From contig JANQSA010000082.1 in the NCBI GenBank assembly GCA_028284285.1, forward strand, positions 62,001 through 126,000: a stretch of 64,000 bases of DNA, in the 5' to 3' direction. A model generated the notes under the pieces. The model made no database searches. It was given only the letters and a program-made list of their open reading frames with translations, and was not told the DNA's origin. This DNA comes from Croceivirga sp. (GTDB lineage Bacteria; Bacteroidota; Bacteroidia; Flavobacteriales; Flavobacteriaceae). This document shows, piece by piece, positions 1 through 64,000 of the stretch (positions are counted from its first letter, which is position 1; the number at the start of each line of letters is the position of its first letter). The translations under genes and the position numbers were made by a program.

Positions 1-992
1 ACGAATAACGACCGTGGTTTATAACTGTGTACCAGATCGGCAAATGCCTTTATATGTTCCGGTGTAGTGCCACAGCAACCCCCAACGATATTTACAAGGC
101 CTTTTTCCAAATATTCCCGGATCTGTTCTGCCATCTGCTTTGGGGTGTCATCATATCCTCCAAACGCATTGGGCAGTCCTGCATTGGGATATGCCGAAAT
201 AAAAAAAGAGGTTTTTGAGGCAATAGCTTCCAAGTGTGGCATGAGTTGTTTAGCCCCCAAGGCACAATTAAATCCGACCGATAACAAGGGGAGATGCGCC
301 ACAGAAATCAAAAAGGCTTCCGGTGTCTGACCGGATAGTGTTCTTCCAGAAGCATCCGTAATGGTACCGCTCACCATTATGGGTATTTCGATATTTCGCT
401 CTTCCTTTACCTCTTCTATAGCGAAAAGAGCAGCTTTAGCGTTTAACGTATCAAAAATTGTCTCTACCAGAAGAAGGTCTGAACCACCATCCAGTAACGC
501 TTCAACCTGCTCCTTGTAGGCTTTTCGTAAATCTTCAAAACGTATTGCCCGAAAACCCGGATCATTTACATCGGGGGACAAACTTGCGGTTTTATTGGTT
601 GGCCCAATACTCCCGGCAACGAAACGTGGTTTTTCAGGGTTCTTTAAGGTGAACTGATCTGCTACCGCTTTGGCAATTTTTGCTGACTCATAGTTCATTT
701 CGTATACTAATTCCTCCATGCCATAATCCGCCATAGCAATCGTCGTTCCGGAAAAGGTGTTGGTTTGAACAATATCTGCACCTGCCTCGTAGTACTTAGT
801 GTGCACTTCAGCAATTGCCTTAGGCTGTGTTATGGACAATAAGTCGTTATTCCCTTTTAAGGGTTGTGGCCAATCCTTAAAGCGGGAACCCCGGAAATCT
901 TCTTCTGAAAATTGATACTGTTGCAGCATGGTCCCCATTGCGCCGTCAAGTACCAATATCCGTTCTTTTAAAATTTGTTCAATTTGTGACAT
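1..992 (-). CDS. metH: Homocysteine S-methyltransferase half of a split methionine synthase (partial, runs off left edge)
   Basis: About 330 residues are visible, read from the ATG at 990-992 down to base 1, with no stop in the window. The protein begins [20 protein letters not shown], the typical start of the MetH homocysteine-binding barrel, and carries the zinc-ligand motifs GFNC and GGCCG near the visible end. It transfers a methyl group to homocysteine, using methyl-cobalamin held by the rest of MetH. In Bacteroidota the enzyme is commonly split into this roughly 340-residue barrel and a separate folate/cobalamin protein; since the barrel is nearly complete at the edge, the split form is likely, but this is inference because the 3' end is outside. 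A SAM-I riboswitch lies in its leader, so it is probably switched off when SAM is plentiful. Confidence 0.93.
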
Positions 993-1073
993 ACCTTAAT
1001 TTTTAGCACCAAATTGGCGCATATAAAAATCAAGAATTGTAGGGAGGGAAATTCGAATGAAAATTTCGCTTTT

Positions 1074-1172
1074 GTCATCTTTTCCCATATCGGGATAGAA
1101 TGTAGCACCTTCTCAAAAAATGAGGGTTGCTAAGGTTTCCAAGGGTCTATTCCCTCCACCTTTCTTGATAAC
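1074..1172 (-). promoter_or_regulatory. SAM-I (S-box) riboswitch in the metH leader
   Basis: Read on the minus strand, the element shows the conserved S-box blocks in order: TTATCAAGAAAGGTGGAGGG, then GAAACCTTAGCAACC, then AAGGTGCTA, and a closing GATGAC. The outer helix P1 pairs GTTATC (1167-1172) with GATGAC (1074-1079), with one G-U pair. The sequence after AGGTGCTA forms the short ATCCCGATATGGGA hairpin. These are the signature core residues of the class that binds S-adenosylmethionine. The location just upstream of metH fits feedback control of methionine synthesis. The expression platform is not obvious; control could be transcriptional or translational. Confidence 0.93.
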
Positions 1173-1220
1173 TTTTTAATGAACTGCATCACAAAGAAAC
1201 AACGCAATTGCCTGAAATAC

Positions 1221-1256
1221 AAAAAAACCTTTCAAAACATTATGAAAGGTTTTTTT
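1221..1256 (-). terminator. Rho-independent terminator after the reductase gene
   Basis: AAACCTTTCA and TGAAAGGTTT form a 10-bp stem around a short loop, with A and T runs on both sides, so it can act in both directions. It closes the cysH-to-reductase unit (minus strand) before the metH leader. Confidence 0.8.
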
Positions 1257-1274
1257 CGGTGATAAAAAGTGCAA

Positions 1275-2336
1275 CTAGGCGATTGCCTGAACCACTTCTT
1301 TCTTCGCTTCTTTTTTAGAACCATCAAATCCCTGTATTCCACCAACGGTAGTATATTTCATAACGTAGCGTTTATTGGGATTAATAATTTGATATGCGTA
1401 CTGGCACATCACTGCGGCTTCATGAAAGCCCGATAGTATTAGTTTTAGTTTGCCCTCATAGGTGTTGACGTCGCCGATGGCAAATACTCCCGGGATGTTA
1501 GTTTGATAATCCCTGGCATTGTTCACCTTAATCGCATTTTTTTCAATTTCTAATCCCCAATTTCCTATGGGGCCCAGTTTAGGGGACAATCCAAACAGGG
1601 GTATAAAATAATCCGTCTCTAAATAGGTGGGAGTAACCGTCTTGTCATTGGGACGAATTACCACTGCCCCCAACCTTTCCTTGCCATGCAATTCCGAAAC
1701 TTCTGCTTCAGTAAACAGGGTAATCTTTCCTATTTGTGCCAATTCCCTGGCCTTTTCCACGGAATCCAATGCTCCACGGAATTCATTTCTTCGGTGTACG
1801 AGAGAAACCTCAGCAGCCACACTTGAAAGGAAAATTGCCCAATCCAAAGCGGAATCTCCTCCTCCGGCAATGACCACCTTTTTATCCCGATAGACTTCGG
1901 GATCTTTGATCATGTAGACCACTCCCTTATCCTCAAATTGTGAAATGTGTTCCAATTGAGGTTTACGGGGTTCAAAAGAACCCAGGCCCCCTGCAATTAC
2001 TACCACTGGTGCCTGATGTTGTTTGCCTTTGTTCGTGGTTACAATAAAAGAGCCATCTTGCTGCTTTTCCAAGGTTTCAGCCCGTTCCCCCAGTGTAAAA
2101 CCCGGTTCAAAAGGTTGTATTTGTTCCATTAGTTTATCCACCAGGTCGCCCGCCAGAATCTCAGGGTAAGCCGGGATATCGTAAATGGGTTTTTTCGGAT
2201 AGATTTCAGAACACTGCCCTCCGGGTTGTGGTAAGGCATCTATCAAATGGCACCTTAACTTTAACAAACCCGCTTCAAATACTGTAAACAAACCTGTAGG
2301 TCCCGCTCCAATAATTAGTATATCCGTTTTGATCAT
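1275..2336 (-). CDS. Ferredoxin--NADP(+) reductase, thioredoxin-reductase-like type
   Basis: A 353-residue flavoprotein. The N-terminus carries the FAD-binding dinucleotide motif GAGPTG (about residues 11-16), the middle the NADPH-binding GGGDSALDW (about 158-166), and the C-terminus the FAD motif AIGDVN. It lacks the redox CxxC pair of true thioredoxin reductase, which places it with the TrxB-like ferredoxin-NADP reductases. It lies 15 bp after the siroheme gene and ends at a terminator, so it is the last gene of the sulfite reduction operon. The neighbour sulfite reductase has no flavoprotein partner here, so this enzyme probably passes electrons from NADPH through ferredoxin to it (inference from context). 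Confidence 0.88.
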   Translation of the reverse strand: MIKTDILIIGAGPTGLFTVFEAGLLKLRCHLIDALPQPGGQCSEIYPKKPIYDIPAYPEILAGDLVDKLMEQIQPFEPGFTLGERAETLEKQQDGSFIVTTNKGKQHQAPVVVIAGGLGSFEPRKPQLEHISQFEDKGVVYMIKDPEVYRDKKVVIAGGGDSALDWAIFLSSVAAEVSLVHRRNEFRGALDSVEKARELAQIGKITLFTEAEVSELHGKERLGAVVIRPNDKTVTPTYLETDYFIPLFGLSPKLGPIGNWGLEIEKNAIKVNNARDYQTNIPGVFAIGDVNTYEGKLKLILSGFHEAAVMCQYAYQIINPNKRYVMKYTTVGGIQGFDGSKKEAKKEVVQAIA

Positions 2337-2351
2337 CTTTACCCTTGTTTT

Positions 2352-2930
2352 TTATACTTTTTCAACTAGTTTTTCCGTGATTTTGTTCATTTCCTCCACC
2401 TTCTGTTCAAAATCACCTTGTATTGTTTTTCGATAGGCATTCAAATTGGTTACCATAGTAGTAATACTATCCGGGATAACCTCTTCAAAAAACTGTCTAA
2501 GCCGTTTTGCCGTTGTCGGGGACTTCCCATTGGTGGAGATCGCAATTTTCACATGACCCTTGGTAACAATCCCCCCCATGTAAAAATCACAAAGTGGAGG
2601 GTTATCCGCAACGTTCACTAAAGTATTCAGCTTTCTACAGTCATGGTAAACCTGTAAGTTCACTTCAGGCTTATCGGTTGTAGCTATGACCATATGTCTC
2701 CCGTACAAATAATTGGCACTGTACTTGTCAACGATCATATTTACATGGAATTCTTTGGCTAAGGCCTTGGTAGTTTCCCGGAACACGGGTGAAACCATTG
2801 TAATTTTTGCGTCAGGACTAGATTTAGTGAGAAAGTGCAGTTTTTCTTCCGCAACATACCCACCACCAACAATAAGTATGTCCAATTGTGATGTTTTTAA
2901 AAAAATTGGATACAAATTATTCCGTTCCAT
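2352..2930 (-). CDS. Precorrin-2 dehydrogenase / sirohydrochlorin ferrochelatase-like protein
   Basis: A 192-residue protein equivalent to the N-terminal part of CysG and to yeast Met8. It has an NAD-binding Rossmann motif VGGGYVAEEK near residue 21 and the family motifs VNVADNPPLCDF and IAISTNGKSP. It oxidises precorrin-2 to sirohydrochlorin and may insert iron to give siroheme, the cofactor of the sulfite reductase encoded upstream. Its start codon overlaps the stop of the SUMT gene (TGATG), so the two are translationally coupled and together replace a fused CysG. Confidence 0.9.
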   Translation of the reverse strand: MERNNLYPIFLKTSQLDILIVGGGYVAEEKLHFLTKSSPDAKITMVSPVFRETTKALAKEFHVNMIVDKYSANYLYGRHMVIATTDKPEVNLQVYHDCRKLNTLVNVADNPPLCDFYMGGIVTKGHVKIAISTNGKSPTTAKRLRQFFEEVIPDSITTMVTNLNAYRKTIQGDFEQKVEEMNKITEKLVEKV

Positions 2931-3682
2931 CAGGCGTATAGCTTTGTTTGTTGTAACACTTTTAACTGTTCCCGATGTTTCACTACCTCTCCCACAACAA
3001 TTATTGCCGGGTTAGACAACTGTTGTTCTCTTACTTTAGCTTCAATAGAAGTGACCGTACCTATTCCTATTTTTTCATTTTCTGTAGTGCCCTCCTGGAT
3101 AATGGCTACCGGGGTATCTTGTTTTCCTTCTTGCGCAAATAGCGCCATAATCTTGCTTAATTTTCCCATTCCCATCAAAATCACCACAGTAGCGGATGAT
3201 TTGGCAGCCAGGGCTACATCGGCAGAGATCTGATGTTCTTTTGTTGTCCCGGTAATTACCCAAAAGCTTTCTGAGGCTCCCCTTTTAGTGACGGGTATAT
3301 TTTGGGATGCGGGTACTGCAACAGCCGAAGAAATTCCCGGTACAACGGCCACTTCCATTCCAAATTGCGCAGCATATTCCATTTCTTCTGCTCCTCTGCC
3401 GAATACAAAAGGGTCTCCCCCCTTAAGCCGAACCACATGACTCCCTAAAAGACCTCTCTGAACGATCAACTCGTTAATCTGTTCCTGTTGGAAGTGGTAG
3501 CAGCCTTTTCGTTTGCCTACAAAAATGTGCTCGGCATACGGAGCATATTCCAAAAGTTGAGCATTTACCAAAGCATCATACAACACTACATCTGCAGTCT
3601 CTAACGCTTTGATTCCCTTCAAAGTGATCAATTCCACATCTCCCGGGCCTGCCCCCACTACTGTAAGTTTTCCCTGATTCAT
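2930..3682 (-). CDS. cobA: Uroporphyrinogen-III C-methyltransferase (SUMT)
   Basis: A 250-residue tetrapyrrole methylase. Visible motifs are VGAGPGDVELITLKG at the start, VRLKGGDPFVFGRG in the middle and VPGISSAVAVPA, all standard for SUMT. It uses two SAM to convert uroporphyrinogen III to precorrin-2, the first committed step to siroheme. The ATG overlaps the stop of the sulfite reductase gene by 4 bp (ATGA), and its own stop overlaps the next start by 1 bp, so it sits in a tight operon. Since no cobalamin genes are nearby, siroheme rather than B12 is the likely purpose. Confidence 0.94.
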   Translation of the reverse strand: MNQGKLTVVGAGPGDVELITLKGIKALETADVVLYDALVNAQLLEYAPYAEHIFVGKRKGCYHFQQEQINELIVQRGLLGSHVVRLKGGDPFVFGRGAEEMEYAAQFGMEVAVVPGISSAVAVPASQNIPVTKRGASESFWVITGTTKEHQISADVALAAKSSATVVILMGMGKLSKIMALFAQEGKQDTPVAIIQEGTTENEKIGIGTVTSIEAKVREQQLSNPAIIVVGEVVKHREQLKVLQQTKLYA

Positions 3683-5769
3683 GCCTCTTGTAATTCTAGT
3701 TTTCGATATGCTTCTAACTGATGTAATATCTTTTTGGCATCCCCTAAATACCGTTTGGCAAAGGCCTCATCCGGAGCATTTTGGTTAAGTTGAAGTACCG
3801 TCTCACTAAAACTTTGCCCCAATTCCAATTTACCCGTTGCAACGAACAAGGCATCAAAGTCTCGAATAATGCTGGCATGCGTATTTGTTTTGGTCTTTTC
3901 TGACGTCAACAGAGCCTTCGCCGCATTTACCATGGCCTGATAGGAGTAATAAATACTCGCTGCCCATTTTGCTTCTTCTAAAGCTTCCCCGGCCTTTTCA
4001 ATTTTTTCCTGACTTTCAAAAAATAAGGTGGCCACCAGATCCACAATCACTCCCGCACATTCGCCTATACCAATCTCCTTCTTGTACTTCTCTGAGTTTC
4101 CCCAATCAATAAAATCGTCAGCAGTTAAGTTGTCAACATTAGAAAGGTGTTTTAAGAAATCATAGAAATAGCGTTCCCCTTTTTGGGTATAATATTCTTC
4201 AAACTTTATTCCGTTCCCGTTGGCCTCAAAATCGTCCAAAATGAGTCGTAGGGCTTCAGGACCGCGTTTACTGGGAATCTTAACCACTTTATCTGCAAAG
4301 GTTCCCTTTCCATTGCCGTGGTTTCCACCGCCCAACAATACCTGGAGCGCCGGAGCAACTAATTTATCTTTGGTTCGGATACTCATCCCCTGAAATCCAA
4401 TATGCGCCATTGTGTGCTGGCCGCAGGCATTCATACAACCACTGATTTTGATCACTACATCCGGATTCTGTATGTATTGTGGATATTCCGTTGTAATAAC
4501 GCGTTCCAGTTCTGCTGCGATCCCGGTACTACTGGCTATTCCCAGGTTACAGGTATCAGTTCCGGGACAAGCGGTAATATCCAAAGCCTTGTTGTAGCCT
4601 ACTTCTGCAAAACCCATTGCTTTTAGCTCACGGTAGAAGAAAGGGAGTAATGCTTTCCGTACATACGGGATCAGGATATTTTGCCGAAGGGATAAGCGGA
4701 TTTCCCCTGCTGCATAATGCTCTACAAGTTCCGCAAGCTGCCGTGCCTTATCCGTATAAAAATCACCAAGCAGCACTTTAACGCCAATGGCTACAAAGTC
4801 CTCTTGCTTCTGAGCGACCAGGTTAGTGGATTTCCATCTTTCAAAGGCTTCCTGCTCCTCAATATCCACATCAGGGATATCCGTTTGAGCAACTCGTATT
4901 TTCGGGTAGTTTTCAAAATCAATGGGATACACCTGAACCGGTATGGCCTTTTGTTCTTCGGATAATAATTGTTTGAATCCATCCAAGCCGACATCCTTCA
5001 GCAAAAATTTTATCCTGGCCTTAGCCCGGCTTTTCCTTTCTCCATGGCGATCAAACACCCGGATGACCCCCTCCATTAAAGGAATGATCTTTTCTGCGGG
5101 AAGAAAATCGTGCAATACATCCGCATGCCTTGGCTGGGAGCCTAAACCACCACCAATCATCACCTTAAAGCCACGTATACCCTCATGTATCCTGGCAATA
5201 AATCCAAGATCATGCATATAAGAAAGCCCGGTATCCTCATCCGAAGCCGAAAAAGAAACTTTAAATTTTCTTCCCATTTCCTGACCAACAGGATTTCGGA
5301 GAAAGTATTCAAAAACAGCCTGAGCATAGGGCGAAACATCAAAAGGTTCGTTGGGGTCAATCCCTGCGGTTTCCGAAGCGGTAACATTGCGAACGGTATT
5401 GCCACAGGCCTCCCGAAGCGTAACCTCATCCTTCTCTAGTTGTGCCCAAAGTTCCGGGGTCCGTTCCAGATCCACATAATGGATCTGAATATCCTGCCGG
5501 GTGGTAATGTGTAAACGTCCGGTGGAATATTCATCCGATACATCGGCAATGCGCCGCAGTTGATTGGCGGTTACCTTCCCATAGGGTAGTTTTATCCGCA
5601 CCATTTGTACTCCCGGTTGGCGCTGCCCATATACCCCACGGGCCAGTCGTAAGCTACGGAATTTCTCTTCATCCATAGTTCCTTCCTTGAACTTACGAAT
5701 TTTTCGTTCCAGTTCAACAATGTCCTTTTCAACAATTGGGTTCTCTATCTCGGTTCTAAAACTTTGCAT
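3679..5769 (-). CDS. Siroheme [4Fe-4S] sulfite/nitrite reductase with a C-terminal HEPN-like domain
   Basis: A 696-residue protein. Residues about 40-540 form the ferredoxin-dependent nitrite/sulfite reductase fold, with the RLHITTRQDIQ substrate-site region (about 85-95) and the four cysteines that bind the cluster and siroheme, Cys401/Cys407 (CPGTDTC) and Cys445/Cys449 (CMNAC). From about residue 575 on there is an all-helical tail containing KWAASIYYSYQAMVNAAKAL, which looks like a HEPN domain; ordinary sulfite reductases end before it. Context (PAPS reductase upstream, siroheme genes and a ferredoxin reductase downstream) points to sulfite as substrate, reduced with six electrons to sulfide; nitrite cannot be excluded from sequence. 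The role of the tail is unknown. Confidence 0.9.
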   Translation of the reverse strand: MQSFRTEIENPIVEKDIVELERKIRKFKEGTMDEEKFRSLRLARGVYGQRQPGVQMVRIKLPYGKVTANQLRRIADVSDEYSTGRLHITTRQDIQIHYVDLERTPELWAQLEKDEVTLREACGNTVRNVTASETAGIDPNEPFDVSPYAQAVFEYFLRNPVGQEMGRKFKVSFSASDEDTGLSYMHDLGFIARIHEGIRGFKVMIGGGLGSQPRHADVLHDFLPAEKIIPLMEGVIRVFDRHGERKSRAKARIKFLLKDVGLDGFKQLLSEEQKAIPVQVYPIDFENYPKIRVAQTDIPDVDIEEQEAFERWKSTNLVAQKQEDFVAIGVKVLLGDFYTDKARQLAELVEHYAAGEIRLSLRQNILIPYVRKALLPFFYRELKAMGFAEVGYNKALDITACPGTDTCNLGIASSTGIAAELERVITTEYPQYIQNPDVVIKISGCMNACGQHTMAHIGFQGMSIRTKDKLVAPALQVLLGGGNHGNGKGTFADKVVKIPSKRGPEALRLILDDFEANGNGIKFEEYYTQKGERYFYDFLKHLSNVDNLTADDFIDWGNSEKYKKEIGIGECAGVIVDLVATLFFESQEKIEKAGEALEEAKWAASIYYSYQAMVNAAKALLTSEKTKTNTHASIIRDFDALFVATGKLELGQSFSETVLQLNQNAPDEAFAKRYLGDAKKILHQLEAYRKLELQEA

Positions 5770-5888
5770 TCCTTGTATATCTAATTGTTATATTTTCTAT
5801 AATTCCCATAGAATAAATAGGGTAATTATTGCTTATACCTACAACTTTGTAAAACCTTTGCATGCCCACTAGAACCTTTTAATTGGAG

Positions 5889-6512
5889 CTACTGCAAATG
5901 AATACCGCACTCCCTGGTCTCCAAGGCTTTAACAGGATCAAAATAGGTACTGTTTTTTGGAAGATCATGCGCTTCCAAATATTCATCCAGATCCTGATCC
6001 GTCCAATAATAGAAGGGACTTACCTTCAAAATACCTTCTTTACTAAAGCTCAATATGTCTTTTGAACTCCTTAGTTCCGTCTGACGAATACGTATGTTTG
6101 TGAACCAAATATCAGGTTGATGCTGAGCCAATGCTCTTCGAAAAGGTTCTAGTTTTACGATATCCGAAAATTCAGCGTGTTCCGGTTGGTCGGCGGAAGG
6201 AAAACCTAAACGATGCTCGGTATAGGCTTTGGTTTCCCTGGGAACATAGGTATTCAACTTAAGACTGAAACGATCAGTCAAATACCTTGCATGCTCATAG
6301 GTTTCCGGAAGATTATACCCGGTATCGCACCATACCACGTCAATCTCAGGATCTGTTTGCTGAAAGGTATTCAGCAAAACCGCAGAATATTTTCCAAAAC
6401 TGGTGGTTACAATCCTCCGTTCGGATAATTGCAATGCCCAGTAGATAATTTCTTCCGGCGGTATCCCCCGGAACTGCTTGTTGTAATAGGTTAAATCAAT
6501 ATCAGCTTTCAT
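5889..6512 (-). CDS. cysH: Phosphoadenylyl-sulfate (PAPS) reductase
   Basis: A 207-residue member of the PAPS/APS reductase family. It shows the adenylyl-binding TTSFGKYSAVLLN segment (about residues 36-48) and ends in ECGIHLQ, which holds the catalytic Cys202. The CC and CxxC pairs that bind an iron-sulfur cluster in APS reductases are absent, so PAPS is the likelier substrate, although cluster-free APS reductases exist. It makes sulfite for the reductase encoded next. Genes for ATP sulfurylase and APS kinase (cysD, cysN, cysC), often beside cysH, are not in this window. Its promoter carries dyads likely bound by the Rrf2 protein encoded upstream. Confidence 0.9.
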   Translation of the reverse strand: MKADIDLTYYNKQFRGIPPEEIIYWALQLSERRIVTTSFGKYSAVLLNTFQQTDPEIDVVWCDTGYNLPETYEHARYLTDRFSLKLNTYVPRETKAYTEHRLGFPSADQPEHAEFSDIVKLEPFRRALAQHQPDIWFTNIRIRQTELRSSKDILSFSKEGILKVSPFYYWTDQDLDEYLEAHDLPKNSTYFDPVKALETRECGIHLQ

Positions 6513-6530
6513 CGCATTATTCCCTATGGA

Positions 6531-6552
6531 TTTAGTAGACTAAACAAACATA
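6531..6552 (-). promoter_or_regulatory. cysH promoter -7 box joined to a dyad operator
   Basis: On the minus strand TATGTTTG (6545-6552) matches the Bacteroidota -7 consensus TAnnTTTG. Directly after it, over the expected start of transcription, lies the dyad TTTAGTCTACTAAA (6531-6544; arms TTTAGT/ACTAAA). A repressor bound there would block transcription; the neighbouring Rrf2 protein is the natural candidate (inference). No good -33 TTG is present. Confidence 0.6.
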
Positions 6553-6593
6553 CCTATTTTATCTTCTCTATTTTGTTAAAGTTGCAATAATTT

Positions 6594-6620
6594 TCTTACT
6601 ACCCTATAGTTTTAGTAGAT
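6594..6620 (-). promoter_or_regulatory. Second candidate Rrf2 site upstream of cysH
   Basis: On the plus strand TACTACCCTATAGTTTTAGT holds the arms TACTA/TAGTA 10 bp apart. The 19-bp stretch at 6602-6620 (CCCTATAGTTTTAGTAGAT) is a near copy of 6522-6540 (CCCTATGGATTTAGTAGAC), exactly 80 bp away, so the same protein may bind both. Confidence 0.5.
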
Positions 6621-6661
6621 TTTTAAAATTTCCGCGTTTTCTTTGGAAGATTCACAAACCT

Positions 6662-7081
6662 TTATGTGTCTTTATAAAGAAGATCAGCCAAGGTAGTATT
6701 GCGATAGATCTTCAGAGCGCTGTCCCTGACTTTTAACATGAGGTTATGCACGGGACAGGTAGTCTCATCCGGGCAATCGTCACATTTTTCATAGAAATTA
6801 AGGCTCACGCAAGGCACCATGGCAATGGGTCCTTCCAAAATCCGCATTATTGCGGTCATTGGAATGTCATGGGGTTCCTTGATCAGGTAATAGCCCCCGC
6901 CCTTTCCTTTTTTGGAACCCAGAAAGCCATTTCTTCTCAGGGTCAGTAGAATACTTTCCAAAAACTTTTGGGAAATGTTCTCATGTTTGGCAATTTCAGC
7001 GATTTGAACGGGTTCCCGGTCGTGCAAGCCCGCTAAATACGTAAGGGCTTTTATGCCATATTTGGTCTTCTTGGAAAGCAT
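6662..7081 (-). CDS. Rrf2 family transcriptional regulator (cysteine/sulfur metabolism type)
   Basis: A 139-residue Rrf2 protein: winged helix-turn-helix over residues 1-75 (MLSKKTKYGIKALTYLAG, GFLGSKKGKGGGYYL) and a cysteine cluster CVSLNFYEKCDDCPDETTC at about 91-109, with the C-x7-8-C spacing range that in IscR/NsrR relatives can hold an iron-sulfur cluster. Relatives include CymR, a repressor of cysteine synthesis, and IscR. It stands between metZ and cysH on the same strand, 24 bp after metZ, and the cysH promoter carries dyads, so control of sulfate reduction by sulfur or iron-sulfur status is the likely job. Ligand not known. Confidence 0.87.
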   Translation of the reverse strand: MLSKKTKYGIKALTYLAGLHDREPVQIAEIAKHENISQKFLESILLTLRRNGFLGSKKGKGGGYYLIKEPHDIPMTAIMRILEGPIAMVPCVSLNFYEKCDDCPDETTCPVHNLMLKVRDSALKIYRNTTLADLLYKDT

Positions 7082-7105
7082 TTGTTAAAGATAGCCAAAA
7101 ATGGC

Positions 7106-8272
7106 CTATCCCAGCGCCTGTGCGATATCCCCTACGATGTCCTCTATATGCTCTAAACCTACCGAAACGCGTACCATGCCATCCGTAATTCCCACCTGTA
7201 ACCGCTCCGCTTCGGAAAGCTTACTGTGCGTAGTGGATGCCGGATGGGTCACTATGCTACGGGTATCTCCCAAATTGGCAGATAGTGTTAATAGTGTAAC
7301 GCTATCAAAAAATCGCCTTCCGGCTTCCAGTCCTCCCCTAACCTCAAAAGCCACCACACTTCCCCCTGCCTTCATTTGTTTTTTGGCGATTTCATAGTTG
7401 GGGTGCGAGGGTAACATTGGATATTTCACCCAGTTTACTTTAGGGTGATTTTCCAAATATTGGGCGAGCTGCAAGGCATTTTCACAATGCCGGTCCACTC
7501 GCATTGCAAGGGTTTCCAGGCTTTTTGACAATATCCACGCATTAAAAGGCGATAATGTCGGGCCTGTTATTCTTGCGAAGCGATAGATTTTATCCACCAA
7601 TTCGGCGCTACCTACGGTAACACCCGCCAAAACCCTACCCTGTCCGTCCATCAACTTTGTTCCGGAATGGATCACCAGATCTGCTCCAAACTGTATCGGT
7701 TGTTGCAAATAGGGTGAGGCAAAGCAATTATCAACAATAAAAAGGAGTCCATGTCTTTTGGCAATGTTTCCCAATACTTCCAAATCAATAATATCTACCC
7801 CGGGATTGGTAGGTGACTCTACATAGATCAACCGGGTATTTTCCTGAATATGGTTTTCAATCTCATCCAGTCCATCTACTTCAAAAAAGGAGGTTTCGAT
7901 ATTCCATTTTGGAAAAAAGTTGGTAAATAAACTGTGCGTAGACCCAAAAATACTACGTGATGAAAGTATATGATCCCCACTTTCCAAAAGTGCTGCAAAG
8001 GTGGAAAACACCGCGGCCATGCCCGAGGCAAATGCAAAACCAGCTTCGGCCCTTTCCATTTGGCAGACCTTGTCAACAAATTCAGAGGTGTTCGGATTGG
8101 AATACCGCGAGTAGATATTGCGGTCTTTCTCCTCGGCAAAGGAAGCCCGCATATCTTCAGCATCTTCAAAAACATAGCTGGAGGTCAAATACAGCGGGAC
8201 GGAATGCTCCAAATACTGCGTACGCTCCAATTGATTGCGAATGGCTTTGGTTTCAAATTTTTGGTTATTCAT
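7106..8272 (-). CDS. metZ: MetZ-like O-acyl-homoserine sulfhydrylase (Cys/Met metabolism PLP enzyme)
   Basis: A 388-residue PLP enzyme of the transsulfuration family. The PLP lysine sits in HSGTKLMDGQGR, and the segment GPTLSPFNAWILSKSLETL is typical of the MetZ branch (O-succinylhomoserine sulfhydrylase). The ATG at 8272 was chosen because the longer reading would need a TTG. It probably makes homocysteine from an activated homoserine and sulfide, in parallel to MetY; a cystathionine gamma-synthase or -lyase role cannot be ruled out from sequence. It precedes the Rrf2 regulator and the sulfite reduction operon in the same direction. Confidence 0.8.
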   Translation of the reverse strand: MNNQKFETKAIRNQLERTQYLEHSVPLYLTSSYVFEDAEDMRASFAEEKDRNIYSRYSNPNTSEFVDKVCQMERAEAGFAFASGMAAVFSTFAALLESGDHILSSRSIFGSTHSLFTNFFPKWNIETSFFEVDGLDEIENHIQENTRLIYVESPTNPGVDIIDLEVLGNIAKRHGLLFIVDNCFASPYLQQPIQFGADLVIHSGTKLMDGQGRVLAGVTVGSAELVDKIYRFARITGPTLSPFNAWILSKSLETLAMRVDRHCENALQLAQYLENHPKVNWVKYPMLPSHPNYEIAKKQMKAGGSVVAFEVRGGLEAGRRFFDSVTLLTLSANLGDTRSIVTHPASTTHSKLSEAERLQVGITDGMVRVSVGLEHIEDIVGDIAQALG

Positions 8273-8285
8273 TGTTAACAAGTAG

Positions 8286-8309
8286 GTGGCTGAGTATAAT
8301 AAAAGCCAC
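8286..8309. repeat. Short hairpin at the 3' end of the GIY-YIG gene
   Basis: GTGGCT (8286-8291) and AGCCAC (8304-8309) pair around a 12-nt AT-rich loop. The GGTGGCTGAG beginning resembles the palindromic repeats at 8641-8666 and 8701-8720 on the other side of the gene, so the gene is bracketed by related elements. Confidence 0.5.
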
Positions 8310-8626
8310 TAATCATTTGCTTCTCTATAATATTTGTAATGCGTCTCATTTTTGCATTCCGCTAAATTCGGTAAACTTTCCAATTTGCCTTTTATAAGCG
8401 CCTTTTTTTTCCTTCTTGACCATCCCTGAATTTGCTTTTCTCTATAAAATGCAGTGTCAATTCTAAGAAATTCTTCAACATAGACAAGTCGGACCGGCAG
8501 TCTTTTCTTCGTATGATTTGAGCCTTTACCTTCTTCGTGCTCCGTAAATCTTTTGGTTAAATCAACAGTACTTCCGGTATAATAACTTCCGTCTGAACAT
8601 TCTAAGATGTAAACATATCCTCTCAT
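8309..8626 (-). CDS. GIY-YIG nuclease superfamily protein
   Basis: A single-domain protein of about 105 residues starting MRGYVYILECSDGSYYTGST, with the GIY-YIG pair in the form YVYI...YTGS, followed by the conserved Arg in KRFTEHEEGKG and Glu in the YREKQIQGWSRRKK region. Such stand-alone GIY-YIG proteins (YhbQ/UPF0213-like) are very common in Bacteroidota and of unknown role; nuclease activity is possible. An in-frame ATG at 8665 would add 13 residues, but they are encoded by the palindromic repeat at 8641-8666, so the internal start is preferred. The gene interrupts the otherwise metabolic run between metX-thrA and metZ. Confidence 0.85.
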   Translation of the reverse strand: MRGYVYILECSDGSYYTGSTVDLTKRFTEHEEGKGSNHTKKRLPVRLVYVEEFLRIDTAFYREKQIQGWSRRKKKALIKGKLESLPNLAECKNETHYKYYREAND

Positions 8627-8640
8627 ACTTTTCATTAAGA

Positions 8641-8666
8641 GGTGGCTTCGACTACGCTCAGCCACC
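8641..8666. repeat. REP-like palindrome upstream of the GIY-YIG gene
   Basis: GGTGGCT (8641-8647) and AGCCACC (8660-8666) form a perfect stem with the loop TCGACTACGCTC. The core GGCTTCGACTACGCTCAGCC is of the short dispersed palindrome kind found in many flavobacterial genomes. Confidence 0.65.
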
Positions 8667-8700
8667 AGAGACAGTACTTCTTAACAGCTCATCTAACGGT

Positions 8701-8720
8701 AGCTGAGCGTAGCCGAAGCT
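8701..8720. repeat. Second REP-like palindrome, opposite orientation, touching the metX-thrA stop codon
   Basis: Its reverse complement AGCTTCGGCTACGCTCAGCT matches the core of the 8641-8666 element in 16 of 20 bases or better, so the two copies are inverted relative to each other, 35 bp apart. The element begins within the stop codon region of metX-thrA. Confidence 0.65.
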
Positions 8721-11700
8721 AAAGTTTCTCCGCAACCCGTAAAATATCCCCAAAAACCCCACGGGCGGTCACCGAAGCGCCCGCACCTGCGCCCTGGATC
8801 ACCAGTGGTCGGTCGCCGTAGGATTCCGTATATATTTCAATTATGGAATCTGCCCCGGACACCTGTCCCATCGCACTGCTTTTGGGCACTGCTTCCAAAC
8901 GCACTTCCAAAATCCCCTTATCCTTTTGTAAATCCCCACGAAGATCTCCAACATACCGAAGCACATGGTGGGCGGGTAACGCCTGCTTTAGGGCATGAAA
9001 TTTTGGGTCTAACTGTTCCAATTTTGTTAAAAATTCCTCTTTTGAAATTTTCGTGAATTCCTCAGGCACTAAATTCTCGACAGCGATATCCTTAAATTCA
9101 TTTTGCAAATCCAGTTCCCGGGCCAGGACCAATAGTTTTCTACCTACGTCATTTCCGGAAAGGTCTTCTCTGGGATCCGGTTCCGTATACCCTTTTTCCA
9201 TGGCTTCCAAAACAATCTGAGAAAAAGGCCGTTGACTCGCTGAAAATGTATTAAAAATATAGCTCAGCGATCCGGAAAATACCCCTTTTATCCTGGTAAT
9301 ATTCTCGCCGGACAAATGCAACAATTTGATGGTGTCTATCAGTGGGAGACCCGCGCCAACATTGGTTTCATACAAATATTTTTTGTTGTGCTTCTCAAGG
9401 GTATCCCGTACCAATTGATAATAATCAAAATCCAATGTATTCGCCATTTTGTTGGAGGATACCATATCAAAACCGGCGGCAATCAAATCAAAGTAATGAT
9501 TGACAAAGTTGGTATCCGCCGTATTATCCACAGCGATTAAATTTCCAAGATGATGCTGATTGGCAAATTGGATGATCTCCTGTAATGTATAGGGTTTCCC
9601 ATGGGTCTCAATTTCCTGTCGCCAATCCTCGGTAATTCCATTGTCGTTTAACAAGAGTTTTTTGGAATTGGCGATCCCAAATATTATCAAATCCATCCCT
9701 TTTCTGGCGGCGATTTTGTTTCGGCCCTTCAGTATTTGGTCAATTAAGGTACCCCCAACATTACCGTGCCCGAATACTGCAAGATGTATTTTTTTGTTTA
9801 TTCCGAATATTTGGCCGTGCATCACGTTCAGCGCCTTTTTTACATCCTGCTGCTGCACCACGAGGCTGATATTCTTTCCGGATAGCGTATTGTTGAAAAG
9901 CAACGGGACAATGCCATTTTTGATCAAGGCTGTAAACGGATGGTGAAAAGTGCTCATATCCTGGCCAATAGCCGAGATAACCACTATGTTTTTGTTTACA
10001 GTGATGGTATTGACATCATTTTCTGAAAAATCCCTTGCAAACTCGTTGTGTAATGCTATTTTGGCTTCATCCGCATCACCCGAATCCACCACCAAACCGA
10101 TACCCCGCTCGGAAGAGCCTTGAGAAATGATTCCCACATTGATATCATGTCTTCCAAGGGTATTAAAAATTCTGGCATCAATTCCTACCTTGCCTAAAAG
10201 TCCCCTGCCTTCCAAATTGATCAACGCCACATTTTCAATTACCGAAAGCGACTTGATCCCGTCCTTATTGGTTTTTGAACTGATCAAAGTACCTTTAGAG
10301 TTTTCGTTAAATGTGTTGAGAATACGGAGGGGGATATTCTTTTCAAGTAAGGGAATGATCGTTTTAGCATGCAGTACCTTTGCCCCAAAATTGGCCAGTT
10401 CATTCGCCTCTGCGTAGGACAGATTGGCTATGATCTGCGCATCAGAAACATAGTCTGGGTTTGCGGTAAAAATACCGTCTACATGGGTGTAATTCAACAT
10501 TGCTTCAGCATCCAAAAAATTAGCTAACAAGGCAGCGGTATAATTACTCCCATTCCTACCCAGTGTTGTGGTTTGACCTTTATGGTTGGACGCAATGAAT
10601 CCGGTGATCACAGGGACAGCATCGGCCGGTAGTTCAGAAAATCGCTGTAGCACCAATTGTTGCGACAGGTGCTCATCTACTTTGGCATTGCCAAAGGTGG
10701 CATCTGTTTTTATGAGTTCTCTGGCATCAACAAAATGGGCATTGATCCCTCGTTCTTGTAAAAGCTGTACCACCAATTTACTGGAAAGCAGTTCCCCGTA
10801 CGCCAATACCTCATCCTTGGTCCTGGCACTGTAATCCCCGATTAATGCCACGCCTTCCAGCTTTTTGGTTACCTGATCAATTTCGTTAGAAAAGTCAGCA
10901 GTAGAAAACTGTTGGGTTTGATAGACCGTAAATGCCCTGATATCCTCTTGATAGCTCTTCCCTTGAGCTGCTTTATCGAGCATATTTTCCAAAGCATCAG
11001 TAGCCTTTTCCCTGGCAGATAACACCACAGCTATTTTATCTCCTTCTTCAACACGCTTCGATATACTACGCAAAACACGCTCAAGACCTTTGCCATTACT
11101 TAGTGATCTACCCCCAAATTTTAAGATCTTTAAACCGCTATCTTTGGTTGCACCTGGAAAAATATCCCGAAGTAAATTCTCCAACTGCTTAAATTCCATG
11201 AGGAAAGCGTCATGTCCATGCAGGGATTGCACTTCTCCATAGGTAACATTGCTACTGGATTGCGCCAATCTTTTGTGGGTTTCCACATTCTCGGTAGCGG
11301 TAAAGAACAGGTCGGAATTTACTCCTATGATATGTATTTTTAGGGTGCTCTGCTGTAAGCGTTCAAACGCCTCTTCCCCATTTCGTGTGATGTCAATGGT
11401 CTTAAGCAACTGGTTCATCATCTTGTAGGCCGAAAGTTGGAAGCGCTCCCGTAATTTCTTCCCATGGTGCATCAACCAGCTTTCTACGTTAAATACCTGT
11501 AATTCTTCATTGGTACTCCGCTTAAAACGCTCTTTGAACGATTCAGGTGTTCTATAACATAGCATCGCATGCATGCGGGCGTCATGTACAGGTTGGCTGG
11601 AATTATTTAAAATCTGCTCCTGTATCTGGCAGTTGGCAATAAGCCAATCCGTAGATTTCCAATCCGATGCCACAGGGATAAGGTGTTGAGCAATATTGGG

Positions 11701-12111
11701 ATTATAGGCTACCATTTCCCAGGCTATCCCTCCACCCAATGATCCACCGATTATGGCATAAAGTCGGTCTATATGAAGTTTTTCTAAACCCATTAAAAAA
11801 AGTCGGGCGATATCTCCAGCCACAAAATCTTTGTAGTTATCAATGGCAAAACCATCATAGCCATTCCCGGGTATGTTAAAAGCCAGTACGGTATACTTTC
11901 GGGTATCAATACATTTCCCCTCTCCAATCAAATCGGTCCACCAACCCTTCTCTCCTGCTACATTAGAATTTCCGGTGAGCGCATGGTTTACCAGGACAAT
12001 TGGCGCAGTATGCAAGGGCGATCCAAAAACTTCATAGGATAATTGAATGTCCTGGACTACTCCATTTAAGGTGGTATATTTCGGTATTTGGATCTTTTGC
12101 AGCATCAACAT
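8719..12111 (-). CDS. Fused homoserine O-acetyltransferase - aspartokinase - homoserine dehydrogenase (MetX-ThrA)
   Basis: One 1130-residue reading frame with three enzymes. Residues 1-320 are a MetX-type alpha/beta hydrolase with nucleophile Ser124 in GGSLGGG, Asp267 in GVNSDLFF and His300 in LHGHDAF. Residues 327-620 are an aspartokinase (LKFGGRS; note Arg where KFGGTS is canonical), followed by ACT-type regulatory sequence to about 770 (HDINVGIISQGSSERGIG). Residues 776-1130 are homoserine dehydrogenase with the NAD(P) motif GHGNVGG at 781-787. The chain would carry aspartate phosphorylation, homoserine formation and homoserine acetylation; aspartate-semialdehyde dehydrogenase acts between. 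It follows metY by 74 bp, so the SAM-I riboswitch before metY probably controls it too. An ATG at 12105 is an alternative start. Confidence 0.93.
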   Translation of the reverse strand: MLMLQKIQIPKYTTLNGVVQDIQLSYEVFGSPLHTAPIVLVNHALTGNSNVAGEKGWWTDLIGEGKCIDTRKYTVLAFNIPGNGYDGFAIDNYKDFVAGDIARLFLMGLEKLHIDRLYAIIGGSLGGGIAWEMVAYNPNIAQHLIPVASDWKSTDWLIANCQIQEQILNNSSQPVHDARMHAMLCYRTPESFKERFKRSTNEELQVFNVESWLMHHGKKLRERFQLSAYKMMNQLLKTIDITRNGEEAFERLQQSTLKIHIIGVNSDLFFTATENVETHKRLAQSSSNVTYGEVQSLHGHDAFLMEFKQLENLLRDIFPGATKDSGLKILKFGGRSLSNGKGLERVLRSISKRVEEGDKIAVVLSAREKATDALENMLDKAAQGKSYQEDIRAFTVYQTQQFSTADFSNEIDQVTKKLEGVALIGDYSARTKDEVLAYGELLSSKLVVQLLQERGINAHFVDARELIKTDATFGNAKVDEHLSQQLVLQRFSELPADAVPVITGFIASNHKGQTTTLGRNGSNYTAALLANFLDAEAMLNYTHVDGIFTANPDYVSDAQIIANLSYAEANELANFGAKVLHAKTIIPLLEKNIPLRILNTFNENSKGTLISSKTNKDGIKSLSVIENVALINLEGRGLLGKVGIDARIFNTLGRHDINVGIISQGSSERGIGLVVDSGDADEAKIALHNEFARDFSENDVNTITVNKNIVVISAIGQDMSTFHHPFTALIKNGIVPLLFNNTLSGKNISLVVQQQDVKKALNVMHGQIFGINKKIHLAVFGHGNVGGTLIDQILKGRNKIAARKGMDLIIFGIANSKKLLLNDNGITEDWRQEIETHGKPYTLQEIIQFANQHHLGNLIAVDNTADTNFVNHYFDLIAAGFDMVSSNKMANTLDFDYYQLVRDTLEKHNKKYLYETNVGAGLPLIDTIKLLHLSGENITRIKGVFSGSLSYIFNTFSASQRPFSQIVLEAMEKGYTEPDPREDLSGNDVGRKLLVLARELDLQNEFKDIAVENLVPEEFTKISKEEFLTKLEQLDPKFHALKQALPAHHVLRYVGDLRGDLQKDKGILEVRLEAVPKSSAMGQVSGADSIIEIYTESYGDRPLVIQGAGAGASVTARGVFGDILRVAEKL

Positions 12112-12185
12112 GGTATTAGTGACGTCCGTTAGAGCGCAGCCTGGAACTTTGTTCTACTTCCTGCTACGCTCAACAAGACAAAAAC

Positions 12186-13484
12186 TTAGGCCAAAACGGA
12201 TTTATCTATGGTGGAAAAAGCATCTTCCAGGTCCGCCTGTAAATCTGTCAAGTCTTCTAATCCTACTGATAGGCGGATCAAGTCTTTGGTTACCCCGGTA
12301 GCCTCCTGGGAAGCATCATCCAATTGCTGATGTGTTGTACTCGCCGGATGAATGATCAAAGATTTTGTATCCCCTATATTGGCCAACAAAGAGAATATTT
12401 TGGTGTTGTCCGCAATTTTTTTGGCGGATTCGTAACCTCCTTTAACACCAAAAGTAACAATGCTACTTTGCCCGTCCGGCAGGTAGGCATCTGACAAGGC
12501 TTTGTATTTACTATTGGGCAAACCAGGATAATTTACCCAGGTCACCTCTTCCCTACCCTGTAGCCACTTTGCCAAGGCCAATGCATTCTCACTATGCTTT
12601 TTCATTCTTACTTCCAGGGTTTCCAGGCCCTGGATAATTTGAAAAGCATTAAACGGGCTCAGGCACCCGCCATGATCCCGTAACCCTTCAATCCGTACTT
12701 TAGCAATGAATGCAGCAGGCCCCAAAGCCTCGTGATATACCAAACCGTGGTAGCCGGGAGACGGTTCGGTAAACTCGGGAAACTTCCCATTAGCCCAATC
12801 AAAAGTACCCGCATCAATGACCGCACCGCCTAAGGCCGTTCCATTTCCATTTATATATTTCGTAAGCGAATGAATAACAATATTGGCACCGTGCTCTATC
12901 GGATTTAACAGCGCAGGGGTAGCCACAGTATTATCTACAATGAATGGAATTTTTGCTTTTTTCGCTTCGGAGGAAATTGCTTTTAAGTCCAATACATCCA
13001 ACTTGGGATTCCCCAGGGATTCCACAAAGATGGCACGAGTATTTTCCTGAACGGCTTTTCCGAAGTTTGCAGGATCATCGGGATCTACAAAAGTAGTAGT
13101 AATCCCGAGCCTGGGAAGCGTAACATCCAGGAGATTATATGTCCCTCCGTAAAGGCTGTTAGAGGCTACAATATGATCTCCGGCTTTTAGCAGTACCAGA
13201 AGCGCAGCATTCAATGCCGCAGTACCGGATGCCGTAACCACCGAAGCTATTCCACCTTCCAGGGCTGCAAGTCGTTGCTCCAGGATATCATTGGTGGGAT
13301 TGTTGATCCGGGTATAAATGTTGCCGAACTCCTGTAATGAAAATAAGTTGGCAGCGTGATCCGCATTGTTAAATACGTAAGACGTACTTTGATATATCGG
13401 TACGGCTCTCGTACCGCCATTTACTGTTACGTCATGCCCCGCATGCAGGGCATTTGTGGCTGGGGAAAATTTTTGATCGCTCAT
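12186..13484 (-). CDS. metY: O-acetylhomoserine aminocarboxypropyltransferase (sulfhydrylase)
   Basis: A 432-residue PLP enzyme, the usual MetY length and longer than MetZ/MetB. The PLP lysine is in VIHSLTKYINGNG, and the insertion FPEFTEPSPGYHGLVYHE is typical of the O-acetylhomoserine branch. It joins sulfide to O-acetylhomoserine to give homocysteine and acetate. It is the first gene after a SAM-I riboswitch and is followed by the MetX-ThrA fusion that makes its substrate. Confidence 0.95.
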   Translation of the reverse strand: MSDQKFSPATNALHAGHDVTVNGGTRAVPIYQSTSYVFNNADHAANLFSLQEFGNIYTRINNPTNDILEQRLAALEGGIASVVTASGTAALNAALLVLLKAGDHIVASNSLYGGTYNLLDVTLPRLGITTTFVDPDDPANFGKAVQENTRAIFVESLGNPKLDVLDLKAISSEAKKAKIPFIVDNTVATPALLNPIEHGANIVIHSLTKYINGNGTALGGAVIDAGTFDWANGKFPEFTEPSPGYHGLVYHEALGPAAFIAKVRIEGLRDHGGCLSPFNAFQIIQGLETLEVRMKKHSENALALAKWLQGREEVTWVNYPGLPNSKYKALSDAYLPDGQSSIVTFGVKGGYESAKKIADNTKIFSLLANIGDTKSLIIHPASTTHQQLDDASQEATGVTKDLIRLSVGLEDLTDLQADLEDAFSTIDKSVLA

Positions 13485-13597
13485 GTTTTTTAAATTTTAT
13501 GGTCTACAACGGATTTAAAAACACGAAGTCTACCTCGCAATGAAGGCGACATTATCAAAAAGTTATAAGAAAGTGAGATCAAGGGAATTCACTATGT

Positions 13598-13718
13598 GTT
13601 ATCCTTCCGACGAAATACCGGTAGAACGTAGCACCTTCTTAGATGCTGATAGACATCAGCACAAGCTAAGGGTTGCTAAGGCTTCACGGGGTCTATTCCC
13701 TCCACCTTTCTTGATAAC
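13598..13718 (-). promoter_or_regulatory. SAM-I (S-box) riboswitch in the metY leader
   Basis: On the minus strand: TATCAAGAAAGGTGGAGGG, GAAGCCTTAGCAACC, a long hairpin GTGCTGATGTCTATCAGCAT, then AAGGTGCTA and a closing GGATAAC. Outer helix GTTATC (13713-13718) pairs perfectly with GATAAC (13598-13603). About 110 nt separate the aptamer from the metY start, room for an expression platform. It should lower metY-metX-thrA expression when SAM is high. Confidence 0.93.
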
Positions 13719-13747
13719 TATTCAATACGTGTTTGAACTTATTACGA

Positions 13748-13755
13748 CAAATATA
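13748..13755 (-). promoter_or_regulatory. -7 box of the metY promoter
   Basis: TATATTTG on the minus strand fits TAnnTTTG and lies 30 bp before the riboswitch. No clear TTG is present at the -33 position. Confidence 0.45.
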
Positions 13756-13839
13756 AAGGTAGAACTTTCTAAAATCCTAATCATTTTGAAAAATTTCACA
13801 AATTCCTAGTGATTCAATAGGGTTTTATTGGATTTTCTG

Positions 13840-13957
13840 GATTTCTCAATCGTCTACCTTCGGTGAACTCATTTAAAATGACCCGTTAGTCTCTGTAATC
13901 ATTTTGAACCACCGGAGGTGGGCAGGCTGATCCTGATGACTTGGGGAGTGAGAAATC
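13840..13957. repeat. Long imperfect inverted repeat (MITE/REP-like)
   Basis: Three nested pairs of arms: GATTTCTCA (13840-13848) with TGAGAAATC (13949-13957); ACCTTCGGTG (13856-13865) with CACCGGAGGT (13910-13919, one mismatch); AAAATGA (13875-13881) with TCATTTT (13899-13905). Dispersed elements with GAGAAATC ends are common in flavobacterial intergenic DNA. Together with the riboswitch and promoter it accounts for most of the 507-bp gene-free stretch 13485-13991; nothing else is seen there. Confidence 0.5.
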
Positions 13958-13991
13958 TAAAAGGCTCCGTTTTCCGCTTGTTTTCGGTAAT

Positions 13992-14609
13992 TCAAAACAT
14001 TCTCCACAAAGTGGTTACAATACGTCCTTTGTGAACCAAGGTCTTGAGCGACAATAATTGCTTTTTTTCTTTTACTCTCAGATGAAATGGAGCTTCAAAC
14101 AGATCCAGGCCACTTTTCTTTTTTAACCGAATTCCCTGACCGGAAATAATGTCTTCATTAGGTTGAAACTCGCCTGTGGGAAGATGTTCCGTTAGTAGCA
14201 CATATTTAAAATCATACAGCTTGTTCACAATTTTTTCAACCTCTTCATTTGAAAGATGTTGCAATACGTGCCTTAAAATTGCGCAATCCCCCGGAGGTAA
14301 ATCATCCCTGGTAATATCCAAACAACGAAATTCCAAATTTGGATATTTGAATTTCCCGGTATTAAAAGCGATTAACTCGGGAACAATATCAACGGCTACA
14401 TACCGCTTCGTATACGGCACCAGTTCCTTCCCGATATTAAAATCACCACATCCCAAATCACAGACTGTTATGGGGGTTGCAAAAGATTTCAGGAATGTTG
14501 ATACGACCTTGATGTATGGAATGGTTAATTCCGGATGATGTGAGCCTACTCCTGAATAAAACTCAGCACCATTGTCTCCCCAGAGCTTATCCCGGTAAAT
14601 CTGTTGCAT
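13992..14609 (-). CDS. Class I SAM-dependent methyltransferase, substrate unknown
   Basis: A 205-residue protein with SAM motif I VCDLGCGDFNIG (about residues 48-59), an acidic residue at the end of the next strand (YVAVDIV) and CLDITRDDLPPGDCAILRHVLQHL as later motifs. It resembles small Rossmann methyltransferases that act on small molecules or glycans, but no substrate can be named. The C-terminal HKGRIVTTLWRMF is basic. It lies between the long inverted repeat and the S15 hydrolase gene, same strand, 46 bp from the latter. Confidence 0.75.
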   Translation of the reverse strand: MQQIYRDKLWGDNGAEFYSGVGSHHPELTIPYIKVVSTFLKSFATPITVCDLGCGDFNIGKELVPYTKRYVAVDIVPELIAFNTGKFKYPNLEFRCLDITRDDLPPGDCAILRHVLQHLSNEEVEKIVNKLYDFKYVLLTEHLPTGEFQPNEDIISGQGIRLKKKSGLDLFEAPFHLRVKEKKQLLSLKTLVHKGRIVTTLWRMF

Positions 14610-14655
14610 TGCAGCCTCAGTAGGCCACGACTTTCTCCTCCTAATAGCGGTTAAT

Positions 14656-16596
14656 TTAATTCAACACGGAAAACTCCAGGCTCGAATCCGTAAACACCGT
14701 ATGCGTTTGCGTTTGAAAATCCGATTCCTCTGCTTTAAAAATGTTATCCACATAGGTTTGCGGATTCAAATCAATAAGGGGAAACCAGGTACTTTGTACC
14801 TGAACCTGTAGTTTATGTCCCTTCTTAAAGGTGTGGAACACGTCTTGTAACTTAATGTCTATATTGGTCTTTTTGTTCGGTACAAAAGGTTCTGGTTTAG
14901 AAAAGCTATTTCTAAACCTCCCTCGCATCACTTCACTACGCACCATGAGATGGTAATTGCTCATCTTCAAATGGTCTTGCATTTCTTCATTGGTTTCTGT
15001 GTTGTTCGGATGCACATCAATCACCTTCACGATCCAATCCGCTGCGGTTCCGGTGGTGGCCACTTTTAGTTTTGCCATAATACCTCCTGCTAAGGTCAAA
15101 TCTTCTTCCAGTACCGGAGTCTCAAATACCAATACGTCCGAACGCCTTGCCGCAAAGCGTTGATCATCTGTCATGTATTTACGTGGGGTAAATACAGTTT
15201 TGATATCTTCAGAATAGGGTACTGGTTTTTTGACATCACTGACGAATTGAATGCCGGTTACTTTTTCCTTTTCAACGGTCAGTTGCTGGTCCGGGGATAA
15301 GTAAAGAGTTTGTTTTTCTATGCCCTGTGGTGGCCACGCGTCAAACTCCTCCCATACTTTTCGCCCGGAATCGTACATGAAGGCTTCCGGTAATCCGGTA
15401 TTGCCATCTGCTGCACCTTTTAAAAAGTGGTTGAAAAACTTCGTTTCTATTTTGTCCTGGTAGAACTCGGAGATAGAATCCCCAAAATAGTAGTTCCCTA
15501 CTAAGTTTCGCCCGTTGCGTCTTGCCCATCTACCATGATCCCAAGGGCCAAAAACGATAGTATTGTAGGCTCCCTCATTATGTCTTTCAATGTTTTTATA
15601 GGTTTCCAGGGGACCATACAGATCTTCCGCATCAAACCAGCCGCCCACGATCATAGTGGCTACATGAGATTTAGTCTTATCCAGATGTTGGATCAATCCC
15701 CGGCTTTGCCAAAGCGCATCATAGTTAGGGTGCTCTTTAAGTTCGTTCCAAAAGAAATCATCAGTCATACCTTCAGGGCGCATTTTTGGGGTATCCGCTG
15801 TTTCATATTCAAAGAAGTTGTCCAGATTTTGTAAAGGGCCGGCATCCAGGAAAAACTGGTATTGGTCTTCTGTTCCCATGTCCGGGAAGGTGTACCAGGC
15901 AGTATCCACCGGTTGGTCGCCGTTGGGCCGAGGTGTCCCAAAAAGGGAAGTAGCTCTAAAATAACTCAGCAAATAAGCGCCATTGTGGTGAAAATCATCA
16001 AAAAAGAAGTCGCCGATACAAGCTTGTGGAGAAGATGCTTTAAGTGCAGGATGTGGATCAACAGTGCCGTAAGTGGCATAAAACCCGGGATAGGATATCC
16101 CCCAAAGCCCTACTCTACCATTGTTATTTTCTACATTATTAACCAACCATTCAATAGTATCGTAAGTATCTGAACTCTCGTCCACCTGCTCATTGGAAGT
16201 CTTATTCGGAATGTAGGCCCTCATATTTTCATAATGACCCTCACTCATCCAGCGTCCTCTAACATCTTGATAGACCACGATATACCCCTCCTTCATCATA
16301 TTGATATTAGGACTAATTCGTTTTCTAAACTCCCCTGCTCCATAGGGACGGGAGCTGTAAGGCGTACGCTGCATGATGATTGGATATTCCTTTGAAGTAT
16401 CCTTTGGGGAGTAGATCGTGGTATGTAATTTCGTCCCATCCCGCATGGCAATATCCACTTCCTGTTTGGTGTAGTTTTGCGCCACATAATTGGCTTCAAC
16501 CGCTTCCTTTTTAGCAGTTTTTTTACAGGCCTGAAATGTGGCAAGAATACAAACGGAGAACAGGACTACACGGAATAACTTCATAGTTTTTTTCAT
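14656..16596 (-). CDS. CocE/NonD family hydrolase (X-Pro dipeptidyl-peptidase S15 type), lipoprotein
   Basis: A 646-residue secreted alpha/beta hydrolase. A signal peptide ends in a lipobox with Cys at about residue 24 (ATFQACKK), so it should be anchored in the periplasm or outer membrane. The catalytic Ser is in LWGISYPGF, the Asp in GGWFDAEDLYG and the His in GPWDHGRWAR. The last 200 residues form the jelly-roll X-Pro domain. Relatives include cocaine esterase, glutaryl-7-ACA acylase and alpha-amino-acid ester hydrolases; the physiological substrate is not known. It sits downstream of metK without an evident link to sulfur metabolism. Confidence 0.87.
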   Translation of the reverse strand: MKKTMKLFRVVLFSVCILATFQACKKTAKKEAVEANYVAQNYTKQEVDIAMRDGTKLHTTIYSPKDTSKEYPIIMQRTPYSSRPYGAGEFRKRISPNINMMKEGYIVVYQDVRGRWMSEGHYENMRAYIPNKTSNEQVDESSDTYDTIEWLVNNVENNNGRVGLWGISYPGFYATYGTVDPHPALKASSPQACIGDFFFDDFHHNGAYLLSYFRATSLFGTPRPNGDQPVDTAWYTFPDMGTEDQYQFFLDAGPLQNLDNFFEYETADTPKMRPEGMTDDFFWNELKEHPNYDALWQSRGLIQHLDKTKSHVATMIVGGWFDAEDLYGPLETYKNIERHNEGAYNTIVFGPWDHGRWARRNGRNLVGNYYFGDSISEFYQDKIETKFFNHFLKGAADGNTGLPEAFMYDSGRKVWEEFDAWPPQGIEKQTLYLSPDQQLTVEKEKVTGIQFVSDVKKPVPYSEDIKTVFTPRKYMTDDQRFAARRSDVLVFETPVLEEDLTLAGGIMAKLKVATTGTAADWIVKVIDVHPNNTETNEEMQDHLKMSNYHLMVRSEVMRGRFRNSFSKPEPFVPNKKTNIDIKLQDVFHTFKKGHKLQVQVQSTWFPLIDLNPQTYVDNIFKAEESDFQTQTHTVFTDSSLEFSVLN

Positions 16597-16646
16597 TTTA
16601 ACGTTGCTAAAACTACAAAGAATTTGGTTCAGCCTGTACCAAAGAT

Positions 16647-17900
16647 CTAAAGGCCAAAGGCTAGCTTCACATCGTCTACCCTATCCAGTTTTTCCCAGGT
16701 AAACAATTCTACCTGTTTTTCTACTTTACCATTATAGGGTGATTCAAACACCTTTTTTACCCTACGGGGTGTTTTTCCAAAATGTCCGTAGGCTGCCGTC
16801 TCGGCATAAATAGGGTTACGCAGCTGTAGCCGTTGTTCGATACCAAACGGTGTAAAATCAAAGAGCTGTTTCACCTTTTGTGCAATTTCCCCATCGGTGA
16901 GATTTACTTTGGAAGTCCCAAAAGTATCCACATAAATGGAAGTGGGTTCTACTACTCCTATGGCGTAACTCACCTGCACCAGAATCTCTTTGGCCAGGCC
17001 GGCAGCTACCAAGTTCTTGGCAGCATGCCTTGCGGCATAGGCAGCGCTCCTATCCACTTTACTCGGGTCCTTCCCGCTAAAGGCGCCGCCGCCATGTGCT
17101 CCTTTTCCACCATAAGTGTCCACAATAATTTTCCGTCCTGTTAAGCCGGTATCTCCATGAGGCCCGCCAATCACAAACTTTCCGGTGGGATTAATATGGT
17201 AGGTAATGTCATCGGTGAACAGGGATTGAATTTCCTCAGACAATTTTGCTTTTACCAGGGGCATAACAATATGTACCATATCTTCCTGGATTTTGGCCTG
17301 CATTGCCTCGTCTGTATCAAAAGGGTCATGCTGGGTAGAAACAACAATGGTATCAATACGTTGCGGAAGGTTCTGGTCAGAGTATTCTATAGTCACCTGG
17401 GCCTTGGCATCCGGTCGCAGATAAGGGATGTCGTCTCCCGCTTTTCGCAACTCCGCCAGGGTCTCCAGAATCTTATGAGCGATATCCAGGGCCAGGGGCA
17501 TGTAGTTCTCCGTTTCGGTAGTGGCATAGCCAAACATCATGCCCTGATCGCCCGCCCCCTGTTCTGCTTTAACTCCCCTATCCACCCCTTGATTAATCTC
17601 CTGGGATTGTTCATGGATCAAAGAGATCACCCCGCAGGAATCCCCACTAAACTGGTATTCCCCTTTAGTATATCCAATGCGGTTGATCACTTCGCGGGCA
17701 ATGTTTTGCACATCCAAATACGTACCGCTTTTGACCTCCCCGGCCAATACCACCTGACCCGTAGTGACCAGAGTTTCGCAGGCTACTTTGCTATCGGGAT
17801 CAAAAGCCAGGAAATTATCCAACAGGGCATCACTTATCTGATCAGCTATCTTATCCGGATGTCCTTCACTAACCGACTCCGAAGTAAACAAATAAGGCAT
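16647..17900 (-). CDS. metK: S-adenosylmethionine synthetase
   Basis: A 417-residue MetK, slightly longer than the E. coli enzyme. Hallmarks are [18 protein letters not shown] at the start, [12 protein letters not shown] in the middle and [19 protein letters not shown] in the last third. It makes SAM from methionine and ATP, the end product sensed by the riboswitches in this region. Its own leader contains a candidate SAM-II riboswitch and a TTG/TAnnTTTG promoter, and it is transcribed as the first gene of the minus-strand run. Confidence 0.97.
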
Positions 17901-17990
17901 TCAAATCTATTTTTTTATGAAAAATCTGATGATTGTCGCTAAAGAAGTTCATTAATCCCCGGAAGGAACTGCCAGAATAGCTTTGGCGTG

Positions 17991-18040
17991 AACTGCTTTA
18001 GCATTTTTGCTGAGGTTGCAATCAGTCAAATCTTTCCTCA
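17991..18040 (-). promoter_or_regulatory. Candidate SAM-II riboswitch in the metK leader
   Basis: On the minus strand: stem P1 TGAGG (18036-18040) with CCTCA (18011-18015); loop AAAGATTTGACTGATTGCAA; then AAAAATGCTAAAGCAGTT. The loop segment GACTG can pair with CAGTT at the 3' end, giving the H-type pseudoknot of SAM-II (metA motif) RNAs, and the blocks GATTT, ATTGCAA and GCTAAA match the conserved core of that class. Location before metK fits feedback control by SAM. Called by eye only. Confidence 0.75.
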
Positions 18041-18051
18041 TTATCAAGGCG

Positions 18052-18080
18052 CAAAGGTAGCGATTTGAACAGGATTTCAA
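18052..18080 (-). promoter_or_regulatory. metK promoter
   Basis: TACCTTTG (18052-18059) and TTG (18078-18080) on the minus strand, 18 bp apart, match the Bacteroidota -7/-33 consensus. Transcription would begin just before the SAM-II element, so the RNA leader starts with the aptamer. Confidence 0.65.
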
Positions 18081-18199
18081 AACCTAAGATTTTTGTGAAA
18101 GTCCTCTGGGTAAATCTTTCATTTTTTTCAGTGAACCCATTATTCGTTGTATATTGCAAACTCCATTTTTTACAAATCTACCTTAAAGAATACCAGGCC

Positions 18200-18814
18200 A
18201 TGCACATTGCCGTAGCGGGAAACATTGGAGCAGGAAAAACCACCTTAACCACTTTACTGGCAAAACATTACAAATGGGATGCTCACTTTGAAGATGTGGT
18301 AGACAACCCCTACTTGGATGATTTCTACACCCAAATGGAGCGGTGGAGTTTTAACCTGCAGATCTATTTTTTAAATAGTCGCTACCGACAGATCCTCAAA
18401 ATCAGAGAAAGTGGAAAAAATGTGATCCAGGATCGTACGATTTATGAAGATGCCCACATCTTTGCTCCCAACCTGCACGCCATGGGATTAATGACCAATA
18501 GGGATTTCGAGAATTACCGCGGCTTGTTTGAACTCATGGAAAGTCTGGTGCAACCCCCAGACCTGTTGATCTATCTCAGAAGTTCCATCCCTAACCTGGT
18601 GGAGCAGATCCACAAACGCGGCAGGGAGTACGAAAGCAGTATTTCCATTGATTATTTAAGCCGACTGAATGAACGCTACGAAGCCTGGGTAAACACCTAT
18701 GAAAAAGGAAAATTACTAATCGTAAATGTGGATAAGGTCAACTTTGTGGACGAACCCGAGCATCTCGGGCAGGTCATCCACCGTATTGATGCTGAGATAC
18801 ATGGGTTGTTTTGA
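18200..18814 (+). CDS. Deoxynucleoside kinase
   Basis: A 204-residue kinase starting MHIAVAGNIGAGKTTLTTLL, with the P-loop GNIGAGKT at residues 7-14 and the family motif VIQDRTIYEDAHIFA (DRS/DRT-like). A longer frame from 18065 adds 45 residues without similarity to the family and is rejected. It phosphorylates deoxyribonucleosides (dA/dG/dC type) for salvage. It is transcribed away from metK. A nucleoside transporter and thymidylate synthase lie 11-13 kb downstream. Confidence 0.92.
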   Translation: MHIAVAGNIGAGKTTLTTLLAKHYKWDAHFEDVVDNPYLDDFYTQMERWSFNLQIYFLNSRYRQILKIRESGKNVIQDRTIYEDAHIFAPNLHAMGLMTNRDFENYRGLFELMESLVQPPDLLIYLRSSIPNLVEQIHKRGREYESSISIDYLSRLNERYEAWVNTYEKGKLLIVNVDKVNFVDEPEHLGQVIHRIDAEIHGLF

Positions 18815-18981
18815 CTCAGACATTAGACCGCTACGCTATTAGAATTTAGATACAAGAACTATTTGTTTTCCGTGGTTTAAAAACTAAACTTCCCTCACCC
18901 GGATATGCTCTTCCCTCATTCCTACTTTCAAAAACTATGATTATCAGATACTTTCAGGATATGAACTGAAAAATTGAAATC

Positions 18982-19683
18982 ATGGAAGTAAAAAAGAATG
19001 AAAAACTACGGATTGAAAAAAAATCAAGCCTGTATTTTGTTTTAGGACTGTGTTTGGTTTTAGCGCTGACCTATATTGCACTGGAATGGAAAACCTTCAA
19101 TGAAATCCCAGATCCGGAGGTTGCTGAATTTGACAAACTCGATTTTCTTCCTGACGAAGAGATTCCATTTATTAAAGCTCCTGAGCCTCCAAAACCAAAA
19201 GTAGCTCCTCCAATCATTGAAGTCTTTCCCGACATTTCGGATGAACCAGAATCAATAATTTATATACCAGAAGTGGACCAAACCACTGAAATTACTCCTC
19301 TTGAAAGTGTAGCTTTTGAAGAGCCACCTGTTGATGAAGAAGTTATTTTTGTCAACGTAGAAGAAAAACCCATTTTTCCAGGCTGTGAAGACGCCACAGA
19401 CAAGTATGCTTGCTTTCAAGAAATGATGCAAAAGCATATTCGAAAAAACTTCAACTACCCGGAAGCTGCCATTGACCTTGGCATTAAGGGTAAGGTGCAT
19501 ATAAAATTTACCATCCAAAAAGACGGTAGTATTGGCGCTCTTCAAATGCGTGGACCGCATAAATTACTAAAAGACGAGGCGTCAAGGATCATAAAAAAAT
19601 TGCCTAAAATGATACCTGGTAAACAAAGGGGAACCCCTGTCAACGTTCCTTTTTCAATACCAATTCATTTTAAGCTACAATAG
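18982..19683 (+). CDS. TonB family protein (energy transducer)
   Basis: A 233-residue protein with a cytoplasmic N-terminus, one membrane helix at about 15-35 (SLYFVLGLCLVLALTYIALE), a proline- and acid-rich periplasmic linker (about 55-125) and a C-terminal TonB domain (about 140-233: FNYPEAAIDLGIKGKVHIKF, the standard start of TonB_C). It transmits proton-motive force to outer-membrane receptors. ExbB/ExbD are not adjacent. It is the last plus-strand gene before a shared terminator. Confidence 0.9.
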   Translation: MEVKKNEKLRIEKKSSLYFVLGLCLVLALTYIALEWKTFNEIPDPEVAEFDKLDFLPDEEIPFIKAPEPPKPKVAPPIIEVFPDISDEPESIIYIPEVDQTTEITPLESVAFEEPPVDEEVIFVNVEEKPIFPGCEDATDKYACFQEMMQKHIRKNFNYPEAAIDLGIKGKVHIKFTIQKDGSIGALQMRGPHKLLKDEASRIIKKLPKMIPGKQRGTPVNVPFSIPIHFKLQ

Positions 19684-19715
19684 TCTTTGGGAATGGTCTA
19701 TCATGAACGAAAAAC

Positions 19716-19746
19716 AAAAAACCACACCTTATGGCATGGTTTTTTT
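19716..19746. terminator. Bidirectional terminator between tonB and hppA
   Basis: AAAAAACCA (19716-19724) and TGGTTTTTT (19737-19745) form the stem of a hairpin flanked by A and T runs, between two convergent genes. Confidence 0.75.
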
Positions 19747-19773
19747 AACTGCAACTATTTGAATTAGCTATCT

Positions 19774-22176
19774 CTATTCAATATCTATCTCCTTTTTGTA
19801 GGCTTCCACTTTTGCGGTGACCTCTTCTTTGGTAGCCCCCACAAATTCCTTTACCTGCTCGGTAATTTCCCCTGCTACTTCTGTAGAAGTCGTCACTACA
19901 GCTTTGAAACTGCCATCTTCGGTATTGCTCATTTCGACGCGAATTTGCTTTTCTACCTCCTTGGATTCCTTTATGCCATCTACAGTAATGGCCACTGTGG
20001 TGCCATCCTCTTTTACAATACTCACCTCATCCTTTTGCGCCATGCTTACTAAACTTGGTGCTATTACCAGAGCTACTACACTCATCAACTTCAACAAAAT
20101 GTTAAGGGAGGGCCCGGAAGTATCTTTAAACGGATCTCCTACGGTATCACCAACAACGGCAGCTTTATGGGCATCAGAGCCTTTACGGCCTTCGCCCTCA
20201 ATGGTCTTTTTGGCATTATCCCAGGCCCCGCCCGCATTGGATTGGAAAATGGCCATCAATACTCCTGCAGTAGTTACGCCGGCTAAAAGACCACCCAGCA
20301 TATTCGCGCCGCCCAGGAAACCTACAGCAACAGGTACTGCAATGGCCAACAAGCCCGGCAATACCATTTCTTTAATGGATGCCGTAGTTGAAATCTCTAC
20401 GCATTTTTCATATTCAGCAAGGCCATCGGCAGCTTCAAAAACCTCCATATCCGCTTTGGATGCCTTGGACAGATCAGAATCATATTTGCGCATTATTTCC
20501 AAAGCAGCTTTTAACTGAGGAATATCCCGGAACTGTCGTCTTACTTCCTCGATCATGGACATTGCAGCGCGACCCACAGCTTTCATAGACAAGGCAGAGA
20601 AAACAAAAGGCAGCATCCCTCCTACTAACAGTCCTGCCATGATCTTAGGCTGGGACACATCTATAGAAGTTACCCCGGCAGTCTTCATATAAGCAGCAAA
20701 CAAGGCCAGAGCCGTTAAGGCCGCAGAAGCTATGGCGAAACCTTTCCCAATTGCTGCGGTGGTGTTTCCTACCGCATCTAATTTATCGGTGCGCTCCCTA
20801 ACCTCACCGGGTAACTCTGCCATTTCCGCAATTCCACCGGCATTATCTGAGATAGGTCCGTAGGCATCTACTGCCAATTGAATACCTGTGTTGGCTAACA
20901 TACCCACAGCGGCAATGGCAATACCATATAAACCCGCGAAATGATGTGAGACCAAAATAGCCCCGGCAATTAAAATAATAGGGATCATGGTAGACATCAT
21001 GCCCACGCCTAAACCGGCAATGATGTTGGTGGCTGAACCGGTTTCAGATTGGCGCACTATGGAATTCACAGGCTTGGTCCCCGTACCGGTATAGTATTCC
21101 GTGATCTTACCTACCGCCAAACCGGCGACCAAACCGGCAATGGTGGCCCAGAACACGCCCATAGATGTAAATTCTTTTCCACCATCCACCCAGGATTCGG
21201 GAAGCATTCCTGTAATGAGAAAGTAAGAGGCTACCAACATTAAGCCTGCGGAACCAAACTCACCGATATTCAATGCCGTCTGTGGATTACCCCCGTCTTT
21301 TACACGAACAAAGAACGTTCCAATGATAGACATTACAATTCCTACCGCTGCTAATGCCAAAGGCAGATATACGGCTCCCAGGCCGTCAAAGGAATCTGCA
21401 AAAGCCGGGTTGGCAGCAAAAATGCCGCCCAGCACCATGGTTCCTATAATAGATCCCACATAAGATTCAAAAAGGTCAGCTCCCATACCGGCAACATCGC
21501 CAACGTTATCCCCAACATTATCGGCAATCGTAGCCGGATTAAGCGGGTGATCTTCCGGAATTCCGGCTTCTACTTTACCTACTAAATCCGCGCCTACGTC
21601 AGCAGCTTTCGTATAAATACCACCTCCAACACGGGCAAAAAGCGCTATGGATGAAGCTCCTAAAGAGAAGCCAGACAATACATTTAAAATCTCATTCAAT
21701 TCCCAACCCTGACCGCTGTAGATCATAAAAAGTCCGCTTAACCCCAATACGCCTAATCCTACCACACCAAGTCCCATTACAGAACCTCCGGCAAAGGCCA
21801 CTTCCAACGCTTTACTTAAGGAAGTCCTGGCGGCCTGAGTAGTACGTACATTGGCTTTGGTAGCTACCCGCATTCCGATAAAACCCGCTAAAGCGGAACA
21901 AATAGCACCTACGATAAAGGATACGGCTACCATACCATTAGAGCCCTCTTCATTTTGCCCCTTAAAGAATAGCAGAACGGCTACGGCAGCTACAAAAACA
22001 GCTAATATTTTATATTCCGCTTTTAGGAAGGACATCGCCCCATCGGCGATGTTTTTCGCAATGTTTGCCATCTTCTCCCCACCGACTTCCTGTTTGGATA
22101 CCCAAATGTTCTTCACCAACACATACAACAGCCCCAAAACACCAAAAGCGGGCAAAAAATTAATGATTACATCCAT
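19774..22176 (-). CDS. hppA: Membrane-bound ion-pumping pyrophosphatase
   Basis: An 800-residue membrane protein with about 16 helices. The PPi-binding signature [19 protein letters not shown] and the [20 protein letters not shown] motif are intact. The [10 protein letters not shown] segment has the Ala typical of potassium-dependent enzymes, so Na+ (possibly H+) pumping is likely. The ATG at 22176 ([11 protein letters not shown]) is preferred; the longer frame adds 31 residues across the promoter. The C-terminus carries about 90 extra acidic residues after the last helix, predicted to face the periplasm, longer than in most family members. It follows ppa, but has its own promoter after the ppa terminator. 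Confidence 0.94.
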
Positions 22177-22224
22177 AGTTAATTCGTTAATTATTAGGTT
22201 TTTCTTAAGATTTTTTAATGGCTG

Positions 22225-22232
22225 CAAATGTA
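22225..22232 (-). promoter_or_regulatory. -7 box of the hppA promoter
   Basis: TACATTTG on the minus strand matches TAnnTTTG and lies 48 bp before the chosen hppA start, after the ppa terminator. This supports the internal start and separate transcription. Confidence 0.5.
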
Positions 22233-22250
22233 GTAAAATACGCATGAATA

Positions 22251-22286
22251 AAAAAAGCCCATTCAGCAAGGAAAATGGGCTTTTTT
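22251..22286 (-). terminator. Terminator after ppa
   Basis: AAAAAAGCCCATT (22251-22263) pairs with AATGGGCTTTTTT (22273-22285) around a short loop; U-run follows on the minus strand. Confidence 0.85.
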
Positions 22287-22303
22287 AGTTCATTTCAAAT
22301 GCG

Positions 22304-22831
22304 TTAAATCATAAAGGCACGCTTTGTCTTATGATCGCTTTCGGCATACCGCCGTGCACATTGGTGATAGATCTCTTTTGCCTTTTCCGCACCACTCCAT
22401 CCACCGGTGTCCACTTTCTTTTCTTCCAAATCCTTGTAGACCTGAAAAAAGTGTTCTATTTCTTTTAATCGGTGAGGATTTAGGTCGGTTATATCATTGT
22501 TTTTACTCCAAATAGGATCATTCACCGGTACACAAATAATCTTTTCATCCGGGCCTTTTTCATCGGTCATATGGAACACCCCAATGGGTTTTACCTCCAT
22601 GACCACCATAGGAAAGGTAGGTTCGGTCCCTATCACCAGCACATCCAACGGATCCTTGTCCAGTGCCAGGGTCTCCGGTATAAAACCATAATCCCCGGGA
22701 TACATCATGGATGAAAACAATGTTCTGTCAAACCGGATCTTGTGCAATGTAAAATCGTATTCGTATTTATTGCGGCTGCCCTTAGGAATTTCTATGAGCA
22801 CATCAAAGGTTACTGCTTCTTTTGTAGACAT
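22304..22831 (-). CDS. ppa: Soluble inorganic pyrophosphatase (family I)
   Basis: A 175-residue family I enzyme with the signature DKDPLDVLVIG (metal-binding aspartates), the active-site EIPKGSRNKYEYD near the N-terminus and YGFIPETLALD. It hydrolyses pyrophosphate in the cytoplasm. A terminator separates it from the downstream ion-pumping pyrophosphatase, so the cell can waste or harvest pyrophosphate energy through neighbouring but separately transcribed genes. Confidence 0.96.
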   Translation of the reverse strand: MSTKEAVTFDVLIEIPKGSRNKYEYDFTLHKIRFDRTLFSSMMYPGDYGFIPETLALDKDPLDVLVIGTEPTFPMVVMEVKPIGVFHMTDEKGPDEKIICVPVNDPIWSKNNDITDLNPHRLKEIEHFFQVYKDLEEKKVDTGGWSGAEKAKEIYHQCARRYAESDHKTKRAFMI

Positions 22832-22945
22832 AGTGTGGTATTTAGCGTTGTAAAGGTAATAGAACTACTGAAGTCCAATGAAATTGCATGCTTAAGATTA
22901 AATAATCATGAATTTCCCATAGACTATAACTATATATGAAAAAGA

Positions 22946-25441
22946 TCAAAAACTAAATCCAAACGTTCCGGTTACCCCAAAAGGTCGGGCCTCAGGAGCA
23001 TCCAGGTAGTTGCCCCTGAAGTTGAAATCGAGACGAAATATCTTAAAGATATTGCCGATACCAAAAGAGTATTCCCAATAGGGTTCATCATTCGGAGCCT
23101 GAAGTGGAATATTTGAGGGGGCGCTAAGGGCAATGTTTTCATCGGAAATAGAACCCCAGGCTCCTCGTATCCCCACTATCTCCCTTAAATTCAATTTACG
23201 GAGCAAAGGGATCCTTGAGAATAACCTCCCGTTAAAGTTATGTTCCAGGTGTACCGTGGCATAGGTATCGGTAACAAACTCGTAAAAGTCCAAATTGGGG
23301 AAAGTGTTGTACAAGGAGAAAACCGTTTGGTTACCGGGAATAACACTTAGAAGCCCCAGAGGAACTTCGCCAAATGTCCTTCCTAGCTCAACAGTACTCA
23401 CCAGTCTTCCAAAGCCCCCTAATTGCCAGGGTTGGGTATAAGAGAATTGCAAGCGTTGATAATCAAAATCACTTTCCAGAAACCCTTCCGTACCCTGGGT
23501 GTAATTCAATACCAAAGTACTGTGGTTATCATTAATGGTATTGCGTTCTACCCCATACCCTATGGTTCTCCTTCCCGGAGTGTAGATCACTGTGGTGTTC
23601 AGATCAAATTGCTTGACTTCAGAGGAAATCCCACCCGGAGCATCCGGATCAACGTAGTCCAGACTAAAGGCATCCGGTAGAGCAGAGCTTAAGGTACGAA
23701 AGGCTCCCCCCAATCGAAACCTCAGGTTACGAAAAGGCTCCATTTCCAATGATAACACGGAAAGGTTAATATTGCTTAAGCGATCGTTGTTCCCTACGGT
23801 GACCAGAGCGGATGAGGCAATACTTCTACCAAGAACATCGGTAGTACTGGTAAGGTTAATCCCCAATTGTTCTATATCCCGCCTGTTACCCCCCGAAACA
23901 ATTAAGCGGGTTTTCCGATCCAGCAAAAATTTCCCGGAGAAACCATGCTTAAATTTCCGGTCGTTAAAACCATAAGCCATGTATCCTTCTAACCGCCAGG
24001 TATCGTTCTGTCCAAAATAGGTTCTTGCTCCACCCCTTAGCCGGATACCTTCCGCATCGTTAAAACCAAAAGTGCTGTAGATATCACCAATATCCAGGTT
24101 CCATTTATCTATCTCTACATAACCCGAACCCAAAATGCTGACAATATCGTAGTAGGTCCTGAACTTGGGAACGGTTTGTAGTGTATCCAACAATTTAAAA
24201 ATACCGGATTCGTCTTCACTTAATTGTTCCAGTCGGGCCTTTTTCCAGAAAAGGCTGTCCTGGCTAAATACTCTTGGGTCATACGGATCGGATTGCGACT
24301 TATAAAAATCTTCCGGTCGATCCAGATCAAAATTATAGTTGTCATACACTGTTGTGCGTTTGCCATACACCCCTCTGGAAGTTTCTTTTTTTGAAAAGGC
24401 AAAATCCGTGAGCATATAGTCCCGCTTCAGCAAAAAGACAGAATCGTTTACTACCTCAAAATCCTGCTCTATGTAAATCTCTTTTACCCAGTTGATATTA
24501 GCACTTTTTACCACTTCCATGTTAATTTTTTTAATGGCAAAAGTGGTATCGTTCACCCAAAAATCCCCCTTAAAGGTCAGTTCGTTTTTCCGGCGGGGAT
24601 AGTAAATAATATTGTAGCACCATTTGTTGTCGATAAAGGTGCTGTCCGACAGCACATAGTTGTATACGTCTACACCAGTTCTGGATAATGGACTGGTAAA
24701 ACTCTTATCAAAGAATTTTAAGTAGTTTTCATAAATATCATAATCAGAATACAAGTCTTCCACAAAAGCAGTAATGGCTTGGTTTCCCCCAAAACCAGAG
24801 CTTTTGTTACCCAATACATCCTCTTTTTCCAACTGTAGGCGATTATCGCCATACACTTTGGAAAACACCTCGTTCAAAAACATGGGCAAATACGTTTTTC
24901 CGGTTATCCGGGAGGTATCCAAACCGGCGAACATGAATTCCAGCCCCTTAAATAATCTACTTTTAATCAGGGCACTATCAATGGTATTCAGGTCAAACTC
25001 TACTTTCTCATACTTGTCATACTGGTAACTTTTAAACTTGCGCACCCCATTCTCTCTTTTTTTTGCCCAAATTTTCTTCAGTATATCTATTGCCGGATTA
25101 TTCTTTTTGGATTGCTTTCCCGTGTACACCACCACTTCCTGTAATTGCTCTGCAGACTCCACAAGAACTACCCGCATATTGTAATTCACACTGCTGCTCA
25201 ATTCAATTTCCTGGGTATCATACCCAATAAAAGATACTACCAGTACAGTATAATCATTATCCGATTCAAAGTAAAAACGTCCGTTATCGTTCGTGATGGC
25301 ACCTTCCGTAGAGTTTTTGAAAATGACATTGGCAAATGCAACAGGATCTCCAGATTCATCAACCACTACCCCCCCCACTTTGGTTTGGGAAAAAAGAGTA
25401 ACAGACAAAAGGATAGAAAAAACAACAAGGAATCTTTTCAT
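22946..25441 (-). CDS. DUF5686 outer-membrane protein with N-terminal carboxypeptidase-regulatory-like domain
   Basis: An 831-residue exported protein. A signal peptide (about 1-19, ending LFSQ) is followed by a CarboxypepD_reg-like beta sandwich (about 22-100: VGGVVVDESGDPVAFANVIFKN) and a long DUF5686 region. The second half has alternating amphipathic strands and ends in a terminal Phe (TGTFGFSF), as expected for a beta barrel in the outer membrane. Function is not established for the family; a role in envelope transport is plausible. It is followed by no close partner. Confidence 0.85.
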   Translation of the reverse strand: MKRFLVVFSILLSVTLFSQTKVGGVVVDESGDPVAFANVIFKNSTEGAITNDNGRFYFESDNDYTVLVVSFIGYDTQEIELSSSVNYNMRVVLVESAEQLQEVVVYTGKQSKKNNPAIDILKKIWAKKRENGVRKFKSYQYDKYEKVEFDLNTIDSALIKSRLFKGLEFMFAGLDTSRITGKTYLPMFLNEVFSKVYGDNRLQLEKEDVLGNKSSGFGGNQAITAFVEDLYSDYDIYENYLKFFDKSFTSPLSRTGVDVYNYVLSDSTFIDNKWCYNIIYYPRRKNELTFKGDFWVNDTTFAIKKINMEVVKSANINWVKEIYIEQDFEVVNDSVFLLKRDYMLTDFAFSKKETSRGVYGKRTTVYDNYNFDLDRPEDFYKSQSDPYDPRVFSQDSLFWKKARLEQLSEDESGIFKLLDTLQTVPKFRTYYDIVSILGSGYVEIDKWNLDIGDIYSTFGFNDAEGIRLRGGARTYFGQNDTWRLEGYMAYGFNDRKFKHGFSGKFLLDRKTRLIVSGGNRRDIEQLGINLTSTTDVLGRSIASSALVTVGNNDRLSNINLSVLSLEMEPFRNLRFRLGGAFRTLSSALPDAFSLDYVDPDAPGGISSEVKQFDLNTTVIYTPGRRTIGYGVERNTINDNHSTLVLNYTQGTEGFLESDFDYQRLQFSYTQPWQLGGFGRLVSTVELGRTFGEVPLGLLSVIPGNQTVFSLYNTFPNLDFYEFVTDTYATVHLEHNFNGRLFSRIPLLRKLNLREIVGIRGAWGSISDENIALSAPSNIPLQAPNDEPYWEYSFGIGNIFKIFRLDFNFRGNYLDAPEARPFGVTGTFGFSF

Positions 25442-25541
25442 AGCAGGCGCGTCACAAGCAAGTTGCTATAACTTACACGGCGGTTAGATGGTTTTTGATT
25501 TGAAGTAGTTATCTAAGCAAAAACATTCCTTTTAATGTAAA

Positions 25542-25569
25542 AGCCTCGCCAATATTCATCGGCGAGGCT
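25542..25569 (-). terminator. Terminator after the pdh E1 beta gene
   Basis: AGCCTCGCC (25542-25550) and GGCGAGGCT (25561-25569) form a perfect 9-bp GC-rich stem followed by a U-rich stretch on the minus strand. Confidence 0.85.
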
Positions 25570-25591
25570 AAGATACCTTACTTCTTATTTT

Positions 25592-26572
25592 TTACCCCTT
25601 ATATAACACTTTCTTAACAGCTTTGATCACGTCTTCGGAATTTGGTAACCACTCTGCCAACAATACAGGAGAATAAGGTGCAGGTGTATCTGCGGTATTC
25701 AGCTTAACTATGGGGGCATCTAAATAATCAAATGCTTTATCCTGGACCTGATACGTGATCTCAGTAGCCACATTACCAAAAGGCCAGGCTTCTTCCAGGA
25801 CTACCAGGCGATTGGTTTTCTTTACCGAGTTCAAAATAGCTTCGTGGTCCATAGGCCTAACCGTTCGCAAATCAATAATCTCGCAGCTTATCCCTTCTTC
25901 TTCCAGTGCATCAGCGGCTTTGTAGGCTTCTTTTATAATTTTTCCAAAAGAAACGACGGTCACATCCGTGCCTTCCCGTTTAATTTCGGCTACCCCAATC
26001 GGAATGGTATATTCGCCTTCCGGTACTTCACCCTTATCCCCATACATCTGTTCCGATTCCATAAAGATCACTGGGTCATCATCCCGGATGGAAGCCTTAA
26101 GCAATCCTTTAGCATCAGCTGGGTTAGAGGGGACTACTACCTTAAGCCCCGGGCAGTTGGCAAACCAACTTTCAAAAGCTTGAGAATGCGTTGCCGCCAA
26201 TTGGCCGGCAGAAGCAGTTGGCCCTCTAAAGACAATAGGGCAGTTGAATTGCCCCCCGGACATCTGTCGTATCTTGGCAGCGTTGTTGATAATCTGATCA
26301 ATTCCCACCAGGGCGAAATTAAAGGTCATAAATTCTATAATAGGCCGGTTCCCGTTCATGGCGGAGCCTACCCCCACTCCGGCAAACCCCAATTCCGAAA
26401 TAGGCGTATCAATCACCCGATCCGCACCAAATTCGTCTAACATTCCCTTGGAGGCCTTATAAGCACCATTGTATTCCGCTACTTCTTCCCCCATCAGGTA
26501 AATGGTTTCGTCACGTCGCATTTCTTCGGACATGGCCTCGGCTATAGCTTCCCTAAATTGTATGGTTTTCAT
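25592..26572 (-). CDS. pdhB: Pyruvate dehydrogenase E1 component, beta subunit
   Basis: A 326-residue transketolase-type beta subunit with MGEEVAEYNGAYKASKG near residue 27, RVIDTPISELGFAGVGVG, and the C-terminal DAPIVKLNTADTPAPYSP. Together with the alpha subunit (not in the window) and TPP it decarboxylates pyruvate in the pyruvate dehydrogenase complex. A branched-chain 2-oxoacid E1 beta is the alternative, but the length and the YNGAYKASKG segment favour pyruvate. It is a single gene here, divergent from etfBA, with a long palindrome in between. Confidence 0.9.
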   Translation of the reverse strand: MKTIQFREAIAEAMSEEMRRDETIYLMGEEVAEYNGAYKASKGMLDEFGADRVIDTPISELGFAGVGVGSAMNGNRPIIEFMTFNFALVGIDQIINNAAKIRQMSGGQFNCPIVFRGPTASAGQLAATHSQAFESWFANCPGLKVVVPSNPADAKGLLKASIRDDDPVIFMESEQMYGDKGEVPEGEYTIPIGVAEIKREGTDVTVVSFGKIIKEAYKAADALEEEGISCEIIDLRTVRPMDHEAILNSVKKTNRLVVLEEAWPFGNVATEITYQVQDKAFDYLDAPIVKLNTADTPAPYSPVLLAEWLPNSEDVIKAVKKVLYKG

Positions 26573-26657
26573 AGAATAACAACGGTTTATAAAGTGCGCA
26601 CAAAAATAGGAAAATCTATAGGAAACCGGGGGTGTTGTGCCTCAAAAAAAGGATAAA

Positions 26658-26683
26658 AATTTATTATGCATGCATAATAAATT
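26658..26683. promoter_or_regulatory. 26-bp perfect palindrome upstream of etfBA, candidate activator site
   Basis: Core ATTATGCATGCATAAT; symmetry extends to 13 bp per arm. It overlaps where a -33 box would lie for etfB and its centre is 33.5 bp from the end of the -7 box. The same 16-bp core occurs at 55273-55288. Binding protein unknown. Confidence 0.7.
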
Positions 26684-26696
26684 CGATTGTTTTTAG

Positions 26697-26704
26697 TATC
26701 TTTG
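26697..26704 (+). promoter_or_regulatory. -7 box of the etfB promoter
   Basis: TATCTTTG matches TAnnTTTG 24 bp before the etfB ATG. No TTG lies 17-23 bp upstream; the palindrome occupies that place, which suggests activation. Confidence 0.6.
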
Positions 26705-26727
26705 CTCTTCGAAAAAAATAAGAATTT

Positions 26728-27474
26728 ATGAAGATATTGGTTTGCATAAGCAATGTTCCGGACACTACTTCAAAAATCAATTTTACGGCGGGCGATACCC
26801 AATTTGACACCAACGGGGTACAGTTTGTTATTAATCCTAACGATGAATTCGGGTTAACCCGTGCCATGTGGTTCAAAGAAAAACAAGGCGCTACGGTTCA
26901 CGTGGTAACTGTTGGGGATACCACCGTAGAACCAACGATTCGAAAGGCCCTGGCTATTGGCGCTGATGAGGGTATCCGTATTAACGTGGCACCTAAAGAT
27001 GGGTTTTATGTTGCAAGACAGTTAGCCGAAGTGGTGAAAAACGGAGGGTATGACCTGGTCATTGCCGGAAGGGAGTCGATTGATTATAACGGTGGAATGG
27101 TTCCTGGTATTATGGCTGCGTTGCTGGACATGAATTTTGTAAACACTTGTATTGGGCTTGAAATTGATGGTACCCAAGCAACGGCCTTCCGGGAGATTGA
27201 TGGTGGAAAAGAAAAAATAAGCACCAGTTTACCTTTAATTATTGGTGGTCAGAAAGGACTGGTTGAGGAGAGCGACCTCCGTATTCCCAACATGCGTGGC
27301 ATAATGATGGCAAGAAAAAAAGCCTTGAATGTGGTAGAGCCTGTGGACGCACCATCGCCAACAACAGATCAAAAATTTGAGCGTCCTCCGGCAAAAGGCC
27401 CGGTAAAACTTGTTGATGCCGGCAACGTAGAAGAGTTAGTGAATTTATTACACAACGAAGCAAAAGTGATATAA
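26728..27474 (+). CDS. etfB: Electron transfer flavoprotein, beta subunit
   Basis: A 248-residue EtfB starting MKILVCISNVPDTTSKI, with the family segments NPNDEFGLTRA, DLVIAGRESIDYNGGMVPG and a C-terminal lysine-rich tail. With EtfA it accepts electrons from acyl-CoA dehydrogenases and passes them to the quinone pool via ETF dehydrogenase. It is cotranscribed with etfA, 77 bp downstream. The gap between them holds a degenerate CAAATTCCAAAT microrepeat (27481-27508). Confidence 0.95.
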   Translation: MKILVCISNVPDTTSKINFTAGDTQFDTNGVQFVINPNDEFGLTRAMWFKEKQGATVHVVTVGDTTVEPTIRKALAIGADEGIRINVAPKDGFYVARQLAEVVKNGGYDLVIAGRESIDYNGGMVPGIMAALLDMNFVNTCIGLEIDGTQATAFREIDGGKEKISTSLPLIIGGQKGLVEESDLRIPNMRGIMMARKKALNVVEPVDAPSPTTDQKFERPPAKGPVKLVDAGNVEELVNLLHNEAKVI

Positions 27475-27551
27475 TAGTTAAATCCCAAATTTCAAATTCC
27501 AAATCACAAGCGTTTTTGGAAGCTGTTATTTAGGTCTTAAGACAAAAAAAT

Positions 27552-28520
27552 ATGGCAGTACTAGTATATACCGAATCGGAAAACGGCAAATTAAAGAAAA
27601 GTGCTTCAGAGGTAGCCTCCTATGCTAAGCATGTAGCGGAACAATTGGGGGGCAGTGTTACCGCAGTAGCGATCAATGCAGAAGATACAATCGCTTTGGG
27701 CACTAATGGCGTTTCAAGAATACTAAATGTGTCCGATGAGGCCTTACGTAATTTCAATGCGAAAGCATATGCCAATGTTATCGCTCAGGCGGCAGAGACG
27801 GTAAGTGCCAAGGTGGTGATTTTGAGCTCCAGCGCCGATAGTAAGTATTTAAGTGGCCTCCTTGCGGCTAAACTCAATGCAGGATATGTTCCCAACGTAG
27901 TAGCTCCTCCGGAAAGCACTTCTCCTTTTGTAGTGAAGCGCACGGCATTCAGCAATAAGGGTTTTGCGTTAACAGAGATTAGCTCGGAAACAAAGATCAT
28001 TGGGGTCTCTAATAATTCCTATGGTATTGTAGAAAATGCTACCGACGCCACCATGGAAGATTTTTCCCCGGCAATCAATGATGGCGACTTCAGTACCAAG
28101 TCTGTTGAGGTAGACAAAGTAGTGGGCAAAGCCACTATTGCAGATGCCGATATTGTAGTATCCGGTGGCCGTGGGCTAAAAGGCCCTGAGAATTGGGGGA
28201 TGGTAGAAGAACTGGCCGATCTACTTGGAGCCGCTACTGCATGTTCCAAACCCGTTTCGGATTTAGGCTGGCGGCCCCATGGAGAACACGTAGGCCAAAC
28301 CGGAAAACCGGTAGCCAGCAACCTCTACATTGCTATTGGGATATCAGGCGCCATACAACACCTGGCGGGAGTAAGCGCATCCAAAACCAAAGTAGTCATC
28401 AATAGCGATCCCGAAGCCCCTTTCTTTAAAGCAGCAGATTACGGGATAGTGGGGGATGCCTTTGAGGTGGTTCCCGAACTCATCGAAAAATTAAAGGAAT
28501 TTAAAGCACAAAACGCCTAA
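27552..28520 (+). CDS. etfA: Electron transfer flavoprotein, alpha subunit
   Basis: A 322-residue EtfA. The C-terminal FAD-binding signature is clear: VSGGRGLKGPENW, DLGWRPHGEHVGQTGKPVASNLYIAIGISGAIQHLAG. It binds FAD and pairs with EtfB as electron carrier in fatty acid and amino acid oxidation. Regulation is probably through the palindrome before etfB. Confidence 0.96.
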   Translation: MAVLVYTESENGKLKKSASEVASYAKHVAEQLGGSVTAVAINAEDTIALGTNGVSRILNVSDEALRNFNAKAYANVIAQAAETVSAKVVILSSSADSKYLSGLLAAKLNAGYVPNVVAPPESTSPFVVKRTAFSNKGFALTEISSETKIIGVSNNSYGIVENATDATMEDFSPAINDGDFSTKSVEVDKVVGKATIADADIVVSGGRGLKGPENWGMVEELADLLGAATACSKPVSDLGWRPHGEHVGQTGKPVASNLYIAIGISGAIQHLAGVSASKTKVVINSDPEAPFFKAADYGIVGDAFEVVPELIEKLKEFKAQNA

Positions 28521-28613
28521 ATTTTGTTACTTTGGTTCTTTGAAGCGGCCGTTTAGATAGAGCGTAACGCCAAGTATTTGAACGGCTTTTCTGTTGATAG
28601 GAGAAATTGGTAA

Positions 28614-29243
28614 ATGAGTTTAGTTCGACTTAAAATAAAGGGTATTTCATATAGCCAAACCCAAAATGGTGCCTATGCACTTATTTTAAATGAGGTAGAG
28701 GGGGAGCGAAAACTACCTATTGTCATTGGGGCTTTTGAAGCACAGTCTATAGCTATAGCCCTTGAAAAAGAGATTAAACCTCCTCGCCCTTTGACCCATG
28801 ATCTTTTCAAGAATTTCTGTGACCGTTTTGGCATAGTGATCAAACAAGTGATTATTCACAAATTAGTGGACGGTGTTTTTTACTCCAGTATTATTAGTGA
28901 GCGGGACGGGGAAGAGGAAATAGTAGATGCCAGAACCAGCGATGCTATTGCTTTGGCACTGCGTTTTGGGGCACCTATTTTTACTTATAAGACCATATTG
29001 GATAAGGCCGGTATTTTTCTAAAGTTCTCTTCAAAAGAGAAGGATGAGGAAGAGGGTGATGACAGTATTGTAGTAGATGAAATACTTCAGGAAGGGGAAA
29101 CGGTAGAAATTGAATCCGGTAGCGGAGAGGCCTACCGGGAAATGACCCTGGAAGAACTCCACAAAGAATTGGAAAAAGCCGTTACTAACGAAGACTACGA
29201 AAAAGCGGCCAAGCTTCGGGACGAGATCTCCAAGCGCAAGTAA
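28614..29243 (+). CDS. Bifunctional-nuclease (DUF151) family protein with UVR motif
   Basis: A 209-residue protein. Residues 1-140 match the DUF151 fold (LPIVIGAFEAQSIAIALE, PRPLTHDLF, DARTSDAIALALRFGAPIF), a family with reported DNase/RNase activity. After an acidic linker the C-terminus carries a UvrB/UvrC-type motif (LEKAVTNEDYEKAAKLRDEI), a protein-contact hairpin. It follows etfA by 93 bp and precedes the nucleoside transporter by 17 bp, and may share transcription with both. Confidence 0.87.
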   Translation: MSLVRLKIKGISYSQTQNGAYALILNEVEGERKLPIVIGAFEAQSIAIALEKEIKPPRPLTHDLFKNFCDRFGIVIKQVIIHKLVDGVFYSSIISERDGEEEIVDARTSDAIALALRFGAPIFTYKTILDKAGIFLKFSSKEKDEEEGDDSIVVDEILQEGETVEIESGSGEAYREMTLEELHKELEKAVTNEDYEKAAKLRDEISKRK

Positions 29244-29260
29244 AACCAACCCTTCTTTCT

Positions 29261-30685
29261 ATGAAGAAAACCGGAGTTTTAGTGCTTGTACTGCTCTTTG
29301 CAGGTATTGGAGCACTCTTCGGTCAGGAAAAGGTTGTTGTGGATACGCTCGCTAATTCAAATGACACTTTGGTTCCCAATCAGGGATTTTCCATAAACAG
29401 CTTGTTTCGCGGGGCACTGGGCATGGCAGTGCTGGTTGGTATTTCCTATTTGTTTAGTGCCAACCGAAGGGCCATTAACTGGAAAACCGTTGGTATCGGG
29501 TTAGCCATCCAGTTGCTAATCGCCATAGGGGTGCTAAAAATTCCGCTGGTTAAAGTTATTTTTGAAAGTATTGGGAAAGTCTTCATCAGTGTATTGGACT
29601 TCACGCGATCGGGAAGTAAGTTTTTATTCGAGGGACTGGTTGTGGACACGGATACCTTTGGCTACATTTTTGCCTTTCAGGTTTTGCCCACTATTGTTTT
29701 CTTCTCGGCCTTAACTTCTGTGTTGTTTTACCTGGGCATCATCCAGAAAGTGGTAAAAGCACTCGCCTGGTTACTTACCAAATCCCTGGGCATTTCTGGG
29801 GCAGAAAGCCTTTCCATTGCCGGGAATATCTTTTTGGGGCAGACAGAAGCCCCGCTGTTGATCAAAGCCTATTTGGAAAAGATGAACCGGTCCGAGATCC
29901 TTTTGGTTATGATCGGTGGAATGGCAACAGTGGCCGGAGCGGTCCTGGCAGCCTATATTGGCTTCCTGGGTGGAGATGATCCGGAATTACAATTGGTTTT
30001 TGCCAAACACCTGTTGGCGGCTTCAGTTATGGCTGCACCCGGTGCCATTGTGGTTTCCAAAATATTATATCCCCAAACCGAGACCATAAATACCGATGTA
30101 AAAGTCTCTTCTGATAAAATTGGGGCGAATTTTTTGGATGCTATTGCCAACGGGACGACAGAAGGCTTAAAGCTCGCCTTAAATGTAGGTGCGATGTTGC
30201 TGGTCTTTGTAGCATTTATCGCTATGATCAACGGCATACTAGGCTGGATTGGGGATTGGAGTACACTAAATACCTGGATCAGTGCCAACTCCCCCTATAA
30301 TTCCTTTTCCCTGGAAGCCATATTGGGTACCGTTTTTGCCCCGTTGATGTGGCTGATTGGGGTAAATAATGCCGATGTCATGCTGATGGGGCAGTTGTTA
30401 GGTATCAAACTGGCTGCCAGCGAATTTGTGGGTTATATTCAGTTAGCAGAGCTAAAAGATATCACCAGTGTTACGCATTTTACCTATAACAAATCGGTGA
30501 TCATGGCCACCTATATGCTCTGTGGCTTTGCGAATTTTGCTTCTATCGGGATCCAAATTGGCGGGATAGGTTCCCTGGCCCCCGGACAACGTAAAACACT
30601 TTCCGAGTTTGGTATGCGTGCCGTCTTAGGGGGTTCTCTGGCTTCTTTACTTTCCGCTACTATTGCGGGGATGATCTTGGGTTGA
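29261..30685 (+). CDS. NupC-type concentrative nucleoside transporter
   Basis: A 474-residue polytopic membrane protein. It begins with a signal-peptide-like segment (about 1-21, ending LFGQ) and a 25-residue periplasmic stretch before the transporter domain, an arrangement common in Bacteroidota. NupC motifs include GNIFLGQTEAPLLIKAYL (nucleoside site) and the second repeat GVNNADVMLMGQLLGIKLAASEF. It imports nucleosides with Na+ or H+. Deoxynucleoside kinase and thyA in the same window give a salvage context. Confidence 0.92.
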   Translation: MKKTGVLVLVLLFAGIGALFGQEKVVVDTLANSNDTLVPNQGFSINSLFRGALGMAVLVGISYLFSANRRAINWKTVGIGLAIQLLIAIGVLKIPLVKVIFESIGKVFISVLDFTRSGSKFLFEGLVVDTDTFGYIFAFQVLPTIVFFSALTSVLFYLGIIQKVVKALAWLLTKSLGISGAESLSIAGNIFLGQTEAPLLIKAYLEKMNRSEILLVMIGGMATVAGAVLAAYIGFLGGDDPELQLVFAKHLLAASVMAAPGAIVVSKILYPQTETINTDVKVSSDKIGANFLDAIANGTTEGLKLALNVGAMLLVFVAFIAMINGILGWIGDWSTLNTWISANSPYNSFSLEAILGTVFAPLMWLIGVNNADVMLMGQLLGIKLAASEFVGYIQLAELKDITSVTHFTYNKSVIMATYMLCGFANFASIGIQIGGIGSLAPGQRKTLSEFGMRAVLGGSLASLLSATIAGMILG

Positions 30686-30687
30686 TT

Positions 30688-30746
30688 GGGTGAAGGGTTG
30701 AAAAGGGCTAAGGGTGTAGGGTTTAAAGGTGAAAAGGTGAAAGGTT
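30688..30746. repeat. Purine-rich tract, left inverted arm of the four-helix-bundle cassette
   Basis: Degenerate GGGTGAAGGGTTGAAAAGGG-type repeats. AAAAGGTGAAAGGTT (30732-30746) is the reverse complement, with one mismatch, of AACCCTTCACCTTTT at 31141-31155 beyond the gene. Confidence 0.55.
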
Positions 30747-30781
30747 AATGATCTTAGCCAACTATCGATAACATTGAAGAA

Positions 30782-31135
30782 ATGAGAAATTTCAGGGAGT
30801 TGGAAGTTTGGCAAGATGCAAGGAAACTTGTTAAAGATTCGTATCAACTTTCGAAGCAACTTCCTGATAGTGAAAAATATGGACTGGTATCCCAAATCAA
30901 TCGTTGTGCCGTTTCCATTCCCGCAAATATCGCCGAAGGCTGTGCAAAATATTCACAAAAGGACTTTGTACGATTTCTCCAGATCAGCCTAGGATCTACC
31001 TTCGAGCTAGAAACTCATGTCATCCTTTGTACTGATTTACAACTTGTTGGCCCTAAAGAATCTACTTTAATCATCGAAAAAATTCAACTACTTCAAAAGC
31101 GCATCAGCTCGTTAATAAAATACAACAACTCCTAA
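30782..31135 (+). CDS. Four-helix-bundle protein (S23 / 23S rRNA intervening-sequence family)
   Basis: A 117-residue all-helical protein with the family hallmarks FRELEVWQDARKLVKDSYQL, LVSQINRCAVSIPANIAEG and FLQISLGSTFELETHVIL. The family was first seen inside 23S rRNA intervening sequences and is related to the Avd accessory protein of diversity-generating retroelements; here it stands alone. Its biochemical role is unknown. The gene is bracketed by inverted purine/pyrimidine tracts and inserted just before thyA, which suggests a small mobile cassette. Confidence 0.88.
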   Translation: MRNFRELEVWQDARKLVKDSYQLSKQLPDSEKYGLVSQINRCAVSIPANIAEGCAKYSQKDFVRFLQISLGSTFELETHVILCTDLQLVGPKESTLIIEKIQLLQKRISSLIKYNNS

Positions 31136-31140
31136 CCTAA

Positions 31141-31175
31141 AACCCTTCACCTTTTACCTTTTACCTTTTACCTTT
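31141..31175. repeat. Heptamer tandem repeat, right arm of the cassette
   Basis: ACCTTTT repeated at 31149, 31156, 31163 and (partly) 31170, preceded by AACCCTTC. Reverse complement of the purine tract at 30732-30746. It ends 8 bp before the thyA start codon, so it forms the thyA leader. Confidence 0.8.
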
Positions 31176-31182
31176 ATACTCT

Positions 31183-32007
31183 ATGAAACAATACCACGAT
31201 TTACTACAACATATTTTAGACAAAGGCGCAAAAAAAGAAGATCGGACCGGAACAGGTACCTTAAGTATTTTTGGCTATCAAATGCGGTTTGACTTACAGG
31301 AAGGTTTTCCTATGGTCACCACCAAAAAACTCCACTTAAAATCTATTATCCATGAGTTGCTCTGGTTTTTAAAGGGCGATACCAATGTGGGCTATTTGCA
31401 GGCAAACGGGGTGCGGATCTGGAACGAATGGGCGGATGAAAACGGGGATTTAGGGCCTGTCTACGGTCACCAATGGCGCAATTGGAACAATGAGGAGATT
31501 GACCAGATCAGGGAAGTGATCCGGATGTTAAAGAGTAATCCGAACAGTCGTCGTATGTTGGTCTCTGCCTGGAACCCCAGCGTATTGCCGGACACTTCGG
31601 TTTCCTTTGGTGAAAATGTAGCCAATGGCAAAGCTGCCCTTCCCCCCTGCCATGCCTTTTTCCAGTTCTATGTAGCGGAGGGCAGATTAAGTTGCCAACT
31701 CTACCAACGCAGTGCGGACGTATTTTTAGGCGTTCCCTTTAACATTGCCAGCTATGCGCTCTTAACCCTAATGATGGCGCAGGTGGCCGGGTACCAGCCC
31801 GGGGAGTTTATCCACACTTTTGGCGATGTGCATATCTACAACAATCACCTGGAACAGGTACAACTACAATTGTCCCGCGAACCCCGGCCGTTACCTACCA
31901 TGCAGCTTAATCCAGAGGTGAAAGACATTTTTGACTTTACATTTGAAGACTTCACCTTGTCAAATTACGATCCCCATCCGGCAATTAAGGCTATGGTGGC
32001 GGTGTAG
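31183..32007 (+). CDS. thyA: Thymidylate synthase
   Basis: A 274-residue ThyA. The active-site Cys is in [13 protein letters not shown], the phosphate-binding arginines in [12 protein letters not shown], and the folate/dUMP region GDVHIYNNH is present. It methylates dUMP to dTMP using methylene-tetrahydrofolate, leaving dihydrofolate for the DHFR encoded 13 kb away. Directly preceded by the heptamer repeat. Confidence 0.97.
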
Positions 32008-32086
32008 GGAAAAGGTAACGGTATAAAGGGAATAGGATCAATGATCATATTTGGTTGTTATTGGCAATTAGTACAAATAGAAAGTT

Positions 32087-33112
32087 ATGAGCGAACAATC
32101 GGAAGGAAAAGAAGAACAATCAAAACCAAAAACAGCAAGTTCGTTGGTTTTTATAAGTCATGATACCAGAGATGCTGAAATTGCTGAAGCTTTTAGTATA
32201 TTATTAAAAAGAGTAAGTGCCGGTGTTCTCAAGTCTTTTCGTTCTTCTGACAAAAAAGGTAATCAAGGAATTGAATATGGTGTTGAATGGTATCCAGAAA
32301 TAATTAAAAACATTCAGAACGCAACCGATGTGGTTTGCTTACTAACTCCGAATAGTGTTGATAGACCTTGGATTCTATTTGAGGCGGGAATGGCCAAAGG
32401 AAAGCTGAATACACCTATTTTAGGAGTTGCACTTGGGCTAACTCTGAAAAAAGCTTCAAACGGCCCATTTGCACAGTTTCAAAATTGCAGTGGAGATGAA
32501 GATGCATTATGCAAACTTGTTTTTCAATTGGTTGACAGAATACCCAACTCTGAACCAGATGAGGAAACAATAAAATTTCATGTTCAAAAATTCATCACAT
32601 CAATTGACGAGATCTTCTCAAAAAGAAAGACCGATACGGAGGATAACCATGTTGTAGAATACAATGAAAACGATACTCCTAAACTATTTGAGGAGATTAA
32701 AGTCATGTTCCAAGATTTACCTTCAAGAATCGAAAGTAGAATTGATCCCGAGTACAGAGATAGAAAGAGAAGAAGGAGGATTCATCCAAAGATGATTGAA
32801 GAATTATTTTACATGACTCCTGACCACCCTACAATTGGAATTTTAATGGCTTTAGGGCTTGTTAAAGATAAAATGCCTTGGTTATATGAACTTGGAACCG
32901 AAACATTAAGTGTGATAAAGTCAGATGTTTCATCAAAAGAGAAAGAAAAAGCTATAATGCAATTTGAGGAAATGGTCGAAATTACAAACCATCATCCTTG
33001 GATGGAAGAATTTTTTATGTCGAACTCCAAAGAGGATTATATAATATTTCGGGAGTTACCAAGAATGCTAAGAAAGAGTATGCACAGATTAATGGATGAA
33101 AAACTTGATTAA
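32087..33112 (+). CDS. TIR-domain protein, possibly defence-related
   Basis: A 341-residue soluble protein. Residues about 18-160 form a TIR domain: first strand SLVFISHDTRDAEIAEAF, then DVVCLLTPNSVDRPWILFEAG with Glu99 in the position of the catalytic Glu of NAD-cleaving TIRs. Residues 200-341 are helical, charged and not recognised (RKRRRRIHPKMIEELFYM, HHPWMEEFFMSNSKED). Bacterial TIR proteins often act as NADase effectors or nucleotide-signal makers in phage defence, but no sensor partner is adjacent, so the role is open. The gene is more AT-rich than the neighbours and lies in a patch with an HTH/SymE pair. Confidence 0.8.
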   Translation: MSEQSEGKEEQSKPKTASSLVFISHDTRDAEIAEAFSILLKRVSAGVLKSFRSSDKKGNQGIEYGVEWYPEIIKNIQNATDVVCLLTPNSVDRPWILFEAGMAKGKLNTPILGVALGLTLKKASNGPFAQFQNCSGDEDALCKLVFQLVDRIPNSEPDEETIKFHVQKFITSIDEIFSKRKTDTEDNHVVEYNENDTPKLFEEIKVMFQDLPSRIESRIDPEYRDRKRRRRIHPKMIEELFYMTPDHPTIGILMALGLVKDKMPWLYELGTETLSVIKSDVSSKEKEKAIMQFEEMVEITNHHPWMEEFFMSNSKEDYIIFRELPRMLRKSMHRLMDEKLD

Positions 33113-33118
33113 AAGAAG

Positions 33119-33129
33119 TACTGCCAACA
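33119..33129 (+). repeat. Unit-boundary motif TACTGCCAACA after the TIR gene
   Basis: Identical 11-mer recurs at 34304-34314 after the VOC gene, and the inverted form TGTTGACAGTA (one mismatch) stands at 33813-33823 before the VOC gene. May mark cassette ends. Confidence 0.4.
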
Positions 33130-33153
33130 CACAGTCCCTGCTGAATTTTAAGA

Positions 33154-33363
33154 TTACCCTTTAGAAGCAACGAATAACTCCCTTACTTCGACATCCAAGA
33201 CTTTAGCGATTTCATAAAACGTCTCAATTGACGGTTGCATATCATTAGTACACCAACGAGAAACTGTAGATTTGTCTTTCCCCAATTGATCTGCTAGCCA
33301 CTTTGCAGACTGCTCTTGTTCCGCAAGAACTATTTTGATTCGATTGTACCGTTGTTTTGACAT
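33154..33363 (-). CDS. XRE-type helix-turn-helix regulator
   Basis: A 69-residue protein consisting of one HTH domain: AKWLADQLGKDKSTVSRWCTNDMQPSIETFYEIAKVLDV shows the typical Cro/C1 pattern. It is transcribed divergently from the SymE-like gene, and the 145 bp between them hold two TTTCG-N5-CGAAA dyads, the first only 13 bp from its own start codon, which suggests autorepression and control of the partner. It may be the regulator or antitoxin of the pair. Confidence 0.83.
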   Translation of the reverse strand: MSKQRYNRIKIVLAEQEQSAKWLADQLGKDKSTVSRWCTNDMQPSIETFYEIAKVLDVEVRELFVASKG

Positions 33364-33376
33364 TCAGTCAACTAAA

Positions 33377-33391
33377 TTTCGTATAACGCAA
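33377..33391. promoter_or_regulatory. Dyad operator copy 1 between the HTH and SymE-like genes
   Basis: TTTCG TATAA CGCAA, the same TTTCG-N5-CGAAA plan as copy 2 with one mismatch. Likely binding site of the HTH protein. Confidence 0.5.
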
Positions 33392-33450
33392 ATATAATTG
33401 AACGAAAATCAACCAAATTTTCAAAAGTTTTTCTATATTCGCTTATAAGT

Positions 33451-33465
33451 TTTCGCTAAACGAAA
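33451..33465. promoter_or_regulatory. Dyad operator copy 2 between the HTH and SymE-like genes
   Basis: TTTCG CTAAA CGAAA, perfect arms. Half sites (ACGAAAAT at 33402, TCGAAAAT at 33481) lie around it. Confidence 0.55.
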
Positions 33466-33508
33466 TCTAATTTTCCTAAATCGAAAATAATTGAGCAAGA
33501 AGTAAAAA

Positions 33509-33712
33509 ATGAAAAAAATTAAAATCCAGCCCAAATATCGCAGGAGAACCTATGATGAAATATGGATTCCTGAAATCAAAATGGAGGGGAAATGGTTGGA
33601 AAAGTTGGGTTTTAAACAAGGAGAACATGTGAAAGTGGAATGGAAACGAAAAAAGTTGATAATTACTCTGATTGAAAATGAAGAAAACGCCGATAACAAA
33701 AGCTATACTTGA
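33509..33712 (+). CDS. SymE-like toxin family protein
   Basis: A 67-residue basic protein starting MKKIKIQPKYRRRTYDEIWI; the segment GKWLEKLGFKQGEHVKVEWK followed by KKLIITLIE has the swapped-hairpin AbrB-like pattern of SymE. In E. coli SymE is an SOS-induced toxin tied to an antisense RNA; no such RNA can be seen here. The divergent HTH gene with shared operators suggests a different, protein-controlled arrangement (inference). Low GC like the TIR gene. Confidence 0.75.
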   Translation: MKKIKIQPKYRRRTYDEIWIPEIKMEGKWLEKLGFKQGEHVKVEWKRKKLIITLIENEENADNKSYT

Positions 33713-33812
33713 CGCGGGTTTTGAGGCTAAATCTATACGTCATAACTTTAACAAACTTATTTAAAGGCAAAAAGGGGTATTGGATTTGATCCCGCACTCC
33801 GCTTAGCCGGAA

Positions 33813-33823
33813 TGTTGACAGTA
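33813..33823 (+). repeat. Inverted unit-boundary motif TGTTGACAGTA before the VOC gene
   Basis: Reverse complement of TACTGCCAACA with one mismatch; lies 11 bp before the VOC start, preceded by GCACTCCGCTTAGCCGGAA. The 100 bp between the SymE-like gene and this site contain no gene. Confidence 0.4.
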
Positions 33824-33834
33824 ATTAGCAAAAC

Positions 33835-34263
33835 ATGAAAACAACGACATTTTTGACTTTTGTAGGCAACCAATGCGGAAAGGCAGCGGAAGCCATAAAC
33901 TTTTACACTTCAATTTTTCCTAATTCTGAAATTAAAACAATAAAAAACTACTCAGAAGGAGAATCAGGAGGTACCCCTGAACTAATTAAGTACGGAGTTT
34001 TTATGCTGAATGGAACAGACTACATGATTTCAGAAAGTAATTACAATCATGCTTGGTCATTTACACCCGCTGTTTCAATTTTTATAGGCGATAATTCAGA
34101 TAACCTGATTAAAGAACTTTTTGAAAAACTTTCTTCAAATGGTGGCCAGATTATGGTTCCACTGGACAGCTACCATGGTGAAGGTGATTATGGATTCGGT
34201 GAAAAATTTGGATGGTGCGAAGATAAATATGGCATATCATGGCAATTTGTCGTTACAGCATAG
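33835..34263 (+). CDS. VOC family protein (PhnB-like)
   Basis: A 142-residue glyoxalase/bleomycin-resistance fold protein of the PhnB/3-demethylubiquinone methyltransferase-like group: FLTFVGNQCGKAAEAINFYTSIFPNSEI at the start and GEKFGWCEDKYGISWQFV at the end. Metal-dependent small-molecule chemistry is usual for the fold, but the substrate is unknown. It stands alone between two boundary motifs and may be a mobile single-gene unit. Confidence 0.88.
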   Translation: MKTTTFLTFVGNQCGKAAEAINFYTSIFPNSEIKTIKNYSEGESGGTPELIKYGVFMLNGTDYMISESNYNHAWSFTPAVSIFIGDNSDNLIKELFEKLSSNGGQIMVPLDSYHGEGDYGFGEKFGWCEDKYGISWQFVVTA

Positions 34264-34303
34264 AAATTAAAGCTCTATTTGAGTTTATTAAAATAAAAAT
34301 AAC

Positions 34304-34314
34304 TACTGCCAACA
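34304..34314 (+). repeat. Unit-boundary motif TACTGCCAACA after the VOC gene
   Basis: Same 11-mer as at 33119-33129. The following 103 bp up to the AraC start contain no gene; near its end GTTGTTGTGCATCATAC (34424-34440) loosely resembles the inverted motif and overlaps the first AraC codons. Confidence 0.4.
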
Positions 34315-34417
34315 ACACCTGTAATTCTGCTTTCCTGCTATCCCCAACTCTAAATTCCCTAATTTTAAGTCGCCCCGATTTTACGGTGTAGGCAAGGGCA
34401 ATTCCTAATTTCATCCC

Positions 34418-35335
34418 ATGGCAGTTGTTGTGCATCATACTATTTGCGATCTGTATCACACCTTGCAACTTCCCGTTGAGGGGGAACCGGACTTTACCAT
34501 CCTGAGTATTCCGGACATTCATCATGAAATTCCGTATTCGTCCCCCGCATTACGGGCTGACTATTTTTCATTTATTCTAACCAAAGACGGCTCAGGCGTT
34601 TATTATTTGGATGATCACCGCTTTCCCTTTCATTCCAGAATGCTCTACTTTACCAATCCGGGGCATATCAAATCCTATGAGTTACAGGAAGCCAACGAGG
34701 GGTATATCATCATACTTACGGAAAACTTTTTACGGGAACATGTGCATTCCGATGTCTTTGACGAATTCCCTTTTCTATTGGCAGAGATCGTTCCACCTAA
34801 AACGCTTTCCGAAAAGAAGTTCGAGGAATATGAGACCTTGTACAAACAGATCTCTGATGAATTTGAAAGGTCTTCGATCTATAAGGATACCATATTAGCC
34901 AACCTCTTTGTGATACTCCTACTGAAAATAAAAGAAGATTTTTGGCTGGCGTACAATCCCAAAATAGAAGGAAGCCAAAACTCCCGAATTGTACAGTCCT
35001 TTAAACAACTGCTGGAGAAGGAGTTCAGAACCATGGTTTCCGATACCGGTACGAGCAGAAGGCCTCAGGTAAAAGATTTTGCTAACCAACTCCATTTGCA
35101 TCCCAACTACTTGAATGCTGTGATCCGATCCAAGACAGGAAAAACGATCAACGACTGGCTCACCGGTAGAACCCTCACCACTGCCAAATCATTACTTCGA
35201 AATACCCGGCTGAGCGCCAAGGAAATTGCTTTCAAACTGGGGTTTCGTGAGCCTACCCACTTTAATCGATTTTTCAAGAAACATACCGGTACTACGCCAA
35301 CGGCCTATAGAAAACATCGGGAAGCTTTGAGATAG
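34418..35335 (+). CDS. AraC family transcriptional regulator
   Basis: A 305-residue protein with an N-terminal cupin-like sensing part (about 20-160; [29 protein letters not shown]) and a C-terminal AraC double helix-turn-helix (about 200-305: [26 protein letters not shown] ... [28 protein letters not shown], split here only for mention). It is followed after 79 bp by an aldo/keto reductase in the same direction, its likely target or partner. The first codons (MAVVV) may have been altered by the unit boundary just upstream. Confidence 0.9.
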
Positions 35336-35414
35336 ATCATGGATTCTTTCAAATCGGTCATGGAATTCCAAAGCATACCACCGAATTTTGTGTCAACCCT
35401 TTAATAGAACAACA

Positions 35415-36371
35415 ATGAATACAACCACAACTCTCGGACACAGTACGCTTAGCGTTAACCGGATTGGCCTGGGCTGTATGGGCATGTCCGAATTCTATGG
35501 CTCTTTTAACGAGGAAGAGTCGATCAACACCTTACACAAGGCCTTAGACCTTGGGGTCAATTTTTTTGATACCGCTGACATGTATGGCAGTGGCGCCAAT
35601 GAACAACTTTTAGGTAAGGCTTTTAAAAATCGTTGGGATGAGCTTGCTTTAGCCACCAAATTTGCCATAATGCGCGGACCCAACGGAGAATTTATCGGAA
35701 TTAACGGAAAACCGGAATACATTCGAAAAGCATGCGACCAAAGTCTACAAAATTTAGGTGTAGACGCCATTGATCTCTACTATATGCACCGAAAAGATCC
35801 TGAAGTGGAGATCGAAGAAATTGTAGGCACCATGGCAGAACTGGTACAGCAAGGCAAGGTAAAACACCTGGGGCTTTCCGAAGTAGATCCCGAAACCCTT
35901 CGTCGTGCACATGCCGTGCATCCCATTACTGCGCTGCAAACCGAGTATTCTCTATGGAGTCGGGAACCCGAACAGGAGCTTTTTGGAGTTTGCAAAGAAC
36001 TCGGAATTACTTTTGTAGCCTACAGTCCCCTGGGAAGAGGCTTTCTGACAGGGGCGATAAAAAGTCGTGCAGATCTGGAGGAAGGGGATTTTCGGTTAGG
36101 GAATCCCAGGTTTACCGATGAAGCCATACAGGAAAACCTGAAGTTTGTGGACGTCATTGAAGGTATTGCAAAAAACAAAGGGGTATCCAAAGCACAGGTA
36201 GCCCTTGCGTGGCTGTTAGGCCAAAACGATGAGATTACCGCGATTCCCGGCACACGAAAAGTGCATCGCCTTGAAGAGAATTTAGGAGCACTTCAGGTAA
36301 AGTTAACTGCAGAAGACCTTGCCATAATAGAGGAAAATACGCCTTCAGCTACCTTCGGAGAGCGGTATTGA
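35415..36371 (+). CDS. Aldo/keto reductase
   Basis: A 318-residue TIM-barrel oxidoreductase of the YhdN/AKR13 type. The catalytic tetrad is visible: Asp and Tyr in [11 protein letters not shown], Lys in LATKFAIM and His in [15 protein letters not shown]-binding residues lie in [13 protein letters not shown]. The ATG at 35415 is preferred over a TTG at 35388. It reduces aldehydes or ketones; substrate unknown. It probably belongs with the AraC gene upstream, a common pairing for detoxification. Confidence 0.93.
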
Positions 36372-36417
36372 TAAGAGGATAAGGCAGAAACAGTGCTATT
36401 GTAAGCTTCAACATAAA

Positions 36418-36443
36418 AATGCCCGGACAAACCTCCGGGCATT
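36418..36443. terminator. Bidirectional terminator
   Basis: AATGCCCGG (36418-36426) and CCGGGCATT (36435-36443) make a perfect 9-bp stem between the convergent reductase and repeat-lipoprotein genes. Confidence 0.8.
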
Positions 36444-36496
36444 CCCTCAATTAAACAAAACACTTAAGGAATCATCTCCCCTTTCATAGCTAAGTG

Positions 36497-38242
36497 CTAG
36501 TTTCGCGTGACCTGAATGCTGTTGGATAACCCATACAGCCCTTCCAGATCGGCAATATTATTTCCGACGGCTAAACCGGTAAGCCCATCTTCATAGCGCA
36601 TATACCAGATAAAGCAAACTCCCGGGCCGGCAGCATCAAAATCCACCCCTTCAACATCCGCTAATGTAGGCGGCAACCCCAGAATGTTATTTTGATCATC
36701 CGTGATCACCCAGGTACGGTTGGCCCCCGTAGCGTTACTGCCATCCAACATAATTCCACTCACCCTATCCGGAATACCATCCACATCAAAGGTGAAAGGT
36801 CCTCCACTAATGGTTCCTGCATTCGGGTTACGATATACCCGTATGGCATTAGACAGTGCAAAGAATCCGCTCAGATCTCCCGCATTTTGACCGGCTTCCA
36901 AGCCTGTGATGCCGTCTTCGTAGGTGATATGCCAAATGAGGCATAGTCCAATTCCGGCAGCATCAAAATCTACCCCTTCAACTGCTTCCAGGGTGGGTGG
37001 TAAGCCCAGGATGTTTAGAGCGTCGTCTGTAATAATGTATCCTTGATTAGAACCATTCAAGTTAGTATCATCCAGGGTAATGCCACTAACGTTATCGGGA
37101 GTACCATCTACGGAAAACATATACGGCCCTCCATTTAATACCCCTGCGTTCAAGGCCAAACGATCCACAACAATGAAATTGGAAAGATCAAATTGTCCGG
37201 TCAGATCGTCCAGATTGTTCCCTGCTTCCAGGCCGCCCAAACCGGTAGAATAGGTCAAGTGATAGATGTAGCAGCGCCCCACGCCGGCACCATCAAAATC
37301 GACTCCTTCAACGGCTTCCAGGGTTGGTGGGATCCCCAGGATGTTTCGGTTATCATCGGTGATTACATAAGTTTGGTTATCCCCGTTTAAACTGGTGTCA
37401 TCCAATACAATCCCACTTACCCTATCCGGTGAACCATCCACAACAAATTCATAAGGACCTCCGGAGAGTTCCCCGGCATTCAAAGCAATCCGATCCACTT
37501 CAATAAAATTGGAAAGGTCAAATTGTCCGGTAAGATCATCCAGATTATTCCCTGCTTCCAGGCCGCCCAAACCGGTAGAATAGGTTAAGTGATAAATGTA
37601 GCAACGCCCTACGCCAGCACCGTCAAAATCCACCCCTTCCAGGGCTTCCAATGTGGGTGGCATCCCCAGGATGTTTCGGCTATCATCGGTAATTACATAG
37701 GTTTGGTTATCTCCGTTCAGATTGGTATCGTCTAACATAATACCACTTACCCTATCCGGTAGGCCATCCACTACAAATACAAACGGTCCGCCGGATAGCT
37801 CCCCAGCATCAAGAGCACCGCGGTTCACTACAATAAAATTGGAGAGATCAAAGATCCCGCCCAGGTTATCCAGATTCTCCCCCATGGACAATCCTGCAAG
37901 TCCCAGATTATAGGTGAGATGATAGATATAGCAGTCCCCTACTCCAGCGGCATCAAAATCTACCCCTTCCACAGCTTCAAGGGTGGGAGGCATTCCCAAA
38001 ATATTCCTGACATCGTCAGTGATCACATAAGTTTGCACCTCTCCGTTACCGTCAAACCCGGACAAGCTAATACCACTTACCATATCCGGGACTCCATCCA
38101 CAGTGAAACTAAAAGGTCCTCCGGCAAGTTGTCCCGCATCTAATTGGACAACATCCGGCCCTGCATCAGAATCGTCCTCCTCGCAGGCCCACAAAAGCAG
38201 GCCCAAGGAAGCTATAAAAGCAATTGTTTTTACGTTGTTCAT
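36497..38242 (-). CDS. Surface lipoprotein of five tandem 110-residue repeats
   Basis: A 581-residue protein. The signal peptide ends in a lipobox (LLLWAC, Cys20) followed by EEDDSD, an acidic run like the Bacteroidota signal for lipoproteins shown on the cell surface. The rest is five repeats of 110 residues starting at about 34, 144, 254, 364 and 473, each with the pattern GGPF.F.VDG.PD.VSGI, YVITDD..NILG.PPTLEAVEGVDFD and a single Cys (104, 214, 324, 434, 543). Repeats 2 and 3 are also very similar in DNA, so they arose by recent duplication. Similar modules occur in secreted proteins of marine bacteria; function unknown, binding or adhesion possible. Divergent from a two-component system. 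Confidence 0.85.
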   Translation of the reverse strand: MNNVKTIAFIASLGLLLWACEEDDSDAGPDVVQLDAGQLAGGPFSFTVDGVPDMVSGISLSGFDGNGEVQTYVITDDVRNILGMPPTLEAVEGVDFDAAGVGDCYIYHLTYNLGLAGLSMGENLDNLGGIFDLSNFIVVNRGALDAGELSGGPFVFVVDGLPDRVSGIMLDDTNLNGDNQTYVITDDSRNILGMPPTLEALEGVDFDGAGVGRCYIYHLTYSTGLGGLEAGNNLDDLTGQFDLSNFIEVDRIALNAGELSGGPYEFVVDGSPDRVSGIVLDDTSLNGDNQTYVITDDNRNILGIPPTLEAVEGVDFDGAGVGRCYIYHLTYSTGLGGLEAGNNLDDLTGQFDLSNFIVVDRLALNAGVLNGGPYMFSVDGTPDNVSGITLDDTNLNGSNQGYIITDDALNILGLPPTLEAVEGVDFDAAGIGLCLIWHITYEDGITGLEAGQNAGDLSGFFALSNAIRVYRNPNAGTISGGPFTFDVDGIPDRVSGIMLDGSNATGANRTWVITDDQNNILGLPPTLADVEGVDFDAAGPGVCFIWYMRYEDGLTGLAVGNNIADLEGLYGLSNSIQVTRN

Positions 38243-38453
38243 AGTACATCAGTTTTTGTGAATCAAAGAACTACAGAAGATGTTGCAGAAAGTTCACAGA
38301 AATCTCAACTTTTTTAATGTGCTGGTTTTTAAATAGATAAGATTATTTTGGGTATCCAAGTGCAATACTTTTGGTTTCTTTACGACCAAAGAGCAGGTAT
38401 TGTGTACACCGTTGTGAACATTTCGTGAGATTTTACCACTTAATTTACTACCC

Positions 38454-39158
38454 ATGAAAAAGGTATTGATCGTTGAGGACGATCCGGAAATCATCCAATT
38501 ATTGGAAATTCACCTGAAAGATCTGGGGTGTACTACATTATCTGCGCGACAAGGAGATTCCGGATTGCGTCTTGCTATTGAGCAGGAACCGGACCTGGTG
38601 ATCCTGGATGTTATGCTCCCCGAAATGGATGGCATTGAAGTCTGTCAAAAAATACGGGCGAACAACATAAAATCGCCCATAATGATGCTTACCGCCAAAT
38701 CCGAGGAAATTGATAAGGTTTTAGGATTAGAGGTAGGTGCTGATGATTACCTCACCAAACCCTTTAGTGTTCGCGAATTCATCGCCCGGGTAAAGGCGAT
38801 TTTCAGGAGGCAAAAAATGACAAAAGCCGCTTCACCTCCTATCCAAAATCAGGAACAACTGCGATTTGACAATCTTCGCATCGATATTGAAAAACGCAAG
38901 GTGGTCCTTGACGAGCAACGGGTAGAGCTCTCCCCAAAAGAGTTTGAATTGCTGGTACTGTTATCTTCTAACCCGGGGAAAAGTTACGACCGCACCAAAC
39001 TTCTCAATTTGATCTGGGGATATGATTTTAAAGGCTATGAGCATACTGTGAATTCCCATATCAATCGCCTGCGCTCTAAAATTGAGCCGGATATGGGCAA
39101 TCCTAAATTTATCCTTACCACCTGGGGCGTGGGGTATAAATTTAACGAAGAACTATGA
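38454..39158 (+). CDS. OmpR/PhoB-type response regulator
   Basis: A 234-residue regulator: receiver domain at 1-115 with acidic pocket EDD (8-10), phospho-acceptor Asp52 in LVILDVMLP and Lys in LTKPFSVREF; winged-helix DNA-binding domain at 135-234 (ELSPKEFELLVLLSSNPGKSY). Its stop overlaps the kinase start (ATGA), so they form a couple. The 211 bp upstream, shared with the repeat lipoprotein, contain the inverted pairs AAATCTCA/TGAGATTT (38300/38426) and TTTGGT/ACCAAA (38370/38385), possible binding sites. Confidence 0.95.
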   Translation: MKKVLIVEDDPEIIQLLEIHLKDLGCTTLSARQGDSGLRLAIEQEPDLVILDVMLPEMDGIEVCQKIRANNIKSPIMMLTAKSEEIDKVLGLEVGADDYLTKPFSVREFIARVKAIFRRQKMTKAASPPIQNQEQLRFDNLRIDIEKRKVVLDEQRVELSPKEFELLVLLSSNPGKSYDRTKLLNLIWGYDFKGYEHTVNSHINRLRSKIEPDMGNPKFILTTWGVGYKFNEEL

Positions 39159-40660
39159 AAACCAAGCTATTTTCTAACCGCCTGATCGGGAAACTTATGG
39201 TAGCTTTTATTTCCATTTTGGTGGTAGCAGGTATTGGCTATACTATCGCTACCCTTTACTTTTCCAATCAGTATTTTCACGAAACCACCCAGCGGCTTCA
39301 TGCCAATCTGGCCCAGGATCTTATTGAAGAAAAGTTTGTGGACCAGAGTCCTTTTGATAGCCTGGGGAATGTGAACAAACCATTATTTGGAGACATCATG
39401 CACGATATGATGGCTGTAAACAGGGCTATTGAAGTATACCTCCTGGATATGGAGGGCAACGTGCAATACTCTGTAGTTCTGGATCATAGTGATCCGGAGG
39501 CCACGGCCAAGAAGGTTTCTCTGGAACCTATTCACCAATACATCACTACTAACGGTAAGGGCTATCTTCTGGGAGATGATCCCAAAAATCCGGGTAAACA
39601 GCAAGTCTTTTCCGCTGCGAAATTTGAAAAAGGAGGCAAAGAAGGTTATATCTACATCATACTAGCCGGCCAGGAATACCTGGACACCCAAAACACCCTT
39701 TTAGGAAGTTATGCCCTAAAACTGGGGTTGGGAGCTTCGTTGTTAACCCTTTTCTTTGCAGGTTTGCTTGGGGTGCTCTCGATATGGTATCTCACCAAAA
39801 ACCTTCGGGAAATTAACTATGCAGCAGAGCGATTTCAACAAGGTGACCTGCAGTACCGGATCGACAAAGACGAAAAAACAGATTTGACCGGATTAGCCCA
39901 AACCTATAACGAAATGGCCGATACCATAGTAAAAGATATGGATCGTATTACTGCTTTGGAAAAGCTGCGAAGGGAACTCATTGCCAATATCTCTCATGAT
40001 CTCCGTACGCCATTAGCCATTATACAAGGGTACATTGACACACTTCAGATCAAAGATGAAGTGCTCAATGAGGAAGAAAGGGCAGAATATCTTCAAAAAA
40101 TCAGTTCCAGCGGGGAACGCCTCTCCAAACTCATTGGTCAATTGTTTGAATACTCTAAACTGGAATCCAATCAAATTGTACCGGACAAAGAACCTTTTCT
40201 TATTTCCGAATTGGCTAATGATATTCACAGAAATTACCAGGTACTGGCCAAGAAGAAAAACATAGCACTACAACTGGAGATGGCAGAAAAAGTACCATTG
40301 GTTTTTGCGGATATCTCCCTGGTAGAACGTGCCATCCAAAATTTAATGGACAATGCCCTGAAGTTCACCCCGGAGGGAGGTGAAGTGATTGTGAAGATCA
40401 CTCCTTTACATAAAGATGTGGAAATTACCATTAAAGATTCCGGCCCCGGAATTGCTAAAGAAAATCAATTACTTGTTTTTGAACGCTATAGGCAAACTAA
40501 GACCGGGAAAGAAAAAGAAGGGTCTGGCCTGGGTTTAGCTATTGTTCGTAAAATAATGGAATTACATAATGCCAGCATTAGTGTATTGAGCAAACCAAAT
40601 GAAGGCACGGCGTTTAGCTTCAGTTTACCGGTATATGAAAAGGGGCTAAGTTTCCGCTAA
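39155..40660 (+). CDS. Membrane sensor histidine kinase
   Basis: A 501-residue kinase: membrane helix at about 13-35, periplasmic sensor of about 150 residues (36-185), second helix at about 190-214, HAMP linker (215-265), dimerisation domain with His281 in ANISHDLRTPLA, and ATPase domain with N box NLMDNALKFTP, G1 DSGPGIA and G2 GSGLGLAIV. It should phosphorylate the regulator encoded just upstream. The signal is unknown; the divergent surface lipoprotein is a plausible target. Confidence 0.95.
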   Translation: MKTKLFSNRLIGKLMVAFISILVVAGIGYTIATLYFSNQYFHETTQRLHANLAQDLIEEKFVDQSPFDSLGNVNKPLFGDIMHDMMAVNRAIEVYLLDMEGNVQYSVVLDHSDPEATAKKVSLEPIHQYITTNGKGYLLGDDPKNPGKQQVFSAAKFEKGGKEGYIYIILAGQEYLDTQNTLLGSYALKLGLGASLLTLFFAGLLGVLSIWYLTKNLREINYAAERFQQGDLQYRIDKDEKTDLTGLAQTYNEMADTIVKDMDRITALEKLRRELIANISHDLRTPLAIIQGYIDTLQIKDEVLNEEERAEYLQKISSSGERLSKLIGQLFEYSKLESNQIVPDKEPFLISELANDIHRNYQVLAKKKNIALQLEMAEKVPLVFADISLVERAIQNLMDNALKFTPEGGEVIVKITPLHKDVEITIKDSGPGIAKENQLLVFERYRQTKTGKEKEGSGLGLAIVRKIMELHNASISVLSKPNEGTAFSFSLPVYEKGLSFR

Positions 40661-40712
40661 TTCCTGCTAATAACCTGTGTAATGGTTATCTTTAGGGAAA
40701 ACTTTGCGATTG

Positions 40713-41873
40713 ATGGTCCTTACCGATTCCCTTTTGGATTTTTTCCTGGAAACCCGAAAGCATTCCGAAATCCTTTGTGAACCTTTGGAAATTGAAGACT
40801 ACGTGGTACAACCTGTAGTAGATGTTAGTCCGCCTAAATGGCATTTGGGGCATACTACCTGGTTCTTTGAGGAATTTCTCCTAAAACCCTTTGGAAAGGA
40901 CTATACTATTTTTGATGATGACTTCTCTTTTGTTTTTAACAGCTACTATGAAACCGTAGGAGATCGGGTAGTTCGATCGGATAGGGGCAACCTAAGCAGG
41001 CCTTCGGTAAAAAAAGTATACGAATACCGGAAATATGTTACAGCAGGGATCAAAAAACTGTTTCAAGATGCACCATCGGCGGAAATGATCGATTTACTGG
41101 AAATTGGCATTCATCATGAAAAACAACATCAGGAATTGTTGCTCACAGACATCAAGTATATTTTGGGAAATAATCCTTTACTACCGGAATATTCAAAGAC
41201 CCTGAAAGAATATCCTGTGGAAAACCATGAACAAGAATGGATCGCTGTAGAAGAAGGCATCTATGAGATAGGGCACAGCTCAAGCAATTTTTGTTATGAT
41301 AATGAATTGGGGCGTCACACAGTTTTCCTGCACCCCTATGACATTGCTAACAAATTGGTGACCAATGGAGAATTTTTGGAATTTATTGTAGATGGAGGGT
41401 ATACCCGTTTTGACCTATGGCATGGTGAAGGCTGGGACTGGGTAAACCAAAATCGTATCCACTCCCCTCTGTACTGGCACAGGAAAAACGGGGATTGGTA
41501 CTATTACAGCCTGGGGGGATTAACTCCGTTGAAGGAAGAAGCTCCGGTAACCCATATCTCCTATTATGAAGCCTTTGCTTTTGCCCAATGGAAAGGCCTT
41601 AGATTACCCACGGAATTTGAATGGGAGGTCGCTCAACAGTACTTCTCCTGGGGACAACGCTGGGAATGGACGGAAAGTGCCTACCTCCCCTATCCCAATT
41701 ATAAAAAAGCGGACGGCGCATTGGGAGAGTACAACGGGAAATTCATGGTAAATCAAAAAGTACTGCGGGGAGGTTCCATAGCTACACCTAAAGCGCATAC
41801 ACGACCTACTTATAGAAATTTTTTCCACCCACATTTGCGCTGGCAATTTACCGGACTAAGGTTGGCGCGATAA
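40713..41873 (+). CDS. egtB: Ergothioneine biosynthesis protein EgtB-like (iron-dependent C-S bond forming sulfoxide synthase)
   Basis: A 386-residue protein (ATG at 40713; the longer frame needs a TTG). The N-terminal DinB-like helical domain has the three-His iron site: His47 (WHLGHTTWFFEEF) and His135/His139 (HEKQH). The C-terminal half is a formylglycine-enzyme-like domain (LRLPTEFEWEVAQ, KVLRGGS, WQFTGLRLAR). EgtB joins a thiol to trimethylhistidine with oxygen. No EgtA or EgtC is seen, so cysteine itself rather than gamma-glutamylcysteine may be the thiol (inference). First gene of a three-gene operon. Confidence 0.9.
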   Translation: MVLTDSLLDFFLETRKHSEILCEPLEIEDYVVQPVVDVSPPKWHLGHTTWFFEEFLLKPFGKDYTIFDDDFSFVFNSYYETVGDRVVRSDRGNLSRPSVKKVYEYRKYVTAGIKKLFQDAPSAEMIDLLEIGIHHEKQHQELLLTDIKYILGNNPLLPEYSKTLKEYPVENHEQEWIAVEEGIYEIGHSSSNFCYDNELGRHTVFLHPYDIANKLVTNGEFLEFIVDGGYTRFDLWHGEGWDWVNQNRIHSPLYWHRKNGDWYYYSLGGLTPLKEEAPVTHISYYEAFAFAQWKGLRLPTEFEWEVAQQYFSWGQRWEWTESAYLPYPNYKKADGALGEYNGKFMVNQKVLRGGSIATPKAHTRPTYRNFFHPHLRWQFTGLRLAR

Positions 41874-41889
41874 TCTCGACAAAAAAAGT

Positions 41890-42867
41890 ATGCAGAATAA
41901 AACAGATAGTGCTTTTGACACTATGTTTGGACAGGAGGTGCATGAAGGTTTGACCGCCTTCCCAAAGTACCTGTCCTCCAAGTATTTTTATGACGAAACC
42001 GGAGATAAACTGTTTCAGGATATTATGGCCATGCCAGACTACTATTTAACAGAAAGCGAATTTGCTATTCTGAAAAGATACAGCCCGGAAATAACAAAAT
42101 TGTTCTCTGAAGACAAACAACCCTTTAGTCTTTTTGAATTAGGTGCAGGAGATGGCAAAAAAACTAAAATTCTACTTCGGGAACTGGTAGCAAAAAATGT
42201 CGATTTTGATTACCGCCCTATTGATATTAGCCAAAATGCTCTGAATCAGTTGGAACTGTCCATTAAAAAGGAATTGCCTGCTGTTCCGATTAACCCGCTA
42301 CAGGGCACCTATTTTGACACCTTACAAGACATTGGCAAAGAAAATGGCAGAAAAAAAGTCATACTTTTTTTAGGCTCCAATATTGGCAACCTATTACATC
42401 CTCAAGCTATTGACTTTCTACAAAAAATGACTGCGGTCTTAGGAACAAAAGATTTGTTATTTATGGGCATGGACCAAAAAAAACACCCTCAGACCATATT
42501 AAATGCGTACAACGATAAAGGGGGTATTACCGAAGCCTTCAATAAGAACATTTTAAATAGAATCAACACAGAATTCCAGGGGAATTTTGATCCTGATAAG
42601 TTCCTTCATTGGGAAGTCTATGACCCGGAAACCGGAACCGCCAAAAGTTATTTGGTAGCCAAGGAAAAACATATGGTCCTGATAGCGTCTTTGGGACTGG
42701 AAATCAATTTTTCCCAATGGGAAACTATCCATACGGAGATTTCCCAGAAATATGATGATCCCACTGTGGAATGGTTAGCGGGAAAAGCAGGATTGGAAAT
42801 CGTTACCAGTTTTACAGATGGAAATAACTTTTTTAAAGATTATATTTTAAAGAAAAAAGCGCTATGA
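41890..42867 (+). CDS. egtD: L-histidine N-alpha-methyltransferase EgtD-like
   Basis: A 325-residue methyltransferase with the family opening LSSKYFYDETGDKLFQDI, YYLTESE, SAM site LFELGAGDGKKT and FLGSNIGN. It methylates histidine three times with SAM to hercynine, the substrate of EgtB, encoded 16 bp upstream. Its stop overlaps the start of the DUF427 gene by 4 bp. It draws on the SAM made by the metK block. Confidence 0.92.
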   Translation: MQNKTDSAFDTMFGQEVHEGLTAFPKYLSSKYFYDETGDKLFQDIMAMPDYYLTESEFAILKRYSPEITKLFSEDKQPFSLFELGAGDGKKTKILLRELVAKNVDFDYRPIDISQNALNQLELSIKKELPAVPINPLQGTYFDTLQDIGKENGRKKVILFLGSNIGNLLHPQAIDFLQKMTAVLGTKDLLFMGMDQKKHPQTILNAYNDKGGITEAFNKNILNRINTEFQGNFDPDKFLHWEVYDPETGTAKSYLVAKEKHMVLIASLGLEINFSQWETIHTEISQKYDDPTVEWLAGKAGLEIVTSFTDGNNFFKDYILKKKAL

Positions 42868-43145
42868 AAGCTGTTTGGAACAACACAGTAATCGCGGAAA
42901 GCAATGCCACTAAAGTAATTGAAGGCAATCACTATTTTCCGCCGGAGAGTATAAAAACGGAGTATTTTAAGCCCAGTGGAACGCATACCACATGCCCCTG
43001 GAAAGGAGAAGCTTCTTATTATTCCCTGGAAGTAGATGGTAAAACCAATGCGGATGCCGCCTGGTATTATCCGAAAGCCAAAGACATGGCAAAACAGATA
43101 GAGGGATATGTAGCGTTTTGGAGAGGAGTGGCCATTGAAGAATAA
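42864..43145 (+). CDS. DUF427 domain protein
   Basis: A 93-residue single-domain protein: MKAVWNNTVIAESNATKVIEGNHYFPPESI, then CPWKGEASYYSLEV and a C-terminal AAWYYPKAKDMAKQIEGYVAFW. The DUF427 family is widespread and has no settled function. Overlap with egtD (ATGA) suggests a role tied to the ergothioneine pathway or to use of its product, which is inference from position only. Confidence 0.88.
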   Translation: MKAVWNNTVIAESNATKVIEGNHYFPPESIKTEYFKPSGTHTTCPWKGEASYYSLEVDGKTNADAAWYYPKAKDMAKQIEGYVAFWRGVAIEE

Positions 43146-43175
43146 ATTCTTCAATGGCGCAAACTAAGTTGATCG

Positions 43176-43472
43176 TTACACTTCTAACACTGCGTTTTCA
43201 GTTCCGGCGTAGTCATTCCACTGGTAACGGTCCGCTTCACTGTCATTAACGTAAGCGTCGTCCACCAGGTAACGAAATTCATAAGTGTTTTCCTTGGGTA
43301 ATTCAAAGGTGCCTTTAAAAGTACCGTTCTTTAATTTTTTCAACATACTTCCCTTTGGGTTCCAATTATTGAAATCCCCAACTACGGCTACCTTTTTTGC
43401 TTCCTTGGCAGGAACGGTGAAGGTAACCTTGCAGACAGGTTTACTTTTCAAATACTGTTTCTTTATTGCCAT
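43176..43472 (-). CDS. Isoamylase early-set (CBM48-like) domain protein
   Basis: A 98-residue protein made of one Ig-like early-set domain: KVTFTVPAKEAKKVAVVGDFNNWNPKGSMLKKLKNGTF, with the VGDFNNW signature of glycogen-binding domains, and YEFRYLVDD. The ATG at 43472 (MAIKKQYLK) is preferred over a frame 11 residues longer. It may bind glycogen or act as a small scaffold; no catalytic domain is present. Convergent with the egt operon, 30 bp apart. Confidence 0.87.
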   Translation of the reverse strand: MAIKKQYLKSKPVCKVTFTVPAKEAKKVAVVGDFNNWNPKGSMLKKLKNGTFKGTFELPKENTYEFRYLVDDAYVNDSEADRYQWNDYAGTENAVLEV

Positions 43473-43625
43473 GGTAAATGAATTTATAAAATTTGGACAA
43501 AGCAAACTATAAAACTGTTAATTGCCAATAGATTATGACTGATTTATCATTTTTTTAAAATATGCTTTATAAATTATAGACTTTGCTAAAAATTAAATTG
43601 GTTTTTCTTTCAACCGACAAAAAAA

Positions 43626-44714
43626 CTACGATTTGAGGAGGGTAATAATAGCTTCCAAATCTTCCAAAGTGTTGTAGAAATGAAACCCTAGTCGCGTTCC
43701 ACCCCCTCTTCGGGCACCCACTATATTATTTTTAAGCAGTTTCTCATGGGTAATCCTATCTACGGTAATATTAAAAATAGTACTATGGCTTTTTCGTTTT
43801 TGGACAGTATCTTCTAAAAGTCCCAGGGCAGTAAAGTAGGTTTTCGCTTTTTCTGCTATTTGCCGGTTATGTGCTCCTATCTTCGTTAGATCGCAAGCCA
43901 TCAATGATTTCAAGGCATAATCCAGGCTCCCAAAACTTAGTGAATCCAGATGCCCGGGTTCCAAATGTTTGCAGAAGGTACGCTCACCGCTATTTTCTTT
44001 TAGATTGCGTCCGGAACCGTACCCCATTGCCTTTAAGGAAAATCGTGCTTTTGCTGTTTCGTTTACAAGGAAAAAACCGTTACCATAACCGGCCAGTAAC
44101 CATTTATACCCGCTGGTTCCCAAAACATCTATCCCGGACATGGAAAAATCAAAAAAATCCGTTCCACAGAACTGGGTACCATCCACAATAATCAATAGAT
44201 CGGGGTAATCCCTTTTCAATTCCTTGAAAAAGCGCACATCAAGTTGTATTCCATTGAGCCATTGCACCAAACTACAGGCTAAAACTGTGGCGCCACTAGC
44301 CTGAATACCCTCATGAATCCTTTCCTCCAAATTTGCTGTTATTGGTAGTAATTCAACCTTAAAATCCCTGTTTTGAAAGGGCCGGTTCAACGAAGGGTAA
44401 TCCTGTTCCAGCAGCACTATTTTTTCTTTTTTCCCCAAACCTTCCAGCAAAAGATTAATGCCCAAACTAAAGCTTGGGATCAAAGCTACATTGTCCGCGG
44501 TACAGCCAAAACATTCCCCGACGGTCTGTCTAACACTAAAAATCAACTGCCCGGTTTGTGCTTTTCTTTCGCTACCACTGGTGGCATAATCCAAATCGTG
44601 CTCCTTACGCCACGCTAATAGTCCTTTACTTAGTAGTCCGGATGTCGCGGTATTTACATACCTGCCATCCTTTAAAGCCGGAAAACGATCCCGTACTTTT
44701 TGTGGTATCTCCAT
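43626..44714 (-). CDS. Class V aminotransferase-like PLP enzyme
   Basis: A 362-residue PLP protein of the cysteine desulfurase/isopenicillin epimerase group. The PLP lysine is in LGTSGYKWLLAGYG, and the Asp in IIVDGTQFCG; YVNTATSGLLSKG forms the start. It lacks a mobile-loop Cys motif typical of NifS/IscS. Possible reactions are transamination, epimerisation or C-S lysis. It lies 0.5 kb after the egt operon, opposite strand, and might supply the C-S lyase (EgtE) step, though this is only a positional guess. Confidence 0.8.
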   Translation of the reverse strand: MEIPQKVRDRFPALKDGRYVNTATSGLLSKGLLAWRKEHDLDYATSGSERKAQTGQLIFSVRQTVGECFGCTADNVALIPSFSLGINLLLEGLGKKEKIVLLEQDYPSLNRPFQNRDFKVELLPITANLEERIHEGIQASGATVLACSLVQWLNGIQLDVRFFKELKRDYPDLLIIVDGTQFCGTDFFDFSMSGIDVLGTSGYKWLLAGYGNGFFLVNETAKARFSLKAMGYGSGRNLKENSGERTFCKHLEPGHLDSLSFGSLDYALKSLMACDLTKIGAHNRQIAEKAKTYFTALGLLEDTVQKRKSHSTIFNITVDRITHEKLLKNNIVGARRGGGTRLGFHFYNTLEDLEAIITLLKS

Positions 44715-44730
44715 TGCTGCCAGATTCGGT

Positions 44731-44738
44731 TATCTTTG
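44731..44738 (+). promoter_or_regulatory. -7 box upstream of the 2TM-folA pair
   Basis: TATCTTTG matches TAnnTTTG 19 bp before the ATG at 44758; -33 box weak. Confidence 0.45.
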
Positions 44739-44757
44739 TTGTTAAAGATAGCCAAAG

Positions 44758-45144
44758 ATGTTTGCGAAAAAGAAAGCAGATCCCCAAATAGATTTGGAAC
44801 AACACGAGTTTTTAGAAACGGCGCAACAACGCATAAAGCAAAAGAAAAGATTGTTCACTCATTTCGTTATTTTCCTAATTGGTAGCGTTTTTCTGATTCT
44901 GATCAACAAAATTCTAAAGTATGGGGAAGAATATGACTGGTTTATTTGGGCCATTTTGGTATGGGGATTCTTATTTGTCATCCATGTATTCAATGTATTT
45001 GTTACCCAGCGGTTCATGGGAATGGAATGGGAAAGGAAACAACGCGAAAAACTGGTATCTAAGCAACAACAACGTATAGCGGAACTGCAAAAAGAAATTG
45101 AAACGGAATTTCCCATATCCCAAATCAACAAAAAAAAAGAATGA
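44758..45144 (+). CDS. 2TM domain protein
   Basis: A 128-residue protein with two membrane helices (about 38-58 and 67-88), an RIKQKKRLFTHFVIFLIGS entry typical of the 2TM family, and a C-terminal charged coiled coil (RKQREKLVSKQQQRIAELQKEIE). In other Bacteroidota the domain is often attached to histidine kinases; alone its role is unknown. Its stop overlaps the folA start by 4 bp. Confidence 0.85.
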   Translation: MFAKKKADPQIDLEQHEFLETAQQRIKQKKRLFTHFVIFLIGSVFLILINKILKYGEEYDWFIWAILVWGFLFVIHVFNVFVTQRFMGMEWERKQREKLVSKQQQRIAELQKEIETEFPISQINKKKE

Positions 45145-45638
45145 CTGTATTAATCATCATCGCAGCGGCCGGAGAGAACAATGCTTTAGGTATACATAAT
45201 GATCTCCCCTGGCATCTTCCGGATGACTTTAAACGCTTTAAAAAACTCACCAGCGGCCACAAAATAATCATGGGGAGAAAAACCCTGGAAAGTTTTCCCA
45301 AACCACTTCCCAACCGTGAGCATATTGTAGTTACCCGGGATAAAAAATACCATCCAAAATTCCCCTGTACTATTGTACATTCCTTAGAACAGGCGATTAG
45401 TTTGGCAAAAACGGACCCTGCTGCCTTTATTATAGGCGGTGGAGAAATATATGCACAAGCCATGGCGTTTGCCACAAAAATTGAACTCACACGTATCCAT
45501 GCCTCATTTGAAGCTGACACCTTTTTTCCCAAAGTAGATCCAGGCGAATGGCAGCTGATCAAAGAAGAATATCACCCCAAAGATGAACGTCATGAGTATG
45601 ACTTTACCTATCAAACCTTTCTGAAAAAGGGGCATTAG
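45141..45638 (+). CDS. folA: Dihydrofolate reductase
   Basis: A 165-residue DHFR with LIIIAAAGENNALGIHNDLPWHLPDD (substrate and Met20-like loop, listed loosely), IMGRKTLESFPKPLPNR (NADPH contact) and FIIGGGEIYAQA. It regenerates tetrahydrofolate, needed after ThyA. The end overlaps the murI end by 4 bp on the opposite strand. Confidence 0.96.
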   Translation: MTVLIIIAAAGENNALGIHNDLPWHLPDDFKRFKKLTSGHKIIMGRKTLESFPKPLPNREHIVVTRDKKYHPKFPCTIVHSLEQAISLAKTDPAAFIIGGGEIYAQAMAFATKIELTRIHASFEADTFFPKVDPGEWQLIKEEYHPKDERHEYDFTYQTFLKKGH

Positions 45639-46414
45639 AAATCCAAATAGGAAACCTGAACGGTTCTGCTATTCACAAAATGTGAAAGTAAACCAACATT
45701 TTGGTTAGAATAGAATTGATGTATTGGTGTTGTTTTTTGGGTCTTTGCCAGATCATACTTTTCCAACAGCGTCTTGGTTTGCCGGGCAACAGCTTCTCCG
45801 GAATCAATAATTGTAATATGGCCGGGAAGTATTTTTTTAATCGTCGGCAATAAATAGGGATAATGCGTACATCCCAGTACCAGGCAATCCATACCGGCGT
45901 CCAGCATCGGATACAAATACCGTTTTAGCAAATCCGATATCGCCTCAGACGCATACTCGCCCTTTTCTATCAACTCTACCAAGCCTGCACCTTCCTGTTC
46001 CAAAATCTCTATTCCGGAAGCGTGTAATTTGGCGGTATTGTGAAAAAGGGCACTGGACAAAGTTCCTTTGGTCGCCAAAACCCCTACTTTTTTGGTTTTG
46101 GTTTGCAAAGCAGCGGGTTTAATAGCAGGTTCTATTCCCACAAAAGGAACGGAATACTTTTTCCGTAAAAAGTCTATGGCATTGGTAGTTGCCGTATTGC
46201 AGGCCACGACGATTAGTTTACAATTGTAGGAAAGTAGCAGTTCGGTATTCTTGATACTCAATGCAATAATGGCCTCTTTAGACTTATTCCCATAGGGAGC
46301 GTTCCTACTGTCTGCCAGATAGACCGTAGCTTGAGCAGGCAGAAGTTGGGTAATCTCCTTCCAAATAGAAGTACCACCCACACCGGAGTCAAATATCCCA
46401 ATAGGTGTATTCAT
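45635..46414 (-). CDS. murI: Glutamate racemase
   Basis: A 259-residue racemase starting MNTPIGIFDSGVGG; catalytic Asp/Ser region there, Cys in VVACNTATT and second Cys in VLGCTHYPYLLP. It provides D-glutamate for peptidoglycan. The start at 46414 follows the family; an upstream in-frame extension of 13 residues crosses the terminator region. It is downstream of the ompH genes but separated by a terminator. Confidence 0.95.
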   Translation of the reverse strand: MNTPIGIFDSGVGGTSIWKEITQLLPAQATVYLADSRNAPYGNKSKEAIIALSIKNTELLLSYNCKLIVVACNTATTNAIDFLRKKYSVPFVGIEPAIKPAALQTKTKKVGVLATKGTLSSALFHNTAKLHASGIEILEQEGAGLVELIEKGEYASEAISDLLKRYLYPMLDAGMDCLVLGCTHYPYLLPTIKKILPGHITIIDSGEAVARQTKTLLEKYDLAKTQKTTPIHQFYSNQNVGLLSHFVNSRTVQVSYLDF

Positions 46415-46429
46415 GAGTATCCAACCATA

Positions 46430-46460
46430 AAAAAGCCGCCAATGGACAAACAAAGGCGGC
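46430..46460 (-). terminator. Terminator between ompH and murI
   Basis: GCCGCC (46435-46440) pairs with GGCGGC (46455-46460); on the minus strand the stem is followed by a T-run (46429-46434). Confidence 0.7.
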
Positions 46461-46484
46461 GTATTCTTATATCTGATTTAGGTC

Positions 46485-46994
46485 TTAAAATCCCAATTCC
46501 TGTTTTACATCTGGCATCAAATCCCGGCCCTGGGCCACAATGAGTCCACCCCCTTGTGAGGCATCAATCACATAATCAAACCCAAGTGCCGCAGCTACTT
46601 TTTCAATGGCTGCCTTGGCTTTTTCCGAAATGGGAGCAAAAAGTTCTGCCTGCTTCTTTTGCATTTCCTGCATAGCCGCAGTCTCAGCTTCCTGGATATT
46701 TTTTTCATAACCTTGCAACTCAATAGCGCGCTTTTCGTTTTCTTCATTGGTTTTGGAAGAAGCCTCGTTTTGATATTGCGTCAACTTATTTTTAAGTTCA
46801 GTCATTGAACCCTCCAAATCCGCCCGATAGGTTTCCTGAAGTTGCTTCAATTCGGCCTGGGCAGCCTTCATTTCCGGCATTTCTGAAAGCAATAGTTGTA
46901 CATTTATATGCGCTACTTTGCTTTGTGCATTTACAAAACCTGTGGCAGCTATCATCAACACCATCACAATAACCAACATTCTTACTTTTTTCAT
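46485..46994 (-). CDS. OmpH/Skp family periplasmic chaperone
   Basis: A 169-residue protein with a signal peptide (about 1-23, ending GFVNAQ) and a coiled-coil body (AELKQLQETYRADLEGSMTEL onward) typical of Skp, which holds outer-membrane proteins on their way to BamA. It ends with a short strand region (ALGFDYVIDASQGGGLIV). One of two tandem copies after bamA. Confidence 0.92.
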   Translation of the reverse strand: MKKVRMLVIVMVLMIAATGFVNAQSKVAHINVQLLLSEMPEMKAAQAELKQLQETYRADLEGSMTELKNKLTQYQNEASSKTNEENEKRAIELQGYEKNIQEAETAAMQEMQKKQAELFAPISEKAKAAIEKVAAALGFDYVIDASQGGGLIVAQGRDLMPDVKQELGF

Positions 46995-47040
46995 AATTCC
47001 AATAGTTTAATTTTGAGTATACAATTTAAGTGTTAAGTGT

Positions 47041-47883
47041 TTATTTCAGACTTGTTGAGTCTTTTTCTTGTTCTTGTTCCTTTTTTTGTCGTTCTTCTAA
47101 TTTTGCTTTGCGTTTCGCTTCCCTTTCTTCCAATAATTTCTTCCTTCGTTCTTCATAGGCCTTTTTACGTTCTTCCCGTAACCGTAATTGTTCCGCTCGT
47201 CTTTCCGCTACTGCTTTTTCTCGCGTTTCTTTATCACTTTGTGCCTTCTCCTGCCTTTCCTTCAGCGCTTCACTAATTTCCCGGTCAGATTCCGCTTCGC
47301 TTTCCTGGAACTCTTTTAAGCGATTCTTCATCTCTTTATCCTTCTTCGATTTACTAACTTTCCGTGTCCGCGCTATTTCCCTTAATATCAGATCGCTAAT
47401 GTCATGCCGTTTTTCGGAGTACAACATTACAACATCTGCGGATTTATCAAAAATAAAATCGTACCTTTTGTTCTTACCAATTTTTTGTACCTCCACAAAT
47501 ACCTGGTCCTGGATGGGTTGAATTAACAGTTGTTTTTGCAATACCAAATCCCCTTGAGGTCCAAACCGGTCCTGCTGATAATCCAGCACCTCCTTTTCAA
47601 GGATCTGGATTTCCTCTTCACGTTCCAGGATCAATTCATCTGTAAGCAGCACTTTTTCCGAAGCCAAGTCTTTTTTCATCTGTTCCACCTTGCTCAATTT
47701 CAACTCAATCTCCTGCTTCCATTTATTCGCCTTGGCATTTAATTGTTCGGTTGCGTCTCTGTACTCCTCTACATTTTCCAAAATGTATTCCATGTCTACA
47801 TATCCGATCCTTACCCCGCGCTGCGACCAAGCCGTTAAGGACACAAACAGTGCAATCATAAAAAAGAGCGTTGTTATCTTCAT
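47041..47883 (-). CDS. OmpH/Skp family protein with long charged C-terminal coil
   Basis: A 280-residue Skp-like protein: signal peptide ending AWSQ, IGYVDMEYILENVEEYRDA, coiled-coil arms, and the closing KRYDFIFDKSADVVMLY region at about 150. After about residue 170 a further 110 residues of almost pure K/E/R heptads (RLKEFQESEAESDREI, REERKKAYEERRKKLLEE) extend it beyond the usual Skp length. Directly follows bamA and precedes the shorter ompH, as in other flavobacteria. Confidence 0.9.
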   Translation of the reverse strand: MKITTLFFMIALFVSLTAWSQRGVRIGYVDMEYILENVEEYRDATEQLNAKANKWKQEIELKLSKVEQMKKDLASEKVLLTDELILEREEEIQILEKEVLDYQQDRFGPQGDLVLQKQLLIQPIQDQVFVEVQKIGKNKRYDFIFDKSADVVMLYSEKRHDISDLILREIARTRKVSKSKKDKEMKNRLKEFQESEAESDREISEALKERQEKAQSDKETREKAVAERRAEQLRLREERKKAYEERRKKLLEEREAKRKAKLEERQKKEQEQEKDSTSLK

Positions 47884-47985
47884 TTTTGCATCCAGAATTT
47901 ACATAGAAAATATCGTGCCAAAATACGTAAAACATTTAAGATGAATATCTTAACTAACCGCAATTATCCCGAATTTTCACTTAAA

Positions 47986-50676
47986 TTAAAACTGCTGACC
48001 AATAATGAAGTGGGTTTGCCATCCGCTAGGCCCCTGACCGGCGGATTGTGGTCTTAGATCTTCGTCAAATCCATAACCGAAATCTATTCCTAAAAGTCCG
48101 AACGCTGGCATAAAAATGCGTAGCCCCACTCCAGCTGATCTCTTTAACTGAAACGGATTAAAGTTCCTAAAATTGTCAAAGGCATTACCTGCTTCTAAAA
48201 AAGATTGCACATATATAGAGGCCGCAGGCTTTAAGGTAAGGGGATAACGTAGTTCCATGGTGTATTTGTTATATATGGTACCCCCATCTTGTTCCAGCTG
48301 ACCGGTTACGGGATTTACACTTACCGGTGTAATTGAGCTATTCTCATATCCCCGAAGCTGTATGATTTCACGACCATCTAAAGTAAAGTTCCCCAAACCA
48401 TCTCCTCCAACAAAAAAGCGCTCAAAGGGTACATTTCCAATATCTCTATTATAATTCCCTAAAAATCCGAACTCCACATTGGTCCGTAGCACCAATTTAT
48501 CTACTAAACGCGTATACCAATCCCCCCTAAACTTTATCTTGTAAAACTCCAACCATTTAAACCGCTCTTCCTCCAGGCTTTCCAACCTTCGGCTAAGACT
48601 GGCAGATTCCGGGGCATTAGTGCCTATTTCCAGAAGCTCCGTGGTAATTTCATCAATCTCCGCGGAAATTGCTCCAAAATCCTTATTACTGAACAATGAG
48701 TACGGTGGGGTAAGTTTTGCTGTGATTTCAAAATTAGAACCGGTCAGCGGAAAAATTCTACTGGGCCCCTGGGAGCTTCTTGAGATTCCTAAGGTGTAGG
48801 TAAGAGAATTGGAGCTTCCGTTACCAAAATTGAACAATCCATTGTTAAAATTGTTAAAATCATACAATTGGTAGCTTGCTGAATGCGAAATGGTAAAGAA
48901 GTCATCGGGCCATTGGACTCTTTTTGCTAATCCTGCAGAGACTCCTGTTATGGAAAAACTTCTATTTCTTTGTACATCTATCCTTCCCTGATTATCAAAA
49001 TTTGAGGCAAATTGTTGTGTTCTGGAGAATGACAGGTTAAAGCGCACCGGTTTCTTACCGCCCAGCCAGGGTTCGGCAAAATTAAGACTGTACACTCTAA
49101 AGGTCCTACTGGCTTGAAGTCTTAGTGCAAACGTTTGCCCATCCCCCATAGGTACCGGCTTATACGCTTCACCATTAAACAGGTTTTGTATGGAAAAGTT
49201 ATTGAAAGAAAGCCCCAGGGTACCAATGAATCCGCCACCGCCGAAACCACCTTGTAACTCTATTTGACTGGAACCGGCTTCTACCAAACTATACTTTAAA
49301 TCTACAGTACCGGCATTAGGATCCGGATTTTCAATATCCGGAACAATTTGTTCCGCATCAAAAAAGCCCAGCTGGCCTAACTCACGAACACTCCTTACAA
49401 TATTATCTTTGCTATATTTTTGCCCGGGTCGGGTGCGGAGTTCCCGAAAAACAACATGATCGTTCGTCTTATCGTTACCCACAATAGTAACGTGATTTAA
49501 AAAGGTCTCTTTTCCTTCAATGATCCGTATCTCAAAATCTATAGTATCGTTTGCTGCGGATACTTCTACCGGGTTAATACTTGAAAATAAATAGCCATTG
49601 TTCTGATAGAGATTGGTTATGTCCTCTGCATCTGGCTTGGTATCGTCCGCAATACGTTGCTTCAATAACACCCCATTATACGTATCTCCTTTTTTGATCC
49701 CGAGTACCTGGGTTAAGGTACGATCGGTATACACAGAATTTCCCACAAAGTTGATATCCCCAAAGTAGTATTTATTGCCTTCCTCTATCTTGATTTTCAA
49801 GGCAATGTTGTTCTCATCCAGTTTGATAAAAGTATCTGAGACTATCCGTGCATCCCGGTACCCCCTTTCCGCATAGGTGTCCACCAAATTAGAAAGGTCT
49901 TCCCTGTAGTCATCCTCAATGTACTTAGACTTTTTCCAGAATCGGTACAACTTTTTCTTCTTCGTTTTCTTCAGGGACTTTCTCAATCGCTTGTTAGACA
50001 ATTTTTCATTGCCTTCAAATTCAATACTCTTAATTTTCACCTTATCCCCTTTGCGGACATTGATAACCATACTTTCACTATTGGTCCCAACGGTATCCTT
50101 GGCGGTAGCAATAGTAACTCTGGTATTTAAAAACCCTTGTTTTCTGTATTTGTTTTCCAGAAAATTTTTGGTATTCGCAATCAAGCTTTCCGTAATCTTT
50201 TTTCCTTTTTTAAGATCCGTATCGTCTATTATACCTTGTACCTTTCGTTTTTTTACCCCATATAAGGTGACATCAGAAAGTGTGGGACGCTCTAAAATCC
50301 GTAATTCTAAAAACACCTTATCTCCTTCAACGTAATGAAAAAAGGAAATGTCGCTAAAGAGTTCCAGACTCCACAACTTTTTTATTATCGCGCTTATTTC
50401 CTCCCCGGGAATGGTAATAGACTGCCCTATTCTCAATCCGGTGTAGGTTTTAACCGTTTGCTCGTTGTAGCTTTGTAATCCGGTTACCTCCAATCCACCT
50501 AAAATATATTTTTCTGCAGTTTCTAATGAGGTAATCTGGGCAAAACTGGCGTGGTGGACAAGTAAAAAAAGAAGAAGAATTTTGGGGAGTAACGTAATTT
50601 TTTTTAACCCTCTAACTGAGTTGTTCACTAGTTTTTCCAAATCGTCGTTCTCTATTCTGGTAATTGATAATTGCAT
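47986..50676 (-). CDS. bamA: Outer membrane protein assembly factor BamA
   Basis: Up to 896 residues: signal peptide ending HHASFAQ at about residue 47, POTRA repeats (about 60-450; e.g. VTIVGNDKTNDHVVFREL), then a 16-strand barrel with the FFVGGDGLGNF motif (variant of the VRGF-region) and terminal Phe (FIIGQQF). It inserts beta-barrel proteins in the outer membrane. The ATG at 50676 makes a 65-bp overlap with uppS and an unusually long signal region; a GTG at 50628 would give a normal signal peptide, so the true start is uncertain. Confidence 0.95.
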   Translation of the reverse strand: MQLSITRIENDDLEKLVNNSVRGLKKITLLPKILLLFLLVHHASFAQITSLETAEKYILGGLEVTGLQSYNEQTVKTYTGLRIGQSITIPGEEISAIIKKLWSLELFSDISFFHYVEGDKVFLELRILERPTLSDVTLYGVKKRKVQGIIDDTDLKKGKKITESLIANTKNFLENKYRKQGFLNTRVTIATAKDTVGTNSESMVINVRKGDKVKIKSIEFEGNEKLSNKRLRKSLKKTKKKKLYRFWKKSKYIEDDYREDLSNLVDTYAERGYRDARIVSDTFIKLDENNIALKIKIEEGNKYYFGDINFVGNSVYTDRTLTQVLGIKKGDTYNGVLLKQRIADDTKPDAEDITNLYQNNGYLFSSINPVEVSAANDTIDFEIRIIEGKETFLNHVTIVGNDKTNDHVVFRELRTRPGQKYSKDNIVRSVRELGQLGFFDAEQIVPDIENPDPNAGTVDLKYSLVEAGSSQIELQGGFGGGGFIGTLGLSFNNFSIQNLFNGEAYKPVPMGDGQTFALRLQASRTFRVYSLNFAEPWLGGKKPVRFNLSFSRTQQFASNFDNQGRIDVQRNRSFSITGVSAGLAKRVQWPDDFFTISHSASYQLYDFNNFNNGLFNFGNGSSNSLTYTLGISRSSQGPSRIFPLTGSNFEITAKLTPPYSLFSNKDFGAISAEIDEITTELLEIGTNAPESASLSRRLESLEEERFKWLEFYKIKFRGDWYTRLVDKLVLRTNVEFGFLGNYNRDIGNVPFERFFVGGDGLGNFTLDGREIIQLRGYENSSITPVSVNPVTGQLEQDGGTIYNKYTMELRYPLTLKPAASIYVQSFLEAGNAFDNFRNFNPFQLKRSAGVGLRIFMPAFGLLGIDFGYGFDEDLRPQSAGQGPSGWQTHFIIGQQF

Positions 50677-51352
50677 CTACCAAATGCTGCTCTCTAAAAT
50701 CAGGCCAAAATACGTCAATAAAATATAATTCGGCATACGCTATCTGCCAAAGTAGAAAATTGCTAATTCTATGCTCCCCACTTGTACGTATAAGTAGGTC
50801 CACATCTGGCAGGTCATGCGTGTAAAGATGGGTATTTATAAGTTTTTCATCAATATCATCTTCTGAAATTAGGTTATTTTTAACTTTGGCACTTATAGCC
50901 TTAATAGCCGTTTTTAGCTCTTCCCGGGAACCATAACTAAGTGCCAAAGTCAAAGTGAGTCCGGTATTCTCTTTGGTATTTTCAATTACCTCCCTGAGTT
51001 CTTGTGCTGCCTTGGGGGGCAGGTAATCGATGGTGCCAATGGCATTAAGCCTAATGTTGTTTTTATGAAGTGTTTTCAATTCTTTTTGCAAAGAACTCAC
51101 CAACAATCGCATAAGGGTTTGTACTTCTAACTTGGGCCGTTTCCAATTTTCTGTAGAAAATGCATAAAGCGTGAGGAAGTCTATTTTAAGTTTTGCACAG
51201 TTCTCCACGGTTTTTCTCACGGCTTCCACCCCATTCTCATGACCAAACACCCGCAACTTTCCGCGTTCTTTGGCCCATCGCCCATTACCGTCCATAATAA
51301 TAGCGATATGGCGAGGCAACTTTTCCTCATCTATGTGGTTCAGATGGCTCAC
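50612..51352 (-). CDS. uppS: Isoprenyl transferase (undecaprenyl diphosphate synthase)
   Basis: A 246-residue cis-prenyltransferase with the catalytic motif IMDGNGRWAKERG, FLTLYAFSTENWKRP, and RTSGEHRISNFLLWQIAYAE. It makes the lipid carrier for cell-wall synthesis. The start is a GTG at 51352 (ATG-less N-terminus). It lies 3 bp after the DUF6089 gene and overlaps bamA. Confidence 0.95.
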   Translation of the reverse strand: MSHLNHIDEEKLPRHIAIIMDGNGRWAKERGKLRVFGHENGVEAVRKTVENCAKLKIDFLTLYAFSTENWKRPKLEVQTLMRLLVSSLQKELKTLHKNNIRLNAIGTIDYLPPKAAQELREVIENTKENTGLTLTLALSYGSREELKTAIKAISAKVKNNLISEDDIDEKLINTHLYTHDLPDVDLLIRTSGEHRISNFLLWQIAYAELYFIDVFWPDFREQHLVDAIINYQNRERRFGKTSEQLS

Positions 51353-51355
51353 TGT

Positions 51356-52042
51356 TTACTCAAAACAATCCTGGCATGGCTTTCTTCCGAAAGTGTAGGT
51401 TAGGGTAAATCCCGAAAATACATACCAGTCTTCACTTAATATATTCCCAAATCTAAATTCTTCAAAATTAGAACCTTTTGGGTTACTGGCATCCAAATTA
51501 TCGGTAAAAGTGTAACGTGCCCCTATTTCGGCGCCTAAAATGAGAAATTGATTCAAACGTAATTTAGCCCCTACCGTCATGGGAATGGCAAAGCTACCAT
51601 CCCTTTGGTCAAGATCTTGCACTTGTCCCCCCAGGGCAATGTAATCAAAGTCATATCTGAAATAGGTTAACCCGGTATACAGATAAGGTGTGAACGCGGG
51701 TCCCAACTTATGGAGGTTGTATTCCACAAAGTTAAACTCCATTCCCAGAGAATACTCCGTAATAGAGTTTTCATAGGAATAGCCCCGTTGCTGTCTTGAA
51801 GGTTTGCTGGACTTGGTATCATCCGCTGTAAACGTCCCTCGGTAAACACTTGCCCTCCAGGCATATCTTTTACTTTTATTCCATTTAAAGATGCCCCCAT
51901 ATGCCAGGCCGGAAGGTAGAACATAATTAGTTCGGCCTACATCTCCAATATTGTTAATGCCTCCGGCAAACAATCCTATTTCATACGTCTGGGCAGTAAT
52001 ACTGCTTACCGCCATAAAACACACCAAAAAAACTGTTCTCAT
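51356..52042 (-). CDS. DUF6089 family outer-membrane-type protein
   Basis: A 228-residue exported protein; start at 52042 (MRTVFLVCFMAVSSITAQ) gives a normal signal peptide. The mature part begins TYEIGLFAGGINNIGD and consists of alternating strands (YLYTGLTYFRYDFDY, LILGAEIGARYTF) like a small 8-strand barrel; it ends with a CQDC pair. The family always accompanies uppS-bamA in flavobacteria, so an envelope role is likely but unproven. Confidence 0.88.
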   Translation of the reverse strand: MRTVFLVCFMAVSSITAQTYEIGLFAGGINNIGDVGRTNYVLPSGLAYGGIFKWNKSKRYAWRASVYRGTFTADDTKSSKPSRQQRGYSYENSITEYSLGMEFNFVEYNLHKLGPAFTPYLYTGLTYFRYDFDYIALGGQVQDLDQRDGSFAIPMTVGAKLRLNQFLILGAEIGARYTFTDNLDASNPKGSNFEEFRFGNILSEDWYVFSGFTLTYTFGRKPCQDCFE

Positions 52043-52146
52043 ATAAAGCTTGAAAATATAACAATACCAAAGGACAGACCTTTTCATTGTCATATACTGT
52101 TCTCTTGTAAAACAGTTTTTACCTTTATTTATTGTTATTCCACTGC

Positions 52147-53028
52147 TTAGTTCCTACGGTCTTCTCCCCAGAGCAACTTGTTACGAAGTGTTTTCAGAAA
52201 ACTTTCCGATTTGTATTCTATCATTTTAATGTAAAAGGGGGACTTTTGGACAATAATTTCCTTGCCATTAGGAATGGTGGCAATACGGGAATCCAGAGAT
52301 ACCAGATGATTTTCTTCCCTACCGGACACCTTTAGCCGAATCCGTGTGTTATCTGCAATAACAAAAGGACGCGCATTCAGGTTATGAGGGGCAATAGGGG
52401 TAAGCACCAAAGATTTTGCATCAGGAGCAATTACCGGTCCTCCACAACTTAAGGAATACCCTGTGGACCCGGTGGGTGTAGAGACAATTAACCCGTCTGC
52501 CCAATAAGAGGTAAGGTATTCGTCATCCAAATACGTTTCCACGGTGATCATGGAGGTGGTATCCTTACGGCTAACGGTAATTTCATTGAGCGCAAAATTC
52601 AACTCGCCAAAAGCTTCAATATTAGAATCCAGGCAGATTTCCAAAAGGCTTCGTTCTTCAATGGTGAACTTACCTGCCAGGAATTCCGTAACCACCTTAC
52701 GAACATCTGCTTTGTTAAAGGTAGATAAAAAGCCCAATCGACCGGTATTCACCCCAACAATCGGAATACCTAAATCCCGAACGTAAGTAACGGCTCGTAA
52801 CATCGTACCGTCCCCTCCAAAGCTCACAAACATATCAAAAGAAGTATCCAACCCATCATCCTGAGAAAAAACCGTGCGATTTTCATGCCTTGAAAACTTA
52901 GGAATCTTTTTGGAAAACTCAATTTCAACGGCAATATGGGCCTGGTGTTTCTCCAGTTCTTCAAAAAGCGCCATCACACAAGGAAGGTCTCCGTCTAAGA
53001 GCGATTGACCATAAATGGCGACTTTCAT
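52147..53028 (-). CDS. nadK: NAD kinase
   Basis: A 293-residue NAD kinase with FVSFGGDGTMLRAV (GGDG motif), VNTGRLGFLS and the conserved GSTGYSLSCGGP. It makes NADP from NAD. It follows the CBS gene by 1 bp on the same strand. Confidence 0.96.
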   Translation of the reverse strand: MKVAIYGQSLLDGDLPCVMALFEELEKHQAHIAVEIEFSKKIPKFSRHENRTVFSQDDGLDTSFDMFVSFGGDGTMLRAVTYVRDLGIPIVGVNTGRLGFLSTFNKADVRKVVTEFLAGKFTIEERSLLEICLDSNIEAFGELNFALNEITVSRKDTTSMITVETYLDDEYLTSYWADGLIVSTPTGSTGYSLSCGGPVIAPDAKSLVLTPIAPHNLNARPFVIADNTRIRLKVSGREENHLVSLDSRIATIPNGKEIIVQKSPFYIKMIEYKSESFLKTLRNKLLWGEDRRN

Positions 53029-53029
53029 G

Positions 53030-53695
53030 CTAAACGTTTAGGTATTTGTCCAGATACTCCGAGCGTTGCTTGAGGTCTTCCATGAATTGATCGTCATTGG
53101 TCCCGGACAATATGGTATACCCGTAACGTCTAAAAGTCTGAATCACTTCGTTAAGGTTAGTCCCGTTTATTTTTAAGGTAACTTGTATCAGATCATTCGC
53201 ATTATCGGTGACAAATGCCCCTAAGAGCCGGCTGTTATTGCTTTCCACAATCTGTGATATTTCACTCATGGAATAATCCCGTATCCCCTTAGAGATGATC
53301 AAGATACCACCAGGTTCCGTAAAAAAGGGAGTCGCAATAAACAGGGATACAATATCATTGAGATCATAATATCCCAAAACCTTTTGAGTACGGTCCAATA
53401 CAGGAAGTATATTGGCTTCATTCCGGGCAAATTTTTCCAGAACATCTAACCATAAGGTATCTCCGGTTACGGAAAAGGTTTCTAATTGATGTCGGAATTC
53501 CTCAATTGAGGAATCGGGATCAAAACACGCCAGGTCACATTCGGAGAGCAATCCCAAAAAAAGACCCTCTTCTATCACAGCAACATGAGAGAAAGTGGTT
53601 TCCTCGAAGAACGTAATCACCTTATCCAGTTTTTCAGCTACTCCGAAAACCGGCAGAGAATACAAGATTTTATCCTGAATGTTCATTCCGTTCAT
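53030..53695 (-). CDS. CBS domain protein with C-terminal ACT-like part
   Basis: A 221-residue protein: two CBS motifs over residues 10-130 (FSHVAVIEEGLFLGLLSECDL; ILPVLDRTQKVLGYYDLNDI) and an ACT-like domain at about 145-210 (GAFVTDNANDLIQVTLKING). CBS pairs usually bind adenosyl nucleotides, so it may tune the adjacent NAD kinase, with which it is nearly fused (1-bp gap); this is inference. A second ATG at 53686 is equally possible. Confidence 0.87.
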   Translation of the reverse strand: MNGMNIQDKILYSLPVFGVAEKLDKVITFFEETTFSHVAVIEEGLFLGLLSECDLACFDPDSSIEEFRHQLETFSVTGDTLWLDVLEKFARNEANILPVLDRTQKVLGYYDLNDIVSLFIATPFFTEPGGILIISKGIRDYSMSEISQIVESNNSRLLGAFVTDNANDLIQVTLKINGTNLNEVIQTFRRYGYTILSGTNDDQFMEDLKQRSEYLDKYLNV

Positions 53696-53702
53696 ACCAG
53701 CA

Positions 53703-53710
53703 CAAAACTA
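53703..53710 (-). promoter_or_regulatory. -7 box of the CBS-nadK-bamA operon
   Basis: TAGTTTTG on the minus strand matches TAnnTTTG, 8 bp before the CBS start, so the leader would be very short or the start lies at 53686. Confidence 0.4.
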
Positions 53711-53744
53711 CAAATTATACCTCGCAAAAGGTGTGCCCATTTTG

Positions 53745-53752
53745 TATTTTTG
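53745..53752 (+). promoter_or_regulatory. -7 box of the pdxJ promoter
   Basis: TATTTTTG matches TAnnTTTG and lies 22 bp before the pdxJ ATG at 53774; -33 box unclear. Confidence 0.45.
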
Positions 53753-53773
53753 CAGCTTCTTAAAACAGACCCA

Positions 53774-54487
53774 ATGACCCGATTAAGTGTTAATATCAAT
53801 AAACTGGCCACTTTACGTAATTCCAGGGGAGGAAATCTACCGAACATTGTAGCGTCCGCCCAAGATATTGAATCCTTTGGTGCTCAAGGTATTACTATCC
53901 ATCCCAGACCGGATGAACGCCACATACGCTATCAGGATGCCCGGGACCTGAAACCGGTGGTAAGGACAGAGTTCAATATTGAAGGCAACCCTATACCCAG
54001 GTTCATTGATCTGGTCTTAGCGGTAAAGCCTACTCAGGTTACCCTGGTACCGGATGCGGAAGACGCCATTACTTCAAACGCCGGTTGGGATACCATAAGA
54101 CATAAGGATTTTTTGATAGAGGTAATCCAAACCTTCAAAGAAAATGGAATTCGCACCTCAATTTTTGTAGATCCTGAGGTAAAAATGATAGAAGGTGCTG
54201 TAGTCATCGGAACGGATAGAGTAGAACTCTACACGGAAAGCTATGCCAGGGACTTTGCTATGGGTAACCTACAAGGTATTACTCCTTATGTGGAAGCCGC
54301 TAAAGTAGCTAACAACCTGGGACTGGGTTTGAATGCCGGTCACGATTTGAATCTGGATAACATACACTATTTTAAGGAACATATGCCGCATTTATTGGAA
54401 GTTTCTATCGGACATGCACTCATTTGTGAATCCCTTTACCTGGGCCTGGAAAATGTGGTTAATATGTATCTGCAAAAATTGAAATGA
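53774..54487 (+). CDS. pdxJ: Pyridoxine 5'-phosphate synthase
   Basis: A 237-residue TIM barrel starting MTRLSVNINKLATLRNSRGG, with HPRPDERHIRYQDA, FNIEGNP and LNAGHDLNL, all family motifs. It condenses 1-deoxyxylulose 5-phosphate and aminoacetone phosphate to PNP; PLP is needed by several enzymes in this window. A frame reaching back to 53585 overlaps the promoter and is rejected. Overlaps the next gene by 4 bp. Confidence 0.96.
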   Translation: MTRLSVNINKLATLRNSRGGNLPNIVASAQDIESFGAQGITIHPRPDERHIRYQDARDLKPVVRTEFNIEGNPIPRFIDLVLAVKPTQVTLVPDAEDAITSNAGWDTIRHKDFLIEVIQTFKENGIRTSIFVDPEVKMIEGAVVIGTDRVELYTESYARDFAMGNLQGITPYVEAAKVANNLGLGLNAGHDLNLDNIHYFKEHMPHLLEVSIGHALICESLYLGLENVVNMYLQKLK

Positions 54488-55257
54488 GCCAAATCTTACA
54501 CTCCACAATACTGGGCAAAGGCACTCCCCTTTTAATTCTTCATGGATTTCTGGGCATGTCGGATAACTGGAAAACATTAGGCAACAAATATGCTGAGCAA
54601 GGACTCCAGGTGCATCTGATTGACCAGCGGAATCACGGTAGAAGTTTTCATGATGTTGTTTTTGATTACAACACTCTTGCAGCGGACCTTAGTGATTACA
54701 TGTCCTATTACAAATTGGAAAAGGCCCATCTGTTGGGACATTCCATGGGCGGAAAAACAGCCATGCAATTTGCTGTCCAAAAAGGCAGTCAAGTGGTAAA
54801 ACTTTTGGTAGCAGACATTGCGCCCAGATACTATCCACCCCATCATCAGAAAATTATTGATGCGTTGCTTACTTTGGATCTGGATAGGATTAGCAGCCGA
54901 TCTGAAGCCGATAGGCAACTTTCCGTACAAATTGATGACTTTGGTGTCCGTCAGTTTTTACTCAAAAACCTTTATTGGCGGGAAAGAGGAAAATTGGGTT
55001 TTAGATGTAACCTGGATATCCTGCAACATCGATTGAACGAAATAGGAGCGCCCCTGGCCGCAGATAGTACTTTTGAGGGTGCGACACTTTTTCTACGGGG
55101 CGGCCGATCCGATTATATACGTCCCGATGACCGATCGCTCATTGAAAGGCATTTTCCCAATGCCAGAATTAATACTGTAGAAAATGCCGGACATTGGCTA
55201 CATGCTGAAAATCCTACACAATTCTTCGAAAAATCAATCAGGTTTCTGAATTCTTAA
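54484..55257 (+). CDS. Alpha/beta hydrolase (YbfF-like esterase)
   Basis: A 257-residue hydrolase: HGFLGMSDNWKTLG oxyanion region, nucleophile Ser in LLGHSMGGKTA, acid in LRGGRSDYI and His in ENAGHWLHAENP. Resembles E. coli YbfF, an acyl-CoA/ester hydrolase. It is translationally coupled to pdxJ (ATGA), a conserved pairing in flavobacteria, but the substrate is unknown. Confidence 0.9.
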   Translation: MSQILHSTILGKGTPLLILHGFLGMSDNWKTLGNKYAEQGLQVHLIDQRNHGRSFHDVVFDYNTLAADLSDYMSYYKLEKAHLLGHSMGGKTAMQFAVQKGSQVVKLLVADIAPRYYPPHHQKIIDALLTLDLDRISSRSEADRQLSVQIDDFGVRQFLLKNLYWRERGKLGFRCNLDILQHRLNEIGAPLAADSTFEGATLFLRGGRSDYIRPDDRSLIERHFPNARINTVENAGHWLHAENPTQFFEKSIRFLNS

Positions 55258-55272
55258 AAAACCCCTGTTTTT

Positions 55273-55288
55273 ATTATGCATGCATAAT
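55273..55288. promoter_or_regulatory. 16-bp palindrome upstream of the GDSL lipoprotein, same as at etfB
   Basis: ATTATGCATGCATAAT, identical to the core of the 26-bp palindrome at 26658-26683. Its centre is 54.5 bp before the end of the -7 box, exactly 21 bp (two helical turns) further than at etfB. Confidence 0.7.
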
Positions 55289-55304
55289 TTTTTCATGTCT
55301 TTCA

Positions 55305-55335
55305 TTGCGGGACTAATAAATTTCCGCTAGTTTTG
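55305..55335 (+). promoter_or_regulatory. Promoter of the GDSL lipoprotein gene
   Basis: TTG (55305-55307) and TAGTTTTG (55328-55335) with a 20-bp spacer match the Bacteroidota consensus; start of transcription about 50 bp before the ATG. Confidence 0.7.
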
Positions 55336-55388
55336 GACATACTCAGTTAACTTTTATTTCAACTTAAACTAACATAATTTAATTTCAC

Positions 55389-56906
55389 ATGAAGAAGTAC
55401 TTTGCTTTGCTCCCGCTAGTGGGCCTTTTGCTGGTGGGCTGCGATGACGATGATCCGACAACGGACGATATGCAGATGGACACGGTGCCCGTTACCAGCG
55501 GCTCAGCAGATTTTTCAACATATGTTGCCCTGGGCAACTCTTTAACAGCAGGATTCTCAGACAACGCCCTATTTCGCATGGGTCAGGAAGCCTCCTTCCC
55601 CAATATGTTAGCAAGCAATTTTGCGTTGGCCGGGGGAGGAAACTTTGAAATTCCGTTCATGGCTGATGATTTGGGTGGAGCTACACTCGATGGGGATCCT
55701 TTTTTGGGTAATCGGTTTATTCTTTCTTTTGCAACGGGTGATCCCACCCCGGTTATGTTAGAAGGTATGGGCGCTACGGAAATCTCGCAAACACTCTCGG
55801 GGTCGTTTAACAATATGGGGGTTCCCGGCGCTAAAAGCTATCATTTGCTAGCGCCAGGATATGGCAATGTAGCCGGTGTGGCTGCAGGACTGGCTAATCC
55901 TTATTTTGCTCGTTTTGCTTCCTCTCCTGAGGCTACCATCTTAGGTGATGCTGCAGCTCAGAATCCAACATTTTTCTCTCTTTGGGTAGGAAACAATGAT
56001 GTATTGGGGTATGTTGTTGCCGGTGGTGCCGGAGTAGACCGAACCGGGGATCCAAACTTCGCTATGTATGGAGGGTCAGACATCTCCGATCCAAATGTGG
56101 TTGCGGGGGCTATTGATGCAATACTGCAACAAATGGAGGCTTTAGGCGCTCAAGGTGTAATTGCCAATCTTCCCGATGTGACCAGCATTCCTTTTCTTAC
56201 TACAGTACCCTATAACCCGGTTCCCCTGGATCCGGCAACAGCAGATTTGTTAAACGCTGCTTATGCGGCCTATAACGGCGGACTTGCACAACTCACTCAA
56301 GTAATTAATCCCCTTACCAATGAGCCTTTTATTTCAGTGGAGGAGGCTACGAGAAGAACTATCTCATTTGAAGCGGGAGCAACCAATGCCGTTGTGCTTA
56401 TTGATGAGGATCTAACGGATCTAACCGCTGTTAATCCCGCGTTAATTAATATGCGGCAATCGACTCCTGAAGATCTTTTAGTATTGCCCTCTAGGACCTT
56501 TATAGGAACGCTGGCGAACCCTGCCGACCCTACCTCCATTAATGGCGTAGCTGTCCCCCTATCAGACGAATGGGTACTGACTCCGGAAGAGCAAGTTGCA
56601 GCAAATACTGCTTTAAATGCCTTTAATCAGCTAATAGAGGGCCTGGCGCAACAATATGACCTGGCCTTCGTAGACGCCAATGCGTTGTTAACAGAACTTC
56701 GCGACTCTGGGTTTAGACTAGCGGATGGTAGCGTGGTTACCGCGGCTTTTGGCACCGGAGGCGGCTTTTCTCTGGATGGGGTGCATCCTTCACCAAGAGG
56801 TTATGCGATTATAGCCAATGCTTTTATCAATGCCATCAACACCAAGTACGAGTCCACCCTGCCCCTGGTAGATCCTTTGGACTTTACCGGACTTTATATC
56901 AATTAA
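55389..56906 (+). CDS. SGNH/GDSL-type hydrolase lipoprotein
   Basis: A 505-residue lipoprotein: lipobox LLLVGC (Cys18) followed by DDDDPTTDD, a surface-export type acidic run. The SGNH blocks are present: GNSLTAG (block I, nucleophile Ser), NMGVPGA (II), WVGNNDVLG (III) and DGVHPSPRG (V, Asp/His). It probably hydrolyses lipid or carbohydrate esters outside the cell. In related genomes such genes are often next to a FadL-type outer-membrane protein, not seen here. The upstream palindrome links it with etfBA. Confidence 0.88.
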   Translation: MKKYFALLPLVGLLLVGCDDDDPTTDDMQMDTVPVTSGSADFSTYVALGNSLTAGFSDNALFRMGQEASFPNMLASNFALAGGGNFEIPFMADDLGGATLDGDPFLGNRFILSFATGDPTPVMLEGMGATEISQTLSGSFNNMGVPGAKSYHLLAPGYGNVAGVAAGLANPYFARFASSPEATILGDAAAQNPTFFSLWVGNNDVLGYVVAGGAGVDRTGDPNFAMYGGSDISDPNVVAGAIDAILQQMEALGAQGVIANLPDVTSIPFLTTVPYNPVPLDPATADLLNAAYAAYNGGLAQLTQVINPLTNEPFISVEEATRRTISFEAGATNAVVLIDEDLTDLTAVNPALINMRQSTPEDLLVLPSRTFIGTLANPADPTSINGVAVPLSDEWVLTPEEQVAANTALNAFNQLIEGLAQQYDLAFVDANALLTELRDSGFRLADGSVVTAAFGTGGGFSLDGVHPSPRGYAIIANAFINAINTKYESTLPLVDPLDFTGLYIN

Positions 56907-56928
56907 TAGCAAAGAAATATGTATCTTA

Positions 56929-56951
56929 AGGCACCGTGGTAAACGGTGCCT
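56929..56951 (+). terminator. Terminator after the GDSL lipoprotein gene
   Basis: AGGCACCG (56929-56936) and CGGTGCCT (56944-56951) form a perfect 8-bp stem followed by TTGGG; the U-run is short. Confidence 0.65.
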
Positions 56952-56973
56952 TTGGGTATAAAATTCTTAATGC

Positions 56974-57324
56974 ATGAAATTACTATTACGGGTGCTCCTA
57001 AGTGCATTGGCTGTCGTAATTTTGGCAAAACTACTGCCAGGGGCCAGCGTAGATTCCTATCTCACCGCAATCCTGGTTGCAGTGGTATTAAGCCTGCTGA
57101 ACTTTTTGGTAAAACCGATATTAATCATCCTAACATTGCCTATTACCCTACTTACTTTGGGCATATTCCTTTTGTTTATTAACGCCATCATTATCCTATT
57201 GGCCGATTACTTCATCGCAGGTTTTGGGGTGGATGGGATTTGGTGGGCACTGCTTTTTAGCTTATTGTTATCCTTGCTACAGTCCGTATTGTTCTCGGTG
57301 CTGAAAGAAGAAGATAAAAAGTAA
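56974..57324 (+). CDS. Small four-helix membrane protein of the phage-holin-IV-like (DUF360) family
   Basis: A 116-residue very hydrophobic protein with about four helices (VLLSALAVVILAKLLPG; ILVAVVLSLLNFLVKPILIILTLPITLLTLG, quoted in part; FLLFINAIIILLADYF; WALLFSLLLSLLQSVLF). The pattern is that of the YvlD/holin superfamily IV proteins, common outside phages and of unknown role. No phage genes are nearby. Confidence 0.83.
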   Translation: MKLLLRVLLSALAVVILAKLLPGASVDSYLTAILVAVVLSLLNFLVKPILIILTLPITLLTLGIFLLFINAIIILLADYFIAGFGVDGIWWALLFSLLLSLLQSVLFSVLKEEDKK

Positions 57325-57356
57325 GTTTTTCCGTTGATTTACAACTTCTTAAAAAC

Positions 57357-57387
57357 TTGTCGAACAATCGAAATTGTAGTACTTTTG
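57357..57387 (+). promoter_or_regulatory. tig promoter
   Basis: TTG (57357-57359), 20-bp spacer, TACTTTTG (57380-57387): full match to the Bacteroidota housekeeping consensus. Confidence 0.75.
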
Positions 57388-57412
57388 CCAGCCATTTTAA
57401 TGTAGAATTTCT

Positions 57413-58735
57413 ATGAACATTTCTAAAGAGCAGATAGACGATTTGAATGCGGTGGTCAAAGTAGCTATCACTAAAGAGGATTATGAAGAGAAGGTGAACG
57501 CTATCCTGAAGAATTATCGCAAACAGGCCAATATTCCGGGATTTCGCAAAGGGCAAGTGCCCATGGGCCTCATCAAAAAACAATATGGCAAAGCCGTTTT
57601 GGTGGATGAGGTGAATAAATTGCTACAAGACAACCTTAACAAGTACCTAACAGAAGAAAAACTTGATGTTTTGGGCAATCCACTTCCTAAACACCAGGAG
57701 GATTTTGATTGGGATAGTGAAAATTTTGATTTTGAATTTGAACTGGGGCTGGCTCCTGAATTTGAAGCAAAACTCAAAACCAAAAAACCGATCACCCATT
57801 ATAAGATCGTTGCCGATAAGAAAATGGTGGAAGAACAGGTAAACCGTCTGCAAAAGCAATACGGAAAAATCGTTGCCCAAACCGAGGTGGGAAAAAACCA
57901 CGAAGTAACCGGAACATTTAAAAATGAAGCGGAGGAAATTGAACATAAGACCACTTTGGAGATAGAGAAGATAAAAAGCAAAAAAGCCATTGATGCTTTG
58001 CTAGGGAAGAAAGTGGAAGATATCGTAACGGTTAAGACCAAGGGGCTTTTTAAAGAAGATTATCTACTAGCCTCCAGCTTGGGAATCCCACAGGATAGGG
58101 CAGAAAAACTCAATATTGAAGTGCAATTTACTATTGAGGAGATCAATGAACGCGAACTTGCGACTTTGGATCAGGAACTTTTTGATAAACTTTTCGGAAA
58201 AGATGTGGTCACTTCTGAAGACGAGATGAAGGAAAAGATCAAGACAGATTCAGAGAAACAGTTTGAGCAGCAATCGGATCAAAAGTTGTTGAACGACATT
58301 ACGGAAAAACTGATCGAAGAGACGAAATTTGACCTTCCTGCTACATTTCTAAGAAAATGGATCCAGCTGAGCGGAGAAAAGGAAATGACAGAAACGGAAG
58401 CTGCGGAGGAGTATGTAAAGTCCGAAAAAGGGCTGCGATACCAATTGATAGAAGGGAAAATTATTCAGGATAATGACCTTCAGGTCCAGTTGGACGAATT
58501 AAAAGAGTTTGCCAAAGGCTTTATTAAATCCCAGATGGCGCAATACGGACATATCAATCCGTCAGAGGAAGAACTGGAGAATATTGCGGCCAGGGTATTG
58601 GGCAATCAAGACGAGGTGAAACGGCTCTCCGAACAATTAATGAGTCAAAAGCTCCTAACGCTCTACAAGACGCAATGCAACCTCAAAACAAAGGAGATCA
58701 GTTATGAAAACTTTGTAAAAGAGGTATACGGATAG
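57413..58735 (+). CDS. tig: Trigger factor
   Basis: A 440-residue ribosome-associated chaperone. The ribosome-binding loop region IPGFRKGQVPMGLIKKQYG (about 40-58) matches the GFRxGxxP signature. The PPIase domain in the middle is poorly conserved, as usual in Bacteroidota, and the C-terminal helices are present. It folds new proteins and stands, as in many bacteria, before clpP and clpX. A strong hairpin separates it from clpP. Confidence 0.94.
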   Translation: MNISKEQIDDLNAVVKVAITKEDYEEKVNAILKNYRKQANIPGFRKGQVPMGLIKKQYGKAVLVDEVNKLLQDNLNKYLTEEKLDVLGNPLPKHQEDFDWDSENFDFEFELGLAPEFEAKLKTKKPITHYKIVADKKMVEEQVNRLQKQYGKIVAQTEVGKNHEVTGTFKNEAEEIEHKTTLEIEKIKSKKAIDALLGKKVEDIVTVKTKGLFKEDYLLASSLGIPQDRAEKLNIEVQFTIEEINERELATLDQELFDKLFGKDVVTSEDEMKEKIKTDSEKQFEQQSDQKLLNDITEKLIEETKFDLPATFLRKWIQLSGEKEMTETEAAEEYVKSEKGLRYQLIEGKIIQDNDLQVQLDELKEFAKGFIKSQMAQYGHINPSEEELENIAARVLGNQDEVKRLSEQLMSQKLLTLYKTQCNLKTKEISYENFVKEVYG

Positions 58736-58760
58736 CGCACTAAATAATCGTATCTTTACG

Positions 58761-58793
58761 GTTCTGAAATAGCCATATTTCAGAACTTTTTTG
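58761..58793 (+). terminator. Terminator between tig and clpP
   Basis: GTTCTGAAAT (58761-58770) and ATTTCAGAAC (58777-58786) form a perfect 10-bp stem followed by a T-run. TATCTTTA just before it (58751) is a one-mismatch -7 box, so clpP may be transcribed through the hairpin (attenuator-like). Confidence 0.85.
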
Positions 58794-58818
58794 TTTCAAA
58801 AAATCAACGCTAAATCCA

Positions 58819-59499
58819 ATGGATTACGGAAAGGAATTTGAAAAATATGCTACCCAACACCATGGTGTGAATAGCATGTATTACGACCAGATCATTAGCA
58901 GTATGTATCCGGTGAATATGACCCCAAATATTATTGAGGAGCGTCAAATGAACATTGCGGTATTTGATGTTTTTTCCCGTTTGATGATGGATCGAATCAT
59001 TTTTATGGGAACCGGTATCAATGATCAGGTAGCCAATATTGTACAGGCGCAGTTATTGTTTTTGGAAAGTACAGATGCTTCTAAAGATATCTCCATATAT
59101 ATCAATTCCCCGGGAGGAGGGGTTTATGCCGGTTTGGGAATTTATGATACCATGCAGTTCATAAAACCCGATGTAACCACCATATGTACGGGGATAGCAG
59201 CCTCTATGGCCGCAGTACTCCTGTGCGCCGGCGAGAAAGGAAAGCGAAGTGGCCTACCCCATTCCAGGGTAATGATCCATCAACCCCTTTCCGGAGTCCA
59301 GGGACAAGCCAGTGACATTGAGATCGCCGCTCAGGAGGTTTTGAAAATTAAAGATGAGCTTTACCATATTATCGCTAACCATTCCGAACAGCCCTTTGAA
59401 AAAGTGTATGAAGATAGCGACCGGGATTACTGGATGAAGGCCGAAGAAGCCAAAGCTTACGGAATGATAGATGAGATTTTGGTAAGGGAAAGGGCATAA
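58819..59499 (+). CDS. clpP: ATP-dependent Clp protease proteolytic subunit
   Basis: A 226-residue ClpP with the catalytic triad Ser (GIAASMAAVLLCAG), His (RVMIHQP) and Asp (DSDRDYWM). The N-terminus before the mature fold is about 35 residues and may be processed. It forms the chambered protease fed by ClpX, encoded 72 bp downstream. Confidence 0.96.
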   Translation: MDYGKEFEKYATQHHGVNSMYYDQIISSMYPVNMTPNIIEERQMNIAVFDVFSRLMMDRIIFMGTGINDQVANIVQAQLLFLESTDASKDISIYINSPGGGVYAGLGIYDTMQFIKPDVTTICTGIAASMAAVLLCAGEKGKRSGLPHSRVMIHQPLSGVQGQASDIEIAAQEVLKIKDELYHIIANHSEQPFEKVYEDSDRDYWMKAEEAKAYGMIDEILVRERA

Positions 59500-59570
59500 T
59501 TTCGAACCATACACCATAGAATTTTATTGCCTTTACAACGTTACAAGGATTTGTTTTAATTATAAAAAGC

Positions 59571-60806
59571 ATGGCAAAGGAAGAATTAGAATGCTCATTT
59601 TGTGGTAGAAAAAAATCGGAAACCAATTTATTGATTGCCGGCTTGGACGCCCATATTTGTGATCGTTGTATAGAACAGGCGTATAGCATTGTTGCGGAGG
59701 AATCCAAACAATCCAAAACCAATGATCTATCTTCCGAACTGGTTCTGAAAAAGCCACTTGAGATAAAGGATTTTCTGGATACGTTTATCATTGGCCAGGA
59801 CCGTACCAAAAAGGTACTATCCGTTGCCGTATACAACCACTACAAACGTTTGTTACAGCCTAGAAGCAAAGATGACGAGATAGAAATCCAGAAGAGCAAC
59901 ATTGTTATGGTAGGGCAAACCGGAACGGGTAAAACCCTCATGGCTAAAACAATTGCCAAAATGTTGAATGTTCCCCTGGCCATCGTAGATGCCACGGTAC
60001 TAACAGAAGCCGGATATGTTGGAGAAGATGTGGAAAGCATTTTAACACGATTACTGCAGGCAGCGGATTACAACCTTGAAAAAGCGGAGCGAGGCATTGT
60101 TTTTATTGACGAGATCGACAAAATTGCCCGTAAAAGTGACAATCCTTCCATTACCCGTGATGTCTCTGGTGAAGGTGTGCAACAAGGGTTATTGAAGCTT
60201 TTGGAAGGTACTATGGTGAATGTTCCTCCCAAAGGAGGAAGAAAGCACCCCGATCAAAAGTTCATAGAGGTAAATACCGAAAACATCCTGTTTATTGCTG
60301 GAGGTGCCTTTGATGGTATAGAACGGATCATTAACAAGCGCTTAAACATGCAGGCCGTGGGTTATAGCGCCTCCAAAGCAGAAGATAACCTGGATGCCGA
60401 AAACATCCTCCAATACATTATTCCGAAAGACTTAAAGGAATTTGGTTTAATCCCGGAGATCATCGGAAGATTGCCCGTACTTACCCATATGAATCCTCTG
60501 GACGGGAAAGCCTTGCGGGCCATTTTGACAGAACCAAAGAATGCGATAATCAAACAGTACGAAAAACTGTTTGCCATGGATGGTATCACTTTTAGTATCA
60601 CCGAACAAGCCCTGGGTTATATAGTAGACAAGGCGGTAGCCTACAAATTGGGAGCCAGGGGACTACGATCCTTGTGTGAAGCCGTTTTTACGGATGCTAT
60701 GTTCACTCTACCCAGCAGTGAGGAAAAGGAATTCAAGGTGACAAAACCCTATGCCGAAGAAAAACTTTCCATGGAAACCATGAACAAGCTTAAAGCGGTT
60801 TCCTAA
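59571..60806 (+). CDS. clpX: ATP-dependent Clp protease ATP-binding subunit
   Basis: A 411-residue AAA+ unfoldase: N-terminal zinc domain with two CxxC pairs ([12 protein letters not shown]), Walker [14 protein letters not shown], Walker [12 protein letters not shown], and the pore loop GYVGEDVE. It unfolds tagged proteins for ClpP. Confidence 0.97.
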
Positions 60807-60865
60807 CCACACCACGCTAAAAAAAGAACTTCCTTTTCTTTTACGGCGGCGTAAAGAAGTACGTA

Positions 60866-61405
60866 TTATACCGCTGCTTTTGTCACCTGCTGCAACAGAT
60901 TCATGCAGACTTCTCCTATGATTTTTTCATCGGAATACAATTCGTGGCCAAAATTAGGGACGATATTGAGCGCTACACCTACCTCATCAGCCCATTCTAA
61001 ACCAGGTTTGTATTCATCACAATCCCCGTAAATGAGATGTATGTCGCAGTCAGGACTTTCGGTTTCAAAGCGAAGCCTTGTAGGTGAAATAGCTGTTAAG
61101 GATTTCATAGGCCAGCCACGTAAGCCTGCTTTCCAGGCTATTGTTCCTCCCATAGAGAAGGCCAGGACATGGGTAGGTTTGGTCTCCCTTTTTAACAAAT
61201 GCGCCACTGCAATATCTATTCCCCCATCAACAAAGGCCGCATGAATGTTCTCTTCGGTAAGTACCGGGACATCCAGGGTGGCTAATTGTTGAATATCATA
61301 AAATTGAATGTTGTAGTATTGTTGCAGGTAACCAAAATAAGAAGTGATCCAAAGTCCTTTTTTAATACCCCACATATCGGATAAGACAATTAATCTCTCA
61401 GCCAT
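60866..61405 (-). CDS. Alpha/beta hydrolase fold protein
   Basis: A 179-residue small hydrolase-like protein: nucleophile Ser in VLAFSMGGTIAWK, Asp in LIYGDCDEYKPG and His in VPNFGHELYSDE. The N-terminal LIVLSDMWGIKKGLW forms the oxyanion strand. Compact, without lid domain; substrate unknown. It is convergent with clpX; an imperfect hairpin (60834-60857) between them may end both transcripts. Confidence 0.82.
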   Translation of the reverse strand: MAERLIVLSDMWGIKKGLWITSYFGYLQQYYNIQFYDIQQLATLDVPVLTEENIHAAFVDGGIDIAVAHLLKRETKPTHVLAFSMGGTIAWKAGLRGWPMKSLTAISPTRLRFETESPDCDIHLIYGDCDEYKPGLEWADEVGVALNIVPNFGHELYSDEKIIGEVCMNLLQQVTKAAV

Positions 61406-61559
61406 AATCTAAAAGTGTATATTCATTGGTGATTCAAAAGTGTTTACAAAACGAAGTTTTCCCTAAAATATTGGTTTATCTGAATTTTTGTTCGATAAAC
61501 CGTCGAAAATTACGAAAACGTTTTCGTAAATCGATATTTCACTGTACAAAAAGTGACGA

Positions 61560-63086
61560 TTACTGTACAGATTGCATATTTAACCGAAGTAATTCCTCAA
61601 GATGTTCCCTGGAATTGGACAATCTGGGAATTTTGTGCTGTCCCCCCAGCTTGTTTTTAGATTTGAGCCAGTCGTAGAAGAGATCTTCCCGGGCTACATG
61701 CACGGTTGGCATTTTTAAAGTGATATTGTTATACCGTTTTGCTTCATAATCCGAGTTCAGTGATTTTAGGGCATTATCCATGAGTTCAGTGAAGTAATTT
61801 AAATTTTGCGGGGGATTGCGAAATTCAATCATCCATTCATGGGACCCCTTTTCACTCCCGTTCATAAAAATAGGAGCTGCCGTATAATCCTTGATCTCCG
61901 CCCCTGTTTTTACACAAACTTGCAGTAAGGCCTCTTCTGCATTTTCTATAATCAGCTCTTCGCCAAAAGCATTGATATAGTGTTTTGTCCTTCCTGTGAT
62001 ACGAATCCTGAAAGGATCTAAAGAGGTAAACCGGACCGTGTCCCCAATCTTATAACGCCATAATCCGGCATTGGTGGTGATGACCATAGCATAATTTACC
62101 CCGGTTTGTACCTCCCATATGGGCAAGACCTTTTTACTTCTTTCCCCGTTACAATCCACCGGAATAAACTCATAAAATATACCGTAGTCAAGCATTAACA
62201 ACAGATCCTCGGAATTGTTCCTATCCTGAATACCAAAAAATCCCTCCGAAGCATTATAGGTTTCATAATAGTTAAAACGCTTACGTGGCAATAGTTTTTT
62301 GTACTGCTCGCGGTAGGGTGCAAAACTCACACCACCGTGAAAATATACTTCCAGGTTTTCCCAGACTTCAAACAAATGATTCCTACCTGTCTTTTCCAAT
62401 ACATTGTTCAACAGTACCAACATCCAGGAAGGTACACCGGCCAGACTGGTTACATTTTCTTTAATGCTCTCCTCAATAATGGCATCCATTTTCTCCTCCC
62501 ATTCGCTCATTAAGGACACTTTATTACTGGGGGTACTGCTGTATTCCGCCCACAGCGGCATATTGTCTATAAGGATGGCGGATAAATCTCCAAAAAAACT
62601 CCCGTTGTCCTCATACAACTCCTTACTTCCACCTAAGCGAAGCCCTTTACCCGTAAAAAGCTGCGAATTTTCGTTATTGTTAAGGTACAAACAGAGAAGG
62701 TCCTTACCGGATTTATAATGACAGTCTTCCAGGGCTTCCATGCTTACCGGGATAAACTTACTTTTGGCATTGGTAGTGCCACTGCTTTTCGCAAACCATT
62801 TGATATGTGTTGGCCAAAACAAGTTTTGTTCTCCTTGCCGGGTACGTTCTACTGTGGGGGCAATATCCTCATAGCTCACCAAAGGCAAACGTTCCGCAAA
62901 GGTCTCATAGGTGTTGATGGACTCAAAACCGTAATGCCTTCCTATCTCCGTGTTTTTGGCATAAGAAAGCAGTTGCTGCAACAGTTCTTTTTGTACATCC
63001 ACAGGATATTTTAAAAACAACTCAATTTGATGATACCGTTTTTTAAGCAACCAGGAGGCAATAGAGTTGAATAAGGGTATTGGCAT
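61560..63086 (-). CDS. GH3-family acyl-acid amido synthetase-like protein
   Basis: A 508-residue member of the GH3 auxin-responsive promoter family (ANL adenylate-forming superfamily). Motifs include WFAKSSGTTNAKSKFIPVS (ATP-binding P-loop-like), YYETYNASEGFFGIQD and GLWRYKIGDTVRF. Plant members conjugate hormones to amino acids after adenylation; bacterial ones are uncharacterised. It is transcribed alone. A tandem TAGCTAGCTA lies 15 bp before its start (63100). Confidence 0.9.
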   Translation of the reverse strand: MPIPLFNSIASWLLKKRYHQIELFLKYPVDVQKELLQQLLSYAKNTEIGRHYGFESINTYETFAERLPLVSYEDIAPTVERTRQGEQNLFWPTHIKWFAKSSGTTNAKSKFIPVSMEALEDCHYKSGKDLLCLYLNNNENSQLFTGKGLRLGGSKELYEDNGSFFGDLSAILIDNMPLWAEYSSTPSNKVSLMSEWEEKMDAIIEESIKENVTSLAGVPSWMLVLLNNVLEKTGRNHLFEVWENLEVYFHGGVSFAPYREQYKKLLPRKRFNYYETYNASEGFFGIQDRNNSEDLLLMLDYGIFYEFIPVDCNGERSKKVLPIWEVQTGVNYAMVITTNAGLWRYKIGDTVRFTSLDPFRIRITGRTKHYINAFGEELIIENAEEALLQVCVKTGAEIKDYTAAPIFMNGSEKGSHEWMIEFRNPPQNLNYFTELMDNALKSLNSDYEAKRYNNITLKMPTVHVAREDLFYDWLKSKNKLGGQHKIPRLSNSREHLEELLRLNMQSVQ

Positions 63087-63165
63087 TTTAGGTATCTTTA
63101 GCTAGCTAGTTTGACGAACTACTAAAATAGCTTTTATTTCAAATTTGTTCAAAAATCCAAAAACC

Positions 63166-63960
63166 ATGCTTTACGAAGGGGTGTTGCGAAAAATGCAAAC
63201 CGAGATGGGAAATCCCATACAATACTATTTGGTCTTTGACAACGATTTTATACACTTAAACCAGGCTTTGAACAAACGCCTAAAGATACAGTTTATAAAA
63301 TACCAGTGTCTCAATTGTGGTTTGGATCTACCTATTTACCGCCAGGGGTTTGACAAACAATGCTTTTACAAAACCCCGGCGGCCGGGGAATGGATCATGA
63401 AACCGGAGCTCAGTACAGCACATTTGGATAAGGAAGACCGGGACCTGGAATTCGAGAAAAAAATACAACTTCAACCTCATGTGGTGTATTTGGCCAATAG
63501 CAGTAATGTAAAAGTAGGGGTAACCCGAAAAAACCAGGTACCCACCCGATGGATAGACCAGGGCGCCCATGAAGCCATCACCATTGCCGAAGTCCCTAAC
63601 CGGTATTTGGCAGGCATTACGGAGGTAGCTTTAAAAGCACATGTAAGTGATAAGACCAGTTGGCAAAAAATGTTGAAAAATGATCTGGAAGATGTAGACT
63701 TGACAGCCTGGCGGAAACGCTTAAAACCCTTTGTCCCGGAAGAAGTGTCCGAATACTTTTTGGAAGCCAATGGAGAAACCCATCTGGAATTCCCCGTATT
63801 GCAATATCCGGAGAAGGTAAAAAGCCTGAACCTTGAAAAAACACCCAGCTTTGAAGGGATACTTAAAGGCATTAAGGGGCAATACCTCCTTTTTGAAGAC
63901 CAGCGGGTTTTTAATGTCCGTGGTCATGAAGGATATTATGTGGGGATTGATGTGAAGTAA
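63166..63960 (+). CDS. DUF2797 domain protein
   Basis: A 264-residue protein. ATG at 63166 (MLYEGVLRKMQTEMG) is preferred; a frame seven codons longer needs a TTG. A short Cys region (YQCLNCGLDLPIY, KQCFYK) suggests a zinc ribbon, followed by HVVYLANSSNVKVGVTR and PTRWIDQGAHEA, which has the spacing of a GIY-YIG-like fold. Function unknown; divergent from the GH3 gene. Confidence 0.87.
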   Translation: MLYEGVLRKMQTEMGNPIQYYLVFDNDFIHLNQALNKRLKIQFIKYQCLNCGLDLPIYRQGFDKQCFYKTPAAGEWIMKPELSTAHLDKEDRDLEFEKKIQLQPHVVYLANSSNVKVGVTRKNQVPTRWIDQGAHEAITIAEVPNRYLAGITEVALKAHVSDKTSWQKMLKNDLEDVDLTAWRKRLKPFVPEEVSEYFLEANGETHLEFPVLQYPEKVKSLNLEKTPSFEGILKGIKGQYLLFEDQRVFNVRGHEGYYVGIDVK

Positions 63961-64000
63961 TAGCCTATCCAAGAAATAAAGACGGTGATCTTTATTTCTA

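Follow-up and report, generated by a model that had tools for sequence, protein, structure and literature searches.

A conserved palindrome upstream of etfBA as the very probable binding site of a MarR-type regulator of fatty-acid breakdown in flavobacteria

In the flavobacterium Croceivirga sp., the electron transfer flavoprotein genes etfBA are preceded by a 26-bp perfect palindrome (AATTTATTATGCATGCATAATAAATT) whose 16-bp core (ATTATGCATGCATAAT) recurs, letter for letter, before a gene for a GDSL-family lipoprotein. Such a pair of sites raises the questions of which protein would recognize them, which genes they would join, and in which direction these genes would be controlled. The original prediction, drawn from a window of 64,000 nucleotides, i.e., the whole stretch of DNA that was analyzed, assigned both genes to a lipid-degradation regulon and read the two sites as class II and class I activator positions separated by two helical turns. 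Comparison with the remaining genome and with related genomes makes it very probable that a MarR-type protein docks at the palindrome and thereby controls the genes of fatty-acid breakdown in flavobacteria.

Within the window, both copies were recovered as described (Table 1), and a search allowing up to three mismatches returned no further copy of the core. The gene calls for etfB, etfA, and the GDSL lipoprotein agree with Pfam, and the N-terminus of the latter (MKKYFALLPLVGLLLVGC) resembles a lipoprotein signal by eye. The palindrome centre lies 33.5 bp from the end of the −7 box at etfB and 54.5 bp from it at the GDSL gene, which reproduces the reported difference of 21 bp. The reported disparity between the two promoters also holds: a TTG located 19–20 bp before the −7 box is absent at etfB and present at the GDSL gene.

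Table 1. Features of the window that bear on the two palindrome copies (positions are counted from the first nucleotide of the window).
Feature	Position	Strand	Basis or remark
Candidate operator, etfBA promoter: 26-bp perfect palindrome	26658..26683	.	core 26663-26678
-7 box TATCTTTG of etfB	26697..26704	+	sequence; usual -33 region lies within or next to the palindrome
etfB, electron transfer flavoprotein beta subunit	26728..27474	+	Pfam ETF
etfA, electron transfer flavoprotein alpha subunit	27552..28520	+	Pfam ETF and ETF_alpha
Transketolase-family gene, probably pyruvate dehydrogenase E1 beta, divergent from etfB	25592..26572	-	Pfam
Candidate operator, GDSL lipoprotein promoter: 16-bp palindrome	55273..55288	.	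kept before GDSL orthologues
T-run directly 3' of the GDSL palindrome	55289..55293	+	expected place of UP element / alpha-CTD site
-33 TTG, GDSL promoter	55305..55307	+	20 bp before the -7 box
-7 box TAGTTTTG, GDSL promoter	55328..55335	+	sequence and conserved spacing
GDSL lipase/acylhydrolase-family lipoprotein	55389..56906	+	Pfam
Alpha/beta hydrolase gene just 5' of the GDSL operator	54484..55257	+	Pfam; context only

The intergenic region at 26573–26727 places the first palindrome between etfB and the divergent, probable E1-beta gene, and the site may touch both. A candidate box of the E1-beta gene (TATTTTTG) is found 61–63 bp from the site centre in 11 sites of the same genus, while the candidate −7 boxes of three sites outside this genus lie at 51, 51, and 112 bp. 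Elsewhere in the window, a 20-bp perfect palindrome at 61510–61529 (TTACGAAAACGTTTTCGTAA), whose 14-bp core has no second copy in the window and which we take to resemble a LacI-type operator, is neighboured by a 179-residue ORF without Pfam match (60866–61405, minus strand) and a GH3-family gene (61560–63086, minus strand). Two minus-strand ORFs of equal length (831 residues) occupy 19774–22269 and 22946–25441, the second of which carries DUF5686 and a carboxypeptidase-regulatory-like domain.

Across the 4.82-Mb genome, the core occurs in four exact copies and one single-mismatch copy. Markov models of order 1–3 trained on the window predict 0.001–0.003 exact copies and 0.06–0.13 copies at up to one mismatch, compared with the four and five observed, an excess that is not due to chance. 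A single two-mismatch copy lies inside a coding region, and the reversed core pattern gave no match in the same genome at up to two mismatches. The five sites precede etfB, the GDSL gene, a gene for a TonB-dependent receptor (L001, L037), a divergent pair of an acyl-CoA-thioesterase-like gene and a nitronate monooxygenase gene with the site between them (L005, L038), and a gene for a MarR-family protein of 149 residues (G000:C79:139034-139480), whose site lies 34 bp before the gene start (L004, L036).

This last site supplies what had been anticipated, namely a regulator of the MarR, TetR, or CRP type with the palindrome before its own gene. The protein matches the MarR winged helix domain (PF01047, E 4.2e-11; PF12802, E 4.8e-9), and no NCBIfam equivalog reaches its cut-off for it. 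Its gene heads a same-strand cluster that continues, as identified by NCBIfam for the three named enzymes, with a FadB-type 3-hydroxyacyl-CoA dehydrogenase/hydratase, a 178-residue protein, a thiolase, and an acyl-CoA dehydrogenase, so that the fad genes expected from a genome-wide search were also found. Just 5' of the MarR gene lie an ORF of 82 residues and one of 589 residues, the latter resembling a long-chain acyl-CoA ligase by eye. The proposed lipid-degradation regulon is supported by the genomic sites before the MarR-FadB-thiolase-acyl-CoA dehydrogenase cluster, etfB, the thioesterase gene, and the TonB receptor gene, as well as by the conservation described below. For the GDSL protein and the TonB receptor, protein family and shared site suggest a link to lipids.

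Conservation was assessed in several sets of genomes. Among the matches listed, the core was present at up to one mismatch in 37 of 60 genomes, the source genome included, and the ten other members of the genus carried five to eight copies each. MarR orthologues (E < 1e-20) occurred in 46 of the 60 genomes, and their distribution follows that of the site: 36 of the 37 site-bearing and 10 of the 23 site-less relatives had one, again among the matches listed (Fisher test, 2.5e-6, which ignores phylogeny and genome size). Ten relatives thus combine a MarR orthologue with no site at up to one mismatch. Genome G046 shows the reverse, a single-mismatch site (L063) and no MarR orthologue, and this site possibly arose by chance.

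Upstream of MarR itself, 47 regions from the 60 relatives were compared by their best match, and 45 of them had the site at up to three mismatches. One miss is a region truncated close to the end of its contig (L162), the other an additional, weaker MarR copy within one genome (L166). The best 80 of 569 relatives, from Muricauda, Maribacter, Arenibacter, Flavobacterium, and other Flavobacteriaceae, gave a consistent picture. The site preceded MarR at the same threshold, again by best match per region, in 78 of the 79 named loci with enough upstream DNA. FadB followed MarR in all 80 loci, each of the 73 with enough flank also had thiolase and acyl-CoA dehydrogenase downstream, and an acyl-CoA ligase gene lay 5' of MarR in 76 of 80. 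The candidate operator is the palindrome TTTATTATGCATGCATAATAAA with the core TATGCNNGCATA. In the 20 best-matching MarR loci of the class (best match per region), four of which belong to the source genome, its family, or its order, TATGCNNGCATA was found before MarR in 19, including 15 of the 16 outside the order. A degenerate 16-mer occurred in 11 of 119 genomes sampled across the class, all of them among the 57 with a MarR orthologue (P 1.8e-4, ignoring ancestry and genome size). The remaining 46 genomes with MarR lack that 16-mer, their sites having diverged or, as at L353, being missing.

The site before etfB is conserved in related species as well. Of 397 family genomes, 150 combine site, −7 box, and etfB start codon, and among the matches listed, 244 of 299 carry the site together with a −7 box; the reversed control had no match in either survey. 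In the wider surveys, the reversed control yielded one match in each of four of the 60 genomes and in one of the 119 class genomes, and none otherwise.

Of 119 distinct sites, 111 adjoin a target family and eight have no recognized target, a proportion that describes the regulon and does not test it because the families were picked from the same flanks. Scoring a site between two genes for both, the neighbours were MarR (28), TonB receptor (18), etfB (17), divergent E1-beta (14), GDSL (12), nitronate monooxygenase (12), KAS III-like (12), Fe-S reductase-like (8), thioesterase (6), outer membrane proteins (3), and FadB (1). A FadL-type porin, which the original prediction had expected, was among the targets in one relative. 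The KAS III/FabH-like gene is a recurrent neighbour (L045, L055, L087, L111, and others), with sites mostly 50–90 bp before the start, and its promoters usually lack a canonical −7 box. A divergent gene that is CRP/FNR-like by eye lies next to one distant nitronate-monooxygenase site (L079).

To compare promoters, we used the distance d from the site centre to the first base of a predicted −7 box, TAnnTTTG, an element located at −12 to −5 in a flavobacterium (PMC9723704). At MarR promoters, d is 17–18 bp in 34 of 47 regions of the 60 relatives (best match per region) and in 72 of the 79 named loci among the best 80 of 569. Fe-S gene promoters gave 16–18 bp in seven of eight cases, and the FadB promoter gave 18 bp, with another candidate box at 7 bp; in all of these groups, the palindrome lies over the −33 region. 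Nitronate monooxygenase promoters showed 24–25 bp within the genus and 13–17 or 109 bp in more distant genomes. At the thioesterase gene, the site is downstream of the candidate −7 box in four of six promoters, and in the remaining two the only candidate overlaps the palindrome.

At etfB, where the −33 element is absent, d is 25–26 bp within the genus wherever a canonical box was found. The family-wide distribution is 25 (4), 26 (6), 27 (61), 28 (13), 29 (29), and 30 bp (2), counted over 115 of the 150 rows with a looser box (TAnnTTnG) and with many near-identical congeners left out by no fixed rule. Two etfB promoters of another family have a candidate box at 20 bp, and nine of 17 etfB promoters lack a canonical −7 box at the expected place.

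The GDSL promoters form a class apart in position. Twelve of 12 fetched sites had d values of 46–47 bp (47 bp in the source genus), and a recount over 22 loci from 16 genera gave 44 (one), 45 (two), 46 (11), and 47 bp (eight), with the farther box used in the six of 22 loci that have a second candidate at 36 bp. All 22 loci show TTG-N19/20-TA. The palindrome is followed by at least five T in all 12 GDSL promoters compared; the search pattern behind the 22-locus set itself required the T-run. This pattern of T-run and box matched in 32 of 397 genomes (reversed control, 0), and the 30 loci kept, with genome G370 left out, comprise 22 GDSL genes with one site and eight MarR promoters with two. 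In nine tandem MarR rows, the near site lies at d 17 and the far site at d 45–47, 28–30 bp apart. These tandem-palindrome promoters (L242, L247, L253, L254, L257, L260-L262) come from several genera of the family and indicate that the upstream position also serves as an auxiliary site at an autoregulated promoter. TonB promoters appear GDSL-like by eye, with a non-canonical box at about 45 bp; TAnnTTTG itself was found in none of 18. Since the canonical −7 box is missing in many TonB, KAS III, and etfB promoters, their spacings are uncertain. The two-turn relation on which the original prediction was built thus stands for the genus, where etfB (25–26 bp) and GDSL (47 bp) keep a near-constant helical phase, and is not conserved in the family, since etfB spacing drifts by 5 bp while GDSL varies over 44–47 bp.

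Comparison of sequences establishes where the sites lie, which genes they precede, how far they are conserved, how they are linked to MarR, and into which spacing classes they fall. From these patterns, we infer DNA binding by MarR, repression, and a ligand, and consider it likely that the palindrome is the operator of an autoregulated, ligand-released MarR repressor of fatty-acid oxidation. One MarR dimer would bind per palindrome. When no lipid signal is present, it would cover the −33 region of its own and the etfBA promoters as well as the transcript start of the thioesterase gene and thereby repress all three. Release by a fatty acid or an acyl-CoA is suggested by the nature of the targets. 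Repression is the most likely mode because the site has a blocking geometry at the MarR, etfBA, Fe-S, and thioesterase promoters.

At the GDSL and TonB promoters, MarR would bind beside the T-tract, some 46 bp upstream of the −7 box. The predicted start is about 59 bp away from the GDSL site (and, by eye, from the TonB site), a distance at which a simple blocker would not reach the core promoter, and repression, which is most likely here also, would act by covering a UP-element-like tract or through a second dimer. This upstream position, with its 44–47-bp spacing, intact −33 element, and T-run, is the only one compatible with activation, to which we give about one chance in three. The fixed GDSL spacing favours contact with RNA polymerase, whereas intact −33 and −7 elements, the position shared with MarR promoters, and the economy of a single response favour repression. 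A dual mode, which we regard as possible and rather doubtful, would combine both: MarR would repress the fad cluster, ETF, and Fe-S reductase-like genes from −33 and activate the GDSL and TonB genes from about −59 via alpha-CTD on the T-tract. Foraging would then be active as long as burning is shut down, and the two would swap as acyl-CoA rises.

The original account of the pair, an activator acting from a class II position at etfB and a class I position at the GDSL gene, we consider unlikely. It would explain the 21–22-bp offset between etfB and GDSL spacings within the genus, the missing −33 element at etfB, the T-tract between site and −33 at the place expected for alpha-CTD, and a GDSL spacing that stays fixed while box-to-start distance and intervening sequence vary. 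However, the 25–30-bp range of etfB spacing over 115 rows does not fit it, a GDSL promoter with intact −33 and −7 elements needs no activator, and the tandem MarR promoters use the same upstream position for their second site. Strict spacing itself is weakened as proof of activation, since spacing is about equally uniform (17–18 bp) at the MarR promoters, which are more likely to be controlled by blocking. The repressor geometry at the MarR promoters, with sites over −33, and at most thioesterase promoters leaves the class I/class II pair unsupported.

It is quite improbable that another regulator binds the palindrome, with the MarR gene as just one target among others. Binding by MarR is deduced from position and co-occurrence, and G046 bears a site without a MarR orthologue, yet the MarR-upstream site is the most constant member of the set, retained at 15 of the 16 loci compared from beyond the order, and 11 of 11 motif-bearing genomes of the class sample carry MarR.

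Very little speaks for reading the GDSL copy as an intrinsic terminator that serves the upstream hydrolase gene and has nothing to do with the etfB copy. Its palindrome is followed by a T-run, begins 15 bp after the stop codon of that gene, and has an alpha/beta hydrolase gene next to it in 22 of 22 GDSL loci. Against this, the hairpin is predicted at −2.4 kcal/mol, compared with −12.2 kcal/mol for a separate terminator-like stem upstream of the TonB site, and site, spacing, and −33/−7 elements are kept before the GDSL gene in 22 of 22 loci; for want of a stable G+C-rich hairpin and in view of this conservation, the terminator was rejected. A chance coincidence of two AT-rich palindromes has a negligible probability and was rejected on the copy excess, the near-zero reversed control, and the conservation in relatives: perfect palindromes of 20–22 bp did arise in four of 30 simulated windows, but none of the 30 contained one of 26 bp.

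MarR repressors encoded beside catabolic operons are a familiar kind, and some members, relatives of CouR, respond to CoA-type ligands. HcaR, CouR, and PcaV share with the protein described here the MarR domain, a gene beside a catabolic cluster, and a palindrome over their own promoter. In contrast to these, the targets here are beta-oxidation genes, etfBA, and surface genes scattered over the genome, and the protein resembles members of solved structure only distantly (MarR, 1.3e-8; HcaR, 1.3e-7; PcaV, 9.4e-7; CouR, 2.7e-5). The circuit is unusual for its kind in phylum, target set, and site layout. FadR (GntR) and PsrA/FadP (TetR) of Proteobacteria likewise tie fatty-acid-degradation genes to one regulator, but belong to other protein families and another phylum, the present regulator being a MarR protein. 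FadR both represses and activates. The regulators of fatty-acid degradation named for Proteobacteria in one account are GntR and TetR proteins (PMC5343134), and FadR of Sulfolobus acidocaldarius has fatty-acid metabolism in common and differs as an archaeal TetR protein (PMC6449355). In the journal literature searched, most of it open-access, no paper contained the exact core and no MarR fatty-acid regulon of Bacteroidetes was found; TATGCATGCATA was matched in an irrelevant paper on a worm. The palindrome and its probable regulator mark a widespread control circuit that is apparently undescribed in this literature.

For a major bacterial group of seas and fresh waters, in which the literature searched named no regulator of fatty-acid breakdown, the comparison provides a candidate operator, a candidate regulator, and a list of targets, with a motif simple enough to make regulon prediction feasible in many genomes. 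In Flavobacterium psychrophilum, beta-oxidation genes are described as highly up-regulated with fish mucus and plasma in a report whose main text does not contain the word MarR (PMC9723704). This induction would fit the release of a repressor and thereby gains a candidate mechanism.
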